Of a stretch of 64,000 bases of DNA, positions 1 through 64,000 are shown one piece after another. Below the pieces are notes generated by a model, which was given only the letters and a program-made list of their open reading frames with translations, searched no databases and was not told the origin of the DNA. The DNA comes from Pandoraea capi (GTDB taxonomy: Bacteria; Pseudomonadota; Gammaproteobacteria; Burkholderiales; Burkholderiaceae). The position numbers were made by a program, and so were the translations under genes. Numbering within the stretch: position 1 is the stretch's first letter; each line of letters opens with the position of its first letter. Location: contig NZ_CABPRV010000005.1 in assembly GCF_902459735.1 (NCBI RefSeq), forward strand, positions 186,001 to 250,000, given 5' to 3'.

Positions 1-1
1 G

Positions 2-553
2 AGCCCGCGCTACGTCGACCTGACGCGCGCCGCGGAACTGGCCCGCCGGGTACCGCCGTACGTCAGCGTCGTGGGCCTGTTCGTCAACGCCGGCGCCGAT
101 GACATCGCGCGCGCCGTCGACGCCGTGCCGCTCACCACACTCCAGTTTCATGGGGACGAAACCCCCGAGCAGTGCGCCGCGTTGTCGGCCGCAGCAGGGA
201 ACCGTCCGTATATGCGCGCTATGCGTATCGGCCCGGAGACGAAAGACAGCGGCGATTTGCTACAATTCGCCAATGCATACACCGCCGCGCAAGGGATCTT
301 GCTCGACGCTCTGGTCGAGGGCTATGGCGGTGGAGGAAAGGTTTTCGATTGGTCACTTATTCCAAAAGACATCGCGCGTCGGGCCGTTTTGAGTGGTGGC
401 TTGAACGCACACAACGTTGCTGATGCCATCCGTCGGGTGACGCCTTATGCCGTCGATGTATCGAGCGGTGTCGAGGCGTCGCGGGGCGTGAAGGATCACG
501 CCCGCATGACGGCGTTCGTGCAAGCGGTTCTGGCAGCCGACGCCGAAAGCTAA
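2..553 (+). CDS. trpF: Phosphoribosylanthranilate isomerase (3' part)
   Basis: TrpF converts N-(5'-phosphoribosyl)anthranilate to the ribulose-phosphate form in cytoplasmic tryptophan synthesis. The gene is cut by the window start; the open frame begins at base 2 and shows [10 protein letters not shown], which in this family lies just before a TIM-barrel strand. Later hallmarks are [32 protein letters not shown] and the C-terminal phosphate-binding [10 protein letters not shown] and VDVSSGVE segments. About 183 residues are visible of a family length near 210, so only the N-terminus is missing. trpB starts 59 bp after the stop, as in other Burkholderiaceae, so the two are probably co-transcribed. 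The first in-frame ATG, at 71, is internal and not the start. Confidence 0.95.
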
Positions 554-612
554 TGCAACCCGCCGGGGCGGCCGCAAGGGCCGCGCACCCGGTAACGCGA
601 AGAGTGACGACC

Positions 613-1815
613 ATGTACGATTTACCTGACGCCCGCGGCCATTTCGGCCAGTACGGCGGTGTCTTTGTGGCCGAGACGCTGATTCACGCGCTCGATGAAC
701 TGCGTGAGGCTTATGCCAAGTGTCAGCAGGATGCGGCCTTTCTCGAAGAATTCCATTACGAACTGAAGCACTACGTCGGCCGTCCGTCGCCGATCTATCA
801 CGCCAAGCGCTGGAGCCAGGAACTGGGCGGCGCGCAGGTCTACCTCAAGCGCGAAGACCTGAACCACACGGGCGCGCACAAGGTGAACAACGTGATCGGT
901 CAGGCGCTGCTCGCGCGTCGCATGGGCAAGCGCCGTGTGATCGCCGAGACCGGCGCCGGTCAGCACGGCGTGGCCACCGCGACCATCGCTGCGCGTTTCG
1001 GCATGGAGTGCGTGGTGTACATGGGCTCGGAAGACGTCAAGCGTCAGGCCGCCAACGTGTACCGCATGCAATTGCTCGGCGCGACCGTCGTGCCGGTGGA
1101 GTCCGGCTCCAAGACGCTCAAGGATGCGCTCAACGAAGCCATGCGCGACTGGGTGACGAACGTCGAAAGCACGTTCTACATCATCGGCACCGTGGCCGGC
1201 CCGCATCCGTATCCGATGCTCGTGCGCGACTTCCAGAGCGTGATCGGGGAAGAGTGCAAGGTGCAGATGCCGGAACTGGCCGGCCGTCAGCCGGATTACG
1301 TGCTGGCCTGCGTGGGCGGCGGTTCGAACGCGATGGGCATTTTCTATCCGTACATCGATGTGCCGGACGTGAAGCTCATCGGCGTGGAAGCGGCGGGTGA
1401 CGGCATCGAGACGGGCCGTCATGCGGCGTCGATCATCGGTGGCACGCCCGGCGTGCTGCACGGCAACCGCACGTATTTGCTTCAGGACGCCAACGGGCAG
1501 ATCACCGAGACGCATTCGATCTCGGCAGGCCTGGACTACCCGGGTGTCGGACCTGAGCATGCGTGGTTGCATGACATCAAGCGCGCCGAGTACGTGGGCA
1601 TTACCGACAAGGAAGCCCTGCGTGCGTTCCACGACTGCTGCCGGATCGAGGGCATCATCCCGGCACTGGAGTCGAGCCATGCGCTCGCTTATGCGTGCAA
1701 GCTGGCGCCGACGCTGCCGAAGGATCAGATCGTTCTGGTCAATCTTTCGGGGCGCGGCGACAAGGACATGCACACCGTGATGGCGCTGGCGAAGCCGGCA
1801 CCGGAAGGCGCATAA
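613..1815 (+). CDS. trpB: Tryptophan synthase beta chain
   Basis: The PLP-dependent beta subunit condenses indole with serine to give tryptophan and works in a complex with TrpA. The 400-residue protein starts [16 protein letters not shown], the family N-terminus, so ATG 613 is preferred over upstream in-frame starts. The PLP lysine lies in [17 protein letters not shown], the glycine-rich phosphate loop [10 protein letters not shown] and the C-terminal LSGRGDKD motif are all present. The length is normal for the family. It sits between trpF and the DNA methyltransferase gene, with trpA beyond; this split trpB/trpA arrangement separates two subunits that are adjacent in most bacteria. Confidence 0.97.
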
Positions 1816-1889
1816 GTCGCATTCGTCGACGACCACCGATCCCAAGCACCCGACCAAGCACCTGAGCGGTGAAGGACAACAGAACCAGC

Positions 1890-2819
1890 ATGACCGATCT
1901 GACTGATCGCAAGGCGCGCCGCGACGTCCCCGGGACCGAGCGTCCCGTGGATGCCACCGAAGCCGCCGCCGCGCGTCTCGAGGCCCTGGAAGCGGCCGGC
2001 GAGTTGCGCGCGCGATGGGCGCCGGGCGACATCACGTTACGTCATGCGGACTTTCTGCAACATCTGCACGAACTGGAAGACGGTAGCGTCGACCTGATCC
2101 TTGCCGACCCGCCCTATGGGCTCGGCAAGGATTACGGCAACGACTCCGACAAACGTTCCGGCGAGGATTTTCTCGGCTGGACGTACGGGTGGCTCGAAGC
2201 GGCGATTCCGAAGCTCGCGCCGCGCGGCTCGCTCTACCTGTTCTGCACGTGGCAGTACGCCCCGGAACTGTTCGTCTTTCTTAAGCAGCGCATGTTGATG
2301 ATCAACGAGATCATCTGGGATCGCCGCGTGCCCAGCATGGGCGGCAGTACGCGGCGGTTCTCGTCCGTGCACGACAACATCGGCTTTTTCGCGGTTTCGA
2401 AGGACTATTACTTCGACCTCGATGCCGTGCGCGTGCCGTACGACGCCGCCACGAAGAAGGCGCGCTCGCGCCGTATCTTCGAAGGCAGTAAATGGCTGGA
2501 GCTGGGGTACAACCCCAAGGATCTGTGGTCGATTTCGCGATTGCACCGGCAAGACCCCGAACGGGTCGACCATCCGACGCAAAAACCGCTGCATATCATT
2601 GAGCGCATGGTGCTGGCCAGTTGCCCGCCCGGCGGTCTCGTGCTCGACCCTTTCATGGGCAGCGGCACGACTGCCGTGGCTTGCGCGCTGCACGGCCGGC
2701 GTTTCGTCGGCTATGAGCTGAACGCGCACTACCACGCGCTCGCCAACCAACGACTTCAGAGACTTTCCGATCATGTCCCGCATTCAAGCGACGTTCCAAG
2801 CCTTGCAAGCGCAGGGTAA
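1890..2819 (+). CDS. Orphan DNA (adenine/cytosine-N4) methyltransferase
   Basis: An S-adenosylmethionine-dependent DNA methyltransferase of the N6-adenine/N4-cytosine type. With ATG 1890 the protein has 309 residues. The catalytic DPPYG motif is at about residue 73 and the SAM-binding DPFMGSGTT motif at about residue 253; catalytic-before-SAM order marks the beta class. HPTQKPL, typical of the region just before the SAM motif, is also visible. A GTG at 1869 is an alternative start. No restriction endonuclease gene lies nearby, so it is an orphan enzyme inside the trp operon; its last 47 bases overlap trpA. From memory, a Burkholderia cenocepacia enzyme with this context (BCAM0992) methylates GTWWAC; transferring that specificity here is inference. 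Confidence 0.93.
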
Positions 2820-3597
2820 AAAAGGCCTCATCCCGTTTATCACCGCCGGCGATCCCGAGCCGGGCTGGACGGTAAAGCTCATGCACGCGCTGGCCGACAA
2901 CGGCGCCGACGTCATCGAACTCGGCGTGCCGTTCTCCGACCCGATGGCCGACGGGCCCGTCATTCAGCGTGCCTCCGAGCGCGCGCTCGCCCGGGGCGTG
3001 AGCCTCGCCGAAGTGCTCGGCTACGCGGCCGCGTTCCGTCAGACCAATGACCGTACGCCGGTCGTGCTGATGGGCTACGCGAACCCGATCGAAGCGATGG
3101 GGCTCGACGCCTTCGCCGAGCGTGCCGCCAAAGCCGGCGTGGACGGCGTGCTCGTCGTCGATTACCCGCCCGAAGAGGCCGAAGCCTTTGCCGGCGCCGT
3201 GCGTGCGCACGCCATCGATCCGATCTTCCTGCTCGCGCCCACGTCGACCGACGCCCGGATTGCGGCGGTGGCGCGTCAGGCGAGCGGCTATCTGTATTAC
3301 GTCTCCCTGAAGGGGGTGACGGGCGCCGCCAGTCTGGATACGGCCAGCGTGGCCGCGAAGATCCCCCAGATCAAGGCGGAGGCAGACCTGCCGGTCGGCG
3401 TGGGTTTCGGTATTCGCGACGCCGAAACGGCCCGCGCGGTGGCGAATGTGGCCGATGCCGTGGTGATCGGCAGCGCCATCGTCCAGTTGCTGGAAAACAC
3501 GCCGCGTGATCTGGAGGGCCAGAACGCGGTAAAATCGCTGGCTGAATTTATCGGCGGTATCCGTCAGGCGCTCGACTCGGGCGCCAAAACGGCGTAA
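2773..3597 (+). CDS. trpA: Tryptophan synthase alpha chain
   Basis: The alpha subunit cleaves indole-3-glycerol phosphate to indole and glyceraldehyde-3-phosphate, and indole is channelled to TrpB. The 274-residue TIM barrel starts [20 protein letters not shown], the usual TrpA N-terminus. The catalytic Glu of [12 protein letters not shown] and Asp of [11 protein letters not shown] are present, as are the phosphate-binding [10 protein letters not shown] and [11 protein letters not shown] segments. ATG 2773 lies inside the end of the methyltransferase gene, a 47-bp overlap in another frame, so the two are translationally linked. accD follows after about 190 bp. Confidence 0.96.
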
Positions 3598-3743
3598 ATT
3601 CGCGGCAGAAATTTGCCGGGAGGCGGGAAGGTACTGACGGGGTGTCGGTGCCGCCCGCAGTGGGATCGGCTGGATTGTCCGCTTTACCGCCCGATAAAAC
3701 GCTGAATTGAAACGATCGTATTACACGGTCGCCGTGAACCCCC

Positions 3744-3779
3744 GAAAGCGCCCGCTGCCACAACGTAGCGGGCGTTTCG
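3744..3779 (+). promoter_or_regulatory. Inverted repeat just upstream of accD
   Basis: CGCCCGCT (3749-3756) pairs with AGCGGGCG (3767-3774), and flanking CGAAA/TTTCG can extend the stem. It ends directly before the accD Shine-Dalgarno AAGGAG at 3781. No T-tract follows, so it is not a classical terminator. It may be a transcript-end or processing hairpin of the trp unit or may affect accD translation; the role is unknown. Confidence 0.4.
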
Positions 3780-3791
3780 CAAGGAGTAACT

Positions 3792-4667
3792 ATGAGCTGG
3801 CTCGATAAGCTGCTGCCCCCCAAGATCAAGCAAACCGATCCGACGCAGCGCAACAAGAGCATCCCGGAAGGGCTGTGGATCAAGTGCCCGTCGTGCGAGG
3901 CCGTGCTGTATCGCGCCGACGTGGAGGCGAATCTGCACGTCTGTCCGAAGTGTGACCATCACATGCGCATCGGCGCGCGCGCGCGTCTGGACTCGCTGCT
4001 CGACTCGGAAGGCCGTTATGAACTCGGTCAGGAAATCGTCCCCGTCGACGCGCTGAAGTTCAAGGACAGCCGCAAGTACCCGGATCGCATCAAGGAAGCG
4101 ATGGACGACACCGGCGAAACCGACGCGATGGTGGTGATGGGCGGTGCGATCCACACGCTGCCGGTCGTGGTGGCCTGCTTCGAGTTCTCGTTCATGGGCG
4201 GCTCGATGGGTTCGGTGGTCGGCGAGCGTTTCGTGCGCGGCGCGCAGAATGCGCTGGAGCAGGGCGTGCCGTTCATCTGTGTGACCGCTTCGGGCGGTGC
4301 GCGTATGCAGGAAAGCCTGCTCTCGCTCATGCAGATGGCAAAGACCACGGCCATGCTCACCAAGCTGGCCAACGCCAAGCTGCCGTTCATCTCCGTGCTG
4401 ACCGACCCGACGATGGGCGGTGTATCGGCCAGCTTCGCTTTCCTCGGCGACGTAGTGATTGCGGAACCGAAGGCGCTGATCGGCTTCGCCGGCCCGCGCG
4501 TGATCGAACAGACCGTGCGTGAGAAGCTGCCGGAAGGCTTCCAGCGTTCGGAGTTCCTGTTGCAGAAGGGCGCGATCGACATGATCGTCGACCGTCGCAA
4601 GCTGCGTGAAGAAATCGCCCGCCTGATCGCCCTGATGCAGTGTCAGCCGGCAGACGCCGTCGCGTAA
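3792..4667 (+). CDS. accD: Acetyl-CoA carboxylase carboxyltransferase subunit beta
   Basis: AccD pairs with AccA to move the carboxyl group from biotin-carboxyl carrier protein to acetyl-CoA, the first step of fatty acid synthesis. The protein has 291 residues, close to the family norm. The N-terminal four-cysteine zinc ribbon (CPSC and CPKC, about residues 35-60) is followed by the crotonase-like domain with SGGARMQE and [15 protein letters not shown]. Start ATG 3792 has a strong AAGGAG 5 bp upstream. The partner accA is also in this window but 30 kb away at 33902. A clear intrinsic terminator follows at 4704. Confidence 0.97.
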
Positions 4668-4703
4668 GTCGAGCGGATCCAACGCATCGAACGCAATAGA
4701 AAG

Positions 4704-4737
4704 CGCGGACGTTAGAGACGTCCGCGTTTTTGTTTTT
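4704..4737 (+). terminator. Intrinsic terminator after accD
   Basis: A perfect 9-bp stem CGCGGACGT (4704-4712) / ACGTCCGCG (4718-4726) with a 5-nt loop is followed by TTTTTGTTTTT. The T-tract ends only 14 bp before the folC ATG, so folC must be reached by read-through or from its own start site. Confidence 0.9.
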
Positions 4738-4750
4738 CTGCCCGCATACC

Positions 4751-6049
4751 ATGCCGACATACTCCACCCTCGACGCCTGGCTCGCCCATCTGGAAACCGC
4801 TCACCCTGTGGGCATCGATATGGGACTCGCGCGCATTGGCCGCGTGAAAGACGCCCTCGGTCTGACATTCCCCTGCCCCGTCTTCACGGTCGGCGGCACG
4901 AACGGCAAGGGCTCGACCTGCGCCATCATCGAAGCGATTCTGCTGTCCGCCGGTTACCGCGTGGGTTGCCACACGTCGCCGCATCTGATCTCGTTCAACG
5001 AACGTGCACGCCTCAACGGCGAAATCGTCGACGATGCCACGCTGCTGCCGCATTTCGAAGCGGTCGAGAAGGCGCGCACTAGCTTCGACGAACCGGTCTC
5101 CCTCACGTATTTCGAGTTCACCACGCTCGCGATCATGCATATGTTCGCCACGGCGGGGCTTGATGCCGTGATTCTGGAAGTGGGGCTGGGCGGGCGTCTG
5201 GACGCCGTGAACATCGTCGATGCGGATTGCGCCGTCATCACGAGCATCGACATCGATCACCAGCAGTATCTCGGCGATACGCGCGAGGCGATCGCCACCG
5301 AGAAGGCGGGCATCTTCCGTCCGGGCAAGCCTGCGGTCTGTGGCGATCCGATGCCGCCGGCCACGTTGATCTCGGAGGCCGAGCGTATCGGCGCCGACCT
5401 GTGGCTGTTCGGGCGTGACTTCAACTATCAGGGCGACAAGCAGCAGTGGAGCTATGGCGGGCGCCAGATGCGTCGTCCGGCGCTTGCGTACCCGGCGCTG
5501 CGTGGCGCCAACCAGTTGCTCAACGCCTCGGCGGCGCTCGCCGCGCTCGAATCGATGCGCGACGTGCTGCCGGTGTCGGCGCAGGATATCCGTCTGGGAT
5601 TGGCGTCCGTCGAGTTGCCGGGGCGTTTTCAGGTGCTGCCGGGGCGTCCCGCCGTGGTGCTCGACGTGGCGCACAATCCGCACGCCGCGGCAGCGCTCGG
5701 CCACAATCTCGACGGGATGGGCTTCTTCCCGTACACGTACGCCGTGTTCGGCGCGATGGCCGACAAGGACATCGAAGGCGTGCTGCGCCACCTCGTCGAC
5801 AAGGTCGATCACTGGCGTCTGTGCGCGCTGCCGACCGAGCGTGCCGCGAGTCCGGCGCTGCTCGAAGAGAAGCTGCGTGCCGTCGGATTCGTCGAAGATG
5901 CCGATCATTCGATGGAAACCTTCGAATCGCCTGAGAAAGCTTACGCCGCCGCGCTCGAGCAGTGCGGCGAGAATGATAGAATTGTGGTTTTTGGATCGTT
6001 CTTTACAGTGGCGGGCGTGATGTCGCACCGCAAGTTGCAGCGCCACTGA
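4751..6049 (+). CDS. folC: Bifunctional folylpolyglutamate synthase / dihydrofolate synthase
   Basis: FolC makes dihydrofolate from dihydropteroate and adds the glutamate tail to folates, an ATP-dependent Mur-ligase-like enzyme of the cytoplasm. The 432-residue protein starts MPTYSTLDAWLAHLE. The P-loop GGTNGKGST is at about residues 45-53, followed by SPHLISFNER and the C-terminal domain motif DVAHNPHAA. ATG 4751 has no recognisable Shine-Dalgarno; the bases in front are the T-tract of the accD terminator. A TTG at 4730 lies within that T-tract and is less likely. The SPOR-domain gene follows in the same direction. Confidence 0.94.
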   Translation: MPTYSTLDAWLAHLETAHPVGIDMGLARIGRVKDALGLTFPCPVFTVGGTNGKGSTCAIIEAILLSAGYRVGCHTSPHLISFNERARLNGEIVDDATLLPHFEAVEKARTSFDEPVSLTYFEFTTLAIMHMFATAGLDAVILEVGLGGRLDAVNIVDADCAVITSIDIDHQQYLGDTREAIATEKAGIFRPGKPAVCGDPMPPATLISEAERIGADLWLFGRDFNYQGDKQQWSYGGRQMRRPALAYPALRGANQLLNASAALAALESMRDVLPVSAQDIRLGLASVELPGRFQVLPGRPAVVLDVAHNPHAAAALGHNLDGMGFFPYTYAVFGAMADKDIEGVLRHLVDKVDHWRLCALPTERAASPALLEEKLRAVGFVEDADHSMETFESPEKAYAAALEQCGENDRIVVFGSFFTVAGVMSHRKLQRH

Positions 6050-6163
6050 GGTGTGTCGACGCGTATGTCGTGACATTTGCTTACGAGAAATGTCATGCGC
6101 AGCACGCACAAGATGCGCGATGATCAATCCAACGACGCAAGTTTCGACCTGAGCCAAGGGCCT

Positions 6164-7126
6164 ATGGGATTGTTTTCCTTCCGCAAGAAAGACGCCGAAG
6201 CCGTTCCCCCGAAGCGCGGTAGCCGCAGGAGCGGCCGCACCGGCACCCGTACGGCGGGAGGAGGGGGCGAGTACAGCGAGCACGAGCAACTCGACCCGCT
6301 GCTGCCCGAAAAGCAACGCGCGCGCCGCCGCCTGGTCGGCGCGCTTGCGCTGGTGCTTGCGGCCGTCATCATTTTGCCGATGGTGCTGGCGCCCGAGCCA
6401 AAACCGACGGCTGACGACATCGCCATCCAGATCCCCGGTAAGGATGCCAACTCGCCGCCTGTGCGCGTGAAGCCTCAGACTGCGGCGACTGCACCATCGG
6501 ATGCGTCGCTCGACAAGGGCGAGGAAGCCATCGACAGCAGCACGCTCGCGGCGTCGTCCAAGCCCGCGCCGGCACCGACGGCCGTGCCGCCGTCGGCCAG
6601 CGTCGCCCCGACGCCGTCCCCCGCGCCGAGCGCCGTGCCTGAGCCGCAAGTCGCGCAAGCGAAGCCCGAGGTGAAGCCGGAAGCCAAGCCCGAGGTCAAG
6701 AAGCCGGAGCAGCACGCCGACGCCAAGCCGGCAGCCAAACCGGAGTCGCACGACGCCGCCAAGGCACCGGCCAAGCCGCAGCAGCCGAACAACAACGTGG
6801 CGGATCCGATCGCGCAGTTCGCGCAGAACAATGCCACGGCCAAACCCGCCGCCAAGCCGGACACGCACGATACCGCGCAGAAACCGGCCTCGAATGGCAA
6901 GTATCTGGTTCGCATCGGGGCCTTCTCGACGCAGGACCGGGCACAGGCGTGGCTCGTCAAGCTCAAGCTGGTGAACGTGCCGAGCTACATGGTCAAGAGC
7001 ACCGTTGATGGCCGCGAGTTGTACCTGTTGCGGGCAGGCCCGTTCCCGGATCGTACGGCAGCGGAAGCCGCCGGCAAGAAGATTCGCGACGCCGGACTGA
7101 CGGCGCAGGTCGCCGAGGCAGGCTGA
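6164..7126 (+). CDS. SPOR-domain cell-division protein (DedD-like)
   Basis: An inner-membrane protein whose C-terminal SPOR domain binds denuded peptidoglycan at the septum. From ATG 6164 it has 320 residues starting MGLFSFRKKDAE, preceded by AAGGG. A single membrane segment (LVGALALVLAAVIILPMVLA) is followed by a long Pro/Ala/Lys-rich linker of about 160 residues with repeated KPEAKPE-type units, then the SPOR domain (GKYLVRIGAFSTQDRAQAW to the end). Earlier in-frame starts exist at 6095 (ATG) and 6077 (TTG). Its place between folC and cvpA matches E. coli folC-dedD-cvpA-purF. Confidence 0.9.
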   Translation: MGLFSFRKKDAEAVPPKRGSRRSGRTGTRTAGGGGEYSEHEQLDPLLPEKQRARRRLVGALALVLAAVIILPMVLAPEPKPTADDIAIQIPGKDANSPPVRVKPQTAATAPSDASLDKGEEAIDSSTLAASSKPAPAPTAVPPSASVAPTPSPAPSAVPEPQVAQAKPEVKPEAKPEVKKPEQHADAKPAAKPESHDAAKAPAKPQQPNNNVADPIAQFAQNNATAKPAAKPDTHDTAQKPASNGKYLVRIGAFSTQDRAQAWLVKLKLVNVPSYMVKSTVDGRELYLLRAGPFPDRTAAEAAGKKIRDAGLTAQVAEAG

Positions 7127-7127
7127 T

Positions 7128-8072
7128 TTGGGCGATACGGTGCATAGCGGTCTGTTGACCGTAGTGGATTACGCGGCCATCGCCATTCTGCTCGGTTCGA
7201 TGTTGCTGGGCATGTTGCGCGGCCTGGTTCGCGAGTTGTTCAATCTGGTGGGCTGGGTCGTGGCGTTCTTCGTGGCGCGCGCCGTCGGCCCGGCCGTGGC
7301 GCACTGGCTGCCTGCCGACCTTCCCGGCGGCGAACTGACGCAAGGTGCGCTGGGCTTCCTGCTGGTGCTGGTGGCGGTGGTGTTCGGCGCGGGAATCGTC
7401 AGTGCGCTGGTGGGGCGTATGACCGATATGATCGGCCTGCGTCCGGCCGATCGCGGGCTGGGCATGTTATTCGGCATCGTTCGCGGCATTCTGCTCTTGA
7501 TGTTGTTGATGGTCGCCGCCAAGTTAACGGCATTGCCGCAACAACCGGTCTGGCAACAGTCGCTGACGCGGCCATGGGTCGAGGCGGGGCTGGATCGGCT
7601 GACGCCGTACCTGCCGGAGGCAGTGCAGCATTACTTGCGCAAGCCAGAGACGGTCGTGCCGAACGTCAATCCGATGGGAACGACGATTCCCTTGCCACAA
7701 TTGGAACCCTATCGCGGCGGCCAGAATGGTCAGGGCGGGCAGGGCGGTCAGTCGGGCGACGGTGCACAGCGTCCTTCCGGCGGCCAGAGCGGTGCGGCAA
7801 GCGGTATCGTCAACGACGTGACGAACGAAGTGAAGAACGGCGCGGCGCAAGCCGTTTCGACGCGGTTGTCGAACCTCATGGGTGGCGCGCTTCGCGACAC
7901 CAGCGGTACGGCGCTGTCCGGCGCGGGGCTGAATGCCCAGGGGACGGGGGACGCGGCCAACGCCCAGCAGGGCTGGGGCATGCGCAGCGGTGGCGTAGGG
8001 GGATCGGGCGGCTCGGCAGCCCCCGGCGGAACGCCCACGCCGTCGACCGGCCTGCACAAGGTTTCCGAATGA
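7128..8072 (+). CDS. cvpA: CvpA family membrane protein with a long C-terminal tail
   Basis: CvpA is a small inner-membrane protein named for colicin V production and linked to purine metabolism by its place before purF. The N-terminal part has four hydrophobic segments (around residues 10-30, 32-50, 68-90 and 110-128) typical of the family. About 315 residues are encoded, roughly twice the E. coli protein; the extra 145 residues are rich in Gly, Gln and Ala (GGQNGQGGQGGQ) and look disordered. The start is uncertain: TTG 7128 lies one base after the previous stop, and GTG 7140 is in frame. Confidence 0.88.
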   Translation: MGDTVHSGLLTVVDYAAIAILLGSMLLGMLRGLVRELFNLVGWVVAFFVARAVGPAVAHWLPADLPGGELTQGALGFLLVLVAVVFGAGIVSALVGRMTDMIGLRPADRGLGMLFGIVRGILLLMLLMVAAKLTALPQQPVWQQSLTRPWVEAGLDRLTPYLPEAVQHYLRKPETVVPNVNPMGTTIPLPQLEPYRGGQNGQGGQGGQSGDGAQRPSGGQSGAASGIVNDVTNEVKNGAAQAVSTRLSNLMGGALRDTSGTALSGAGLNAQGTGDAANAQQGWGMRSGGVGGSGGSAAPGGTPTPSTGLHKVSE

Positions 8073-8127
8073 CGGATAATACTGTCCGTTTGACGCAGAT
8101 TTCGATGTTTTTTGAAGGATTCATGCC

Positions 8128-9648
8128 ATGTGTGGCATCGTCGGTGTAGTCTCCAAATCCCCGGTCAACCAGTTCATTTACGATAGCTTGCTGCTTTTGC
8201 AGCACCGCGGCCAGGACGCCGCCGGTATCGCAACGACGGATGGCCAGTCCTTCTACATGCACAAGGGCAACGGCATGGTGCGCGACGTGTTCCGCACGCG
8301 CAACATGCGCGATTTGCCGGGCACAGTCGGTATCGGCCAGGTGCGCTACCCGACGGCAGGTTCGTCGAGCGCCGCACAGGCCCAGCCGTTCTACGTGAAC
8401 GCGCCGTACGGCATCGTGCTTGCCCACAACGGCAACCTGACGAACTGGGAACAGCTCAAGGACGAGATGTTCCGCGTCGACCGTCGTCACATCAACACCA
8501 CCTCCGACTCGGAAGTCCTGCTCAACGTGCTCGCGCATGAGTTGCAGGAAAGCTCGCGCGACGGCTTGTCCGTCGAGTCGCTGTTCCAGGCCGTGAGCAA
8601 GGTGCACAACCGTCTGCGCGGCTCGTACGCCATCGTCTCCATCATCTCCGGCTTCGGCCTGCTCGCCTTCCGCGATCCGAACGGTATCCGCCCGCTGTGC
8701 ATCGGCCGCTCCGAAGGTCCGAACGGCACGGAGTGGATGGTGGCGTCGGAGTCGGTGGCACTCGAAGGCATGGGCTTCGCGTTCGAGCGTGACGTCAAGC
8801 CGGGCGAGGCGATCTTTATCAGCAACGACGGCGAACTGACGTCGAAGCAATGCTCGGCATCGTCGTCGATGCATCCGTGCATTTTCGAGCTGGTGTATCT
8901 GGCGCGTCCGGACTCGGTGCTCGATGGCGTGCCGGTCTACGACGCCCGTCTGCGCATGGGCGACTACCTCGCCGAGAAGATTCGTCGCGAAATCGACTAC
9001 AAGGACATCGACGTCGTCATGCCGATTCCGGACTCCAGCCGTCCGGCCGCCATGCAGGTCGCCAAGCGTCTCGGTCTGAACTATCGCGAAGGCTTCTTCA
9101 AGAACCGTTACGTCGGCCGTACCTTCATCATGCCCGGTCAGGCGATGCGCAAGAAGTCGGTGCGCCAGAAGCTCAACGCCATGCGCGTGGAGTTCAAGGA
9201 CAAGAACGTGCTGATCGTCGACGACTCGATCGTGCGCGGCACGACCAGCCAGGAAATCGTGCAGATGGCGCGTGACGCCGGCGCCCGCAAGGTGATCTTC
9301 GCCTCGGCGGCACCGCCCGTGAAGTTCCCGAACGTGTACGGCATCGACATGCCCACGCGCAGCGAACTGGTCGCGCACGATCGCAGCGATGAGGAAGTGG
9401 CGCGCATCATCGGCGCCGACGAACTGATCTATCAGGACGTCGAAGACATGAAGGCTGCCGTGCGCGACATCAACCCGGCGCTCTCCGACTTCGATGCTTC
9501 GTGCTTCGACGGTAACTACATCACGGGCGATGTCACGCCGGAGTACCTCAATCGTCTGGAGCAGCAACGCAAGGCGCCGAAGGCGCCGGTCGTGGAGTCC
9601 AGCGAAGGCGATGAAAACGAACCGCGCGGCGCGCAACTGGGCCTCTGA
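8128..9648 (+). CDS. purF: Amidophosphoribosyltransferase
   Basis: PurF commits PRPP to purine synthesis using glutamine as ammonia donor. The 506-residue protein begins MCGIVGVV, so Cys2 is the glutaminase nucleophile after Met removal. The glutaminase half (about 1-230) includes YPTAGSSSAAQAQPFYVN and AHNGNLTN; the phosphoribosyltransferase half carries the PRPP loop VLIVDDSIVRGTTS. Length and start are normal for the family. It closes the folC-dedD-cvpA-purF block. Confidence 0.97.
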   Translation: MCGIVGVVSKSPVNQFIYDSLLLLQHRGQDAAGIATTDGQSFYMHKGNGMVRDVFRTRNMRDLPGTVGIGQVRYPTAGSSSAAQAQPFYVNAPYGIVLAHNGNLTNWEQLKDEMFRVDRRHINTTSDSEVLLNVLAHELQESSRDGLSVESLFQAVSKVHNRLRGSYAIVSIISGFGLLAFRDPNGIRPLCIGRSEGPNGTEWMVASESVALEGMGFAFERDVKPGEAIFISNDGELTSKQCSASSSMHPCIFELVYLARPDSVLDGVPVYDARLRMGDYLAEKIRREIDYKDIDVVMPIPDSSRPAAMQVAKRLGLNYREGFFKNRYVGRTFIMPGQAMRKKSVRQKLNAMRVEFKDKNVLIVDDSIVRGTTSQEIVQMARDAGARKVIFASAAPPVKFPNVYGIDMPTRSELVAHDRSDEEVARIIGADELIYQDVEDMKAAVRDINPALSDFDASCFDGNYITGDVTPEYLNRLEQQRKAPKAPVVESSEGDENEPRGAQLGL

Positions 9649-9756
9649 GCCTGGTGCAACCGGTGCAATGATGACCGGAAGTCCCCACGGATCGGGGCTG
9701 CCGGGCGGGGCGGCGGAGTTTTTCCGTCCTCGCCCGCAACGTGCTACACTGCTTCT

Positions 9757-9818
9757 CACGTCGATTTGATTTCAGCTTGCGGACGTGGGGGAATATCCCC
9801 GAAACAGCTAAAGCGAGG
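9757..9818 (+). promoter_or_regulatory. SAM-II (SAM-alpha) riboswitch upstream of metZ
   Basis: Stem P1 is CACGTC (9757-9762) with GACGTG (9782-9787). Its loop reads GATTTG at 9763-9768 and AGCTTGC at 9774-9780, both conserved in the SAM-II aptamers I remember from alphaproteobacterial metA and metX leaders. The 3' conserved GCTAAA is at 9807-9812. An extra GGGG/CCCC hairpin (9788-9791/9797-9800) lies between P1 and GCTAAA. A terminator follows at 9838 and metZ comes next, consistent with SAM-controlled attenuation. I could not place the pseudoknot pairing with certainty. Confidence 0.85.
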
Positions 9819-9837
9819 CCTAGACAGATGGATTTCG

Positions 9838-9878
9838 AGCCCGTTTTGCTGACAAGCGAAACGGGCTTTTCTTTTTTT
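9838..9878 (+). terminator. Expression-platform terminator before metZ
   Basis: AGCCCGTTT (9838-9846) pairs perfectly with AAACGGGCT (9859-9867), followed by a T-rich tract TTTCTTTTTTT. It lies between the SAM-II-like aptamer and the metZ start, where a SAM-dependent attenuator is expected. Confidence 0.88.
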
Positions 9879-9915
9879 GGCCGGCGAGCGCGCCGACCCA
9901 ATGACGAGACACACG

Positions 9916-11103
9916 ATGGATTCCTTCGACTTCGATACCCTGGCGGTGCGCGCGGGCACGCAACGCTCCGAGTTTGGTGAACACTCCGAGGCGCTGTACC
10001 TGACCTCGAGCTTCGTTTTCAAGAGTGCGGCCGAGGCTGCCGAGCGCTTCGCGCACTCGGAAGAGGGCTTCACGTACTCGCGCTTCACCAACCCGACCGT
10101 ATCGATGTTCCAGGACCGTCTGGCCGCGCTCGAAGGTGGTGAGGCGTGCATGGCGACGGCCTCGGGCATGAGCGCCATCGTGTCCGTGGTGATGACCGCG
10201 CTCTCGGCGGGCGATCACCTCGTCAGTTCGCAAAGCATTTTCGGCTCGACGCTGAACGTCTTCTCGACGATCTTCAGCCGCTTCGGTGTCGAGACGACGT
10301 TCGTCGATCCGACCGATCTCGACGCATGGCGTGCCGCGATCCGTCCGAACACGAAGATGTTCTTCCTGGAAACGCCGTCCAACCCGCTCACCGACATTGC
10401 CGACATCGAAGCGATCGGCAAGATCGCGAAAGAAGCGGGTGCACTGTTCGTCGTTGACAACTGTTTCTGTACGCCGGTGTTGCAGCGTCCGATCGAGTAC
10501 GGCGCGGACGTGGTGGTGCACTCGGCCACGAAGTACCTCGACGGTCAGGGGCGCGTGCTGGGCGGCGCCATCGTCGGCAAGAAGGACTTCATCATGGGCA
10601 AGATCTTCACGTTCGTGCGCAGCGCCGGCCCGACGCTCTCGGCGTTCAACGCCTGGGTGTTGCTCAAGGGGCTGGAGACGTTGTCGTTGCGCGTGGAGAA
10701 GCAATCGGCCAATGCGCTCGAACTGGCACAGTGGCTTGAGCAGCAGCCGCAGGTCGGTCGCGTGTTTTATCCGGGCCTGCCGTCGCACCCGCAGTACGAA
10801 CTGGCGAAGCGTCAGCAAAAGTCGGGCGGCGCTATCGTCGCCTTCGAACTCAAGGGCGCGACGCCTGCCGAGCAACGCGAGAACGCCTGGCGCGTGATCG
10901 ACAGCACGCGTGTGTGCTCGATCACGGGCAACCTCGGCGATACGCGCACGACCATCACGCACCCGGCGAGCACCACGCACGGCCGTATCACGCCGGAAGC
11001 GCGCGCTGCAGCGGGCATTACCGAAGGGCTGATCCGTCTGGCGGTCGGTCTGGAGTCGCCGGCCGACATTCAGGCTGATCTGGCACGCGGTTTCAAGTCA
11101 TGA
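9916..11103 (+). CDS. metZ: O-succinylhomoserine sulfhydrylase
   Basis: A PLP enzyme that makes homocysteine directly from O-succinylhomoserine and sulfide in methionine synthesis. The 395-residue protein from ATG 9916 ([18 protein letters not shown]) shows [16 protein letters not shown] and the PLP lysine in [12 protein letters not shown]. An ATG at 9901 is an alternative; neither has a strong Shine-Dalgarno. Cys/Met-metabolism PLP enzymes are close relatives, but the SAM riboswitch and gene context support MetZ. Its stop overlaps the hisC start by 4 bp (ATGA), so the two are translationally coupled. Confidence 0.94.
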
Positions 11104-12173
11104 GCCAATTCTGGAGTGCCGGCGTCGCCGATCTGACGCCCTATGTCCCCGGTGAGCAGCCGCAGATGCAGCGCCTCATCAAGCTCAACACCAACGAGAA
11201 TCCGTACGGTCCGTCGCCACGCGTCGTCGCTGCCATTCGCGAGGCGCTCGGTGCCGATGCCGATGCGCTCAAGCTGTACCCCGATCCCGACGCCCGCCGT
11301 TTCAAGCAGGCGATTGCTACGCGCTTCGGCCTCGACGTCGCCAACGTGCACGTGGGCAACGGTTCGGACGAAGTGCTGGCGAACGTGTTCCAGGGCTTGC
11401 TGAAACACGACAAGCCGATTCTGTACCCGGACATCACCTACAGCTTCTATCCCGTGTATTGCGGGCTGTATGGCGTGGCGTTCGAAACCGTGCCGCTCAC
11501 CGACACGTTCGAGATTGCCGTCGACGATTACCTCAAGCCGAACGGCGGCATCATCTTCCCGAATCCGAATGCCCCGACGGGACGCGTGCTGGCGTCTGGC
11601 GAGATCGAACGTCTGCTCGCAGGCAATCCGGGCTCGGTGGTCGTCATCGACGAGGCGTATATCGACTTCGGTGGCGAGACGGCGGCCGGTCTGATCGCGA
11701 AGTACCCTAACCTGCTGGTCGTGCAGACCCTGTCGAAGTCACGTTCGTTGGCGGGGTTGCGTCTGGGTTTCGCCATCGGGCACAAGGATCTGATCGAAGC
11801 GCTGGAGCGTGTGAAGAACAGCTTCAACTCGTACCCGCTCGATCGTCTTGCACAGGCGGCGGGCGTGGCGGCCATCGAAGACGAAGCGTATTTCGACGAG
11901 ACGCGTCGTGCGGTCATCGAAAGCCGTGAAGCCTTGACGTCGCGACTGACGGCGCTCGGTTTCGAAGTGCTGCCGTCGAAGGCGAACTTCGTGTTCGTGC
12001 GTCACCCGGCACACGATGCGGCGCAACTGGCCGCAGCGCTGCGTGAGCGCTCGATCATCGTGCGTCACTTCAAGCATGCGCGCATCGCGCAGTTCCTGCG
12101 GGTTACGGTGGGAACGGAAGCGGAATGCGTGGCACTCTCCGATGCGCTGAGCGCATTGCTTGGGGCGACCTGA
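11100..12173 (+). CDS. hisC: Histidinol-phosphate aminotransferase (HisC2 type)
   Basis: A class II PLP aminotransferase that exchanges histidinol phosphate and imidazole acetol phosphate; relatives also act on aromatic amino acids. The 357-residue protein starts [52 protein letters not shown] and the PLP lysine region [16 protein letters not shown] are all visible. It overlaps metZ by 4 bp and so should be expressed from the SAM-responsive transcript. This is probably a second hisC-like copy outside the his operon, judged from context rather than from seeing the other copy. Confidence 0.92.
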
Positions 12174-12359
12174 CCCACGTCGCGCAGCACAAGACATCAG
12201 TGCTTCCTCTGCGCGGAGTGACGTGGATTCGCCACTCCGCAGCACGCGATCGTCGGTCGTTGATCATCTTCATCGAGGGGTTCATCCGCGTAGTCTCGTG
12301 CCGGCAGAATTCGGCAACGACGGTCCACCCTGTCAGTTGGCAAGGGAAAGTCTTGCCGC

Positions 12360-12762
12360 TCAGGGCAGATATCGACTCAGTCGTGTGAGTGCCGGTTCGA
12401 CACCGAACGACCGGGCGGTCGTCAGCAGCTTCCCATCGGGTTGAATCGCGAGGCTTCGCATCATGACCAACAGGTCGCCGGCGGGCGGTGGTGCCGCCGA
12501 CGGTGCCCGCGAGTACGAGTTTCCCGTCGGCCTGAACGACAATCTGGCTGACGTTCCAATGCCGCAGTGCCGGATAGTCACTCGAAAAATCGAGTGGCGC
12601 ATGGCCGCCTGTGCCGAAAGGGGGATCCAGATTCGCGGCGGCATCGAAGCAGGAGATGCCCGATCTGTCGCGGGTGTACATCCGGCCGTCGGGCAGGGCT
12701 GCGAAAGCGGATGCCACGCCGAATCCGGCGTCGGGCTGCCCGTTGCGATGTGGTGGCGTCAT
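12360..12762 (-). pseudogene. Frameshifted small delta-60-repeat protein gene
   Basis: On the minus strand an ATG at 12762, preceded by AAGGA, opens a frame MTPPHRNGQPDAGFG that continues with VQADGKLVLAG. It then drifts into unrelated residues near 12485-12495. The next frame resumes with PPAGDLLVMM, IQPDGKLLTTA and a stop at 12360. The two Q-x-DGK segments and the FGTGG motif are signatures of delta-60 repeats (beta-propeller-like strands). A single-base change around 12490 joins both halves into a protein of about 134 residues. It may be a decayed gene or a sequencing error. Confidence 0.65.
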
Positions 12763-12957
12763 GATTGCGTTCCTTGTGGACGGCCCTTCCGACGATGTTG
12801 CCTCGTAGGCCATGCGGGCAGGATCGCGAAACGTGTGATGCGCGACAACTGTCAACCTTGTCAGTTGTCGCCCGTAAATCCCGCTGCAAAAATCCCCCCT
12901 GTGAGGTGAAGTTCGCCTTCCTTGTCAGCGAAACCGCACGAAATGGGGGATCTCGTC

Positions 12958-13914
12958 ATGAGGCGTTCTCTGGTGAACCAATGTAGCGTCGTGTTGTTTG
13001 TGTGCTTGCTGAGCGCCTGCATGTCTGTGCCTACGCGAACGGTAGGCGGCCAATCGCCGGGCGTATCTGCACCACGCGATATCAAGAGCCTGCACACGCG
13101 GGGGTTGGAGACGATCGTCGAGCTTTACGTCTATTACAACTCGACCGTGATGGATTGCGGTGGTCCTCAGCTTCCGGCCGTGCTATGCAGCGGCGTGCCG
13201 ATTCGCGCCACGCAGAACGTGCCCGATGGCACGCCGTGGGAGCCGAGCGCGTCGTCGATCGAGAGCGGGGGGACGTCGTTCTCCTGGCTGCGTCAGGACG
13301 CGAACTTCTCGCTGATTCCGATTAGTCGCACCAACGGCTTCATCTTCTATCCCAGGATGCGCACGCCGACGGACAAGATCGGCAACATCGAAGTGCTTTG
13401 CGGGTTTTCGATGGATGGGCTGACGTCTTACCGGGATGAGCAGGGATGTGGCGAGTCGAAGGCGTATCCGGTGGAGAGTCGTCCATGCGACATCGTGGGG
13501 GTGACGACCGCGGCGCAATGGTTTGCGATGTGGGATGCCGCGTTCGACAAGATGTCGCAGGTGTGCGGCTTCAATCTTCGGGAAAGTGCCAGAGATCAGG
13601 CAGACCGGTTCGTGCAGGTGATCCTGGCGAAGCACATGATTCCGGATTGGGCCTGGGTTCAGTGGAATGAACTGCGCCTGGCCACGTGGGCGCAGGGGGT
13701 TGGCAAGGACCTGCCTATCATCGCGTTCTTCTATGGCGATGGCAATGCGGATGGGCTCGCCAGTGCCCGCGCGGATCAGCAGAAGTACTTCGATCTTTAT
13801 GCGCAGGCCATCCCGATCGTTCGCATTGCATTGCCGGCGGCGAAGGGAGGTCGCGCCCAGTTTTCCTACAGCGATGACGATCAGGCGGTACACGAGAAGG
13901 TGGCGCGCAGGTAA
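12958..13914 (+). CDS. Halovibrin-like secreted lipoprotein
   Basis: A 318-residue protein from ATG 12958 with a lipoprotein signal peptide (VVLFVCLLSAC, lipobox LSAC at about residues 17-20) and a GGGGA ribosome site 8 bp upstream. The mature part has six further cysteines (in DCGG, LCSG, LCGFSMD, GCGES, RPCD and VCGFN), suggesting three disulfides, and motifs NGFIFYP, NELRLATWA and FFY. I recall this pattern from proteins annotated as halovibrin HvnA/HvnC in Pseudomonas and Burkholderiaceae, named after a Vibrio fischeri secreted ADP-ribosyltransferase. Enzymatic activity here is not shown. It stands alone, between a pseudogene and a convergent exporter. Confidence 0.7.
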   Translation: MRRSLVNQCSVVLFVCLLSACMSVPTRTVGGQSPGVSAPRDIKSLHTRGLETIVELYVYYNSTVMDCGGPQLPAVLCSGVPIRATQNVPDGTPWEPSASSIESGGTSFSWLRQDANFSLIPISRTNGFIFYPRMRTPTDKIGNIEVLCGFSMDGLTSYRDEQGCGESKAYPVESRPCDIVGVTTAAQWFAMWDAAFDKMSQVCGFNLRESARDQADRFVQVILAKHMIPDWAWVQWNELRLATWAQGVGKDLPIIAFFYGDGNADGLASARADQQKYFDLYAQAIPIVRIALPAAKGGRAQFSYSDDDQAVHEKVARR

Positions 13915-14001
13915 TGGGGAAAAAGCAAAGAGCCGCCGGAAGGGGCGCGCGAGCAGGACGATAGGGGGTGGGGGTGTGCTGCCGACGGGCGGTGCGGGGC
14001 C

Positions 14002-14031
14002 GGGACCGGTGCGCAACATTGCACCGGTCCC
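14002..14031 (+). terminator. Perfect hairpin between convergent genes
   Basis: GGGACCGGTGC (14002-14012) and GCACCGGTCCC (14021-14031) form an 11-bp stem with an 8-nt loop, between the ends of the lipoprotein gene and the minus-strand MFS gene. There is no T-tract on either side, so its role as a transcript end is only probable. Confidence 0.5.
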
Positions 14032-14108
14032 TGTTGCCCTCGTCGGTATCTGTGCCTTGCGACGAGAACACGACCCGACATGTCGCGTAACACCCGCCAG
14101 TGTGGCGA

Positions 14109-15350
14109 TCAGTGCCCGTGTGCCATGTCGAGTGACGTCAACGTTGTCGAACGTGAGCGGGCGATGATCGCCAGTTGCAGTGCGAAACCTGCCGTCATTG
14201 CGAACAGGCACGCCTTCACGCCGAACGCGGCCGCGATCCACGCGCCGACGAAGGCGCCGAGCGGGCGCGCTCCGAACGTGGCTGTCATCGTGACGGCCGA
14301 CACGCGCGCGATCAACTCGCCGGGCGTGACGATCTGGCGTAGCGATGTCGTGGAGATCGTCCAGACGATCGGGCCGAAACCGAAGAGGAAGAAGGCGGCG
14401 AACACAACGGCATATAACGCGAAGCTTGCCGTGCCGGTCCGCGCAAATGCGGTCGTCGATGCCATCAGCACTGCCGCGAGCGCGGCGCAGGCCGGGCCGA
14501 GCAGGATCTGCAGACCGAAGCGCAAGCGCTGCGCAATGCGTGCGTAACCCACCGCACCGCACACCATGCCAAAGCCGTACACGCCGAGCGCGGCGCCAAC
14601 GCCGCGTGCCGAGAAGGCCAGCGTGTCGATCGCGTAAAACGCGAAGACCGAAAGCAGCAGATACCAGGACGTGTTGAACACGAAAGCGGTCGTCACGATC
14701 GAGCGCAGATGGGTATGGCTCACGATGAAGCGAATGCCTTCGCCGAGTTCGTGGATGAAATGGCGGCGCGACGCCGCCCGTGGCACCTCCATCGGCAGGC
14801 GTGACAACCAGAACGCGCTGCCCAGCGACAACGCGAAGGCAGTGGCAAATGCGACCTTGCCCGACGCCACGCCGGCGAGCACACCGCCAATCGCCGGGCC
14901 TGCGGTGAACGCGATGCTGCGCGCGGTTTCCAGACGCCGATTCGCGGCGAGCAAATGCGAGGGACCGACCAGCGTCGCGACGAGCGACGGCGCGGCGGCA
15001 CCGAAGACGACCGTTCCCGTCGCCATGGCGAAGCCCATTGCACCCAGCGCCGTCAGCGTCAACCAATGCGCTTGCAGCAACGCAAAGAGCATCAGCAACG
15101 CCATGGCACGCAGCAACTCCGTCGCGATCATGAGCGGTTTGCGCCGGTAGCGGTCGGCAAGCACTCCCGCCGGCAGTGAAAGGAGGAGGAACGGTAATGT
15201 CGTGGCGGCTTGCAGCGATGCGGTCTGTTCCGCCGAGGCGTTCAGCGCGATGACGGCAATAATCGGAATCACGGCCAGCGTCATCTGCTCGCTGAATTGT
15301 GCCGCGAGATTCGCCCGCGATAGCGACGTGATGACGGATGTGATCGACAT
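14109..15350 (-). CDS. MFS transporter (MFS_3/EntS-type exporter)
   Basis: A 413-residue major facilitator protein with about 12 hydrophobic segments. The MFS signature between helices 2 and 3 is seen as LPAGVLADRYRRKPLM. Early residues (LAAQFSEQMTLAVIPIIAVIAL) resemble the enterobactin-exporter/MFS_3 family, so efflux of a small molecule is likely, substrate unknown. ATG 15350 has AGGGAG 4 bp upstream in the transcript; that site lies inside a perfect hairpin (15353-15386). Neighbours give no clue to the substrate. Confidence 0.85.
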   Translation of the reverse strand: MSITSVITSLSRANLAAQFSEQMTLAVIPIIAVIALNASAEQTASLQAATTLPFLLLSLPAGVLADRYRRKPLMIATELLRAMALLMLFALLQAHWLTLTALGAMGFAMATGTVVFGAAAPSLVATLVGPSHLLAANRRLETARSIAFTAGPAIGGVLAGVASGKVAFATAFALSLGSAFWLSRLPMEVPRAASRRHFIHELGEGIRFIVSHTHLRSIVTTAFVFNTSWYLLLSVFAFYAIDTLAFSARGVGAALGVYGFGMVCGAVGYARIAQRLRFGLQILLGPACAALAAVLMASTTAFARTGTASFALYAVVFAAFFLFGFGPIVWTISTTSLRQIVTPGELIARVSAVTMTATFGARPLGAFVGAWIAAAFGVKACLFAMTAGFALQLAIIARSRSTTLTSLDMAHGH

Positions 15351-15352
15351 GG

Positions 15353-15386
15353 GACTCCCTTCGGGAACGTTATTTCGAAGGGAGTC
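15353..15386 (-). promoter_or_regulatory. Hairpin sequestering the MFS ribosome binding site
   Basis: GACTCCCTTCG (15353-15363) and CGAAGGGAGTC (15376-15386) are perfect 11-bp inverted arms with a 12-nt loop. Read on the minus strand, the downstream arm contains the AGGGAG ribosome site of the MFS gene and ends 2 nt before its ATG. It could act as an RNA switch or thermometer, or as a DNA operator. Confidence 0.65.
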
Positions 15387-15478
15387 TAGGGCAGGCGTGA
15401 TGCGGCGGCGCTCCGTTTCTTGCTATTGAATTCGCGAGCCGTGGCCGCTCACGCGAAGCGACCTGCCGGACGGTCGCA

Positions 15479-17128
15479 TCAGCCCTTGTTCAAGGATGCC
15501 GACGCCGATACCGATGGCAGATAGGGGCGGCCATTAATGCGTCGCGGTACCGGAACGAACGCCTCGCTCAGCAGATCTTGCGACGCGTCGTAATACGGCG
15601 TTTCGATATCGAGCAATCCGAGCATCGTGTGTTCCAGACGGTCGGTCTGATACGGACGCGCTTCCCATGCGGTGCGCGTCTGCGCACGGGGCGTATCGCG
15701 CTGCCACACCAGCATCGGGATCTCGTAGCCGGACGCGTCGGATACCGATTGCCCGGCATGATTGCGGGTGTGACCGACTTCCTGTGCATGGTCCGAACTG
15801 AACAGCAGGCTGGCATCGGATTGCGGCGATGTCGCCATGGTCTTGCGAATCAGATTGGAGACCACGTAATCGTTGTAAGCGATGGCATTGTCGTAGTCGT
15901 TGCGTGCATGACGCACCCAGAGCGAGCGTCCCTGCGCTTCGAGGTTCGCCATCACGCTGTCGTCGGTATTGTCGAAGCGGGCAAATTCGTCTGGGTACCG
16001 CATGTCGTAGGTCGGATGCGCGCCGAGCAGATGCACGATGATCAGCTTGCGTTGCGCATCGCCTGCCAGTGCGGCCTCGAAGTCCGGCAGCAGGTTGCCG
16101 TCCAGATTGTTCTCGCCGCGACCGGCCCCCTTGTTGATGAACACCCGCTCATCGGCACGGTTGGCCACCAGCCCCAGCCAGCCGTCGTTGGGCACCTGAT
16201 TCGAGATCCAGTACGTACGATACCCCGCAGCCTTGGCCAGCATGACGAGGTCGGGCTGACGTGTCCAGGCATCGGGATCGTCGAGGCTTGCGGGGGTGAG
16301 CATCTTCATGAGCGAGGCCATCGTCGCCGGCTCGGACGACACCACGTCGTGGAATACCGTCAGATCGTCGCGCAACGAGCCGAGCATCGGCGTGGTGTTG
16401 CGCGGGTAACCGTAGATCGACATGTTGTTGCGGTTCAGGCTCTCGCCGATGACCCAGACGACCGTCTTGCGCGCCGGCCCGCGGTACTGCACTTGCCATT
16501 CGTCCGGCTTCGCCATGCTGTGCTCAAGCGTGCGTTGCAATTCGTCGGCATGCGCGAGTTGTCCCTTGTAATCGAAGTAGCGAATCGGCCAGTAAAGCAG
16601 CGGGTTTTCCTTGGCCATCGTCGGATTCAGATGCAACGCGAGAAAACCGGTGAAGAGCGTGGCCACGGCGACCTTGCTGCGGCGGCGCAGCGGTGCAGAC
16701 GGCTGCGTCGCTTCCCGGCGTGTCAGTCGGCGCTCAAGCGCCACGACACCCGTCATGAGGACGGCAAATACCGCGCTGGCCTCAGCCACGTCGCGCCAGT
16801 TGTGGCGGAAGAATTCGCCGGTCTCCGACGCATTCGTGTTGAACACCGCCTGCAACACCAGCAGGTGGTTGGGACGCAGGCCGAAGTAGTCGCGAAGGAA
16901 CCCTTTGGTGGCTGCGTCAAGGAAGAAGACGGCGATCACGCTGAGCGTCGTCGCGCTCAGCCAGGCGGGACGCGCGCCGAGCAACAGGCACAACCCGGCG
17001 AGGCCGGGCAGCGCGGTCGCCATGATCGCCGCGCTCTTGCCGTACTCGCTCGCACTGATCATGCCCAGCGCCCAGAACGCTGCAAGCCCGCCCAGTCCGA
17101 GGCACAGACGGTAAAGAAGTGATTTCAA
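15479..17128 (-). CDS. Phosphoethanolamine transferase (EptA/CptA-like)
   Basis: An inner-membrane enzyme of the sulfatase fold that moves phosphoethanolamine from phosphatidylethanolamine to lipid A or core sugars. From the proposed TTG at 17128 (LKSLLYRLC, with GGGGA 8 nt before it) it has about 549 residues: roughly five N-terminal membrane helices to about residue 160, then a periplasmic catalytic domain. Visible motifs are VWVIGESLNRNNMSIYGYPR, where the nucleophile is expected, IIVHLLGAHPTYDMRYP and SSDHAQEVG. The nucleophile position next to GE holds Ser rather than the Thr I recall for EptA. The gene stands alone. Confidence 0.85.
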   Translation of the reverse strand: MKSLLYRLCLGLGGLAAFWALGMISASEYGKSAAIMATALPGLAGLCLLLGARPAWLSATTLSVIAVFFLDAATKGFLRDYFGLRPNHLLVLQAVFNTNASETGEFFRHNWRDVAEASAVFAVLMTGVVALERRLTRREATQPSAPLRRRSKVAVATLFTGFLALHLNPTMAKENPLLYWPIRYFDYKGQLAHADELQRTLEHSMAKPDEWQVQYRGPARKTVVWVIGESLNRNNMSIYGYPRNTTPMLGSLRDDLTVFHDVVSSEPATMASLMKMLTPASLDDPDAWTRQPDLVMLAKAAGYRTYWISNQVPNDGWLGLVANRADERVFINKGAGRGENNLDGNLLPDFEAALAGDAQRKLIIVHLLGAHPTYDMRYPDEFARFDNTDDSVMANLEAQGRSLWVRHARNDYDNAIAYNDYVVSNLIRKTMATSPQSDASLLFSSDHAQEVGHTRNHAGQSVSDASGYEIPMLVWQRDTPRAQTRTAWEARPYQTDRLEHTMLGLLDIETPYYDASQDLLSEAFVPVPRRINGRPYLPSVSASASLNKG

Positions 17129-17322
17129 GGTGGAGATCCCCCAATGCTGCTGGCACGTCGAGGCATGCCTGTCGATAATTACTGTCGGGCGGTGGCTATG
17201 ACACATCGCTCGATCGATGCGATTCGACCAGAGATTGGGAGATTGGTGTCGCTACTGCCTAAATTTTGGGACGAACGACAGTCGGTATTCAGTAATTTCT
17301 TAGGAACCCCTAGCGTTGGCCG

Positions 17323-17688
17323 TCAATGCAGCCGGGCGCCATTGGGCACCGTGCGCTCCACGCCGGCCAGCACGATGGCCCCGGTGGCATCCGCGAACCC
17401 CGTCACCAGGACTTCCGAGACGACGCCTGCAATGCGCTTCGGCGCGAAGTTGCACACGCACAGCACTTGTCGGCCCACGAGGCTCTCCGGTGTGTAGTGC
17501 ACCGTGATCTGCGCGCTCGACGTTTTCACCCCCAGTTCCCCGAGATCCACTGCCAGCACATAAGCGGGCTTCCTTGCCTTTTCGTTGATGCGAGCCGCGA
17601 CGACGGTGCCCACGCGCAACTCGATCTTCTCGAAGTCTTGCCATTCGATAGGGGTTGCCGCGTCTGTCTTGTCGCTGAAATCCGTCAT
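17323..17688 (-). CDS. tRNA-binding domain protein (CsaA-like)
   Basis: A 121-residue OB-fold protein: after [29 protein letters not shown] it shows the EMAP/Trbp111-type core ([44 protein letters not shown]). Such proteins bind tRNA or act as export-related chaperones (CsaA). ATG 17688 is chosen because AGGGAG lies 6-7 nt upstream; a longer frame to 17715 has no such site. It is alone on the minus strand, next to the AraC regulator. Confidence 0.88.
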
Positions 17689-17827
17689 GTCTTGCTCCCT
17701 TGCCTTGCCGATCAATGATTTAGCGGCGAGCGTAACCCGCGACTGGCCCGGCAGGCTTGTGAAATACGGCAGGCGGCGGATGGGAGTTGGCAGATGAGGA
17801 AGGGCTGGCGGCGGTGGCGCAGCAGTG

Positions 17828-18610
17828 TCAGCCGCCCATGCCCTGCGCGATTCGCACCCGGCGCCACGCCGCAGGCGTCAGTCCGTAATGCTGGCGAAAC
17901 GCGTGGGTGAGGGCGCTCTGGTCGTTGAAGCCGACGTCGAGCGCGATGTCGGCAAGCGGGGTGTCGACCGTCAGCAGCATCGAGGCAGCGCGGGCGAGCC
18001 GCAAACGCATGAGGTGCCGATGAGGGGTTTCGCCCGTCATCGCGACGAAGCAGTCGTGAAAGTGCCGCACGCTCATGCCGGCTTCCCGGGCGAGCGTTGC
18101 CGTATCCAGCGGGGTGGCCAGATCGGCTTGCAGTCTCGCGTCGACCTGCGTCAGATCCAGTCGAAGCGTTCGCGACGCATGGCGCACCGGGGTCAGCCGC
18201 GCGACCAGCGCTTCCAGCCATTCGCGTACCACAGGATCGTCGGCGTCGAGCGCGCGCCCGGTTTTGACGCTGTCGCTCACCCGGTTGGCCAGCGCGAGCA
18301 GCGACGCATCGAGCGCAAAGAACGCCTCATGGGCGAACGCGCGCGCCGTGCCCGTCTCCCGAGCGATGTTCGCGGGCACGTCGAGCACGACCTGCCGGTT
18401 CGGCCCGTCGCCCCGGTAGTCGTGACGCACGCCTGCCGGAATCACCACGCCGTTACGCGCGCCGACACGCCCGTAGGTCGTGGCATCGCCGTCGAGCGAG
18501 AGCGACATGCGTCCTGATAGCCCGATCACGACCTGATGAAAGTCGTGTGTGTCGGTGCTATCGGTCGGACGGTACTCGCGCAGCTCTAGGCGCGTGGCGG
18601 CGGTGGACAT
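17828..18610 (-). CDS. AraC family transcriptional regulator
   Basis: A 260-residue regulator. The N-terminal half ([22 protein letters not shown] and [10 protein letters not shown]) is a cupin-like sensor domain; the C-terminal 100 residues carry two helix-turn-helix motifs ([16 protein letters not shown] and [22 protein letters not shown]). ATG 18610. It is divergent from the ssu operon, whose first gene begins about 280 bp away, so it may regulate ssu or only itself; known sulfonate regulators are LysR-type, so the link is speculative. Confidence 0.9.
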
Positions 18611-18893
18611 GACAAATGAAAAACGCTCGTTGGCGGACCGCGCTCACCTTCATCACCGTTTCGGTGCTTCCGGAGCATAAGGCCGCCAAGGTGCATGACT
18701 TCAGGTTATGAAAAAACGCGCAAAGCTATCCCGGATTGATTGGTTCGGCCGCGCAGAACGGGTCGCTACACTGGGTCTTCAGTGGCCGGAGTGTTCCCGG
18801 CCGGCACCGCGAAGGTGGGGGGGCGTGAGGCCCGGCGACTACGCGATGCGCTTCGATTCCACAGGGCCAGCGGCCCGTCTTTGGCAGGGAAGT

Positions 18894-19490
18894 ATGACAT
18901 ACGCCGTTACGATCTCGGGCAGCCCGTCGGCCGCCTCGCGCAGCGCCCGGTTGCTGCGTTTCGTCGAATCCGAACTGACTGCGTCCGGCATCGAAGTCCG
19001 CCGCATCGACATTCGGGCATTGTCGCCGGCTGCGCTGCTCGCCGCCGACACATCGCACGACGACCTGCGCCACGCGCTCGCCCAAGTGGCCGGCGCACAA
19101 GCGGTGGTGGTTGCGACGCCCGTGTACAAGGCGGCTTACAGCGGCCTGCTGAAGGCCTTTCTCGACGTGCTGCCGCAAGACGGCCTGGCCGACAAGCTCA
19201 TTGCGCCGTTCGCCACCGGTGGCAGTCCGGCGCACCTGCTCGCACTCGACTACGCGCTCAAGCCCGTACTCTCCGCGTTGGGTGCGCAACACATTCTGCG
19301 CGGCGTGTTCGCCGTCGACCAGCAGGTGCCGAAGGAAGAGGGCGCCACGCTGGATGCCGCGATTGCCGAGCGTCTGAAGGCGAGCGTCGATCAGCTCTCG
19401 CAGTGGCTGCACGAGCGCGAAGTGATTCGTCAGTGGCCGGCCAGGGTTGCGCAGGGCCATCGTGCCGTGCGCGCCACGCTCGCTGCCTGA
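18894..19490 (+). CDS. ssuE: NADPH-dependent FMN reductase
   Basis: SsuE supplies reduced FMN to the alkanesulfonate monooxygenase SsuD. The 198-residue flavodoxin-like protein from ATG 18894 starts [20 protein letters not shown], with the phosphate-binding GSPS loop, then ATPVYKAAYSGLLKAFLD and APFATGGSPAHLLALDYALKP. Upstream in-frame starts add residues not seen in the family. ssuD follows after 18 bp. In E. coli ssuA sits between ssuE and ssuD; here it is absent. Confidence 0.92.
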   Translation: MTYAVTISGSPSAASRSARLLRFVESELTASGIEVRRIDIRALSPAALLAADTSHDDLRHALAQVAGAQAVVVATPVYKAAYSGLLKAFLDVLPQDGLADKLIAPFATGGSPAHLLALDYALKPVLSALGAQHILRGVFAVDQQVPKEEGATLDAAIAERLKASVDQLSQWLHEREVIRQWPARVAQGHRAVRATLAA

Positions 19491-19508
19491 TCGCCGGAGT
19501 CCGTTCGT

Positions 19509-20660
19509 ATGCAAGTGTTCTGGTTCATTCCCACGCATGGCGACACCCGTTATCTCGGCACGTCCGACGGCGGGCGCGTGTTCGATTTCGATTACGCGCG
19601 GCAGATCGCGAGCGCGGTCGATTCGCTCGGTTACGAAGGTGTGTTGCTGCCCACGGGACGTTCGTGCGAAGACGCCTGGGTGACGGCGTCGAGCCTGATC
19701 GGCGCAACGCGCAACCTGAAGTTTCTCGTTGCCATTCGCCCCGGGATTGTCTCGCCTGCGTTGACGGCGCGCATGGCTTCGACGTTCGATCGTCTGTCGG
19801 GGGGCAGGCTGTTGATCAACGTCGTGACAGGGGGCGACGCGGGCGAACTCGAAGGTGACGGCTTCTTTGCCGATCATGCCGAACGCTACGCGGTGACCGA
19901 CGAGTTTCTGCGCATCTGGCGCGGCATCTTCGAGAAGTCGCACACCGGGGAAAGTGTCGATTTCGAAGGCGAACATCTCAAGGCCAAGGGCGCCAAACTG
20001 TTCTTCCCGCCGGTGCAGGCGCCGCATCCGCCGCTGTATTTCGGCGGCTCGTCGGAAGCGGCGCGCCAGATTGCCGCCGAGCAGCTCGACGTCTATCTGA
20101 CGTGGGGCGAACCGCTGGCCGATGTGGCAGAAAAGATCGCCGACGTACGCGCACGTGCCGCGAAGCTGGGCCGGACGTTGCGCTTCGGTTTGCGTTTGCA
20201 CGTGATCGTTCGCGAGACCGAGGACGAAGCATGGCGAGCCGCCGATTCGCTCATCAGAAAGCTCGACGACGAGACCATCGCCCGTGTGCAGACGCAGTTC
20301 GCGAAGATGGATTCGGAAGGGCAGCGGCGCATGGCGGCGCTGCATGGCGGACGTCGCGACAAGCTCGTGATCGCACCGAACCTGTGGGCCGGCGTGGGGC
20401 TGGTGCGCGGGGGAGCGGGTACGGCGCTCGTGGGCGATGGCCCGACCGTGGCCGAGCGGCTGCGCGAGTACGCCGATCTGGGCATCGACACCTTCATTCT
20501 GTCGGGTTATCCGCATCTCGAAGAGGCCTATCGCTTCGCCGAACTGGTGTTCCCGCATCTGCCGGACCGGGTGCGCGCGAAGCTTGGCAATGTCGCGCTG
20601 TCAGGTCCCATCGGCGAAGTCATGGCCAACAACATCGTGCCGCGGGCATCGCAGAGCTGA
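19509..20660 (+). CDS. ssuD: FMNH2-dependent alkanesulfonate monooxygenase
   Basis: SsuD desulfonates alkanesulfonates to aldehydes and sulfite, freeing sulfur during sulfate limitation. The 383-residue luciferase-like TIM barrel starts [18 protein letters not shown]. Motifs include [58 protein letters not shown] and the C-terminal [19 protein letters not shown]. It uses SsuE-made FMNH2 and is followed by the importer genes ssuC and ssuB. Confidence 0.96.
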
Positions 20661-20813
20661 GGGATCTGAATGCTCGTGTTCAGCCTCAAGCCGGTTTCGC
20701 GCCGATCTCATGTCCGATGTCGATAGCCGCATCGGATGCCCCGGCATCGCAACGCATTGACTTCACTTTGACTGGAACGCAAACGGGGCCGTAGCGCCCC
20801 GGGGGAAATTCGC

Positions 20814-21677
20814 ATGACCCAACCTACGACAACGACCCTGACCGATGTGGCTTCGGTTGCCACACGCGCCACACGCCCGCCCGGCGCGTTGCCACATTAC
20901 TGGCGCACGCTGGCCCGCCGTCTCGCGCCGTGGGCCGTGCCCATCGTGCTCTTCGCGCTCTGGCAACTGGCTGCCGAGCAAGGCTGGCTGTCCACGCGTG
21001 TGCTGCCCGCGCCGTCCGCGGTCGTGGAAGCGGCCTGGCAACTCGCCGTCACTGGCCAGATCTGGCGCGACATCGGCGTGTCGACCGGACGCGCCGTGAT
21101 CGGCTTCATTATCGGTGGCGGGCTCGGATTGCTGCTCGGCATGCTCACCGGCCTGTCGCGTGTGGCCGAAACGGCGCTCGATTCGTCGTTCCAGATGCTG
21201 CGCAACATTCCGCATCTGGCGCTGATCCCGCTCGTGATCCTGTGGTTTGGCATCGACGAAAAGGCCAAGCTGTTCCTCGTCTCCATCGGGGTGTTCTTCC
21301 CGATGTATCTCAATACGTATGCCGGCATTCGCGCCGTTGATCCGGCGCTGGTCGAAATGGCGCGCAGCTACGGCTTGCGCGGCTGGGCACTGTACCGCGA
21401 TGTGATTCTGCCCGGCGCGTTGCCGTCGATTCTCGTGGGCGTGCGCTTCTCGCTGGGGCTGATGTGGGTGACGCTGATCGTCGCGGAAACCATTTCGGCG
21501 CAATCGGGCATCGGCTATCTGACGATGAACGCACGCGAGTTCCTGCAAACCGACATCGTGCTCGTGGGGATCTTGCTCTACGCGCTGCTGGGCAAGCTGG
21601 CCGACGTGCTGGCCAAGGAACTGGAATTTCGCTGGTTGCGCTGGCATCCGGCCTTTCAACGAGGAGCCGCCGCATGA
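20814..21677 (+). CDS. ssuC: Sulfonate ABC transporter permease
   Basis: The 287-residue inner-membrane permease has about six membrane segments after a 35-residue polar N-terminus. The EAA loop that contacts the ATPase is seen as [31 protein letters not shown] (split by family into EMARSYG and LPGALPSI). Start ATG 20814 has GGGGGAAA upstream. It lies 153 bp after ssuD and overlaps ssuB by 4 bp. Confidence 0.95.
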
Positions 21678-22717
21678 GCGCACAACAACTGGCCCCGGTC
21701 GCGGGCGCCGACATCGAAGCCGAATGGACCGCCGAGCAGCGTGCCACGGCAAGCCCCCGCAAGCTGGCGCTCGATCCGCAGGCCGATCCGTTCGGCACGC
21801 AACTGCCTGTGGGGATCCCTGCCGGCGCGCCGCGTGCGGCAGCGGGGACGAATCTTAAAGTGGTGCGTCCGGTGAGTGACGCGAGTGGTGCAAGTGCGGC
21901 AAGTTCTGCAACGGCGTCGGACGGCCTGCGTATCGAGTCGGTCGGCAAGCGTTACGGCGAGCGTTCGGTGCTGTCGGACTTTTCGCTGGCGATTCCACGC
22001 GGCGGCTTTGCCGCCATCGTGGGGCGCAGCGGCTGCGGCAAGTCGACGCTGCTTCGCCTGATCGCCGGCCTGGAGTCGCCGGATGCGGGACGCATCGCGC
22101 TCGACGGCCATGCGCTCGGCGGCGCATCGGGCAAGGCCGCAGCGCCCATCACGACGCGCATCATGTTTCAGGACGCACGTCTGCTGCCGTGGCGCACGGT
22201 CATCGAGAACGTGGCCATCGGCTTGCCGAAGTCATCGCACGCGCAAGCACTGGAAGTGCTGCGCGAAGTGGGCCTCGCCGAGCGCGCCAACGATTGGCCG
22301 AGCCGCCTGTCGGGCGGCCAGCGTCAACGGGTGGCATTGGCACGTGCGCTGGTGCACCAGCCGGATCTGTTGCTGCTCGACGAACCGCTCGGCGCGCTCG
22401 ACGCGCTTACGCGCATCGAAATGCACGCGTTGATCGAACGCCTCTGGCGCGCACATGGGTTCACGGCATTGCTCGTCACGCACGATGTGCAGGAGGCCGT
22501 CGCGCTGGCCGATCGCGTGGTGCTCATCGAACAGGGGCAACTGGGGTTGGATCAGGCGGTGTCGCTGTCGCGTCCGCGTGCACGCGGCAGTGTCGAATTC
22601 GCCGGCCTCGAAGCGCAGGTGCTCGCTCGTGTGCTGCAAACCGAGGTGGCGCCGTCCTCGCATACGACTCCTGCCGAGCCGTTGTGGCCGGCGGCGACCG
22701 TACGCTGGGCCATCTGA
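21674..22717 (+). CDS. ssuB: Sulfonate ABC transporter ATP-binding protein, N-terminally extended
   Basis: The ATPase of the sulfonate importer. With ATG 21674 (ATGA overlap with ssuC) it has 347 residues against about 255 in E. coli. The first 85 residues are Ala/Pro-rich and outside the ABC fold. The core carries Walker [10 protein letters not shown], the signature [15 protein letters not shown], Walker [13 protein letters not shown] and the switch His in LVTHDVQEA. The extension is odd but keeps the same frame and codon use. No ssuA (binding protein) is seen in the window. Confidence 0.95.
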
Positions 22718-22826
22718 TCCTCATCTGGCCCGAGGGGGCGCGTCACCGGCTTTTCCAAACGTTTTCCATTGCTATTCAGCGCCATTGCGCATTTTTGAAC
22801 CGATCTTACGAACACAGGAGTTCACC

Positions 22827-23042
22827 ATGGGTATCACTGCTATCAACGTCCGCAACCAGTTCAAGGGCCGTATTCGCGAAATCCTGCGCGGTCCCGTGCT
22901 CTCCGAAGTCGATGTCGAGACGCCGAGCGGCATCGTGACGTCGGTCATCACCACGCGCTCGATCGACGAGTTGCGTCTCGATGTCGGCTCCGAAGTCGTG
23001 GCCCTGGTCAAGGCCACCGAAGTGTCGCTTGCCAAGCTCTAA
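22827..23042 (+). CDS. ssuF: Molbindin-type TOBE protein SsuF
   Basis: A 71-residue single TOBE/Mop domain (MGITAINVRNQFKGRIREIL to EVVALVKATEVSLAKL) with CAGGAG 6 bp before ATG 22827. Such proteins bind molybdate-like oxyanions. In Pseudomonas putida a small molbindin of this kind, SsuF, is the last gene of ssuEADCBF and is needed for sulfonate use (Kahnert and colleagues, from memory). Position and size match. Its biochemical role is unresolved. Confidence 0.88.
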   Translation: MGITAINVRNQFKGRIREILRGPVLSEVDVETPSGIVTSVITTRSIDELRLDVGSEVVALVKATEVSLAKL

Positions 23043-23196
23043 GCCCACCGTCTGTCACGTCGCTGGCCCCGTGTCAGCGCCCCGTTTTCCTGAGCTGGAC
23101 GCCTGCATCGGACGCGCGCGGGGGCGACCGTCCGATGCACGTAGCAGGAAATTCCGAGTCCCGGCTAGGACTGTGCCGCGAATGCACGCACTCGGC

Positions 23197-23205
23197 TGAT
23201 ATAAT
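23197..23205 (+). promoter_or_regulatory. Extended -10 promoter for gltX
   Basis: TGATATAAT is a perfect extended -10 (TGnTATAAT) about 93 bp before the gltX start. No good -35 box is visible, as expected for this type. Confidence 0.6.
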
Positions 23206-23227
23206 GACGGCTTCCGAATGTTGGCGA

Positions 23228-23268
23228 CCCGCCTGCGCGAGACCCTCCGCTGCGGGCGTTTTTGTTTG
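23228..23268 (+). terminator. Possible attenuator in the gltX leader
   Basis: CCCGC (23228-23232) can pair with GCGGG (23252-23256), followed by CGTTTTTGTTT. It lies after the putative gltX promoter and before the ATG. The stem is short and the loop long, so support is weak. Confidence 0.35.
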
Positions 23269-23297
23269 TCGCCGACGCGATGCACCGAAGCCAAACC

Positions 23298-24689
23298 ATG
23301 ACCACTGTCCGCACCCGCTTTGCGCCTAGCCCGACCGGTTTCATCCATCTGGGCAATATCCGTTCCGCTCTCTATCCGTGGGCCTTCGCGCGTCACAACC
23401 ACGGCGCGTTCGTTCTGCGCATCGAGGACACCGATCTCGAGCGTTCGTCGCAGGAAGCCGTGGAGGTCATTCTGGAAGGCATGGAATGGCTCGGTCTCGA
23501 CTACGACGAAGGGCCGTTCTATCAGATGCAGCGCATGGATCGCTATCGCGAGGTGCTCGAGCAACTGAAGGCGGGCGGTCACGTCTATCCGTGCTACATG
23601 AGCGTGGAAGAACTCGATGCCCTGCGCGAGCAGCAGCGTGAGCGTGGCGAGAAGCCGCGTTACGACGGCCGCTGGCGTCCGGAGCCGGGCAAGGTGCTGC
23701 CCGAACCGCCGGCAGGCGTGCAGCCGGTGCTGCGCTTCAAGAACCCGCTCACGGGCAGCGTGGTGTGGGAAGACGCCGTCAAGGGCCGTATCGAGATCTC
23801 GAACGAAGAGCTCGACGATCTCGTGATCGCGCGCCCGGACGGCACGCCGACGTATAACTTCTGCGTGGTCGTCGACGACATCGACATGGACATCACGCAC
23901 GTGATCCGCGGCGACGATCACGTGAACAACACGCCGCGTCAGATCAACATCTTCGAAGCGCTCGGCAAGCAGCCGCCGGTCTACGCACACTTGCCCACGG
24001 TGCTCAACGAGCAGGGCGAGAAGATGTCCAAGCGTAACGGCGCGATGAGCGTCGTGCAGTATCGCGAAGAAGGGTATCTGCCGGAAGCCGTGGTGAACTA
24101 TCTGGCGCGTCTGGGCTGGGCTCACGGCGACGCGGAAGTGTTCTCGCGCGAGCAGTTCGTGACGTGGTTCGATCTGGAGCATCTGGGCAAGTCGCCGGCA
24201 CAGCACAATCCGGAAAAGCTGCTGTGGCTGAACAACCAGTATCTGAAGCAGGCGGACAATGACCGTCTGGCCGGGCTGACCGAGCCGTTCCTGCAAAAGG
24301 CTGGCGTCTCGATCGATGGCGGCCCGTCGCTCGCGGGTGTCGTCGGTCTGTTCAAGGATCGTGCGAACACGATCAAGGACATCGCCGCGAGCGCCGAGAT
24401 GTTCTATCGTCAGCCGACGCCGTCGGCCGAAGATGTGGCACAGCATCTGACCGATGCGGCCCGTGTGGCGGTGAAGGATCTGGCCGCCGCCCTTGCGGCG
24501 CTGCCCGAGTGGAAGAAGGAAGCCATCTCGCCCGCGTTCAAGGCCACGCTCGCGCAGCACGGCATGAAGATGCCGCAACTCGCGATGCCGGTGCGCCTGC
24601 TCGTGGTTGGCACGACCCACACCCCGGCGATCGACGCCGTGCTCGAACTGCTGGGCCGCGATACGGTGCTGGCACGTCTGGGCGCCTGA
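23298..24689 (+). CDS. gltX: Glutamyl-tRNA synthetase
   Basis: A class I synthetase that charges tRNA-Glu. The 463-residue protein begins [20 protein letters not shown], which contains the HIGH-equivalent HLGN; the KMSKS-equivalent is EKMSKRNGA near residue 243. [10 protein letters not shown] and the anticodon-binding helical C-terminus are present. Of several in-frame starts, ATG 23298 gives the family N-terminus. It is monocistronic: a promoter lies upstream and a bidirectional terminator separates it from suhB. Confidence 0.97.
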
Positions 24690-24749
24690 TCGCGTCCGCC
24701 GGAACCGCTGGAATTTCCGGCGCTGCCAACGGTGGCGCCAGGAACGAAA

Positions 24750-24784
24750 AACCCCGGGATGCTTGCGCATCGCCGGGGTTTTTT
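24750..24784 (+). terminator. Bidirectional terminator between gltX and suhB
   Basis: AACCCCGG (24750-24757) and CCGGGGTT (24773-24780) form an 8-bp stem followed by TTTT; the A-run at 24747-24751 supplies the T-tract for the opposite strand. Confidence 0.88.
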
Positions 24785-24823
24785 CGCATGGGGCGCAGCA
24801 GGCGCGGCTCCCCGTGTGTTCGC

Positions 24824-25690
24824 TTACGCTTGCGGATCGGCTTCGGCGTTCAGCGAGAGGGTCTTGCCGGATTTGGCCGACGGCGTCGGACGCTTGGTGA
24901 GCGAATAGGCGTCGAGCAGTTTGACCATGGACGCGTAGATCTTCGGGTTGCCCGCGAGGATTTCGCCTTCGAACAGGAAGTTCGATTCGCCCGTGTAGTT
25001 ACCGACCAGACCGCCGGCTTCGGTGATCAGCAGGCTGCCTGCGGCCATGTCCCACGGATTCAGGCCTTGCTCGAAGAAGCCGTCCATGCGGCCGGCGGCC
25101 ACGTTCGCCAGATCCAGTGCTGCGGCACCCGGGCGACGAATGCCGGCGCAGTGTTCCGTCATCGTGCCGAACATCTTCAGATAGTTATCTACGCCTTGCA
25201 GATCGCGGAACGGGAAGCCCGTGCCGATCAGGCCGTCGGCCAGACGATCACGACGCGAGACACGGATACGCTTGCCGTCGAGGAACGCACCACGGCCACG
25301 CGAGGCGGTGAAGAGTTCGTTGCGGGTCGGGTCGTAGACCACGGCTTGCGAGACGACGCCCTTGTGGGCGAGGGCAATCGACGTGCAGTAGTAGGGCAGG
25401 CCGTGAATGAAGTTGGTGGTGCCATCCAGCGGATCGATGATCCACTGGTATTCCGAGCCGGAATTGCCATGCTCTTCGCCCGATTCTTCGGCGAGGATGG
25501 CGTGGTCGGGATAGGCCAACAAGAGAACTTCGATGATCGCTTGCTCAGCCGCTTTGTCCACTTCCGTCACGAAGTCGTTGTGCTGCTTCTTGCTGACCTT
25601 GACGGTATCGATATCGAGGGAGGCCCGGCTGATGATGTGGCCGGCGCGGCGCGCGGCCTTCACCGCGATATTGAGCATGGGATGCTGCAT
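24824..25690 (-). CDS. suhB: Inositol-1-monophosphatase family protein SuhB
   Basis: A Mg-dependent phosphatase of the inositol monophosphatase family; in enterobacteria SuhB also joins the NusA/NusG antitermination complex for rRNA. The 288-residue protein shows the metal-binding residues in [22 protein letters not shown] and [21 protein letters not shown] 25690 gives the family start [17 protein letters not shown]. It converges with gltX and is divergent from trmJ, with an extended -10 element upstream. Confidence 0.95.
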
Positions 25691-25846
25691 GACAGATTCC
25701 TGTTAAGGCCATCGCCGACGATACGTACGGCCCCCGTTGGGCCGGTCGTCGAACAAGGCGGACAAAGCGAACGAATTGAGCAAGAGCGATGCCCGACAAG
25801 CGCCGCGCACGGAGGGTGGCGGCTCGATTGCAGGGCGAAAACGCGT

Positions 25847-25855
25847 ATTTTAGCA
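25847..25855 (-). promoter_or_regulatory. Extended -10 promoter for suhB
   Basis: On the minus strand TGCTAAAAT reads from 25855 to 25847, an extended -10 about 157 bp before the suhB ATG. The rest of the 310-bp suhB-trmJ gap holds an AT-richer stretch at 25895-25975 that should contain the trmJ promoter, but no clear pair of boxes. Confidence 0.5.
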
Positions 25856-26000
25856 AAAACACAGGCGGCGCGCTCTGGAAACTGTACGTTCTGACCCCTT
25901 TTATGTTGCTTAAGGCAGTATCAAGGCAGTTTCGATACGTTTCGATGAGCCGCGTTATCATCTCGCTTTCCACGCTAGGCTTTTCACCATCCGTCGTCTC

Positions 26001-26810
26001 ATGTCCCAGTCTGCTGCTGCCTCCCCGTCGTCCGTGTTCGATCAAGTGCGTTTCGTGCTCAACGAGACGAGCCATCCCGGTAACGTCGGATCGGCGGCAC
26101 GGGCGATCAAGACGATGGGCTTCGGACGACTGGTGCTCGCCGCGCCGCGTGCAGGGGCCGAAGTCCTGCGTGACCCTGAAGCGGTGGCGCTGGCGAGCGG
26201 GGCAGACGACGTGCTCGCGAACGCACTCGTCGTGCCGGATCTTGCGGCCGCATTGCAGGGCGTGAGCTGGGCGGTGGCGCTCTCCGCGCGCTCGCGTGAG
26301 TACGGTCCGCCCAATGCCGAGCCGCGCGAGAGTGCGGCCATCGCCGTGCAACACGCCGGGCAGGGCGACGCCGTCGCGTTCGTCTTTGGCAGCGAGCGCA
26401 CCGGTTTGTCGAACGCCGATGTGGAGCGTTGCAATGCGCTCGTGCATATTCCGGCCAATCCCGTCTACAGCTCGCTCAATCTCTCGCAAGCGGTGCAACT
26501 CATCGCGTGGGAGATGCGCATGGCGTGTCTGTCCCATGAACGCGGCGACATCGCGAGCGTCGCCGCAGCAGTGACACCATCGCCTTCGGCTGCGACCGCC
26601 GAAGCGCTCGCCACGCGTGACGATGTTGAAGGCATGCTTACGCATCTGGAGCGGGCACTGGTCGATCTCGATTTCCTCGATCCGGACAATCCCAAGAAGC
26701 TCATGACGCGCCTGCGCCGTCTCTTCGCCAAGAGTCATCTGGAGCGCGAGGAGGTCAACATTCTGCGGGGCATTGCGAAGCACATTCTGGAGCGCAAGGT
26801 TCGCCGTTGA
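26001..26810 (+). CDS. trmJ: tRNA (cytidine/uridine-32-2'-O)-methyltransferase TrmJ
   Basis: A SPOUT-fold SAM-dependent enzyme that 2'-O-methylates position 32 of some tRNAs. The 269-residue protein begins MSQSAAASPSSVFDQVRFVL. The knot motifs are NVGSAARAIKTMGFG, FGSERTGLSNADVERCN and the SAM-binding IPANPVYSSLNLSQAV. It is divergent from suhB; this suhB/trmJ pairing also occurs in E. coli, where the genes are neighbours. Confidence 0.93.
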   Translation: MSQSAAASPSSVFDQVRFVLNETSHPGNVGSAARAIKTMGFGRLVLAAPRAGAEVLRDPEAVALASGADDVLANALVVPDLAAALQGVSWAVALSARSREYGPPNAEPRESAAIAVQHAGQGDAVAFVFGSERTGLSNADVERCNALVHIPANPVYSSLNLSQAVQLIAWEMRMACLSHERGDIASVAAAVTPSPSAATAEALATRDDVEGMLTHLERALVDLDFLDPDNPKKLMTRLRRLFAKSHLEREEVNILRGIAKHILERKVRR

Positions 26811-27136
26811 CGGCGAAAAAGCGAGGAGAAAGCGGGCTGAGGAAAAATCCCATACAATCTTCAGTCACAAGCTTATCAGCCTCTCGCGGATATGACCCGT
26901 TTGCGCCAGCGTTGCGCCGCCTCTCTGCCTTATCACGTTCACTGTTGTTGGCCCTGCGCCAACTGATGTGACGCGTCGCCTTTCTGCGCGCGCCATCCCC
27001 CTGCACCTCGCTGCACATTCTGCGCCGTTCGCCGCCGGTCACGACCGGCCCGCGTTGCGCTTTCGTGCCACTGCAAACTCGCGTCGATCCGCCCCAAGAC
27101 GGCCGGACGTCGCACGACAGGACCGTCATCAGGCTT
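26811..27136 (+). other. Gap between trmJ and cysE
   Basis: There is no convincing gene in these 326 bases. TACAAT at 26853-26858 could be a -10 box giving a leader of about 270 nt for cysE; no good -35 is seen. The remainder looks unstructured. Confidence 0.4.
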
Positions 27137-27946
27137 ATGTTCACTCGTCTTCGCGAAGATATCGCCGCCATCCGTCAGAAGGATCCCGCCGCCCGCAGCA
27201 ACTGGGAGGTCTTCACCTGCTATCCCGGGCTGCATGCCGTGATGTTGCATCGCGTCGCCCATCAGTGCTGGACGTCCGGCTTCAAATGGCTCGGGCGTTA
27301 CGTCTCGCAGTACGCCCGCTTCCTGACTGGCATCGAAATCCACCCGGGAGCGACGCTCGGACGCCGGGTCTTCATCGATCACGGCATGGGGGTCGTGATC
27401 GGCGAGACGGCGGTGATCGGCGACGACTGCACGATCTATCAGGGCGTGACGCTCGGCGGCACATCGCTCGCGCGCGGTGCCAAGCGGCATCCGACGCTGG
27501 AGCCGGGGGTGATCGTCGGTGCGGGCGCGAAGGTGCTCGGCGGCTTCACGGTCGGCGAGGGGGCGAAGATCGGGTCGAATGCGGTCGTCGTGAAGCCCGT
27601 GCCCGCGGGAGGCACCGCCGTCGGCAATCCGGCGCGCATCGTGCGTGCAGAGACGCGATCGGACACGCCGCGCCAGGGCGGCGATGCGCCGGCGGGCGGA
27701 TCGAGTGGCGCGGGCAGCCATGCACGCAAGACGGAATTCTCCGCCTATGGCATCACGCCGAACGCGGACGATCCCGTCTCGCTGGCGATTCACGGCCTCA
27801 TCGAGAATGCGACCGATCAGTCGCACAAGATCGACGTGATGGTGGCGGCGCTGAACCAGCTCGGCGCACATCTCGAAGCGCTCGGCGCGAGCAAGATCGA
27901 TACTGCGGAGCTGCGCAAGCTCGGTAAGGAAATTCAGGACATGTGA
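27137..27946 (+). CDS. cysE: Serine O-acetyltransferase
   Basis: CysE acetylates serine from acetyl-CoA, the first step of cysteine synthesis. The protein from ATG 27137 ([20 protein letters not shown]) has 269 residues. The N-terminal helical part ([20 protein letters not shown]) is followed by left-handed beta-helix hexapeptide repeats ([40 protein letters not shown]). Beyond the catalytic domain is a Gly/Ser spacer and a 70-residue tail ([20 protein letters not shown]-like) also seen in relatives. Cysteine feedback is expected from the family. It links functionally to the ssu and metZ sulfur genes here. Confidence 0.94.
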
Positions 27947-27954
27947 CGCGTGAC

Positions 27955-27990
27955 GATGGGCGTGATGGGCGTGATGGGCGCGATGGGTAC
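27955..27990 (+). repeat. Four 9-bp tandem repeats after cysE
   Basis: GATGGGCGT (27955, 27964), GATGGGCGC (27973) and GATGGGTAC (27982) lie in tandem, immediately after the cysE stop and before its terminator hairpin. A short slippage-prone array with no obvious function. Confidence 0.7.
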
Positions 27991-28012
27991 TATCCCGCGC
28001 ACGAATGTGAAG

Positions 28013-28036
28013 ACGGCCCGCTTTCGAGCGGGCCGT
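28013..28036 (+). terminator. Terminator-like hairpin after cysE
   Basis: ACGGCCCGCT (28013-28022) pairs with AGCGGGCCGT (28027-28036) around a TTCG tetraloop, a very stable hairpin. The T-tract is short (TTCGTT). It sits between convergent cysE and lpxH. Confidence 0.7.
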
Positions 28037-28079
28037 TTCGTTGGCGGTGGCGCATGACGCCGATTGCTTCGGGCTTGAA

Positions 28080-28925
28080 TCAGCCGGGAGCGACGGTCGA
28101 CGGTGAGAGATCGATAGCGCGCAACCCGTGGGCGTCCCATTGCAGGTAACCGCCGCGCGGCGGATCGATGTCGAACTCCCAGTCGGGCAGTACCCAGCGC
28201 ACGCGACGGCCATGCGCATGCCGTGCAGGGCGATGCGTGTGCCCGTGCACGAGTGTGCGCTCTCCTGCGGCGTCGAGCAGGGCGGCGATGGCGTTCGCGT
28301 TGGCATCGGCATACGCCATGCGATGCGCGCCCTTGGCGGCGCTGCGCCGCCGGATACGATCCGCGATGCCCATGCGCAAGCGCAGCGGCAGCGTCAGGAA
28401 AAAGGCTTTGCCCAGCGGCGAATGCGCGATCCGGCGAAAGCGCTGATAGCCCACGTCGTCCGTGCACAACTGGTCGCCGTGGCTGAGCACGAGCGCCTGA
28501 CCGAGAAACGAGAAGACGCACGGATCGTCGAGCATGACCGCACCGGCGGCCTGCGCAAAGCGACGGCCGAGCAGGAAGTCGCGATTGCCGCGCATGACCG
28601 CAATCGGCACGCCGCTGGCCGACAGTGCCGCCATGGCCGCTGTCATGCGACGTGCGAAGACGCCGAGCGGTTCTGCGGCGCCCTCGGCGCGGGCGTCGTG
28701 AGCCCGGTCGGCATCGAGCATGTCGTCGCCGATCCAGTATTCGAACAGATCGCCGAGGATGAAAAGGATGGACGCTTCACGCGCGGGACCGCGCAGGAAG
28801 TCTTCGAAGACTTGCACCGTACGCGGCAGGGCCGGCGAGAGGTGAAGATCGGAAATGAAAAGCGCGGGCCCGTCGCCCCGTGGTGTCACCGGGCATTGCG
28901 GGCACCGCGCAGTCGATACTGGCAT
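28080..28925 (-). CDS. lpxH: UDP-2,3-diacylglucosamine diphosphatase
   Basis: LpxH hydrolyses UDP-2,3-diacylglucosamine to lipid X in lipid A synthesis, on the cytoplasmic side of the inner membrane. The 281-residue metallophosphoesterase shows the metal motifs LFISDLHLSP, ILGDLFEYWIGDD, MRGNRDFLLG, LSHGDQLCTDD and VHGHTHRP. A short N-terminal extension (about 20 residues) precedes the catalytic domain. It is followed upstream in the same direction by ppiB, ppiA and a TPR gene, an arrangement common in Burkholderiaceae. Confidence 0.95.
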   Translation of the reverse strand: MPVSTARCPQCPVTPRGDGPALFISDLHLSPALPRTVQVFEDFLRGPAREASILFILGDLFEYWIGDDMLDADRAHDARAEGAAEPLGVFARRMTAAMAALSASGVPIAVMRGNRDFLLGRRFAQAAGAVMLDDPCVFSFLGQALVLSHGDQLCTDDVGYQRFRRIAHSPLGKAFFLTLPLRLRMGIADRIRRRSAAKGAHRMAYADANANAIAALLDAAGERTLVHGHTHRPARHAHGRRVRWVLPDWEFDIDPPRGGYLQWDAHGLRAIDLSPSTVAPG

Positions 28926-28953
28926 CGAGTGTCGCAGTTCGCAGTGCGTGCGC

Positions 28954-29448
28954 TTACGCGACGATCACGGCCTTTTCGATGACGACGTCGTCGACCGGCA
29001 CGTCCTGATGGAAGCCCTTCGAGCCGGTCTTCACGCCCTTGATCGCGTCGACCACTTCCTGGCCTTCGACGACCTTGCCGAACACGGCGTAGCCCCAGCC
29101 TTGCGGCGTCGGTGCGCTGTGGTTCAGGAAGTCGTTGTCGTTCACGTTGATGAAGAACTGGGCCGTGGCCGAGTGCGGATCGTTCGTGCGCGCCATGGCC
29201 AGCGTGTACTTGTCGTTCTTCAGGCCGTTGTTGGCTTCGTTCTCGATCGGCGTTTCCGTCGGCTTTTGCTTCATGCCGGCTTCGAAACCGCCGCCCTGAA
29301 CCATGAAGCCGTTGATGACGCGGTGGAACACCGTGCCGTCATAGAAACCGTTCTTGACGTAGTTCAGGAAGTTCGCGACCGTCTTGGGGGCCTTGGCTTC
29401 GTCGAGTTCGATACGAATGACGCCGTGATTGGTGTGCAGTTCAACCAT
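28954..29448 (-). CDS. ppiB: Cytoplasmic cyclophilin peptidyl-prolyl isomerase
   Basis: A 164-residue cyclophilin without signal peptide ([24 protein letters not shown]) that isomerises proline bonds. Active-site motifs are [19 protein letters not shown] (FHR catalytic Arg), [17 protein letters not shown] and VFGKVVEG. It lies 45 bp from the periplasmic paralogue and 28 bp from lpxH, probably one operon. Confidence 0.95.
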
Positions 29449-29493
29449 GATGCTTTCCTTCTGATGAAATGGTCCTGATGGGCCGGAGGATTA

Positions 29494-30099
29494 TCAGCGC
29501 TTGACGACGCTGGCCGATTCGATCACGACCGTGGTGGCGGGCACATCGGAGTACATGCCCTTGCGGGTCGTGGCCACACCCTTGATCTTCTCGACGGTGT
29601 CCATGCCGGACACCACCTTGCCGAATACCGTATAGCCGAAGCCGTCCGGGTTGGGGTAATCCAGTGACGCATTATCCTTCACATTGATGAAGAATTGCGC
29701 GGTCGCCGAGTTCGGGTCCGACGTGCGGGCCATCGCAATGGTGCCGATCGTGTTTTTCAGACCGTTCTTCGATTCGCTCGGAATCGCGGCGCGCGTGGGC
29801 TTCTGATCCATGTTCGCGGTAAAGCCGCCGCCCTGAATCATGAAGCCGTTGATGACGCGATGGAAGATCGTGCCGTTGTAGAAGCCGTCGTTGACATATT
29901 GCAGGAAGTTCTCGACCGTCTTGGGCGCCGCTTTCGGGTTGACTTCGACCACGAAGTTGCCGAGCGACGTCTTGAACTGCACCTGTGGTTGCGCGTTCTG
30001 GGCGAAGGCGGGCAGGCTCGCACTGCTCAGCGCTGCGGCGGCGATAACGCTGCCGACACCGCCGAGCACGGCGCGACGCAGACGATTCGGAAAGGACAT
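29494..30099 (-). CDS. ppiA: Periplasmic cyclophilin peptidyl-prolyl isomerase
   Basis: A 201-residue secreted cyclophilin: signal peptide MSFPNRLRRAVLGGVGSVIA to ASLPAFA, then the catalytic domain with [33 protein letters not shown] and YTVFGKVVSG. ATG 30099 is chosen because GGAG lies 7 nt upstream; ATG 30111 is a close alternative. Paralogue of the adjacent ppiB, likely from an old duplication, split between periplasm and cytoplasm. Confidence 0.93.
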   Translation of the reverse strand: MSFPNRLRRAVLGGVGSVIAAAALSSASLPAFAQNAQPQVQFKTSLGNFVVEVNPKAAPKTVENFLQYVNDGFYNGTIFHRVINGFMIQGGGFTANMDQKPTRAAIPSESKNGLKNTIGTIAMARTSDPNSATAQFFINVKDNASLDYPNPDGFGYTVFGKVVSGMDTVEKIKGVATTRKGMYSDVPATTVVIESASVVKR

Positions 30100-30148
30100 G
30101 CGTGTCTCCATGACGTGAGGGGAATCGCTTCGAGTCAAAGCGCTGCGC

Positions 30149-30889
30149 TTAGTTGCCCGACTTGCCGACGTTTTTCAACGCGGCGTCGTCATTCGCTTTC
30201 GCGGGGGCAGGGGTTTGGCTCACCGGCGCGGCGCGTTGCGGCGTCAGCATGTTCGAGAGTAGCTTTTCGCGATTCGACACACGGGCCGTGGGCGCGAGCT
30301 TCAGGGATTTCTGATAAGCCTGTTGCGCGAGCTTGGCGTAGATGTCGCCGAGGTTCGCATAGGCCACCGCAAAGTTCGGGTTGTTGCGAATCGCGCTCTC
30401 GAGTGCGGCGCGGGCCTTGTCGTACTCGCCCGCCTGGGCATAGAGCGCGGCGAGGTTGTTGAACGGCTCGGGCAGTTCGGGGAAGTCTTGCGTGAGCGCC
30501 GTGAAGGCGTCGATGGCTTCCGCATTTCGTCCCATTTCCATCAGCACGCGACCGCGCGTGAAGCGCACCTGCGCGTCGCGCGGGTATTGCTTCAGGTGCT
30601 CGTCGATCTTCGTCAGGGCCGCATTGAAATTCCCCGCGTCGACCAGCTTGTTGATGGCCGATTCGCTGGCTTGTTGCGGCGTTTGCAGCGGGGCTGGCGG
30701 GGGCGGATCGGTGATGGCCTGTGCCCCGGCAGGCAGCGCGAACAGCGCGCCGGCGAGGCCGAGGGTGGCGCCGGCGAGCATCAGGGCGCGGGCGCTGCGA
30801 GCGGCAGCGGCGACCGGGCGGATGCCGATGGCAAGGCGCGAAGGAATGCGCGTGGACGAGTGCAAAAGTGACCGGCTTCGTTGCGTCAT
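30149..30889 (-). CDS. Periplasmic TPR protein
   Basis: A 246-residue exported protein with a long N-terminal region and hydrophobic core (ALMLAGATLGLAGALFALPAGAQA) as signal peptide. Three or so TPR units follow: LVDAGNFNAALTKIDEHLKQ, RGRVLMEMGRNAEAIDAFTA, NLAALYAQAGEYDKARAALE and NLGDIYAKLAQQAYQ. TPRs mediate protein contacts; no partner is known. It heads the likely operon TPR-ppiA-ppiB-lpxH. The start at 30889 (MTQRSRSL) is a choice; ATG 30922 is also in frame. Confidence 0.85.
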   Translation of the reverse strand: MTQRSRSLLHSSTRIPSRLAIGIRPVAAAARSARALMLAGATLGLAGALFALPAGAQAITDPPPPAPLQTPQQASESAINKLVDAGNFNAALTKIDEHLKQYPRDAQVRFTRGRVLMEMGRNAEAIDAFTALTQDFPELPEPFNNLAALYAQAGEYDKARAALESAIRNNPNFAVAYANLGDIYAKLAQQAYQKSLKLAPTARVSNREKLLSNMLTPQRAAPVSQTPAPAKANDDAALKNVGKSGN

Positions 30890-30926
30890 AGTGGGTGCTT
30901 GGGATACCTGAGAGGTGCGCAAGAGA

Positions 30927-30935
30927 TGCTATACT
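30927..30935 (+). promoter_or_regulatory. Extended -10 promoter for cysS
   Basis: TGCTATACT is an extended -10 about 187 bp before the cysS start, in the divergent gap between the TPR gene and cysS. No clear -35 box accompanies it. Confidence 0.5.
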
Positions 30936-31121
30936 CGGCCGCATTCTAACAAAACACCTGCGCCCGGCCCGCGCCATTTCTCGATGTGGCGGTGGAGGCG
31001 GTTCGCAGGTTCGTTTTTTCTACCGCACGGCGCGCAGCCCGCCTCGCGATATTGCTCCGGTTTTACGTGAGGATATCGTCGCAGCGTCCGGTGCTGTTGC
31101 CGCCCGGTCAAGCGCATATCT

Positions 31122-32525
31122 ATGGATTCACTCCGTGTCTACAACTCGCTCGCGCGAGATAAACAGTCGTTCGTTCCCCTCGTCGCTGGCGAAGTCCGCA
31201 TGTATGTCTGCGGGATGACGGTGTACGACTACTGTCACATCGGTCATGCGCGCGTGATGGTGGTGTTCGACATGGTGCAGCGCTGGTTGCGCACGCTCGG
31301 CTATCGCGTGACGTATGTGCGGAACATTACGGATATCGACGACAAGATCATCAAGCGCGCGGTCGAGAACGGCGAGACGATGCGCGAGCTGACGACGCGT
31401 TTCATTGCCGCCATGCATGAAGATGCCGACGCGCTCGGCGTTCAGCGTCCCGATCACGAACCGCGTGCGACCGACTTCATTCCGCAGATGGTCGACATGA
31501 TCGGCACGTTGCAGCGTAACGGCTATGCCTATCAGGCCGACGATGGCGACGTGAACTACGCCGTGCGCAAATTTGCCAGCTACGGCCAGCTCTCGGGCAA
31601 GTCGATCGAAGACCTGCGCGCGGGCGAGCGCGTGGCGGCCAATGCGGCGAAGCAGGATCCGCTCGACTTCGTGCTGTGGAAGCGCGCGAAGGAGACCGAG
31701 CCGGACGAGTCGAAGTGGGCGTCGCCGTGGGGGGCAGGTCGTCCTGGCTGGCACATCGAGTGCTCGGCCATGAGCTGCCAGTTGCTCGGCAACCATTTCG
31801 ACATTCACGGCGGTGGTGCGGATCTGCAATTCCCGCACCATGAGAACGAAATCGCGCAGAGCGAAGGCGCCACGGGTGAGACGTTCGTCAATTACTGGAT
31901 GCACAACGGCTTCGTGCGCGTGGACAACGAGAAGATGTCCAAGTCGCTCGGCAACTTCTTCACCATCCGCGAAGTGTTGGCGAAGTTCGATGCGGAAGTC
32001 GTGCGCTTTTTCATTCTGCGCGCCCAGTACCGCAGTCCGCTCAACTACAGCGATGCCCATCTGGACGACGCACGAGGCGGTCTGACGCGTCTGTATACCG
32101 CGTTGAAGGACGCCGTGGGCGATGGCGCGCCGCTCGACTGGAACGAGCCGTTCGCGCAGCGTTTCGCTGCTGCCATGAACGACGATTTCAATACGCCAGT
32201 CGCCATCTCCGTGCTGTTCGAACTGGCCGGTGAAATCAACAAGCAGCGTGATCCCGTGCTGGTGCGTCAGTTGCAAGGGCTGGCCGGCACGCTCGGTTTG
32301 CTCGGGCGCGATCCGCAATCGTTCCTCCAGGGAGCGACGGGCGACGAAGGTGCCGGAGATGCCGATGCGCTGCGTGCGTCGGTCGAAGCGCGTATCGAAG
32401 CGCGTGCGCAGGCCAAGCGCGATCGTAATTTCGCCGAAGCTGACCGCATCCGTGCCGAATTGCTGGCCGAGGGCATCGTGCTCGAAGACCGTCCCGGAGG
32501 CGCCACCGAATGGCGTCGTGCCTGA
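31122..32525 (+). CDS. cysS: Cysteinyl-tRNA synthetase
   Basis: A class I synthetase that charges tRNA-Cys. The 467-residue protein starts [20 protein letters not shown]. The zinc Cys and HIGH motif are in [23 protein letters not shown] is in [11 protein letters not shown], and further zinc ligands are in ECSAMSC and FPHHENE. Length matches the family. Divergent from the TPR gene; an AlkA-type glycosylase gene follows 26 bp after its stop. Confidence 0.97.
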
Positions 32526-32551
32526 GCGCGACGCATCGAGGCAAAAAACTC

Positions 32552-33700
32552 ATGGTGACTCGTAAATCCGCAGCCGCAAAGGTTGCGACCAAGACCACGA
32601 CAGCCAAGCGTGCGGCAGGAGCGGCGGGCGTGGCGAAGCCAGCCCGATCCGCAGCGACGGCTGGCGACAGCGTGCGTCGCGCGCCGCGCAAGGCTGTCAC
32701 GGCGGCCGGTGCGGCGTCGGCCAAACCGGCTGGCAAGACGTCGGCGGGCAGGGCGCCCGTGAAGACGTCCGGCACCGGCACGGCCCGCAAGACCGCGAGC
32801 CGGAAGGTCGCGGACAAGACAGAAAAGATGGAAAAGGCTGCCAGGCCGCTGCCGAAGGCCGTCAAGCCGGTGGCATCGAAGACGGGAGCGAAAGCGCCGC
32901 GCAAGACGTCTTCCGGGACATCTGCCAAAGCGGACGCGTCCTCGGCGGCGAGCACGCGTCGTGTCATTGCCAAGCGTGACGGCGAGACGCGTATCGTCAC
33001 GCCCGAGATCGAGCGTATCGAGAAAGATGTCGTCGAGCAGGCAGTCACGGGTGTCGTGCCCTTGCCGGTGGCGCCGGGGGCATCGCGTCCCGACTTCTGG
33101 GATCAGGCATGCGCCGACCTCATGAAGCGTGACCGCATTCTCAAGAAGCTGATTCCCCAGTTCGGTCCCGCGCATCTGACGGGGCGCGGCGAGCCGTTCG
33201 TCACGCTGGCGCGCTCCATCGTCGGTCAGCAGATCTCCGTGAAGGCGGCGCAGGCCGTGTGGGATCGCGTGGTGGCGATTTGCCCGAAGCTCTCCCCCTC
33301 GCAGTTCATCAAGGTCGGGCACGATGCGCTGGCCGGCTGCGGATTGTCGCGTCGCAAAGCCGAATACATTCTCGATCTGGCGACGCACTTCAAGTCGGGC
33401 GCCTTGCACGTCGATGCATGGGCGAGCATGGACGACGAGGCCGTCATTGCCGAGCTGACCGGCATTCGGGGCATCGGCCGCTGGACGGCCGAGATGTTCC
33501 TCATGTTCAACCTGCTGCGCCCCGATGTCCTGCCGCTCGACGACGTCGGCCTGATCAACGCGATCAGCGTCAATTACTTCAGCGGCGAGCCCGTCACGCG
33601 CAGCGAAGCGCGGGAAGTCGCCGCCAACTGGGAGCCCTGGCGCTCCGTTGCCACGTGGTACATGTGGCGAAGCCTCGAACCGGTGCCGGTCGAGTATTGA
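32552..33700 (+). CDS. DNA-3-methyladenine glycosylase with a histone-H1-like N-terminus
   Basis: A helix-hairpin-helix DNA glycosylase of the AlkA type that removes alkylated bases. The start at ATG 32552 gives 382 residues. The first 150 or so are Lys/Ala/Pro/Thr-rich and strongly basic (KVATKTTTAKRAAG, RKTASRKVADKT), like bacterial histone-H1 tails, and probably bind DNA without specificity. The catalytic domain (about 175-382) shows LARSIVGQQISVKAAQAVWD, the HhH ELTGIRGIGRWTAEMFLMF and the catalytic Asp of LPLDDVGL. The tail is unusual for AlkA. It lies between cysS and accA. Confidence 0.9.
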   Translation: MVTRKSAAAKVATKTTTAKRAAGAAGVAKPARSAATAGDSVRRAPRKAVTAAGAASAKPAGKTSAGRAPVKTSGTGTARKTASRKVADKTEKMEKAARPLPKAVKPVASKTGAKAPRKTSSGTSAKADASSAASTRRVIAKRDGETRIVTPEIERIEKDVVEQAVTGVVPLPVAPGASRPDFWDQACADLMKRDRILKKLIPQFGPAHLTGRGEPFVTLARSIVGQQISVKAAQAVWDRVVAICPKLSPSQFIKVGHDALAGCGLSRRKAEYILDLATHFKSGALHVDAWASMDDEAVIAELTGIRGIGRWTAEMFLMFNLLRPDVLPLDDVGLINAISVNYFSGEPVTRSEAREVAANWEPWRSVATWYMWRSLEPVPVEY

Positions 33701-33764
33701 CCGACTGCCGGTCGGTGATCGGGCGCTTTTTGATCGTTTTACGGTTTCTTTAGACCCGAGGCCG

Positions 33765-33770
33765 TATAAT
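33765..33770 (+). promoter_or_regulatory. Probable -10 box for accA
   Basis: TATAAT at 33765-33770, about 130 bp before the accA ATG, is a consensus -10. No matching -35 is seen at 16-18 bp. A second candidate, TACAAT, lies at 33869-33874. Confidence 0.45.
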
Positions 33771-33901
33771 CCGCGTCCATCCCGTCTCGTCCAGTCATTT
33801 TCGACGGCTATTGCGAGCCGAGAGGCGATGAAAGTTGCCTATCTCGATCGGGTAGACGTTACCGGCGGTACAATACGCTGCCGCATTTCCGGGGAAACCT
33901 G

Positions 33902-34870
33902 ATGAAGAACACCTTTTTGGATTTTGAACAGCCGATCGCCGAACTCGAAGCGAAGATTGAAGAGTTGCGCTTCGTGCAGGACGATTCCGCCGTCGACATT
34001 TCCGAAGAGATCGAGCGCCTCTCCAAGAAGAGCCAGCAGCTCACCAAAGACATCTACACAAACCTGTCGCCGTGGCAGGTTTCGCAAATCTCGCGTCACC
34101 CGCAGCGTCCTTACACGCTCGACTATGTGCGCGACATCTTCACTGACTTCCACGAACTGCATGGCGATCGCGCTTTCTCGGACGATCACGCTATCGTGGG
34201 TGGCATGGCCCGTTTCAACGGTCAGGCCTGTATGGTCATCGGTCACCAGAAGGGCCGCGATACGAAGGAGCGCGCGATGCGTAACTTCGGCATGCCGCGT
34301 CCCGAGGGGTATCGCAAGGCGATGCGCCTGATGAAGATGGCCGAGAAGTTCGGGCTGCCGATCTTCACGTTCGTCGACACGCCGGGGGCTTATCCGGGTA
34401 TTGATGCCGAAGAGCGCGGTCAGTCGGAGGCGATCGGTCACAACCTTTATGTGATGGCTGAACTCAAGACGCCGATCATCACCACGATCATCGGTGAGGG
34501 TGGTTCGGGCGGCGCGCTGGCCGTGGCGGTTGCCGATACGGTCATGATGTTGCAGTTCTCGACGTATTCGGTGATCTCGCCGGAAGGTTGCGCGTCGATT
34601 CTGTGGAAGAGCGCTGCCAAGGCGCCTGAAGCGGCCGAAGCGCTGGGTCTCACGGCACACCGTCTGAAGGCATTGGGCCTGATCGACAAGATCGTCAACG
34701 AGCCGCTGGGCGGTGCACAGCGTGACCCGCTGGGCATGGCTGGCATGCTCAAGCGCGCGCTGGCCGACTCGCTGCGTCAGTTCCAGGGCATCAGCCACAA
34801 GGAATTGCTGGAGCGTCGCTTCGAGCGTCTGATGAGCTATGGCAAGTTCAAGGAAGCCGGCGCGAAGTAA
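33902..34870 (+). CDS. accA: Acetyl-CoA carboxylase carboxyltransferase subunit alpha
   Basis: AccA forms the carboxyltransferase with AccD. The 322-residue protein starts [20 protein letters not shown] with a short coiled region, then the crotonase-like fold: [33 protein letters not shown] and [14 protein letters not shown]. The start and length match the family. tilS begins about 34 bp later in the same direction. Confidence 0.97.
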
Positions 34871-34904
34871 GGCGCCTGCCAATGCGTTGTCGTCCGTCGT
34901 GACG

Positions 34905-36452
34905 ATGACGCCGAATCCGATGCCGCATCTCAATGCTTCTTCTGCCGCGTTCGCATCTGCCCGATGCGACGCGGCAGTTGCACATGTGGACGTCGCTTTG
35001 CGTGTGGCGCTGACGGCGCACGTCATTGCACATGCTCCCGGACATCTCCCTGCGAACATCGCTTCGCAGCACGTTTCTCCGTCATCTTCCGAGCCGCGTC
35101 TCGCCCTTGCGCTGAGCGGGGGACTCGACTCCATGGTGCTGCTCGACGCACTCGCGTATTGGGTGCACAAGCGCCGCGAAGCCGGCCATGCCGTCGCGCA
35201 ACCCCTCGCCATTCACATCCATCACGGACTCTCCCCGCATGCCGACGACTGGCTTGTCGTGTGCGAGCGTGAGGCGCGTTTGCGCGGATTTGCCTTCGAT
35301 GCGATTCGGGTGAGCGTGCCGAGCGATGCCCGGCAGGGGATCGAGGGCGCAGCGCGTGCGGCGCGCTACGCAGCGTTGGCGTCGAGCTGCCGGACGCACG
35401 ACGTCGACTGGTTGCTCAGCGCGCACCACGCGAACGATCAGGCCGAGACGGTGCTGTTGCAGATGCTGCGCGGTGCCGGGCTGCCAGGCGTGGCGGCGAT
35501 GGCAGTCGAGGGGGAGGTGCCCGGTGCTGGCGCGCAGGCTGGAGGGGTACGATTGCTGCGGCCGTTGCTGGATGTTTCGCGGGAGACGATGCGTGCGTAT
35601 GCTCAGGCGCGTTCGCTCACGTGGGTCGAAGATCCGTCCAACGACGATCGGCATTACCTGCGAAATGCACTGCGTCACGACGTGATGCCCGCGATTGCGG
35701 CACACGTCCCGGCGTACCGCGAGACGTTGGCGCGATTTGCGCGGCACGCTGCGCAAGCGCAAACGCTGCTCGATCAACTCGCGCAACTCGACTTCGACGC
35801 AGCGCGAGTGGTCCGCGCGGACGCCGCCGAGTGCCTGCAACGCCGTCGTCTGCAAGCGCTGGATGCGGCGCGTCTCGCGAATCTGCTGCGCTACTGGGTG
35901 GTGCGTCGCGGATTGTCGACACCACCGGAAGCGCGGCTCGACGAATGGGTGCGGCAGATTCGTGATGCGCAACCGGAGGCGTCGGTGGAATTGCCACACG
36001 GTACCGCCGTATTGCGCCTGTATCGCGATGAACTGCAATGGACGGCGGTGTACGACGTCGCCGACCCGGATGATGTCGTCGACGAGGCGGTGCTGCGCTG
36101 GTCAGGCGAGCGCGAATGGGCCTTGCCGCAATGGAAAGGGACCATCGTCTTCACGCCCGTTGAAGACGAAGCGTCTGCCGACGGCAGCGTGGACGAGAGT
36201 GTGTTGCGAGCCACGCCGCTGGTCGCGAAGGCCCGGGCAGGCGGCGAGCGATGGCGCGAACGCGCCGACGGACACTCGCGGTCGCTGAAGCACTGGTATC
36301 AGAGTCGGGGCGTGGCCGCCTGGCTGCGCAATGTGCCGATCGTCTGGCAAGGAACGCAGATTGTTTTTGTTCCCCGCCTCGGCGTGGACGGCGGCACCCA
36401 ACGCACGCAGGGCGGCGCGCGATGGCACTTGACCTGGCGTGATGAGGCTTGA
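34905..36452 (+). CDS. tilS: tRNA(Ile)-lysidine synthetase
   Basis: TilS converts the wobble C of tRNA-Ile(CAU) to lysidine, so that it reads AUA rather than AUG; it is normally essential. The protein has about 515 residues. The PP-loop ATPase motif SGGLDSMV is near residue 70, HIHHGLSPHADDW and AHHANDQAETVLLQMLRGAGLPG follow, and the C-terminal tRNA-binding domains close the protein (RSLKHWYQSRGVAAWLRNVP). The start is uncertain: ATG 34905 and 34920 both lack a clear ribosome site. It follows accA closely. Confidence 0.93.
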   Translation: MTPNPMPHLNASSAAFASARCDAAVAHVDVALRVALTAHVIAHAPGHLPANIASQHVSPSSSEPRLALALSGGLDSMVLLDALAYWVHKRREAGHAVAQPLAIHIHHGLSPHADDWLVVCEREARLRGFAFDAIRVSVPSDARQGIEGAARAARYAALASSCRTHDVDWLLSAHHANDQAETVLLQMLRGAGLPGVAAMAVEGEVPGAGAQAGGVRLLRPLLDVSRETMRAYAQARSLTWVEDPSNDDRHYLRNALRHDVMPAIAAHVPAYRETLARFARHAAQAQTLLDQLAQLDFDAARVVRADAAECLQRRRLQALDAARLANLLRYWVVRRGLSTPPEARLDEWVRQIRDAQPEASVELPHGTAVLRLYRDELQWTAVYDVADPDDVVDEAVLRWSGEREWALPQWKGTIVFTPVEDEASADGSVDESVLRATPLVAKARAGGERWRERADGHSRSLKHWYQSRGVAAWLRNVPIVWQGTQIVFVPRLGVDGGTQRTQGGARWHLTWRDEA

Positions 36453-36665
36453 TGGCGCTTCTGCGTGATGCGCTTGCGTCGCGCGATTTTTCTCTTCTGT
36501 CGCGCGCTCTCGCTCTTTGCTTCTGTGTTTCTGTGCTTCTGCGCCTCTAACCTCTGTGCTTCGCCCCCCCATCCTTGGCAACCTTCCGGGCAGCGGGGAT
36601 TGGAGGCACTCGACTAGGCTCCAACTTAAAGTCGCTACGTCTGAGTCCCCCCAATCCCCGCCCAT

Positions 36666-36953
36666 CAAACGCCCGAATCCCTCCGACAGACCGTCCGAAG
36701 CCTCCCTCAAACGCCCGAATCCCTCCGACAGACGTCCGGAGCCACCCTCAAACGCCCGCGTCCCCCCGTCACGCCTCCGACGCCTCCGTCAAACGCCCGC
36801 GTCCCCTCGTCACGCCTCCGACGCCACCCTCAAACGCCCGCGTCTCCCCGCCACGCCTCCGACGCCTCCATCAAACGCCCACGTCTCTCCGTCACATCCC
36901 CGATGTCTTCGTCAAACGCCCGAATCCCTCCGATAGACGTCCGGAACGTCCCT
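36666..36953 (+). repeat. Minisatellite of seven 41-bp tandem units
   Basis: Units begin with CAAACGCCC at 36666, 36708, 36749, 36790, 36831, 36872 and 36913, a period of 41 bp (first unit 42). Units 1, 2 and 7 share the arm GAATCCCTCCGA, and units 3 to 6 share CACGCCTCCGACGCC-type arms, so there are two variants arranged in blocks. One strand is almost free of G runs and very pyrimidine-rich. It ends as a decayed eighth copy (CATACGTCC at 36954). Confidence 0.88.
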
Positions 36954-37127
36954 CATACGTCCTCGCCCCTCCCTTTTCTTCCTGCTGAATCGGATATGTC
37001 CGCATATTCCATGCGGCATGGTCGCGAAGCGAATCCGTCGCTGACAGCATAATCTGCTGCAACTCACGGTCAGGGCGGGGCGCAACAGCGCGTTGTGCGT
37101 CAAACCGAAGCCGTCGCGATACATTCG

Positions 37128-37136
37128 TGCGATAAT
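37128..37136 (+). promoter_or_regulatory. Possible extended -10 for lysC
   Basis: TGCGATAAT fits TGn plus a -10 hexamer with one mismatch, about 95 bp before the lysC ATG. No supporting -35 is seen. Confidence 0.35.
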
Positions 37137-37230
37137 CAAAAGTTCCGCGAATCGAAACGTCTCCGATACCCTTCCGATGGTATCCGCGCAGGATTCATAA
37201 ACGGTTTTAAATCAATGTGTTAGCAATGTT

Positions 37231-38481
37231 ATGGCTCTGATCGTACACAAATACGGCGGCACGTCGATGGGCTCGGTGGAGCGCATCAAGAATGTCGCCA
37301 AGCGCGTGGCCAAATGGCATAAGGCCGGTCACAAGATGGTGGTGGTGCCGTCGGCAATGTCCGGCGAAACCAATCGTCTGCTGGGCCTGGCCAAGGAAAT
37401 TTCGGCCAATCCGGATCCGCGCGAACTCGACGCGATTGCCGCCACGGGCGAGCAAGTGAGCGTCGGCCTGCTGGCAATGGCCCTCAAAGAGGCCGGCGTC
37501 GATGCCGTGAGCTACGCCGGCTGGCAAGTACCGATCAAGACCGACAGCGCTTTCACCAAGGCTCGCATTTCGGAAATCGACGACAAGCGCGTGATGGCCG
37601 ATCTCGACGCTGGCCGCGTGGTGGTGATCACCGGCTTCCAGGGCATCGATCCGAACGGCAACGTGACCACGCTCGGTCGCGGTGGCTCGGATACGTCGGC
37701 AGTGGCCGTTGCCGCGGCACTCAAGGCCGACGAATGCCTGATCTACACCGACGTCGATGGCGTGTACACGACGGACCCGCGTGTGGTCGACGAAGCGCGT
37801 CGTCTCGATAAGGTCACCTTCGAAGAGATGCTGGAAATGGCCAGCCTCGGCTCGAAGGTGCTGCAAATCCGTTCGGTGGAATTCGCCGGCAAGTACCAGG
37901 TCAAGACTCGCGTGCTGTCGAGCCTGACCGACCCGATGATCGCGCTCGACGAAGAAGCGCGCTCGGGCACGCTGATTACTTTTGAGGAAGACGAACAAAT
38001 GGAAAAGGCCATCATCTCGGGTATCGCATTCCAGCGCGACGAGGCCAAGATCACCGTGCGCGGCGTGCCGGATCGTCCGGGCATCGCCTACCAGATCCTC
38101 GGCCCGATCGCCGACGCGAATATCGATGTCGACATGATCATCCAGAACCTGAGCGTCGATGGGAAGACCGACTTCACGTTCACCGTGCCGCGCGGCGACT
38201 ATCAGCGCGCGATGACGCTGCTGCAAAACGATGTGCAGGGCCATATCGGCGCCGCTGAAGTGCTGGGCGATCCGAAGGTCTCGAAGGTGTCGATCGTCGG
38301 CGTGGGCATGCGCTCGCACGTGGGTATCGCCAGCAAGGCGTTCCGCACGCTGTCGGAAGAGGGCATCAACATTCAGTTGATCTCGACGTCGGAAATCAAG
38401 ATCTCGGTGCTGATCGACGAGAAGTACATGGAACTCGCCGTGCGCGCATTGCACAAGGCTTTCGAACTCGATCAGGCGTAA
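37231..38481 (+). CDS. lysC: Aspartate kinase
   Basis: Phosphorylates aspartate, the first step toward lysine, threonine and methionine. The 416-residue protein begins MALIVHKYGGTSMGS, with the KYGGTS substrate loop; other motifs are TGFQGIDPNGNVTTLGRGGSDTSAVA and YTDVDGVYTTDPR. Two ACT domains at about 265-410 (VRGVPDRPGIAYQILGPIAD and VGVGMRSHVGIASKAF) should bind lysine and threonine for feedback control. It stands alone, after the minisatellite gap and before tRNA-Ser. Confidence 0.97.
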   Translation: MALIVHKYGGTSMGSVERIKNVAKRVAKWHKAGHKMVVVPSAMSGETNRLLGLAKEISANPDPRELDAIAATGEQVSVGLLAMALKEAGVDAVSYAGWQVPIKTDSAFTKARISEIDDKRVMADLDAGRVVVITGFQGIDPNGNVTTLGRGGSDTSAVAVAAALKADECLIYTDVDGVYTTDPRVVDEARRLDKVTFEEMLEMASLGSKVLQIRSVEFAGKYQVKTRVLSSLTDPMIALDEEARSGTLITFEEDEQMEKAIISGIAFQRDEAKITVRGVPDRPGIAYQILGPIADANIDVDMIIQNLSVDGKTDFTFTVPRGDYQRAMTLLQNDVQGHIGAAEVLGDPKVSKVSIVGVGMRSHVGIASKAFRTLSEEGINIQLISTSEIKISVLIDEKYMELAVRALHKAFELDQA

Positions 38482-38666
38482 GCCGTCGAAGCGGTTCGGA
38501 AGTTGTTGAGCCGGCAGTAGAAATTTGCGGAAAAACGCGCCGCATGCGAGTGGGATGCATGCGGTGCGTCGCGGAAAATTCGCGCGTAGATGCGGGAAAT
38601 TTCCTCGGAACGTGTCGAGCGCATGACACGTACGCAAAAAAAGTTGGATTTCGATGCGGATAATGT

Positions 38667-38695
38667 TTGACGGCATCGAGAACAGTAGGTAGTAT
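38667..38695 (+). promoter_or_regulatory. Sigma-70 promoter for tRNA-Ser
   Basis: TTGACG (38667-38672), 17-bp spacer, TAGTAT (38690-38695). Transcription would begin near 38702, about 36 bp before the mature tRNA. The leader contains an inverted repeat GTTGCA/TGCAAC near 38706-38729. Confidence 0.7.
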
Positions 38696-38737
38696 CACGG
38701 CTTCGTTGCATCACCTCCCTGGTGCAACGCAAGTTTG

Positions 38738-38831
38738 GGAGACGTGGCCGAGAGGTCGAAGGCACTCCCCTGCTAAGGGAGCATCTGGGCCAAAACCTGG
38801 ATCGAGGGTTCGAATCCCTCCGTCTCCGCCA
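38738..38831 (+). tRNA. tRNA-Ser(GCU)
   Basis: The 94-nt sequence begins GGAGACG and ends CGTCTCC-G-CCA, a perfect 7-bp acceptor stem with an encoded CCA. The anticodon loop CTGCTAA gives anticodon GCU (codons AGC/AGU). A long variable arm (CATCTGGGCCAAAACCTGG region) marks the serine class, and the T arm reads GAGGGTTCGAATCCCTC. Confidence 0.97.
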
Positions 38832-38842
38832 AAAGCGGTGAC

Positions 38843-38880
38843 AAAGCCCCGCGAGTTCGAGGACTCGCGGGGCTTTTTCT
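38843..38880 (+). terminator. Intrinsic terminator after tRNA-Ser
   Basis: AAAGCCCCGCGAGT (38843-38856) pairs perfectly with ACTCGCGGGGCTTT (38863-38876), 14 bp with a 6-nt loop, followed by a T-rich tail. Confidence 0.93.
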
Positions 38881-38989
38881 TTTTCGGCTATCCCCATTGT
38901 TCTTGTGCGGCATAGGTACGCAGCCGTGCGTGAATAAGGTAAAGTAGCACCCCCGTTATCTTTCCGTCGAATTTCGAGCGAGGACAATC

Positions 38990-39331
38990 ATGTCGACTAT
39001 CACTACCGATTCCGGCCTGCAATACGAAGACCTGCAAGTGGGCGATGGCGCAGAAGCTGTTGCAGGCAAGAGCGTCTCCGTTCACTACACGGGCTGGCTC
39101 ACCGACGGCAAGAAATTCGATTCCAGCAAGGATCGTAATCAGCCGTTCGATTTCGTTCTCGGCGGCGGCATGGTCATTCGTGGCTGGGACGAAGGCGTTC
39201 AGGGCATGAAGGTCGGCGGCAAGCGCAAGCTCATTATTCCGGCCGAACTGGGCTACGGTGCACGCGGTGCAGGCGGCGTGATTCCGCCGAACGCCACCCT
39301 GGTCTTCGAGGTCGATCTGTTGGACGTCTGA
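38990..39331 (+). CDS. FKBP-type peptidyl-prolyl isomerase
   Basis: A 113-residue single-domain FKBP without signal peptide, starting [20 protein letters not shown]. Typical motifs are [37 protein letters not shown] and [32 protein letters not shown]. It catalyses proline isomerisation in the cytoplasm. Own transcription unit: a terminator lies 50 bp downstream. Confidence 0.95.
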
Positions 39332-39382
39332 AGCATCGAACGCCGCAAGTCACACACTTAGCGGCACGGTCGAAGCAACAGA

Positions 39383-39420
39383 CACCCCCGGTGCCTCGCA
39401 GGCGCCGGGGGTGTTGTCTT
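39383..39420 (+). terminator. Intrinsic terminator after the FKBP gene
   Basis: CACCCCCGGTGCC (39383-39395) pairs with GGCGCCGGGGGTG (39401-39413) with one T-G wobble, then TTGTCTTTT. Confidence 0.88.
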
Positions 39421-39486
39421 TTCGACGTTTCAAATTCATGTGTGCCGGCGTCACGAGCGCCGGTGATACAAAGGAGCCTTTACGAG

Positions 39487-40719
39487 GTGTCTCACTCAGT
39501 AACGTCTGTTTCCAGATTCTGGTTTCCCTTTTCGCTGGTGCTCTTCGAGTTCGCGGTCTATATCTCGAACGACATGATCATGCCCGGCATGCCGCTGGTG
39601 ACGCGCGAGTTTGGCGCGAGCGCCGAAGCGACGACGCTGGCACTGACCGCCGCGATGCTCGGCAACGCGAGCCTGCAATGGCTGCTCGGCCCGCTCGCCG
39701 ATCGCTTCGGTCGCCGTCGTGTGCTGCTCTCAGGCCTCGCGATGTTCATCGTCGCCTGTCTGGCCGTGCACTATGTGCAGTCGATGCCGCAGTTCATCCT
39801 CCTGCGCTTCCTGCAAGGGATGGGCTGCTGTTTTGTGCTGACGGTCGGTTATCCGACGGTGCATGAGGCCTTCGAAGAGAAGACGGCCGTGCGCGTCATG
39901 GCGCTTATGGCGAATGTCTCGCTGCTCTCGCCGCTGTTCGGGCCGCTCGCCGGGGCCGCTGTGGTGTCGTTCTGGCCGTGGCGCAGCATCTTCTGGCTCA
40001 TCGCCATCGTCGCCGTGTTCTCATTTGTCGGGCTCTACCGAACGATGCCGGAACTCTCACGGCACGACCGCAATGCGTTAAATGCCAGCCAGTTGTGGCA
40101 GGGCTACAAGCTCCCGCTCTCCAGTGGTCGCTTCTGGCGCGGCGCTGTGCTCACGGGCCTGGCCGTCACGCCGCTGCTCACGTGGATTGCGCTCGGGCCG
40201 GTGTTCCTGATCGAGCGCGCGGGGCTGTCGCAGATGCAGTACGCCATGTTGCAGGTGCCGGTTTTCGCGGCGCTGATTCTCGGCAACGTGCTGCTCGCGC
40301 GTCAGGTCGGACGCTGGTCGAATGGCCGGTTGCTCGCGACGGGCGTCGCCGCCATGCTGGTCGGTGCGGCCGTGTCGCTCGTCGGTACGGCGATTCTTGC
40401 CCCCGGCTACCCGGCCTTGCTCATCGGCACGACGCTGCACGCGTTCGGCATGGGCATGAGCTACGGTGTGGTGTATCGCCAGTCGCTCTTTGCGGTCGAC
40501 AGTCCCAACCGGGCGACGGTGGCGGGCATGCTGAGCATGATCACCATCGTGGTCGCTGTCGCCGTGATCGAAGCAATGAAGTTCGCCTATCTGCATTTCG
40601 GCGACGCGGCGCTCGGTATCGGCGCGATGCTGGCCGCCGCGCTTGTCGCCGTACTCGCGGCGAACTTCGTGCCGCCGCCCGCACAGGATGCGCTATCGCA
40701 GACCGGTCGACGCGCATAA
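39487..40719 (+). CDS. MdfA-like multidrug MFS transporter
   Basis: A drug/proton antiporter of the DHA1 family, close in pattern to E. coli MdfA (410 residues, the same length). After GTG 39487, 10 bp past AAGGAG, it reads MSHSVTSVSRFWFPFSLVLF. Matching MdfA landmarks are EFAVYISNDMIMPGM (with the membrane acidic residues Glu and Asp), LQWLLGPLADRFGRR and LRFLQGMGCCFV. Likely exports cationic or neutral drugs such as chloramphenicol; the actual substrate is not known. A terminator follows and converges with lpxO. Confidence 0.9.
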   Translation: MSHSVTSVSRFWFPFSLVLFEFAVYISNDMIMPGMPLVTREFGASAEATTLALTAAMLGNASLQWLLGPLADRFGRRRVLLSGLAMFIVACLAVHYVQSMPQFILLRFLQGMGCCFVLTVGYPTVHEAFEEKTAVRVMALMANVSLLSPLFGPLAGAAVVSFWPWRSIFWLIAIVAVFSFVGLYRTMPELSRHDRNALNASQLWQGYKLPLSSGRFWRGAVLTGLAVTPLLTWIALGPVFLIERAGLSQMQYAMLQVPVFAALILGNVLLARQVGRWSNGRLLATGVAAMLVGAAVSLVGTAILAPGYPALLIGTTLHAFGMGMSYGVVYRQSLFAVDSPNRATVAGMLSMITIVVAVAVIEAMKFAYLHFGDAALGIGAMLAAALVAVLAANFVPPPAQDALSQTGRRA

Positions 40720-40790
40720 GTCGAACGCAAGCCGAACGCAGACCGGTCGATCTTGCCTGCAACACCGGCAAGGGATGACGGTGAAATGAA

Positions 40791-40827
40791 AAACGCCAGC
40801 GAACACGATTCGCTGGCGTTTTTTTAT
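40791..40827 (+). terminator. Bidirectional terminator between mdfA-like gene and lpxO
   Basis: AAACGCCAGCGAA (40791-40803) pairs perfectly with TTCGCTGGCGTTT (40809-40821), then a T-run. The A-run at 40789-40793 serves the opposite strand. Confidence 0.92.
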
Positions 40828-40837
40828 GCGCGACGGA

Positions 40838-41737
40838 TCAGCCGTGGGCGCGCTCGTCGCCGACCGTTTCCGCTTGCGCGACAGGTGAGCGGCTCGCTGC
40901 GGTGCCGGGATGCGATGCGCCGGGTGCGGCCGGTGCTGCCGATGTCGTTGATGTTGCCGATGCTGCCGCCGGTTCGGGTGTCGCGTAGTAATCGCGTTCC
41001 CACTTCTCGTGATTGGCTTTGGCCTGCTGCAATTCCGGTGTGAGCGGCGCAAACGCCAGCAGCAGCTTGTTGAGCCATGAAACGGGCACCTTGCACGGAC
41101 GCTCGAAGTCGACGAACAGCACCACGCGCGTCTCGTCCGTATCGTTGTGCACCTGATGCTCGTAAGCGTCGTCGAAGATCACCACGCGATTGGCTTGCCA
41201 GACATAACGCTGGCCATCGACCTCGATCCAGCATTTTTCGCGCTCGCGCGGCACCTTCAACGCAAGATGCAGGCGTAACACCCCGTTATACGGGCCGCGA
41301 TGCGGTGGAATTTTCTTGCCCGGAGAGAGGATGGAGAAAAACGCCGTGCGCAGACCGGGGATGTCGTCGAGTGCTTTGGCCGTGGCCGGGCAGCGCGCGA
41401 GATTGCGCTGTGCACGCATGCCATAGCCGAGGAAGACGAACGTCTGCCACTGGTGGTCCTGCGTGATGGTGGCGACGTCGGGCGAGATCTCGTGGAATGC
41501 CGGCAGGCGTCCCGGGGTTGCCAGCACCGCTTCGAGTTCTTTCGCGATGGCTGGCGCCTGGGCCTCGATGGCTTCGACCCAGGGGAACTGGGCGTTATCG
41601 AAGATGGGCTTATCGCCGACCAGTGAGTGTCGCGCGATGCTGCGTTGCGCCGCTTCCACACACCGAAAGAAAAATCTGGCGAGCCAGCGGGGCAGGGTAC
41701 GGTTAGGGTTCTGCGCGGGCGATCGTGTAGCACTCAA
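40838..41737 (-). CDS. lpxO: Lipid A 2-hydroxylase-like aspartyl/asparaginyl beta-hydroxylase
   Basis: A Fe(II)/2-oxoglutarate dioxygenase that hydroxylates a secondary acyl chain of lipid A in enterobacteria. The 299-residue protein has an N-terminal RWLARFFFRCVEAAQRS stretch near the membrane, iron-site regions PPHRGPYNGVLRLHLALKVP and HQVHNDTDETRVVLFVDFERP. The last 50 residues are Ala/Thr/Ser-rich and probably disordered, absent from Salmonella LpxO as I recall. With lpxH and the phosphoethanolamine transferase it is one of three lipid A genes in the window. Confidence 0.85.
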   Translation of the reverse strand: MSATRSPAQNPNRTLPRWLARFFFRCVEAAQRSIARHSLVGDKPIFDNAQFPWVEAIEAQAPAIAKELEAVLATPGRLPAFHEISPDVATITQDHQWQTFVFLGYGMRAQRNLARCPATAKALDDIPGLRTAFFSILSPGKKIPPHRGPYNGVLRLHLALKVPREREKCWIEVDGQRYVWQANRVVIFDDAYEHQVHNDTDETRVVLFVDFERPCKVPVSWLNKLLLAFAPLTPELQQAKANHEKWERDYYATPEPAAASATSTTSAAPAAPGASHPGTAASRSPVAQAETVGDERAHG

Positions 41738-41972
41738 CGTCGGCCTCCAGGGCGGGATGGGGGAACCGGGCCGGCGGGGATGTGTCTTTCAGTGCGGTGA
41801 ACGCCGGGCTTTTGGGTACAATTGTCGCGCGGTCCGGCCGCGCCGCCAAGTCTCGTGCGGGAAATGTGCGTGAGCGATGGGTTACGAGATGTTTCGTCCG
41901 GATCGAAGGGGTGGGGCTGGATGCGTCCGGACCCCGAGCAGGCTGGCGCTCGCCGACCAACACAGGAGACGC

Positions 41973-44006
41973 ATGAACGCGCGCACATCACGGCATCCAC
42001 ACACGGCCAGAGGCACTATTCGCACTTTTGTGACCTCGCTGGCGTCATCGGCCATCCCGGCACCGCGCGCCGATCTCGCCGTCTCCTCCGTTCGCGCGGT
42101 TCGCTTCGGCTTTCGTCGCATTTCCCGAGTGCTGACGCTCGCGAGCATGGCGCCCGTCGCCACGCTGCTGGCGGCCGGCATGCTCCCGGCGCCGGCGGCG
42201 CACGCCAAGTACGCCATCGCCCAGTACGGCGAGCCGAAATATCCCCAGGGGTTCACGCACTTCGACTACGTCAATCCCGATGCACCTCGCGGCGGCACAT
42301 TGACGCTCGCGAACCCCGACCGTCGCACCAGCTTCGACAAATTCAATCCGTTCACCTTGCGGGGCACCTCGGCGCCGGGGGTATCGGGGCTGATGTTCGA
42401 GACGCTCGGCATCGGCAGTGCCGATGAACCGGCCACTGTCTACGGCTTGCTGGCGGACGACATCGCCGTCGCGCCCGACGGGGCCTCGGTCACGTTCCAC
42501 ATCAACCCCGCGGCACGCTTCAACAACGGCGATCCGGTCACGGCGCAAGACGTCAAATATTCGTTCGACACGCTCATGAGCCCGCAGTCGGCACCCGGCT
42601 TCAAGGTGATGCTGGCTGACGTGAAGAGCGTTACGGTGATCGACAAGTCACGCGTGCGCTTCGATTTCCGGCGGGTGAGCCCCGATCTGCCGCTACTCGT
42701 GTCGTCGGTGCCCGTGTTCTCGCCCAAGTGGGCCGTGGGGGCAGACGGCAAGCGCAAGGCGTTCGATGCGCTGACATTCGAGCCGCCCGTGGCGAGCGGC
42801 CCCTATCGGATCGAGTCCTACGACGGCGGGCGTCGCATCACTTTCCAGCGTGACCCGAAGTACTGGGGCAACGACCTGCCGGTGCGACGCGGCACGTACA
42901 ACTTCGAGCGCATCGTCTACAAGCTGTACTCCGACGACATCGTGCGCCTGGAAGGCTTCAAGGCTGGCGAGTTCGATGCCATCACCGAATACCGCGCGCG
43001 CAGTTGGGTGCGCAGCTACGTCGGTAAGCGATTCAAGGACGGCGAACTGATCAAGCGCGAATTTGCGCATCACAACGCGGCAGGCATGCAGGGCTTCATC
43101 CTGAATACGCGCCGCGATCTGTTCCGCGACGTTCGCGTGCGCAAGGCGCTGGACCTCGCGCTCGACTATCAGTGGCTCAATCGCCAACTGTTCTACAACC
43201 AGTACCAGCGTATCTACAGTTACTTCACCAACAGCGATCTGGCCGCGCGCGGCATGCCCAGCGACGCGGAGCTCAAGCTGCTGGAGCCGTTGCGAAAGAA
43301 GCTGGACCCGGCGGTGTTCGGTCCGATGGTGGTGCAGCCGACGACGACGCCGCCCGCCAGCCTGCGCGACAACCTGCGCGAAGCGCGTGAACTGCTGGAG
43401 CAGGCGGGCTGGACCTATCGCGATGGGGCATTGCGTAACGCGAAGGGCGAACCGTTCGTCTTCGAGTTTCTGGATGACGGCGGGTCGATGGGACCGGTGG
43501 CGTCCGCGTACGCACGAAATCTGGCGAAGCTCGGCATCACGCTGAATTTCCGTACGAGCGACTTCGCGCTGTATCAGAAGCGTATCGAGACGTTCGACTT
43601 CGACATGATTTCGCTGCGCTATCCCGATTCGCAGATTCCCGGCACCGAGCTGCTCGACCGTTTCGGTAGCCAGTCGGCCGGCGTTGAAGGCTCGGACAAC
43701 GTGATCGGTCTGAAGGACCCGGCCGTCGACTCGCTGCTCGGCAACCTGGTGCGTGCCCATACCTATGAGGATCTGGTGGCCGCGGCCCGCGCGCTGGACC
43801 GGGTGCTGATGCACGGCTATTACATCGTGCCGCACTGGTTCTCGTCGACGCATCGCATGGCATACAAACAGAATTTGCGTTACCCCGAAAAGTTGCCGCT
43901 GTACTTCACCGCAGAAGGCTGGCTGGTCTCGATGTGGTGGGATTCACGCTCGGGCCGCACGGGCAATGCGCCGGCCGTGGCAGCCCCGACTGGAGTCGAT
44001 CGTTAA
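41973..44006 (+). CDS. yejA: Peptide ABC transporter substrate-binding protein YejA
   Basis: Periplasmic family 5 binding protein of the YejABEF importer, known in E. coli for microcin C uptake. The protein has 677 residues from ATG 41973 (AGGAGAC upstream), with a long N-terminus before the signal hydrophobic part (ATLLAAGMLPAPAAHA). The mature protein begins near KYAIAQYGEPKYPQGF and shows NPDAPRGGTL, FDKFNPF and GLMFETLGI family motifs. It heads the yejABEF operon. Confidence 0.94.
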   Translation: MNARTSRHPHTARGTIRTFVTSLASSAIPAPRADLAVSSVRAVRFGFRRISRVLTLASMAPVATLLAAGMLPAPAAHAKYAIAQYGEPKYPQGFTHFDYVNPDAPRGGTLTLANPDRRTSFDKFNPFTLRGTSAPGVSGLMFETLGIGSADEPATVYGLLADDIAVAPDGASVTFHINPAARFNNGDPVTAQDVKYSFDTLMSPQSAPGFKVMLADVKSVTVIDKSRVRFDFRRVSPDLPLLVSSVPVFSPKWAVGADGKRKAFDALTFEPPVASGPYRIESYDGGRRITFQRDPKYWGNDLPVRRGTYNFERIVYKLYSDDIVRLEGFKAGEFDAITEYRARSWVRSYVGKRFKDGELIKREFAHHNAAGMQGFILNTRRDLFRDVRVRKALDLALDYQWLNRQLFYNQYQRIYSYFTNSDLAARGMPSDAELKLLEPLRKKLDPAVFGPMVVQPTTTPPASLRDNLREARELLEQAGWTYRDGALRNAKGEPFVFEFLDDGGSMGPVASAYARNLAKLGITLNFRTSDFALYQKRIETFDFDMISLRYPDSQIPGTELLDRFGSQSAGVEGSDNVIGLKDPAVDSLLGNLVRAHTYEDLVAAARALDRVLMHGYYIVPHWFSSTHRMAYKQNLRYPEKLPLYFTAEGWLVSMWWDSRSGRTGNAPAVAAPTGVDR

Positions 44007-44008
44007 TC

Positions 44009-45064
44009 ATGTGGGCCTACATTCTCAAACGATTGCTGATCATGATCCCGACGCTGCTCGGCGTGATCACGCTGACCTTTGCGGTCATCCAGTTCGTGCC
44101 CGGCGGGCCGGTCGAGCAGGTGATGCTCGAACTCAAGGGGCGCGGTGGCGGCGGTGAGGCCAGCGGTGGCGGGGGCGGCAGCGACTATCGCGGACGTCGC
44201 GGCATCGACGCGCAACAACTCGCCCAGATCAAGGCGCTCTACGGCTTCGACAAGACCCCGATGGAGCGCTACTGGCTGATGCTCAAACGCTTCGCACGCT
44301 TCGATCTCGGGCAGAGTTATTTCCATCACCAGAGCGTCTGGTCGCTGATCGTCTCGAAGTTGCCGGTGTCGATCTCGCTGGGGCTATGGACGTTCTTCCT
44401 CACCTACCTGATATCGGTGCCGCTGGGCATTGCCAAGGCGGTGCGCAACGGCTCGCGTTTCGACACGCTCACGAGTCTGGTCGTGCTCGTGGGATATGCC
44501 ATTCCGGGGTTCGTGCTCGGCGTGTTGCTGCTGGTGCTATTCGGCGGCGGCACGTTCTGGCAGTTGTTCCCGCTGCGCGAACTCGTGTCGGATAACTGGA
44601 GCGATCTGTCGTGGCCGGCCAAAATTACCGATTATCTGTGGCACATCACGTTACCGGTGACGGCGTCGGTGGTCGGCAGTTTTGCCGTCATCACCATGCT
44701 GACGAAGAACGCGTTCCTCGACGAGATTCGCCGACAGTACGTGCTGACGGCGCGCGCGAAGGGGCTTTCCGAGCGTAAGGTGCTGTTCAAGCATGTCTTT
44801 CGCAATGCGCTGATCCCGCTCATTACCGGTTTTCCCGCCGCGTTTATCGGTGCGTTCTTCGCGGGCAGTCTGCTGATCGAGACGCTGTTCTCGCTCGACG
44901 GTCTGGGGCGGTTGTCGTACGAATCGGTACAGCGCCGCGATTATCCGGTCGTGCTCGGCTCGCTGTATCTGTTCACGCTCATCGGCCTCGTGACCAAACT
45001 CATCTCCGACCTCTGCTACGTGCTGGTCGACCCGCGTATTCAATTCGATCGAGTGGAGCACTGA
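44009..45064 (+). CDS. yejB: Peptide ABC transporter permease YejB
   Basis: Inner-membrane permease of the Yej importer, 351 residues, starting MWAYILKRLLIMIPTLLGVI two bases after the yejA stop. Family marks are FVPGGPVEQ, the Gly-rich insert GGGGEASGGGGGSDYRGRRG (residues about 45-65), GFDKTPMERYW and the EAA loop YVLTARAKGLSERKVLFKHV. The last residues, DPRIQFDRVEH, are typical of YejB. Confidence 0.95.
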   Translation: MWAYILKRLLIMIPTLLGVITLTFAVIQFVPGGPVEQVMLELKGRGGGGEASGGGGGSDYRGRRGIDAQQLAQIKALYGFDKTPMERYWLMLKRFARFDLGQSYFHHQSVWSLIVSKLPVSISLGLWTFFLTYLISVPLGIAKAVRNGSRFDTLTSLVVLVGYAIPGFVLGVLLLVLFGGGTFWQLFPLRELVSDNWSDLSWPAKITDYLWHITLPVTASVVGSFAVITMLTKNAFLDEIRRQYVLTARAKGLSERKVLFKHVFRNALIPLITGFPAAFIGAFFAGSLLIETLFSLDGLGRLSYESVQRRDYPVVLGSLYLFTLIGLVTKLISDLCYVLVDPRIQFDRVEH

Positions 45065-45065
45065 C

Positions 45066-46175
45066 GTGACCCGATCCGCCACGCCATCGCCACGCCCGTC
45101 CTCACCGTCGTCTTATTTCGCATCGCCGGCGCGCTCGCCGCGCTGGCGCGTCTGGCGGCGCTTTCGCAGTCATCGGCTGGGCTACTGGAGCCTGATCGCG
45201 TTCGTGGTGCTGTTCGGCGTCAGCCTCTTTGCCGAGGTCATCGCCAACGACAAGCCGTGGGTCGTGCGCTACGAGGGGCAGTGGTATTTCCCGCTCGTGA
45301 AGACCTACCCGGAATCGACCTTCGGCGGCGACTTCCCGACGCCCACGGATTACCTCGATCCGTTCATCGAAGACCGTATCCGCTCGGGCGACAATTTCGC
45401 GATCTATCCGCCGGTGCGTTACAGCTACGCCACCATCAACTACTTCGCGAAGGTGCCGAATCCGGCGCCGCCGTCGTCGGAGAACTGGCTCGGGACGGAC
45501 GATCGCGGCCGCGATGTCTTCGCGCGATTGCTCTACGGCTTTCGGCTGTCTGTGATCTTTGCGCTGGCGCTCACGGTCTCCGGCACCTTGCTCGGCGTGC
45601 TCGCCGGGGCGGTACAGGGCTTCTACGGTGGACGGATCGACCTGACGTTGCAACGTCTCATCGAAATCTGGGGATCGTTGCCGGAGCTGTATCTGCTGAT
45701 CATCTTCGCGTCGATCTTCGAGCCGCATCTGTGGCTGCTCTTCGTGCTGCTGTCGTTATTCGGCTGGATCGGCTTGTCCGACTATGTGCGTGCCGAATTT
45801 CTGCGCAACCGGCAACTGGATTACGTGCGCGCGGCGCGGGCGATGGGGTTGTCGAACTGGCAGATCATTCGTCGGCATGTCTTGCCCAACAGCATGACGC
45901 CGGTCATCACGTTCCTGCCATTTCGCATGAGCGGGGCGATTCTGGCGCTCACGAGTCTCGACTTCCTCGGGCTCGGTGTGCCGCCGCCGACGCCGAGCCT
46001 CGGCGAGCTGCTCAATCAGGGCAAGGCGAATCTCGACGCGTGGTGGATCTCGCTCGCGACCTTCGTCGTGCTCGTGCTCACGCTGTTGTTGCTGACGTTC
46101 ATGGGAGACGCCTTGCGTAATGCGCTCGACACGCGTGTCGCGGACAAGCAGGCTGCGGCCGGGGGGGCGATGTGA
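45066..46175 (+). CDS. yejE: Peptide ABC transporter permease YejE
   Basis: Second Yej permease, 369 residues from GTG 45066, one base after the yejB stop. After a 45-residue polar N-terminus come SHRLGYWSLIAFVVLFGVSL, the large periplasmic loop (NDKPWVVRYEGQWYFPLVKT to NWLGTDDRGRDVFARLLYGF) and five more membrane helices with EAA motif YVRAARAMGLSNWQIIRRHV. Overlaps yejF by 4 bp. Confidence 0.95.
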   Translation: MTRSATPSPRPSSPSSYFASPARSPRWRVWRRFRSHRLGYWSLIAFVVLFGVSLFAEVIANDKPWVVRYEGQWYFPLVKTYPESTFGGDFPTPTDYLDPFIEDRIRSGDNFAIYPPVRYSYATINYFAKVPNPAPPSSENWLGTDDRGRDVFARLLYGFRLSVIFALALTVSGTLLGVLAGAVQGFYGGRIDLTLQRLIEIWGSLPELYLLIIFASIFEPHLWLLFVLLSLFGWIGLSDYVRAEFLRNRQLDYVRAARAMGLSNWQIIRRHVLPNSMTPVITFLPFRMSGAILALTSLDFLGLGVPPPTPSLGELLNQGKANLDAWWISLATFVVLVLTLLLLTFMGDALRNALDTRVADKQAAAGGAM

Positions 46176-47776
46176 ACGCGCCGGCTTCTCCTTTGCTCAG
46201 TATCGAGAATCTTTCGGTGCGCTTCGGCGACACCGAAGCCGTGAAGAACGTGAGCCTCGCCATCGAGCGTGGCGAGCGGGTCGCCCTGGTCGGTGAGTCG
46301 GGCTCGGGCAAGAGTGTGACGGCGCTCGCGATTCTGCGCCTGTTGCAGGACGCTGAGATTCAGGGACGGATTCTGCTCGACGGCAAGGATCTGGCATCGG
46401 CGAGCGAGCGCGAGATGCGCGGGCTGCGCGGTAACGATATCGCGATGATCTTCCAGGAGCCGATGACAGCGCTCAATCCGCTGTATCCGATCGGCGAGCA
46501 GATCGCCGAGGCGCTGGAGTTGCACGAAGGGTTGTCGAAGAAGGACGCCAAGGCACGTGCCATCGAATTGCTGCGTCGCACTGGCATTCCCGAGCCTGAG
46601 CGCCGTGTCTCGCACTTCCCGCACGAACTGTCGGGCGGTCAGCGTCAGCGCGCCATGATCGCCATGGCGCTGGCCTGCCGTCCCAAGTTGCTGCTCGCGG
46701 ACGAACCCACGACCGCGCTCGACGTCACCATTCGCGCGCAGATCATCGAACTGCTCCTCGAATTGCAGCGCGACGCCGCAGAGAAGCGCGGCATGGCGGT
46801 ACTGCTCATCACCCACGATCTGAATCTCGTGCGACGGTTTGCGCAACGTGTGGCGGTGATGGAAAAGGGCGTGCTCGTGGAGTGCGCCGAGACCGAGGCG
46901 CTGTTCACGAATCCGCAGCATCCGTACACACGAAAGCTGATCGACAGCCGCCCGCAGCGCGAGATTCATCCGGTGCTGCCCATCGCGCCCGTGTTGCTCG
47001 AAGGGCGTGGCGTGACGGTGGACTATGCGACCGCGCAGCCCGGCGTTCGCGGCTGGTTCCAGCGCGGGCGCTTTCGCGCGGTGCATCCGGTCGATTTGTC
47101 GCTGCGTCAGGGCGAGACGCTTGGGGTGGTGGGCGAATCGGGTTCCGGCAAGACGACGCTCGCCATGGCGATGCTCGGCCTCCAACGCGCCAGTGCCGGC
47201 CAGATCGAGTTTCAGGGCGAGCCGCTCACGTCGTATCGCGGTGCGGCACAGCGCACCCTGCGCTCGCGCATGCAGATCGTGTTTCAGGATCCGTTCGGCT
47301 CGCTATCCCCTCGCATGACCATCGAGGAAATCGTGGGCGAGGGGCTGGCGCTGCATCGTCCGCAGATGAGCGAGGACGACCGTCGCGCACGCGTGGCCGA
47401 AGTGCTGCGCGAGGTCGGGATCGACGCGCGCGCCATGTCCCGATATCCGCATGAATTCTCCGGCGGCCAACGGCAACGGATTGCGATTGCCCGTGCGCTG
47501 GTCGTCGATCCGCAGATCCTCGTGCTCGACGAACCGACCAGTGCGCTCGACGTCTCGATCCAGCAGCAGGTGCTCCATCTGCTCGCGCAATTGCAGATCA
47601 AGTACAACCTGAGTTACCTCTTCATCAGCCACGATCTGGCGGTCATGCGGGCCATGGCGCACAGGGTGCTGGTGTTCAAGGACGGCCATCTGGTGGAGCA
47701 GGGCGATACGGAATCAGTATTTTTTGATCCGCAAAACGACTATACCCGCGAGCTGGTGGCCGCAGCCATGCTGTAG
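46172..47776 (+). CDS. yejF: Peptide ABC transporter ATP-binding protein YejF
   Basis: Fused double ATPase of the Yej importer, 534 residues from GTG 46172. The first ABC domain has Walker [14 protein letters not shown] and signature [15 protein letters not shown]; the second has [28 protein letters not shown] and Walker [13 protein letters not shown]. Both end in the DPP/Opp-like C-terminal extension ([26 protein letters not shown]). Completes yejABEF. Confidence 0.96.
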
Positions 47777-48109
47777 GTTTGTGACATGGGGGCGAAACGT
47801 CATATAACGTCGCGGAACGTCGCCCAAATCGCAAAGGCTTGATTGTTAATGAAAATTTTCCGATTGCACTGATTGTTTTTTTCTATTACCTTTTGACATC
47901 ATGTGACGTTCACATTACTATCGCGTACCAATTAAGTTGATTATTCAACGAGTTAACCGATCAGATAACGGAACAGTTCCGAAGTCAGTTCAGAAACAAG
48001 TTCGGCGGTGGGTCTGCCGGGCGTGACTCGAAGGATTCAACACGGCAGCATCCTGTTGCACCCTGACGAGCTACTCATCGGCCATCCGACTCAACCAACC
48101 CGGCGACCA
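47777..48109 (+). other. Promoter region of the NlpC/P60 gene
   Basis: This is the AT-richest stretch of the window. A strong sigma-70 promoter lies within it (47893-47921). The roughly 180-nt leader contains the dyad CGGAACAGTTCCG (47969-47981), a possible operator. No open frame of interest is seen. Confidence 0.7.
47893..47921 (+). promoter_or_regulatory. Consensus sigma-70 promoter
   Basis: TTGACA (47893-47898), 17-bp spacer, TACTAT (47916-47921); -35 is perfect and -10 has one mismatch. The start near 47928 gives a 5' leader of about 180 nt for the hydrolase gene. Confidence 0.85.
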
Positions 48110-48820
48110 ATGCAGACGAAACCTAAGCGCACCCGCAAGACTCTCCTTCTCGCGTTCACTGCCGCTGGCCTCGTCACCGCTTCGTTGACGGCGAAGGCTG
48201 ACGACTACAACAACGGCCCGACGGCCGCTGCACGCGCTGCCGCTGCGGCCATCCAGGCGAGCAACGCTTCCCAGAACACCCAAAGCGCCGCTGGCACCGC
48301 CACGGTCAGTGCCGATGCCGCACAACCGGTCGTCGAAGAGTCGCGTGTGCAACGTGCGCAGAAGCTGCTCTCGAACGTGACCGACAAGGCATCGGACGTC
48401 GTACTTGGCGCGCTGAACTACATTGGCGTTCGCTACAAGTACGGTGGCAATACGCCGGACAGCGGTCTGGATTGCAGCGGCTTCGTGCGCTATGTGTTCC
48501 AGGACACACTCAACTTCATGCTCCCGCGCCGCTCGGAAGAGATGAGCCAGGTGGGTGAGCGCATCGCCAAGACCGATCTGAAGCCGGGCGATCTGGTGTT
48601 CTTCAACACCATGCGCCGCAGCTTCTCACACGTCGGTATCTATATCGGTGGCGACAAGTTCGTGCATGCCCCGGCCACGGGCGGCAAGATCCGCGTGGAA
48701 GACCTGCGCGAATCGTACTGGTCGGCGCGTTATAACGGCGCTCGCCGTGTCGAGACGCTCAAGGCCAGCGCAGAACTCACGCGCGTCGAACAGCTCTTCA
48801 AGAACGATCACCCGATGTAA
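48110..48820 (+). CDS. NlpC/P60 family peptidoglycan hydrolase
   Basis: An exported C40-family endopeptidase that cuts cell-wall peptides. The 236-residue protein from ATG 48110 has a signal peptide (KTLLLAFTAAGLVTASLTAKA), an Ala-rich spacer, and the catalytic domain with nucleophile Cys in NTPDSGLDCSGFVRYVF, catalytic His in FSHVGIYIGGDKFVHAP and GDLVFFNT. The third catalytic residue is the His in FVHAP. It is monocistronic with a strong promoter, so likely highly expressed. Confidence 0.92.
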   Translation: MQTKPKRTRKTLLLAFTAAGLVTASLTAKADDYNNGPTAAARAAAAAIQASNASQNTQSAAGTATVSADAAQPVVEESRVQRAQKLLSNVTDKASDVVLGALNYIGVRYKYGGNTPDSGLDCSGFVRYVFQDTLNFMLPRRSEEMSQVGERIAKTDLKPGDLVFFNTMRRSFSHVGIYIGGDKFVHAPATGGKIRVEDLRESYWSARYNGARRVETLKASAELTRVEQLFKNDHPM

Positions 48821-48861
48821 GCTGCCGAAGCTCGTGACATTTGCGAGCTTCTGTGCCAATG

Positions 48862-48894
48862 AAAATGCCGCCCACCGGGCGGCATTTTTGTTTG
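48862..48894 (+). terminator. Intrinsic terminator after the NlpC/P60 gene
   Basis: AAAATGCCGCCC (48862-48873) and GGGCGGCATTTT (48877-48888) form a 12-bp stem with a 3-nt loop, followed by TGTTTG. Confidence 0.9.
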
Positions 48895-49033
48895 TGCGAT
48901 GGGATCGCTGTGCGGGCATGGGGGTGCTCGATGAGCGGCATTGGTCCACTGGGCCCGGCGAGCGTCCCTACGAGGCCGATGGCAATGCGTTAGGCATCGT
49001 CGCGCCCCGGCCTGGGTTTGTGGCTCAAGCGCC

Positions 49034-50041
49034 TTAGCGCGCTGCCTGTGGCATGCCGCGCGTGGCTTCCGACTGCGCCTCCGCAAGTTTGCGCTGAATC
49101 TCCGGCCACATCTTGGCGACGGCTTCCTCGCCCGCCAGAATCGCACGGTTACGTCCCTGGAAGTCCGAGGCGCCCATCTTGGCGAGCGACGGACGAACAA
49201 CGACATCGGCGTTCTTCTCCAGCTCGTATTGCTTGATCGATTGCCCCATGATCGTGAACGTCTGCATAAGGATGTCGAACTGGCCTTGTGTCGCCTGCGC
49301 GGTCGGGTTGGCGGAGATATCGACTGCAATCACGAAGTCCGCGCCCATCTGACGGGCATATTCCGCCGGCACAGGGGCGACGAGCCCGCCGTCCACATAA
49401 TCGCGATTGCCGATATGGACCGGCTCGAACACACCCGGCACGCTGCTCGATGCGCGTACGGCCTGTCCGGTATTGCCGCGACGGAACAGGATCGGGGCGC
49501 CGCTTTGCAGATCCGTGGCGACGATGCCCAACTGACGCGGCATCTGTTCGATCGTGCGGTCCTTGAGGATCTTGTTGACGTACGACTGAAGCGCTTCGCC
49601 GCGCAACATGCCGCGCGAGCGGAACGGCATCGTCCAGTCGCTGATCGACGCTTCGTCCATCGTCGACGCCAGACGATTGAGCTGGAAGCCGTTCAGGCCG
49701 GACGCATACATCGCGCCGACGACGCTGCCTGCACTCGTGCCGACGACGATATCCGCGTGGATGCCACGGGCTTCCAGTGCCTTGATCACGCCCACATGGG
49801 CGAAGCCGCGCGCGGCACCGCCACCGAGGGCGAGACCGATCTTCAGCGGGCGGACGACCTTGGGCGGCACAAGCGGTGTAAGGGGTGTCGCCGGCGTGAC
49901 GGGGGTTTGTGCGACGGGTGGCTGCGCCGTGGTCGACGTGGCGGGCTGACTCGTCAGCGGGGCGCTCGCACAACCTGCGAGCACGGCGGCCATGCCAAGC
50001 GCGGCAAACGCCGTGCGCGACGAGGTGAGTCGGCGTGCCAC
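49034..50041 (-). CDS. Patatin-like phospholipase lipoprotein (RssA type)
   Basis: A Ser/Asp-dyad lipid hydrolase of the patatin family. The oxyanion loop GLALGGGAARGFAHVG, nucleophile in GTSAGS and catalytic Asp in YVDGGLVAPVP are all present. GTG 50041 makes a 335-residue protein with a lipoprotein signal (TSSRTAFAALGMAAVLAGC, Cys at 24). Longer starts at 50188 or 50260 would put about 70 residues before the lipobox. The Pro/Thr-rich linker after the Cys suggests an outer-membrane anchor. Substrate unknown. Confidence 0.88.
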   Translation of the reverse strand: MARRLTSSRTAFAALGMAAVLAGCASAPLTSQPATSTTAQPPVAQTPVTPATPLTPLVPPKVVRPLKIGLALGGGAARGFAHVGVIKALEARGIHADIVVGTSAGSVVGAMYASGLNGFQLNRLASTMDEASISDWTMPFRSRGMLRGEALQSYVNKILKDRTIEQMPRQLGIVATDLQSGAPILFRRGNTGQAVRASSSVPGVFEPVHIGNRDYVDGGLVAPVPAEYARQMGADFVIAVDISANPTAQATQGQFDILMQTFTIMGQSIKQYELEKNADVVVRPSLAKMGASDFQGRNRAILAGEEAVAKMWPEIQRKLAEAQSEATRGMPQAAR

Positions 50042-50471
50042 GCAGCCGCGCGTCGAGGCAGCGGATGAAGCGGTGGCGGACACAATGGGGGCATCGGCGG
50101 CCGTCAGGGTGACAGCGCGACGCAGGATTCGATTCAACGACAACAAGGGAAAACTCCGGCAGGGCAGGACAAACGCTCGCCGCACCATAGATCGTTGGAA
50201 TGGGGAGGCTGGCGAGCGTCGACGCGCAATTTTACGGCGATTGGAGCGGCGAAGGCACAAATCAGTTCACTTTTCGAGGGTGTCATCAGTGTGCGGCGAC
50301 CTGACACGGAACCTTTCCCGAGGCGGAGCGTCTCACCTGCCGCAACGCACGCAATGTGCGAAGTCTGCTTGTGTGACCTGCCACTCCGCTGCCTGGCGTC
50401 TGTCCGAGGCATCCCACCTTTGGGGTGCAGTCGGTCGTCACCTCCATCTCCCCGCGCCACTCCCTGTTCTC

Positions 50472-50510
50472 GATAATGAACATCTGAATCAATGAGAATG
50501 GGAATCGTTT
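50472..50510 (+). promoter_or_regulatory. Fur-like box upstream of the iron-binding protein
   Basis: GATAATGAACATCTGAATC (50472-50490) matches 14 of 19 positions of the Fur consensus, and AATGAGAATGGGAATCG just downstream continues the NATWAT-like hexamers. It sits about 70-105 bp before the start of a ferric-iron binding protein gene. The wider gap 50042-50577 has no other supported gene. Confidence 0.6.
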
Positions 50511-50577
50511 GTGTTGATTGAAATTTTTCATTATCCTGTTCCTCTCTGTAAAACCACAACGGCAAGGGGAATGGCTA

Positions 50578-51630
50578 ATGAAGGCGAAGACGATCGGCAA
50601 GCTGGCGCGACTGACGGTGCTCGGCACGACAATGGCGGCGGCATTCGCCGCGCAGGCGGACAACGGTGTGCTGAATCTGTACTCGGCGCGTCACTATCAG
50701 ACCGACGAGCAGCTTTACGGCACCTTCACCAAGCAGACGGGTATCAAGATCAACCGCATCGAGGCCGATGACGCTGCATTGCTGGAGCGTCTGAAGAGCG
50801 AAGGGGCGAAGAGCCCGGCCGACGTCATCCTGATGGTCGATGCGGCACGTCTGGCCAAGGGCGATGAAGCGGGACTATTCCAACCGACGAAGTCAGCTAC
50901 GCTCGATGCGCGTATTCCGGCCAAGCTGCACGCCGCAAACACGAAGGCGGGCACAGATTGGTATGGCTTCTCGACGCGCGCTCGCGTGATCGTCTACAAC
51001 AAGGACAAGGTCGACCCGAAGACCGTGCAGACGTACGCCTCACTCGCCGATCCGTCGCACAAGGGGCAGGTCTGTACGCGCTCGGGGTCGCATCCGTACA
51101 TGTTGTCGCTGGTCGGGGCGCTCATTGCGCGTGATGGTGCCCAGGCGACGCAGAAATGGGCCGAGGGCATGGTGACGAACTTCGCGCGTGCGCCGCGCGG
51201 TGGCGATACCGACCAGATCAAGGCCGTGGCGACGGGCGAGTGCGGCGTGGCGCTGGCGAACTCGTACTATTACGTGCGCATGGCGCGTTCGGACAAGCCG
51301 GAAGACAAGGCGCTGATGTCGAAAGTCGGCTTCATCTGGCCCGATCAGGCCGGCAAGGGCACGCACGTGAACGTTGCGGGCGCCGGTATCGCCAAACACG
51401 CGCCGAACCACGCCAATGCCGTGAAATTCCTGGAGTACCTGGCAAGTGACGAAGCGCAACAGTACTTCGCCAACGGCAACAACGAATGGCCGGCCGTGAC
51501 GACGACCAAGGTCGATAACCCGGCGCTGGCTTCACTCGGCGAATTCAAGGCAGAGGACGTCTCCATCGGTACCGTCGCCAAAAATCTGCCGGAAGCGCAG
51601 CGCATTCTCGACCGCGCTGGCTACAAATAA
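50578..51630 (+). CDS. Ferric-iron ABC transporter substrate-binding protein (FbpA/FutA type)
   Basis: Periplasmic Fe(III)-binding protein of the FutA/FbpA family. The 350-residue protein from ATG 50578 (AAGGGGA upstream) has a signal peptide (LARLTVLGTTMAAAFAAQA), then NGVLNLYSARHYQTDEQLY, GFSTRARVIVYN, SGSHPYMLSLVGALI and the two-Tyr iron site ANSYYYVRMA. The permease and ATPase genes are not adjacent: the next gene is on the other strand. Iron repression is suggested by the Fur-like box. Confidence 0.9.
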   Translation: MKAKTIGKLARLTVLGTTMAAAFAAQADNGVLNLYSARHYQTDEQLYGTFTKQTGIKINRIEADDAALLERLKSEGAKSPADVILMVDAARLAKGDEAGLFQPTKSATLDARIPAKLHAANTKAGTDWYGFSTRARVIVYNKDKVDPKTVQTYASLADPSHKGQVCTRSGSHPYMLSLVGALIARDGAQATQKWAEGMVTNFARAPRGGDTDQIKAVATGECGVALANSYYYVRMARSDKPEDKALMSKVGFIWPDQAGKGTHVNVAGAGIAKHAPNHANAVKFLEYLASDEAQQYFANGNNEWPAVTTTKVDNPALASLGEFKAEDVSIGTVAKNLPEAQRILDRAGYK

Positions 51631-51686
51631 GCGGCAAGGACATCGCGGGTGATGCCCGCGATGTCAGTATTGCCCGCACCAAGCGC

Positions 51687-51717
51687 AAAGGGCGCCGGAT
51701 TGGATCCGGCGCCCTTT
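51687..51717 (+). terminator. Hairpin after the iron-binding protein gene
   Basis: AAAGGGCGCCGGAT (51687-51700) and ATCCGGCGCCCTTT (51704-51717) form a perfect 14-bp stem with a TGG loop. The T-tract is only three bases, so efficiency is uncertain. Confidence 0.75.
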
Positions 51718-51796
51718 GGCGCTTTGGCGTTAACTTCGGCGCTGGTCGTCACAGGCAAGCCGCGTGAGCGACCTGAAGCCTGTTGGGGCGGCGCGC

Positions 51797-52810
51797 TCAG
51801 TCGTCCAGCGACTCGTCTTCCTCGCCCGGCTGATACATGTGGTAATCGCCGGTAGCGTAGACGCCTTTGTACGCCGTGGCCGACGCGTCTTCGTTATCGA
51901 TCAGGTGCGTCTCGGCGATGCGAAGCGATTCGCGTACCTGCGGCGGCTCGCATTCGGCAATCAGTCGCAGGGCTTCGGCTTCATCTTCGGCCACCACGTC
52001 GTACGTGGTCACGAACTCCGGTGCGGGGCCATCCGGATCTTCATCTTCCAGCGGCTCGTACCATTGGCCTTCCACGATCAGATGCATGGCGCGGGCGGTT
52101 TCCGATTGCTCGTCGCGCGCGGCGCGCAGCGCCCACAGGGCGGCGTCGCTCCACTTGTACGACTGTACGGCGTCGAGGGCGGTTGCCAAAGCCTTGGCGT
52201 TGTCGCCCGATTGCTTGTAGGCGAGCGAGAGTTCGGCTAGCACATCCGCCATCGATACGTTGCTGCCTTCCTCGTCGTGTTCCTGCTTGGCCAGGGCCTC
52301 GTACGTGGCGATGGCGGCCTTCGGCTCCCCCTGAGCGACGAACAGGTGCATGCGTAGCGCGATGGCATTCTCGATGAAGGCGCGTCCGGCCTGTGCGAGG
52401 TGCGGGCTTTCGAGCGTACGGTCGAGGCGGGCCTGGGCGAGCGCGAGATCGCCTTGACGGGCGAGGGCGTTGGCGTGGTTGAAGTCGACGATCACGAGGT
52501 CTTCGTCCGGCGCGCAATTGCCGGCGGCCTCGTAGGCTTCGATGGCGGCGTCGAAGCGTCCGAGATCGGAGCGGTAGTTGCCCAGCAATTGCCAGAGCAG
52601 CCAGACGCCCGGGGCATGCGCCACACCGGCTTCGAGCACGGCGACGGCCTGCGCCGTGTCGTCCATGTCTGCGTAGGCCATGGCTTGCACCTCATAGGCG
52701 CCCGAGTACTGCAGCGACTCAAGCCGTTTGCCGATTTCCAGGGCCGTTTCGGGATCGCCAGCTTCCAGGTGGGCGAACGCTTCCGCCATCAATTCGTCTT
52801 TCTCGGACAT
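51797..52810 (-). CDS. Cytoplasmic TPR protein
   Basis: A 337-residue acidic protein without signal peptide from ATG 52810 (GAAGGAGA upstream). TPR-like helices run from residue 5 to about 230 (AFAHLEAGDPETALEIGKRL, DTAQAVAVLEAGVAHAPG, GRFDAAIEAYEAAG, ARQGDLALAQARLDRTL, SGDNAKALATALDAVQ). The C-terminus is rich in Asp/Glu and ends YQPGEEDESLDD. I do not recognise the family; a scaffold or chaperone role is possible. It lies alone between convergent or divergent units. Confidence 0.85.
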   Translation of the reverse strand: MSEKDELMAEAFAHLEAGDPETALEIGKRLESLQYSGAYEVQAMAYADMDDTAQAVAVLEAGVAHAPGVWLLWQLLGNYRSDLGRFDAAIEAYEAAGNCAPDEDLVIVDFNHANALARQGDLALAQARLDRTLESPHLAQAGRAFIENAIALRMHLFVAQGEPKAAIATYEALAKQEHDEEGSNVSMADVLAELSLAYKQSGDNAKALATALDAVQSYKWSDAALWALRAARDEQSETARAMHLIVEGQWYEPLEDEDPDGPAPEFVTTYDVVAEDEAEALRLIAECEPPQVRESLRIAETHLIDNEDASATAYKGVYATGDYHMYQPGEEDESLDD

Positions 52811-52986
52811 TGCAATTTCTCCTTCGGGAACAGCTTGAGGGGAAGGCGTACCGGCGGCTCGCGCGCAGTATCGTCCCATCATATAACAGGCATCGTGACA
52901 GCCGGCATCGTCGCGGTGCGATCCACGATGCTAACTGGCGGGATGATGACGAACAGGGGGAGGGGCACGTCTGACGACGCGCAATG

Positions 52987-53022
52987 AAAAAGCCGCGACA
53001 GGGTGTCGCGGCTTTTTCTCGT
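52987..53022 (-). terminator. Terminator after rho (works both ways)
   Basis: AAAAAGCCGCGACA (52987-53000) and TGTCGCGGCTTTTT (53004-53017) form a 14-bp stem with a GGG loop. A-run and T-run flank it, so it can stop transcription from either side; it lies just downstream of minus-strand rho. Confidence 0.92.
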
Positions 53023-53045
53023 GACGCGGGGCGGGGCTGTCGGGA

Positions 53046-54308
53046 TCAGCCGCCGCGGCGCATCAGGTCGAAGAACTCGGCGTTGTTCTTCGTCTGCTTG
53101 ATCTTGCCAAGCAGGAATTCCATGGCTTCGGCCTCGTCCATGTCATAGATGAGCTTGCGCAGCACCCAGATCTTCTGGAGGATTTCCGGCTTGATGAGCA
53201 GCTCTTCGCGACGCGTACCCGACTTGTTCAGGTTGATCGACGGATAGACGCGCTTTTCCGCCAGACGACGCTCGAGGTGCACTTCCATGTTGCCGGTGCC
53301 CTTGAATTCTTCGTAGATCACGTCGTCCATGCGGCTGCCGGTTTCGATCAGTGCCGTCGCGATGATCGTGAGCGAGCCGCCTTCTTCGACGTTACGTGCA
53401 GCACCGAAGAAGCGCTTCGGACGTTGCAGGGCGTTGGCATCCACACCGCCGGTCAGCACCTTGCCCGATGCCGGGATCACGGTGTTGTAGGCGCGGGCCA
53501 GACGCGTGATCGAGTCGAGCAGAATCACCACGTCTTCTTTCATTTCGATCAGGCGCTTGGCCTTCTCGATGACCATTTCTGCGACCTGGACGTGACGCGT
53601 GGCCGGCTCGTCGAACGTCGACGCGATCACTTCGCCGCGCACCGAGCGCTGCATTTCGGTCACTTCTTCCGGGCGCTCGTCGATGAGCAGCACGAAAAGC
53701 TTGGCTTCCGGATGGTTGGCCGTGATGGCGTGTGCGATGTGTTGCAGCATCACGGTCTTGCCGGACTTCGGCGAGGCGACCAGCAGGCCGCGCTGGCCCT
53801 TGCCGATCGGGGCGATCATGTCGATGATGCGGCCCGTCACGTTCTCTTCACCGCGAATGTCGCGCTCGAGCAGCAGCGGCTTGTTCGGGTGCAGCGGCGT
53901 GAGGTTCTCGAACATGATCTTATGTTTCGAGGCCTCGGGCGGGTGGCCGTTGACTTTGTCGACCTTCACCAGCGCGAAATAACGCTCGCCGTCCTTCGGC
54001 GTACGCACTTCCCCTTCGATCGTGTCGCCGGTATGCAGGTTGAAGCGGCGGATCTGCGACGGGCTGATGTAGATATCGTCCGTGCTGGCCAGATACGACG
54101 TTTCAGGCGAGCGCAGGAAACCGAAGCCGTCCGGCAGCACTTCGAGCGTACCGTCGCCAAAGATGGTTTCGCCGGACTTTGCGCGCTTCTTCAGAATGGC
54201 GAACATCAGCTCCTGCTTGCGTAGGCGGTTGGCGTTCTCGATTTCGAGACCGTTCGCCATTTCTAGCAGCTCGGAGACGTGCTGGGACTTTAGTTCGGAT
54301 AAATGCAT
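53046..54308 (-). CDS. rho: Transcription termination factor Rho
   Basis: Hexameric RNA-dependent ATPase helicase that ends transcription. The 420-residue protein starts [20 protein letters not shown]; a longer frame to 54335 adds residues not seen in the family. The RNA-binding cold-shock-like domain ([20 protein letters not shown]) is followed by Walker A ([10 protein letters not shown]) and the Walker B region [16 protein letters not shown]. It lies downstream of trxA, a conserved trxA-rho pairing; the 190-bp gap has only an imperfect dyad. Confidence 0.98.
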
Positions 54309-54498
54309 ACGGAGGTGCCGTCCACTGGACGACAAGTGAAGGATCAGGGAAAAGTGAGCGAACGCTCGAAGAACTTTGGGGTGCTTTTGGGCGGATTATA
54401 TAGCAAGCAGCGTCATGCGCAAGCACTGCGCCGTTTGCCCGGCGCCGGGGTGTCGCACTGTGGCGACAAAGGCCCCGGCACTTACCGTCGACGATCGA

Positions 54499-54822
54499 TT
54501 ACAGATTGCCGTCGAGGAACGAGGTCAGTTGCGACTTCGACAGGGCGCCGACCTTCTGTGCGGCGACAGCGCCGTTCTTGAACAGAATCAGGGTCGGGAT
54601 GCCGCGAATGCCGAACTTGGCCGGCACGCCCTGGTTCTCGTCCACGTTGATCTTGGCGATCTGCACCTTGTCGCCGTATTCCTTCGACACTTCGTCGAGG
54701 ATCGGGGCGATCATCTTGCAGGGGCCGCACCATTCCGCCCAGAAGTCGAGCAGCACCGGCTTGTCGGATTTCAGAACGTCCGCGTCGAAGCTGGCGTCGG
54801 AGATGTACTTGATTTCGCTCAT
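54499..54822 (-). CDS. trxA: Thioredoxin 1
   Basis: A 107-residue general disulfide reductant. The active site [14 protein letters not shown], buried Asp in [28 protein letters not shown] (cis-Pro) and the C-terminal helix match TrxA. It supplies electrons to ribonucleotide reductase, PAPS reductase and others. Upstream of rho in the same direction. Confidence 0.97.
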
Positions 54823-55108
54823 GAGTATTGTTGCCTCGTATAACTATTCGGAAACGTCCGATGAAAGTGGCGCTAGGCGCCGTTCGCTTTCACCGACGCT
54901 GGAGATGTCACCCAGCATTTCCCGGGCGTGCATTCTCCATATGGAGGCTGCAATCGCGGCATTCAATAGCGCTCGCCAATGCAGTTTGCGATCATCTTAG
55001 CGGAAATTTCCAAGGCTTGCGCGCGCTGCCGACACAGGCTGAGAGGTGCCCGGCGGCGTATCGCGTCCCATAATCTCGCGCTTTGGGCTTCTGTTGGCGC
55101 GTCGACTC
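54823..55108 (-). other. Upstream region of trxA
   Basis: The gap between divergent trxA and ffs holds a perfect 12-bp palindrome CTCCATATGGAG at 54935-54946, about 115 bp upstream of trxA, which could be an operator. No gene is supported here. Confidence 0.5.
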
Positions 55109-55117
55109 TGGTAGAAT
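55109..55117 (+). promoter_or_regulatory. Extended -10 promoter for the 4.5S RNA
   Basis: TGGTAGAAT, an extended -10 with one mismatch, ends 5 bp before the mature RNA begins, which places the start site correctly at about 55123. TTCTGT at 55089 is a poor -35. Confidence 0.7.
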
Positions 55118-55122
55118 CTTTT

Positions 55123-55216
55123 CCTGACGGGCCTCCTCGCATGGTGGCGCGGCCAATCTGGTCAGGTCGGGAACGAAGCAGCCACAGCCGTTTTCTACCA
55201 GTGCCGAGGGTCAGGC
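55123..55216 (+). ncRNA. ffs: Signal recognition particle 4.5S RNA
   Basis: The bacterial small SRP RNA that binds Ffh to target membrane proteins. The conserved apical domain GGTCAGGTCGGGAACGAAGC at 55160-55179 closely matches E. coli 4.5S RNA, with the following AGCCAC. Ends pair as CCTGAC (55123-55128) with GTCAGG (55210-55215). Length is about 94 nt. It lies between trxA and dnaX, a position also seen in other betaproteobacteria. Confidence 0.95.
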
Positions 55217-55536
55217 TCGTCACCTAATTCCTTGTTTTGCCGATGTTCTCGCGCGTTCTGCGCAAATATCTCCACCGCTTGAAGCCTGCACGAATCGTCC
55301 CCATTGTCGATGGGCGGCGACGCGTTCACCGTCGTTTGCGCCTTCGTTTTCGTGAGGAAAGCGATCACGTGGCTCCGCGCCTCGCGTGGGGCGGACGGGC
55401 TTGGTAGAATCGCCCGACATTTTTTTCTATTGCACTGATAGCGTGCCGATTCCGGCATGAAAAGCGACGCCGTTCGACGTTCGATCGGGCGTTGACATCG
55501 GTGCGGAAGCCCAACGCCGAACTGTTACAATTTGGC
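55217..55536 (+). other. Gap between ffs and dnaX
   Basis: 320 bases without a convincing gene. At 55402-55410 TGGTAGAAT repeats the ffs extended -10 element and should be the dnaX promoter, about 127 bp before its ATG. A T-run follows at 55422-55428. Confidence 0.55.
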
Positions 55537-57447
55537 ATGACCTATCAAGTACTCGCGCGCAAATGGCGCCCCAAAGGCTTCTCGACCCTGGTGGGCCAGG
55601 AGCATGTCGTGCGTGCGTTGACGCACGCGCTCGAGCAACAGCGCCTGCATCACGCCTATCTGTTCACCGGTACGCGCGGCGTCGGCAAGACCACGCTTTC
55701 GCGCATTCTGGCCAAGGCGCTCAATTGCGAGACGGGGATCACGGCCGAGCCGTGCGGCGTTTGCAAGGCCTGTAAGGCCATCGACGAAGGGCGTTTTGTC
55801 GACTACGTCGAAATGGATGCCGCGTCGAACCGCGGTGTCGACGAAATGACGTCGTTGCTCGAAAAGGCGGTCTACGCGCCGGCGGATGCGCGCTTCAAGG
55901 TCTACATGATCGACGAAGTGCACATGCTCACGGGGCACGCGTTCAATGCGATGCTCAAAACCCTGGAAGAGCCGCCCGCGCACGTCAAATTCATTCTCGC
56001 GACGACCGATCCGCAAAAGATTCCGGTCACCGTGCTCTCACGCTGCCTGCAATTCAATCTGAAGCAGATGCCGGCCGGGCACATCGTGTCGCACCTCACG
56101 AATATTCTCGGCGAAGAAGGGATCGAGAACGAGCCGCAAGCGCTGCGTCTGCTCGCCAAGGCGGCGGGCGGCAGTATGCGTGATGCGTTGTCGCTCACCG
56201 ATCAGGCCATCGCCTATGCGGCGGGCCCGCTCACTGAGACGGCCGTGCGCGGCATGCTCGGCGCCATCGATCAGAGCGTGCTGGTGCGCTTGCTCGACGC
56301 GTTGAAGGACGAGTCGCGCACCGATTTGCTCGCGATTGCCGACGAAATGGCAGAGCGCAGCTTCTCGTTTGCCGCAGGTTTGCAGGATCTGGGCAGCTTG
56401 CTGCACAAGATCGCGCTGGCGCAGTACGCGCCGCAAGCCGTGTCCGATGACTGGCCGGAAGCCGCCGACGTGCGACGACTGGCCGAAGCGCTGTCGCCGG
56501 AGGCGGTTCAGCTCTATTACCAGATCGCCACGCGAGCGCGCGGCGAGCTTGGTCTCGCGCCCGACGAATACACCGGTTTCTCGATGGCGCTGCTGCGCAT
56601 GGCGGCATTCACGCCGCTGCTCGCCGGTGGCACGCTCGCCGAGCCGCCGACGCCGCAAGCCGCGCAATCTGCGCGTGCAGTCGCCACGAGCGCCCCGGCG
56701 CGTGCGCCGATGGCGGAGCCGGCGCCACGTGCCTCTGCGCCGTCGTCACCCGCATCTTCCCCTGCGGCGCAACCGGAAGCGCGTCGCGCACCGGCAGCCC
56801 GCAGCAGTGCGCCGGGCGCCCCGGCCGACGGTGCCCCGATGTCGCCCGCCCGAGCCGCGCTCGCCGCGCTCAATGCCGGGCGCAAGGGGACGGCCGGTCG
56901 CGCCGGGAGTGCTGCCGGCGCCAATCGCGCCAGCGCGCCCCGCGCATCGGACGAAGCGCCTGCCGGTGCCGACCCCGAACCTGAGCCTGCCAGTACTGCG
57001 GCGGCTCCCGCTGCCGCGCCTGTCCAGCCGCCGCGCGCTTGCGTCTATCGTGAAGTCGACGGCGTGCCGCCGGTATTTACCGGCGAATGGCCGGCCCTGG
57101 CGGAAGCGCTGCCGGCGCGTGGTCTGGCGCAGCAACTGGCGTTTCAGAGCGAGTTGACGGAAGTGGCGGGACGCGCCTTGCATTTGCGCGTGCCGCTTCG
57201 CCAACTGGCCGACGCCGCCACCGCCGACAAATTGCGTCAGGCACTCGTCGAGCATTTCGGCGGCGACGTGCAACTGCACGTCGAACTGGGGCAGGTCGGT
57301 ACGACGGCGGCTTCGCTCGCCGCAGAAGCGGCGGCGGCGCGCCAGCGCGCGGCCGAACAGGCCATCGCCGACGATCCGGTCATGCGCGAATTGATCGACG
57401 AATTCGACGCGCAGATCCTTCCGGGAAGCATTCGACCGGTACAATAA
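55537..57447 (+). CDS. dnaX: DNA polymerase III subunit tau/gamma
   Basis: ATPase of the clamp loader that joins the core polymerases and helicase. The 636-residue protein begins [20 protein letters not shown]; an upstream in-frame ATG (55492) adds 15 unconserved residues. Walker A is [12 protein letters not shown], the zinc knuckle cysteines are in NCETG and CGVCKAC, and Walker B is YMIDEVHML. Residues about 380-510 are Ala/Pro-rich and variable, and the tau-specific C-terminus ([20 protein letters not shown]) follows. I saw no clear slippery site for gamma. Confidence 0.96.
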
Positions 57448-57616
57448 GCAAGTTCGCTTTCGTAAAGGGTTCCGGGTTTTCGAATCCGGCACCCAAACGC
57501 GTGTTTGGCGCGGTCGGTGCGTACAGCGAGCATGGCGAATACGCCGGCACGCTGCGCGGCCCGCAGCCTGCACGACACCTCAGACGACACCCCACACGAT
57601 TTATTCAGGAGCCAAC

Positions 57617-57943
57617 ATGCTGAAAGGAAACATCGCAGGTCTGATGAAACAGGCCCAGCAAATGCAGGAAAACATGAAGAAGGCGCAGGAGCAGCTCGCG
57701 CAGATCGAAGTCGAAGGGCAGTCGGGCGCGGGCCTCGTGAAGGTCGTGATGACCTGCAAGAACGACGTGCGTCGCGTGACCATCGACCCGAGCCTGCTGG
57801 CTGACGACAAGGACATGCTTGAAGACCTCGTCGCGGCGGCATTCAACGACGCCGTGCGCAAGGCCGAAGCGACCGCGCAGGAAAAGATGGGAGGCCTGAC
57901 CGCCGGTCTGCCGCTGCCGCCGGGCTTCAAGATGCCGTTCTGA
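57617..57943 (+). CDS. ybaB: YbaB/EbfC nucleoid-associated protein
   Basis: A 108-residue dimeric DNA-binding protein encoded between dnaX and recR as in E. coli. It begins [20 protein letters not shown], an N-terminal coiled helix, and has [20 protein letters not shown], and C-terminal [15 protein letters not shown]. It is translated after a 169-bp gap from dnaX; recR starts 35 bp on. Confidence 0.96.
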
Positions 57944-57977
57944 GCGTTTTCCGCCAGCTTCGATAGAAAGACGACGC

Positions 57978-58580
57978 ATGCCTCAGCCCCAGCTCTCGAG
58001 CCTGCAGGAACTCGTCGATGCCCTGCGCGCATTGCCGGGTGTCGGACCGAAGTCCGCCCAACGCATCGCTTACCATCTGCTGCAACGCGACCGCAAGGGC
58101 GCGGTGCGGCTGGGCGAAGCGCTGGTGCATGCGTCCGAGCAGATTCGCCATTGCGCGCGCTGCAACACGTTCACCGAAGTCGAAATCTGCGAGACGTGCC
58201 TCGATCCCGAGCGCGACACGAGCCTTCTGTGCGTGGTGGAAACGCCCGCCGATCAGAACATGCTTGAGCAGACGATGACCTTCAAAGGGTTGTACTTCGT
58301 GCTCATGGGCCATCTCTCGCCGCTCGACGGCGTGGGGCCGGGCGAGATCCATTTCGAGCAATTGATCCGTCGCGCTACCGACGGCGTGGTCAAGGAAGTG
58401 GTGCTCGCCACGAACTTCACCAACGAAGGTGAAGCCACGGCACACTACATCGGACAGACGCTCAAGGCGCGCGGTCTGCGCGTGAGCCGGCTCGCGCGAG
58501 GCGTGCCGGTCGGGGGCGAACTGGAGTACGTCGATGCCGGAACGATCGCCCGTGCCGTGCTCGACAGGCATACGCTCTGA
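57978..58580 (+). CDS. recR: Recombination mediator RecR
   Basis: RecR works with RecO and RecF to load RecA at gaps. The 200-residue protein has a helix-hairpin-helix ([19 protein letters not shown]), a four-Cys zinc motif ([16 protein letters not shown]) and a TOPRIM domain ([16 protein letters not shown] to [17 protein letters not shown]). Start [20 protein letters not shown] is the usual one. Last of the dnaX-ybaB-recR group. Confidence 0.97.
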
Positions 58581-58830
58581 GCATGGCGCGGACGTGACGT
58601 CGTCCGCCTTTGCGCGTAGGTACTCGTACTCTCATCCAATCGGATTAGCTGTTATTCGCTATATCTGCGCATATCCCCGTCTTCTAGACTAAACCTGCCG
58701 ACTTGGGGACCCAACTACACGGGGAACACCATAACTCCCGGGCGGCGTGGGGCCGTATAACCTGTCGCGCAGATCCCGGTCCAAGACCAAAAAACTGCGT
58801 GCAGGCACTGCTTAGGCAGGGAGTTAAGGT

Positions 58831-60189
58831 ATGGCTAACGATACCGGGCGCACCCTGATTTACGCCTCCCGAAAGCACAGCGACGGATTGCTGTCGTTCC
58901 TGGGAGAGCAAGGCTGGCAGGTTGTGCCGGCCAAGAGCGCCAGCGACGTCGGTCGCATTCTCAATCCGGGGGTCACCAGCGCAGCACTCATCGACCTGGC
59001 GAGCGGTTATAGCGACCGCGAGATGGGCGCGTTCGAGTCCTGCATGCAGCCGGCAACCGTCGGCTGGGTTGCCGCGACAAATCCCGAACAACTCACGACG
59101 ACGTCGATCCGACGGCTCATTCGTGACTATTGCTTCGACTACGTCAATGTCCCTTGTACCAACGATCAGCTCGCGCATTCGATCGGGCACGCATGGGGCA
59201 TGGCGTCGCTGTCGGAAGTGCCGATCATCACGCCGCAAGTCGGTGGCGATCAGGAGATGGTCGGCACATGCGAAGCGATGCAGCAGCTCTTTCGCACCAT
59301 CCGTAAAGTCGCCAATACCGACGCCCCGGTGTTCATTTCGGGCGAGTCGGGGACCGGCAAGGAACTGAGTGCCGTAGCGATTCACGAGCGCTCCTTGCGT
59401 GCCAAGGGGCCATTCGTCGCGATCAACTGCGGCGCCATTCCGCCACATCTGATGCAGTCCGAACTATTCGGCTACGAACGGGGCGCTTTTACGGGCGCGA
59501 ACGCACGTAAGGTCGGTCGCGTCGAGTCGGCGAACGGCGGCACGCTGTTCCTCGACGAAATCGGCGATCTGCCCATCGAGAGTCAGGCGAGCCTGCTGCG
59601 TTTCCTGCAGCAAGGGGCGATCGAGCGTCTCGGCGGTCACGAAGTGATTCCGGTCAATGTCCGAATCATCTCGGCAACGCACGTCGATCTGGAAACTGCC
59701 GTGAAAGAGGGACGTTTCCGCATGGATCTATTCCACCGTCTGTGCGTGCTTCGGGTGGATGAACCGCCGCTGCGCGCACGTGGCCAGGACATCGAGATCC
59801 TTGCGCATCATGTGCTGCAACGCTTCAAAGGCGACAACCATCGCAAGATCCGTGGCTTCACGCAATGCGCGGTTCAGGCGATGTATGAATATCACTGGCC
59901 GGGCAACGTGCGCGAGTTGATCAACCGTGTGCGCCGCGCCATCGTGATGGCCGATAGCCGCATGATTTCGGCCAAGGATCTTGACCTCCTGCCATGGGTG
60001 CCGACACTGGTGCGCACGCTCGAGGAAATTCGCGCGGAGGCCGAACGAACGGCCATCGAGCAGGCGTTGCTGCGCCACTGTCACCGTTTGACGGATGTGG
60101 CCGCAGAGTTGGGAATTTCGCGCATTACGCTGTACCGCCTCATGTGCCGGTACGGATTGCGCGGTGACGAATCGGGCGTGCCGGCCTGA
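58831..60189 (+). CDS. Sigma-54-dependent activator, VpsR-like
   Basis: A bacterial enhancer-binding protein of 452 residues. The N-terminal part (1-120, [20 protein letters not shown]) resembles the degenerate receiver of VpsR-like regulators rather than a phosphorylatable one; I do not see the usual Asp/Lys set. The AAA+ domain has Walker [14 protein letters not shown], the sigma-54 contact loop ERGAFTGAN and Walker [10 protein letters not shown]. The Fis-like HTH is [20 protein letters not shown]. Homologues in Vibrio and Burkholderia respond to c-di-GMP and switch on matrix genes. A terminator follows and a -24/-12 promoter lies 660 bp downstream. Confidence 0.92.
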
Positions 60190-60210
60190 TATCTTCTGGC
60201 GAAGAGAGGG

Positions 60211-60248
60211 CGACCGTCCTGTGATGAGCAGGGCGGTCGTTTCTTTTT
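60211..60248 (+). terminator. Intrinsic terminator after the VpsR-like gene
   Basis: CGACCGTCCT (60211-60220) pairs with AGGGCGGTCG (60230-60239) with one T-G wobble, followed by TTTCTTTTT. Confidence 0.88.
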
Positions 60249-60766
60249 GGGGTCCTGAAGATTGCGCAGTTGATGTTTCTCCGAAGCGCTTCCCATCTGT
60301 GTGTGCAACGCGCATTTCTCCCTTCGATTTTCTCCCTGTCCTCGCGTTTCGCGACCCCTGCCATCGTCAATAACGACGGGCGATTCCGGCATTTTCTCTG
60401 CTGGTCGACGCCGCCGTCGCGTCGTACGCAATGCGTGGCCTCCCTCGTTGGAAGTGTTTCGAAAAGGCCCGCTGCCTTCGGCGCCGATTCGAAAAAATCG
60501 CAGGCAAGGGTTGTCCCGCACGCACATCAAAGATGAAACATCCGGGGCCTGTCGCGCCGTCGCGATCACTTCGCCCGAATGTGACTGCTCCATGTCGTAT
60601 TCGTCGATCGCTCTCAATCCGCCGCAAAAGTGTCATGCGAAACCCTTGCAAACAGGGCGTCTGCGACATGCGTCGCTACTGACGCCGATATCGTTCGCAG
60701 TTCGGAATGTTTGCGAAGTGCGTCGATGACGTGACAGCCGGGGACGGACCGGGCCCACGTATCAAT

Positions 60767-60783
60767 GCTGAAACGTTTTCAGC
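60767..60783 (+). promoter_or_regulatory. Candidate enhancer (upstream activator) site
   Basis: GCTGAAA-CGT-TTTCAGC is a perfect 7-bp inverted repeat, 67 bp upstream of the -24 element. This size and place suit a dimeric Fis-type activator such as the neighbouring VpsR-like protein. Binding is inferred, not shown. Confidence 0.55.
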
Positions 60784-60849
60784 GACCCGGCCGGATCCCC
60801 GTGTTGGTCGAAAAAATTTCCGTCAATGTTTTCAACCACTTAAGCCGGG

Positions 60850-60865
60850 TGGCACGGAAGTCGCT
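60850..60865 (+). promoter_or_regulatory. Sigma-54 (-24/-12) promoter
   Basis: TGGCACG (60850-60856), 4 bp, TCGCT (60861-60865). The invariant GG (60851-60852) and GC (60863-60864) are separated by exactly 10 bp, and only one base of the extended consensus differs. Transcription should start near 60876, 19 bp before the first gene and just before its ribosome site AAGGAGG. Confidence 0.85.
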
Positions 60866-60894
60866 TTATTGGTCCGGGCAAGGAGGACAAAGCG

Positions 60895-61461
60895 ATGCGA
60901 ATTCTCACCACCGAAATGCAGTACCGCGTACGACAAGGCGCAAGCGCTCTGAGCGCAGCCATCGTCGTGACGCTCGGACTGTGCGCCGCACCGGCACAGG
61001 CGCAGGACGTCTCGCGCGCCGCCTTCATGCAAGTGGCGATGCTCACCGGATCGATGGTGCCGGCCTCGTTCTCGACGCCGACGCTGCCGGCAGCGCAGAT
61101 CTCCGACGCCGATGTCGGTCTCGTGATGCCGACGGCCTCGGTCGCGCCGGTGAGCGACAGCGCGGCGGCACCGGCAGCGGAACAAACCCCGGTGGTCGCC
61201 GGTAACGACGACAGCCAGAGCGTTGGCGCTTCAGGAATGCCGCTTGCCGCAGCCCGAATCGACGACGAACAACTCGGAAGCCAGCGCGGCCGCAATTTGC
61301 AGGGCGCTGCGATGGTCAAGTCGCCTGGGATGGCGATCGCCAACGGCGTGACGTTGTGGGACGAACTGCCGGGTGGTATTGCCCCGACGCCGCGTCCGCA
61401 ACAACTGTCGAACGGCGTGGGCAACGTCCAGGTGACGCGTGTGACCTATACCACGCGGTGA
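60895..61461 (+). CDS. Secreted protein of unknown function, first gene of the sigma-54 operon
   Basis: A 188-residue exported protein. ATG 60895 follows AAGGAGG at 7 bp. The signal peptide runs ASALSAAIVVTLGLCAAPAQA. The mature part is Ala/Ser/Pro-rich and then has a distinct motif IDDEQLGSQRGRNLQG near residue 120, of a kind I recall in secreted proteins beside amyloid-like genes, and a C-terminal NGVGNVQVTRVTYTTR. It has no long repeats. Perhaps a chaperone or accessory factor; function unknown. The next gene starts 5 bp later. Confidence 0.8.
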   Translation: MRILTTEMQYRVRQGASALSAAIVVTLGLCAAPAQAQDVSRAAFMQVAMLTGSMVPASFSTPTLPAAQISDADVGLVMPTASVAPVSDSAAAPAAEQTPVVAGNDDSQSVGASGMPLAAARIDDEQLGSQRGRNLQGAAMVKSPGMAIANGVTLWDELPGGIAPTPRPQQLSNGVGNVQVTRVTYTTR

Positions 61462-61466
61462 TCGAC

Positions 61467-61973
61467 ATGACCCAATTCTCTCTCTCGCCTGCGGTCCTCG
61501 CCACGATGCTCGTGGCGCTGACCCCGGCCATGATCCCCGGTCAGGCGAAGGCCGAACCGGCGACGCCGGGCGATCTGGTGATCGAACGCAACATCGGCCC
61601 GCAGATCGCCTACCGCGGCCTGCCCCGTGAACAGAATCCGATCGGCATCGCCGTCCCGGCTTTCCCGACGGGGCCGTTCAATACGGCAATGGGCGCCGTC
61701 AGTCAGGTGACGGATGGTGAGCTCACGGGCCGCGCCAATGCCGGCCTCGTCACGAGTTCCGTGCAGTCGGGCATCAATCCGGTGATGGGCGTGCTGGTCG
61801 GTAACGCTCGCGGCGGCAACGGCCTGAACACCACTAACGGCGTCGGCGGCGGCTTTGGCGCAGGCGCCGGTGGCGGAGGCGGTATCGGCAGTATCGGCAC
61901 GCTCGTCCCGTCGGTCATCAACTCGGCGCTGGCGCCGCTCACGACGCTGGGTGCAGCAGGAGCCGCCAAATGA
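61467..61973 (+). CDS. Secreted Gly-rich protein of unknown function
   Basis: A 168-residue exported protein (signal MTQFSLSPAVLATMLVALTP to GQAKA). The mature N-terminus has PGDLVIERNIGPQIAYRGLP and QNPIGIAVPAFP, patterns that look family-specific; the C-terminal half is Gly-rich (GNARGGNGLNTTNGVGGGFG) and ends in a hydrophobic tail. It overlaps the next gene by 4 bp (ATGA), so translation is coupled. Possibly an outer-membrane-side accessory of the amyloid-like proteins; this is a guess from context. Confidence 0.8.
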   Translation: MTQFSLSPAVLATMLVALTPAMIPGQAKAEPATPGDLVIERNIGPQIAYRGLPREQNPIGIAVPAFPTGPFNTAMGAVSQVTDGELTGRANAGLVTSSVQSGINPVMGVLVGNARGGNGLNTTNGVGGGFGAGAGGGGGIGSIGTLVPSVINSALAPLTTLGAAGAAK

Positions 61974-62605
61974 GCGCAAATCGCAATGTGATGCGCGCCA
62001 TCGCGCTGGCTGCGGCAGTGGCTGCCGTCGCCGGAACGTGTCAGGCGCAAGACCTTTGGCTCGTGAGCGGTGAGCTCGCCGGCACGCACGCCACCGTCGA
62101 AAGCGGCGTGGCTGTGGGGGTATCGGGCGCACTGGGCGTGAATCAGGCCGCCGGTGTGAACAACGCTCAGGCCAACAGCGCGCTCATTGCCAATGGCGGC
62201 AGTGTGACGACCGGCATGTCGAGCACGAATCAACAGGCACTCGTCACGACGACGACGGGCGCCGCGAGCGCCGCAATTCAGGGCAACGCATTTTCAGGCA
62301 CCTCGGGGCTGACGCAAGTCAACCAGGCGAGCGGTGCCGGCAATCTTCAACGCAACGCGACCGTCATTGTGACTGGCGATGCGTCTGGAGTGGCGAGCGT
62401 ATCGGATACGGCACTATCCGCTGCGATCTCCAAGGGTGGCCCGGCTGGCCACCACAACCTCAACGATCAGTTCCGCACGGCGTCGATTTCCAGTGACGCC
62501 TTCCGTGGAGCCAGTGGAGTGTTGCAGGTGAACCAGTCGGCTGGGATAGGCAATGTAACCGCAAATGTTTTTGTGCTCCGTCCCCCGGCGGGCACATCTT
62601 TTTAA
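61970..62605 (+). CDS. Amyloid-like repeat protein (FapB/curlin-type), small subunit
   Basis: A 211-residue exported protein (signal ALAAAVAAVAGTCQA). Three imperfect repeats occur near residues 52-73, 110-133 and 180-203: SGALGVNQAAGVNNAQANSA, SGLTQVNQASGAGNLQRNAT and SGVLQVNQSAGIGNVTANVF. The conserved spacing of Asn, Gln and Gly in VNQxAGxxNxxxN recalls the beta-stacking repeats of Fap and curli subunits. Thr/Ser/Ala-rich linkers separate them. By size it could be the nucleator (FapB/CsgB role). No export partner is visible in the window. Confidence 0.75.
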   Translation: MSANRNVMRAIALAAAVAAVAGTCQAQDLWLVSGELAGTHATVESGVAVGVSGALGVNQAAGVNNAQANSALIANGGSVTTGMSSTNQQALVTTTTGAASAAIQGNAFSGTSGLTQVNQASGAGNLQRNATVIVTGDASGVASVSDTALSAAISKGGPAGHHNLNDQFRTASISSDAFRGASGVLQVNQSAGIGNVTANVFVLRPPAGTSF

Positions 62606-62635
62606 CTGGGTAACTCTCTCGTCAAGGAGATGGTC

Positions 62636-64000
62636 ATGAAAACGAAAGCAATTGCAGCGGCTGCACTGCTGGTAGCAACGGGTACCGCCATGGCGTCGCC
62701 CCATCACCAGCAATATAGCTTCTCGTTCATCGGCAACGAGACCAACGTTCTGAACCTGGTCGGTATTTTCGGTCTGATCGGGATTCGCGGCTGCGTCACG
62801 GTGGATAACACCGGCAACGCCGTCGTGCAGAACAACCAGAAGGTCGACGTGCATCACGTGAACCTGACGGGCCCGCTGCTCGGCTCCTATGTCACGGGGC
62901 ATGTGACGACGGGCGTCAATTCGAAGACCACCACGGTCTCGAACACGGGCGGCGCGTATCTGATCGGCGGCGCAACCACCACGTCGTATAACAACACGAC
63001 GTCGTGGGTGAATGCCGAGGCCAACGGCCACCTGAACACCAGCCAGTCGTTCCAGGCCGGTGCCGGGTATGTCGCAGGCCAGTCGAGCTCCGGTTCGGGC
63101 GGCTTCGTGACCGGTGGCGGGTATCAGTATTCCAACGTGGCAGCAGCCGGCGGCATCATCGGTGGCGGCATCATCCCGCTGCCGGGTGGCCTCGCACTGT
63201 ATGGCGGCTACATCGTTGGCAATGCCGGTGCCGGTCAAGGTTCCGCCTGGGGTGGCTACGCTTACGGCCAGCAGTCGCAAGCGGCCGGAGGCTTCCTCGC
63301 CGGTGGCTTCCTGAACACGCAGAAGAGCTTCGATGCCGCATTCCATGGTCTGTTCAACGCAGGTCAGGCTTCGGTCTCGAGCGAGTCGATCGCGGCGGGC
63401 GCACTGTGGGGCTTCTCGAACACCTACACGAAGGCCACCACGTGGCAGAAGGGCGCGCTCACGCTCCACGTCAATACGGCAACGTATCAGACGATGGGCG
63501 CAACGCTCGGCAACGGCGCGCTGGCTAACGCCAACGGCAACGTCGGTGTGAACGTGGCAGCAGGTGCCGATAACGCTCAGGCCAACAACGTCGCCATCGC
63601 CTCGCTCAACGCGCAGCCGGTGTATGCGTCGGCCCAGGTGTTCTCGAACCAGTCCTCGCAAGGCTCGGCCAAGATCTCGCAGTTCATGGTCAACGCCAGC
63701 GTGGGTGACGGTGCACTGGCAGGGGCGACCGGCAACGTCGGCGTGAACGTGGCTTCGGGTGTCGGCAACGTGCAGGGCAACAACCTGTCGGCGGCTGTCT
63801 CGCAAGGCGCGCATGGCTGGTACAAGGGCGGTGCTGCCAACTCGACGGCACAAACCGACCAGGTCGCAGGCATGAAGGCCTCGGGTGACTTCGTCGCCAA
63901 TGCAGCACTTGGCAACGGTGCCCTGCAATGGGCCAGCGGCAACGTGGGTGTGAACGTGGCAGCCGGTATCGGCAACGTTCAGGCCAACAGCCTCGCCATC
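62636..64000 (+). CDS. Large amyloid-like / adhesin repeat protein (truncated by window end)
   Basis: At least 455 residues; no stop is reached. AAGGAG is 6-7 bp before ATG 62636. Signal MKTKAIAAAALLVATGTAMA, then a Gly/Ser/Asn/Ala-rich body with GGYIVGNAGAGQGSAWGGYA. From residue 300 the motif GNVGVNVAAGADNAQANN recurs: at 301, 366 (GNVGVNVASGVGNVQGNN) and 435 (GNVGVNVAAGIGNVQANS), each after a GNGAL-like stretch, 65-69 residues apart. The same motif class is in the preceding gene, so the two probably copolymerise or share an exporter. Its likely role is the main fibre or adhesin; function is inferred. Confidence 0.78.
   Translation, partial: MKTKAIAAAALLVATGTAMASPHHQQYSFSFIGNETNVLNLVGIFGLIGIRGCVTVDNTGNAVVQNNQKVDVHHVNLTGPLLGSYVTGHVTTGVNSKTTTVSNTGGAYLIGGATTTSYNNTTSWVNAEANGHLNTSQSFQAGAGYVAGQSSSGSGGFVTGGGYQYSNVAAAGGIIGGGIIPLPGGLALYGGYIVGNAGAGQGSAWGGYAYGQQSQAAGGFLAGGFLNTQKSFDAAFHGLFNAGQASVSSESIAAGALWGFSNTYTKATTWQKGALTLHVNTATYQTMGATLGNGALANANGNVGVNVAAGADNAQANNVAIASLNAQPVYASAQVFSNQSSQGSAKISQFMVNASVGDGALAGATGNVGVNVASGVGNVQGNNLSAAVSQGAHGWYKGGAANSTAQTDQVAGMKASGDFVANAALGNGALQWASGNVGVNVAAGIGNVQANSLAI

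Follow-up and report, generated by a model that had tools for sequence, protein, structure and literature searches.

A Fap-type functional-amyloid operon in Pandoraea capi with a candidate sigma-54 promoter and a predicted FapD cut site in FapE

The window (the whole 64,000-nucleotide stretch of Pandoraea capi DNA that was analysed) ends in a run of genes for secreted proteins preceded by a sigma-54 activator gene, which raises the question of what this run makes and how it is controlled. The original prediction saw here four closely packed secreted-protein genes, two of them with Fap- or curli-like repeats, behind a −24/−12 promoter, and held that the subunits matched no named amyloid system exactly.

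Gene content of the operon

Profile searches against NCBIfam, together with extension past position 64,000, upheld the four close-packed genes and the Fap-type repeats in two of them, the fapB- and fapC-like genes (Table 1). The claim that the subunits belong to no named system proved wrong, as genes two to four and the next three match FapA to FapF in order, six consecutive genes in one run, with every match scoring under the NCBIfam equivalog cut-off. The fapC gene is cut by the window end, and the C39 peptidase and FapF-like genes that were to be sought beyond it both lie directly downstream, fapD starting 68 bases and fapF 1865 bases past the end. The FapC-like protein has three Fap repeats (at residues 292, 357 and 426 of 459) and matches solved FapC chains (E 6.5e-13); residues 143–443 of FapF, in which a coiled coil was judged by eye, match the solved FapF barrel/pore (E 3.9e-80); and FapD, with a signal peptide also judged by eye, matches Pfam Peptidase_C39 (E 2.2e-26) and aligns in its Cys, His and Asp regions with a solved C39 domain. 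In the named collection, every one of the 17 Pandoraea loci keeps the ten-gene order. Taken together, the activator, the conserved promoter, the four secreted-protein genes and the downstream FapD, FapE and FapF identify the cluster, on homology and gene order, as a Fap functional-amyloid operon in the order X1-fapABCDEF. Fap in Pandoraea has already been listed in print.

Table 1. Features of the operon region (window positions, or L003 positions for genes past the window)
Feature	Position	Strand	Description
VpsR-type sigma-54 activator (enhancer-binding protein)	58831..60189	+	452 aa; Pfam VpsR, Sigma54_activat, AAA_lid_14, HTH_8
Terminator-like inverted repeat and T run, 3′ of activator gene	60211..60248	+	Read by eye; conserved in 18 Pandoraea
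Conserved block, candidate activator-binding site	60757..60781	+	About 95–120 bases 5′ of expected start; alignment of 18 Pandoraea intergenic regions
−24/−12 sigma-54-type promoter	60849..60865	+	Scoring and conservation
X1	60895..61461	+	188 aa, secreted, unnamed; carries the motif IDDEQLGSQRGR and also LWDE; no family match, family itself conserved
fapA-like	61467..61973	+	168 aa; NCBIfam chaperone_FapA E 3.6e-5, under cut-off
fapB-like	61970..62605	+	211 aa; NCBIfam FapB E 2.3e-23, under cut-off
fapC-like	62636..64000, stop at window-equivalent 64015	+	459 aa; NCBIfam FapC E 4.5e-18
fapD	L003 6069-6779, past window		NCBIfam FapD E 9.3e-59
fapE	L003 6792-7541, past window		NCBIfam FapE E 1.7e-14
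fapF	L003 7866-9197, past window		NCBIfam FapF E 3.8e-112
X2, paralogue	L003 9408-9878, past window	−	
LuxR-type gene	L003 10244-10996, past window		

The locus resembles Pseudomonas Fap and its BrfA–RpoN control in P. fluorescens PF07, as described in PMC9207406 and PMC13101488, in sharing the six genes and their order, a C39 FapD, a FapF pore, three FapC repeats, a −24/−12 promoter and an adjacent sigma-54 activator. It differs in its extra first gene X1 with the paralogue X2, in that X1 and the six fap genes follow directly in one run, and in that the activator gene lies upstream in the same direction whereas brfA is downstream and reversed.

X1 has an invariant LWDE and occurs directly 5′ of fapA or fapB in 41 of the 63 fap loci examined for it, being missing from the other 22. 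It was the one protein of the four without a family, no Pfam or NCBIfam model matching X1 of this locus at E ≤ 1; across 29 members searched no family reached E ≤ 0.1 in more than one, the best single match being LdpA_C (E 2.2e-4) in one member of the 29. A profile of X1 found nothing under E 0.38 in the PDB, the AlphaFold model (10 close Pandoraea sequences) had a mean pLDDT of 43, and we found no description of X1 in print.

Activator and promoter

The activator matches Pfam VpsR (E 1.1e-21) and Sigma54_activat (E 7.9e-69) as well as the solved VpsR chain 7v2b (E 2.1e-63), and its GAFTGA loop is intact, so that a VpsR-like sigma-54 activator was correctly recognized. It has the N-terminal VpsR domain (PF20161 family) and sigma-54 activator domain of Vibrio cholerae VpsR, but its apparent target is an amyloid operon. 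The promoter reads TGGCAC-N6-TCGC at 60850–60864 (GG at 60851–60852, GC at 60863–60864, spacing 10 nt), where the sigma-54 consensus has TTGC in place of TCGC. It is invariant or almost so in an alignment of 20 Pandoraea upstream regions, and its score was matched by about one in 200 shuffles of its own 500-base region (p 0.01). A GG-N10-GC site and a GAFTGA activator, the two marks of a sigma-54 promoter with its cognate activator, are both present. Among the 59 fap operons examined for the site, 46 have one at p ≤ 0.05 5′ of the first gene, against 1/57 before fapD, 6/58 before fapF and 4/71 before activator genes. The promoter placed 5′ of the secreted-protein genes is therefore borne out by conservation and enrichment, and an amyloid-type secreted-fibre operon with a sigma-54-type promoter and adjacent activator is supported by homology and conservation. 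The activator is present in 51 of the 61 fap regions examined for it, with the VpsR domain in 27 of 30 scanned. These counts leave out L013 and L014, which duplicate L068 and L062, and L018, which consists of fap gene pieces; L101 and L102 are absent from the main counts and were examined separately.

Vibrio cholerae VpsR acts with sigma-70, and the activator here might likewise use a sigma-70 promoter or control other genes and leave the −24/−12 site idle, the more so as 11 of the 186 control sites reach p ≤ 0.05. We regard this as very improbable in view of the intact GAFTGA loop and the enrichment and conservation of the site, and because fap of PF07 requires RpoN and BrfA, a neighbouring c-di-GMP-sensing activator (PMC9207406). 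It is on such conservation and on that published PF07 work that the proposed RpoN dependence and fibre formation rest. Still less probable, to the point of being hard to credit, is that these genes encode some unrelated adhesin or are a relic of Fap no longer making fibres; the family scores under curated cut-offs would allow it, but the ordered FapA–F genes all have open frames and are conserved across Pandoraea, and FapC keeps its three repeats.

A leader-like element in FapE and X1

Immediately 3′ of its signal peptide FapE carries the motif [LV]-x-D-x-x-L-x-x-x-[RT]-G-[KR], which resembles the C39 bacteriocin leader consensus LSxxELxxIxGG. The motif is in 58/58 FapE-bearing loci (56/56 in the main count and the two held-out FapE of L101 and L102, LTSAGLAGIRGK and LSESRLSNIRGK, neither locus having X1), counts that include no Pseudomonas FapE; Aeromonas caviae FapE from plasmid records also has it (ELADGELAHLRGRY). 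A canonical leader ending in GG, GA or GS was not found among the 56 FapE of the main count, all of which end in G-K or G-R. In X1 the similar motif [LIV]-[DS]-D-x-x-L-x-x-x-R-G-x ends in G/A and a variable −1 residue (R 17, G 12, T 10, A 7, others 5; n = 51), so that one strict FapD specificity does not suit all. A FapE-derived matrix, built without the five of 34 non-redundant FapE that missed the seed pattern, afterwards placed all 34 at p ≤ 0.02. The AlphaFold model of FapE (10 close Pandoraea sequences) had a mean pLDDT of 32, and the FapE family model used was a one-pass one.

In 14/14 close FapD/FapF relatives whose locus has no typical fap operon, the protein beside the peptidase has the double-glycine form, RGG, which occurs in 16/176 nearby ORFs compared with 3/1024 elsewhere; none was seen at eight more distant peptidase loci. 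A tree of 44 FapD (27 of the 61 fap loci taken as representatives) splits cleanly by neighbour motif, 28 K/R and 16 G with one change, which is not independent proof because peptidase and neighbour are inherited together. Given the G-K/R end of FapE, the variable end of X1 and RGG in the related systems, the element is leader-like, and would work like a canonical double-glycine leader without being one. From this motif and from RGG beside related peptidases we infer that FapD cuts FapE after G-K/R, and predict that X1 is probably a FapD substrate too. PMC5557850 reports that the FapD active-site Cys is required for FapC export and that FapE is found without N-terminal peptides; the FapD target is given as undetermined in PMC6173800 (section 8), and PMC12822426, later, names as suspected targets FapE and that portion of FapF which lies in the periplasm. 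We found no cut site within FapE stated in the literature, though FapE was already a suspected target.

The D-x-x-L-x-x-x-x-G element that FapE and X1 share could alternatively be structural or dock FapF, perhaps as a Fap-repeat remnant, rather than a cut site. The Fap repeat start G-x-A-L-x-x-A-x-G-N looks similar, the FapB and FapC repeats resemble the element, a loose pattern matches 12/57 FapC and 23/71 activators, and the FapE matrix also picks 16/40 FapB and 3/33 FapC, so that some of the signal may come from a property common to Fap repeats. Yet FapB scores far lower (median −0.6; X1 10.8, FapE 31.2), RGG stands in the same register next to the C39 peptidase in all 14 close relatives, and the FapE element directly follows the signal peptide, which makes the structural reading rather unlikely. 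FapA has look-alikes such as VSDADLTQAHGS, but 1/29 non-redundant FapA scores at p ≤ 0.02, elsewhere in the protein, and it is not put forward as a substrate. In FapF, RGRG closes the coiled coil in several Burkholderiaceae (RGG in L100, L124 and L125) and 4/25 score at p ≤ 0.02 with the FapE matrix, which makes FapF as a FapD substrate only a lead.

Proposed working and related systems

We propose that the VpsR-type activator, probably answering c-di-GMP, would bind upstream of the operon, where block 60757..60781 is the candidate site, and switch on sigma-54 RNA polymerase at the −24/−12 site. The products would reach the periplasm via Sec, FapA would hold subunits soluble, and FapC (major) and FapB (minor) would leave through FapF as outer-membrane pore and polymerise into matrix fibres, with FapD, as a periplasmic C39 peptidase, licensing export through cleavage of FapE, and probably of X1, at the degenerate double-glycine leader. 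We consider this scheme of an X1-fapABCDEF amyloid operon, activator/sigma-54 control and FapD processing highly probable.

FapD shares its fold family and Cys region with the C39 peptidases that form part of bacteriocin ABC transporters such as PCAT1, but is without an attached transporter and has a signal peptide that would make it periplasmic, and the −1 residue of FapE is K or R, unlike that of their leaders. The putative FilB/FilC pilus system (NCBIfam NF050078, NF050079) likewise pairs a free-standing C39 peptidase with a pore resembling FapF; its models match FapD and FapF more weakly (E 1.3e-37 and 1.6e-12), the FapD/FapF models fitting better here and in two related loci tested. We lean, with less assurance, towards a broader picture in which FapD is a periplasmic double-glycine-type peptidase recognizing the FapE motif, X1 is a second substrate, and Fap is one branch of a larger set of Sec-fed C39-peptidase/FapF-pore systems, in which small secreted proteins are processed at RGG and the exported repeat proteins differ. 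Half of the systems seen have a VpsR-type sigma-54 activator.

Fap fibres, which make biofilms stiffer, depend on FapD for export, and the conserved candidate cut site makes the question of the FapD target testable. X1 would be an added component overlooked by six-gene models of the operon, and the RGG systems suggest that C39 processing in the periplasm, coupled to a FapF-type pore, may be an export route broader than Fap alone.

A Fap-like operon extending past the window

The window covers positions 186001-250000 of contig C5 in a genome of 5.85 Mb, and inspection of the flank beyond its end (L003, with its own coordinates) revealed that the window edge truncates the gene cluster. The original prediction, of a sigma-54-controlled amyloid-like operon, had proposed extension past 64000 together with HMM searches, and both bore fruit: fapD-, fapE- and fapF-like genes were found in the flank, and NCBIfam models matched FapA (E = 3.6e-5), FapB (2.3e-23), FapC (4.5e-18), FapD (9.3e-59), FapE (1.7e-14) and FapF (3.8e-112), each match lying below its equivalog cut-off. 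The solved pore 5o65 matches FapF residues 143-443 (E = 3.9e-80), FapC, which has three repeats, matches a solved FapC chain (E = 6.5e-13), and C39 domains, one of them deposited as a double-glycine protease domain, align with FapD.

Features of the operon in gene order, with a lone repeat protein from another contig of the source genome in the last line
Feature	Location	Strand	Remarks
Activator gene			452 aa
Site TGGCAC-N6-TCGC	60850-60864		followed by AAGGAGG, then the X1 start
X1			188 aa, unnamed secreted protein
fapA-like			
fapB-like			
fapC-like			
fapD-like			
fapE-like			
fapF-like			
X2	L003:9408-9878	minus	opposite to operon; LWDE motif in common with X1
LuxR-type gene			
Lone secreted protein	L038:9161-9961	minus	contig C7 of the source genome; two Fap-type repeats

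All 17 Pandoraea loci in the named collection keep this ten-gene order. FapF retrieved 17 relatives, all Pandoraea and with P. anhela LMG 31108 first, a list from which the source genome itself was possibly excluded. The FapB model was positive in 35/120 family, 12/300 order and 18/369 class genomes. In published surveys, more than 90% of 1602 clusters have fapABCDEF or fapBCDEF synteny (PMC12822426), the 2013 fap set is limited to Beta-, Gamma- and Deltaproteobacteria (PMC3792158) and the Fap carriers named include Pandoraea (PMC6173800). No further fap gene was recognised alongside the lone repeat protein of L038. Other genomes of Pandoraea and of Burkholderiaceae contain similar lone FapB-model matches.

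Promoter and activator

VpsR, Sigma54_activat, AAA lid and Fis-type HTH domains were recognised in the activator, and the promoter site is nearly invariant in a genus alignment of 20 sequences. When the top-scoring sigma-54-like site ahead of each operon's first gene was compared with 200 shuffles, it reached p<=0.05 in 46 of 59 fap operons, compared with 1/57 for fapD, 6/58 for fapF and 4/71 for activator genes as controls (100 shuffles each), an enrichment with Fisher p = 2e-27 when relatedness is ignored. Activators were found in 51 of 61 fap regions, some of which are cut by contig ends (family 32/35, outside the family 19/26), and 20 of the 35 family loci have two copies; in these, for example L040, one copy is divergent before X1 and the other follows fapF, with the operon between them. 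Among the 30 activators scanned (71 found), 27 had the VpsR domain and all 30 the sigma-54 domain. In published work on Pseudomonas fluorescens PF07, 5'-RACE placed a -24/-12 promoter before fapA-E, and loss of either RpoN or the adjacent BrfA lowered expression of these genes (PMC9207406); BrfA senses c-di-GMP (PMC13101488). The activator domains, the enriched and near-invariant site and the PF07 precedent support the predicted sigma-54 regulation, and such control is already known in kind.

The X1 family

A single-sequence search found X1 in 16/120 family genomes. Fourteen of these also carry fapB, another has fap gene pieces (L018), and the last match is weak and interrupted by stops (L020). 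By profile search X1 is present in 41 of 61 fap loci (family 30/35, outside 11/26), always with fapA or fapB as the next gene (41/41), and is absent from both held-out fap loci (0/2). The only invariant positions in an alignment of 29 members are one Leu and LWDE. The profile matched 11 of the 369 class genomes, nine of them among the 18 that are fapB-positive (Fisher p = 8e-12, relatedness ignored); the two fapB-negative matches led to related peptidase/pore systems. X2, downstream of fapF, is a diverged X1 paralogue, and it and the LuxR-type gene beyond it occur in 10/10 of the genus's fap loci in the set formed by L003 and L039-L072. No X1-like gene was found in the part of the fap-operon literature covered. 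L018 (genome G037) has closely spaced fragments of fapC and fapF next to its X1 and activator genes, an arrangement suggestive of operon decay.

A leader-like motif and the FapD target

Classical C39 peptidases cut after GG. In one study, FapC export needs the active Cys of FapD, the target of FapD is called unclear, Fap proteins are said to be without canonical C39 sequences, and FapE alone among them is completely processed at its N-terminus (PMC5557850); a 2025 review has FapE and the FapF periplasmic region thought to be processed by FapD (PMC12822426).

Comparison of FapE N-termini revealed a conserved block directly past the signal peptide. Numbered from the putative cut site, and placed by a rule favouring those same letters, FapE has G at -2 and K or R at -1 (56/56), L/M at -7 (56/56), D at -10 (52/56) and Y/F at +1 (47/56), and X1/X2 (n=51) have D at -10 in 50, L at -7 in 51 and G/A at -2 in 51, with -1 variable. 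The motif is also present in two held-out FapE and in Aeromonas caviae FapE. With a matrix built from FapE alone (each FapE scored with its own row left out), p<=0.02 against shuffles was reached by 34/34 FapE and 28/38 non-redundant X1/X2, and by 1/29 FapA, 16/40 FapB, 3/33 FapC, 2/22 FapD, 4/25 FapF and 0/23 activators. Among 5482 ORFs, scores >=10 were obtained for 56 FapE, 31 X1/X2, one FapB and three unassigned.

The FapD model (E<=1e-20) matched 43/369 class genomes, 16 of them fapB-positive; 22 related loci were taken from 19 of the 27 fapB-negative genomes and as second copies in two fapB-positive ones. A close FapF-like pore is encoded in 14/22 (L099, L100, L103-L114), with a VpsR-type activator within the fetched stretch in 7/14 and subunits weakly matching the FapB model in L099 and L114. 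L099 (G581) and L100 (G559) are FapD/FapF/X1/activator loci whose repeat proteins (QDNTIKDNAFQ and GNDLLSDNTT types, respectively) are unlike FapB/FapC. All 14 close-pore loci have, <=600 bases from the peptidase gene, a protein with [LIVM]x4[LM]x3RGG. This pattern, formulated post hoc from inspection of the related loci, occurs in 16/176 ORFs near the peptidase vs 3/1024 elsewhere (Fisher p = 2e-11; shuffling of all these ORFs gave 3.7 matches), and in none of 414 ORFs of eight more distant peptidase loci. Two Cupriavidus megaplasmids (L124, L125) have RGG motifs upstream of the peptidase and within the pore protein, and in L125 a small protein encoded downstream of the peptidase has RGG as well. 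The FapD tree forms two groups with one change, 28 members lying beside K/R-type FapE and 16 beside RGG proteins. No description of the FapE element was found in the part of the open-licence literature covered, from which many journals are missing. Judged from sequence, the conserved FapE element, in register with the RGG of the related systems, is a candidate cut site for FapD.
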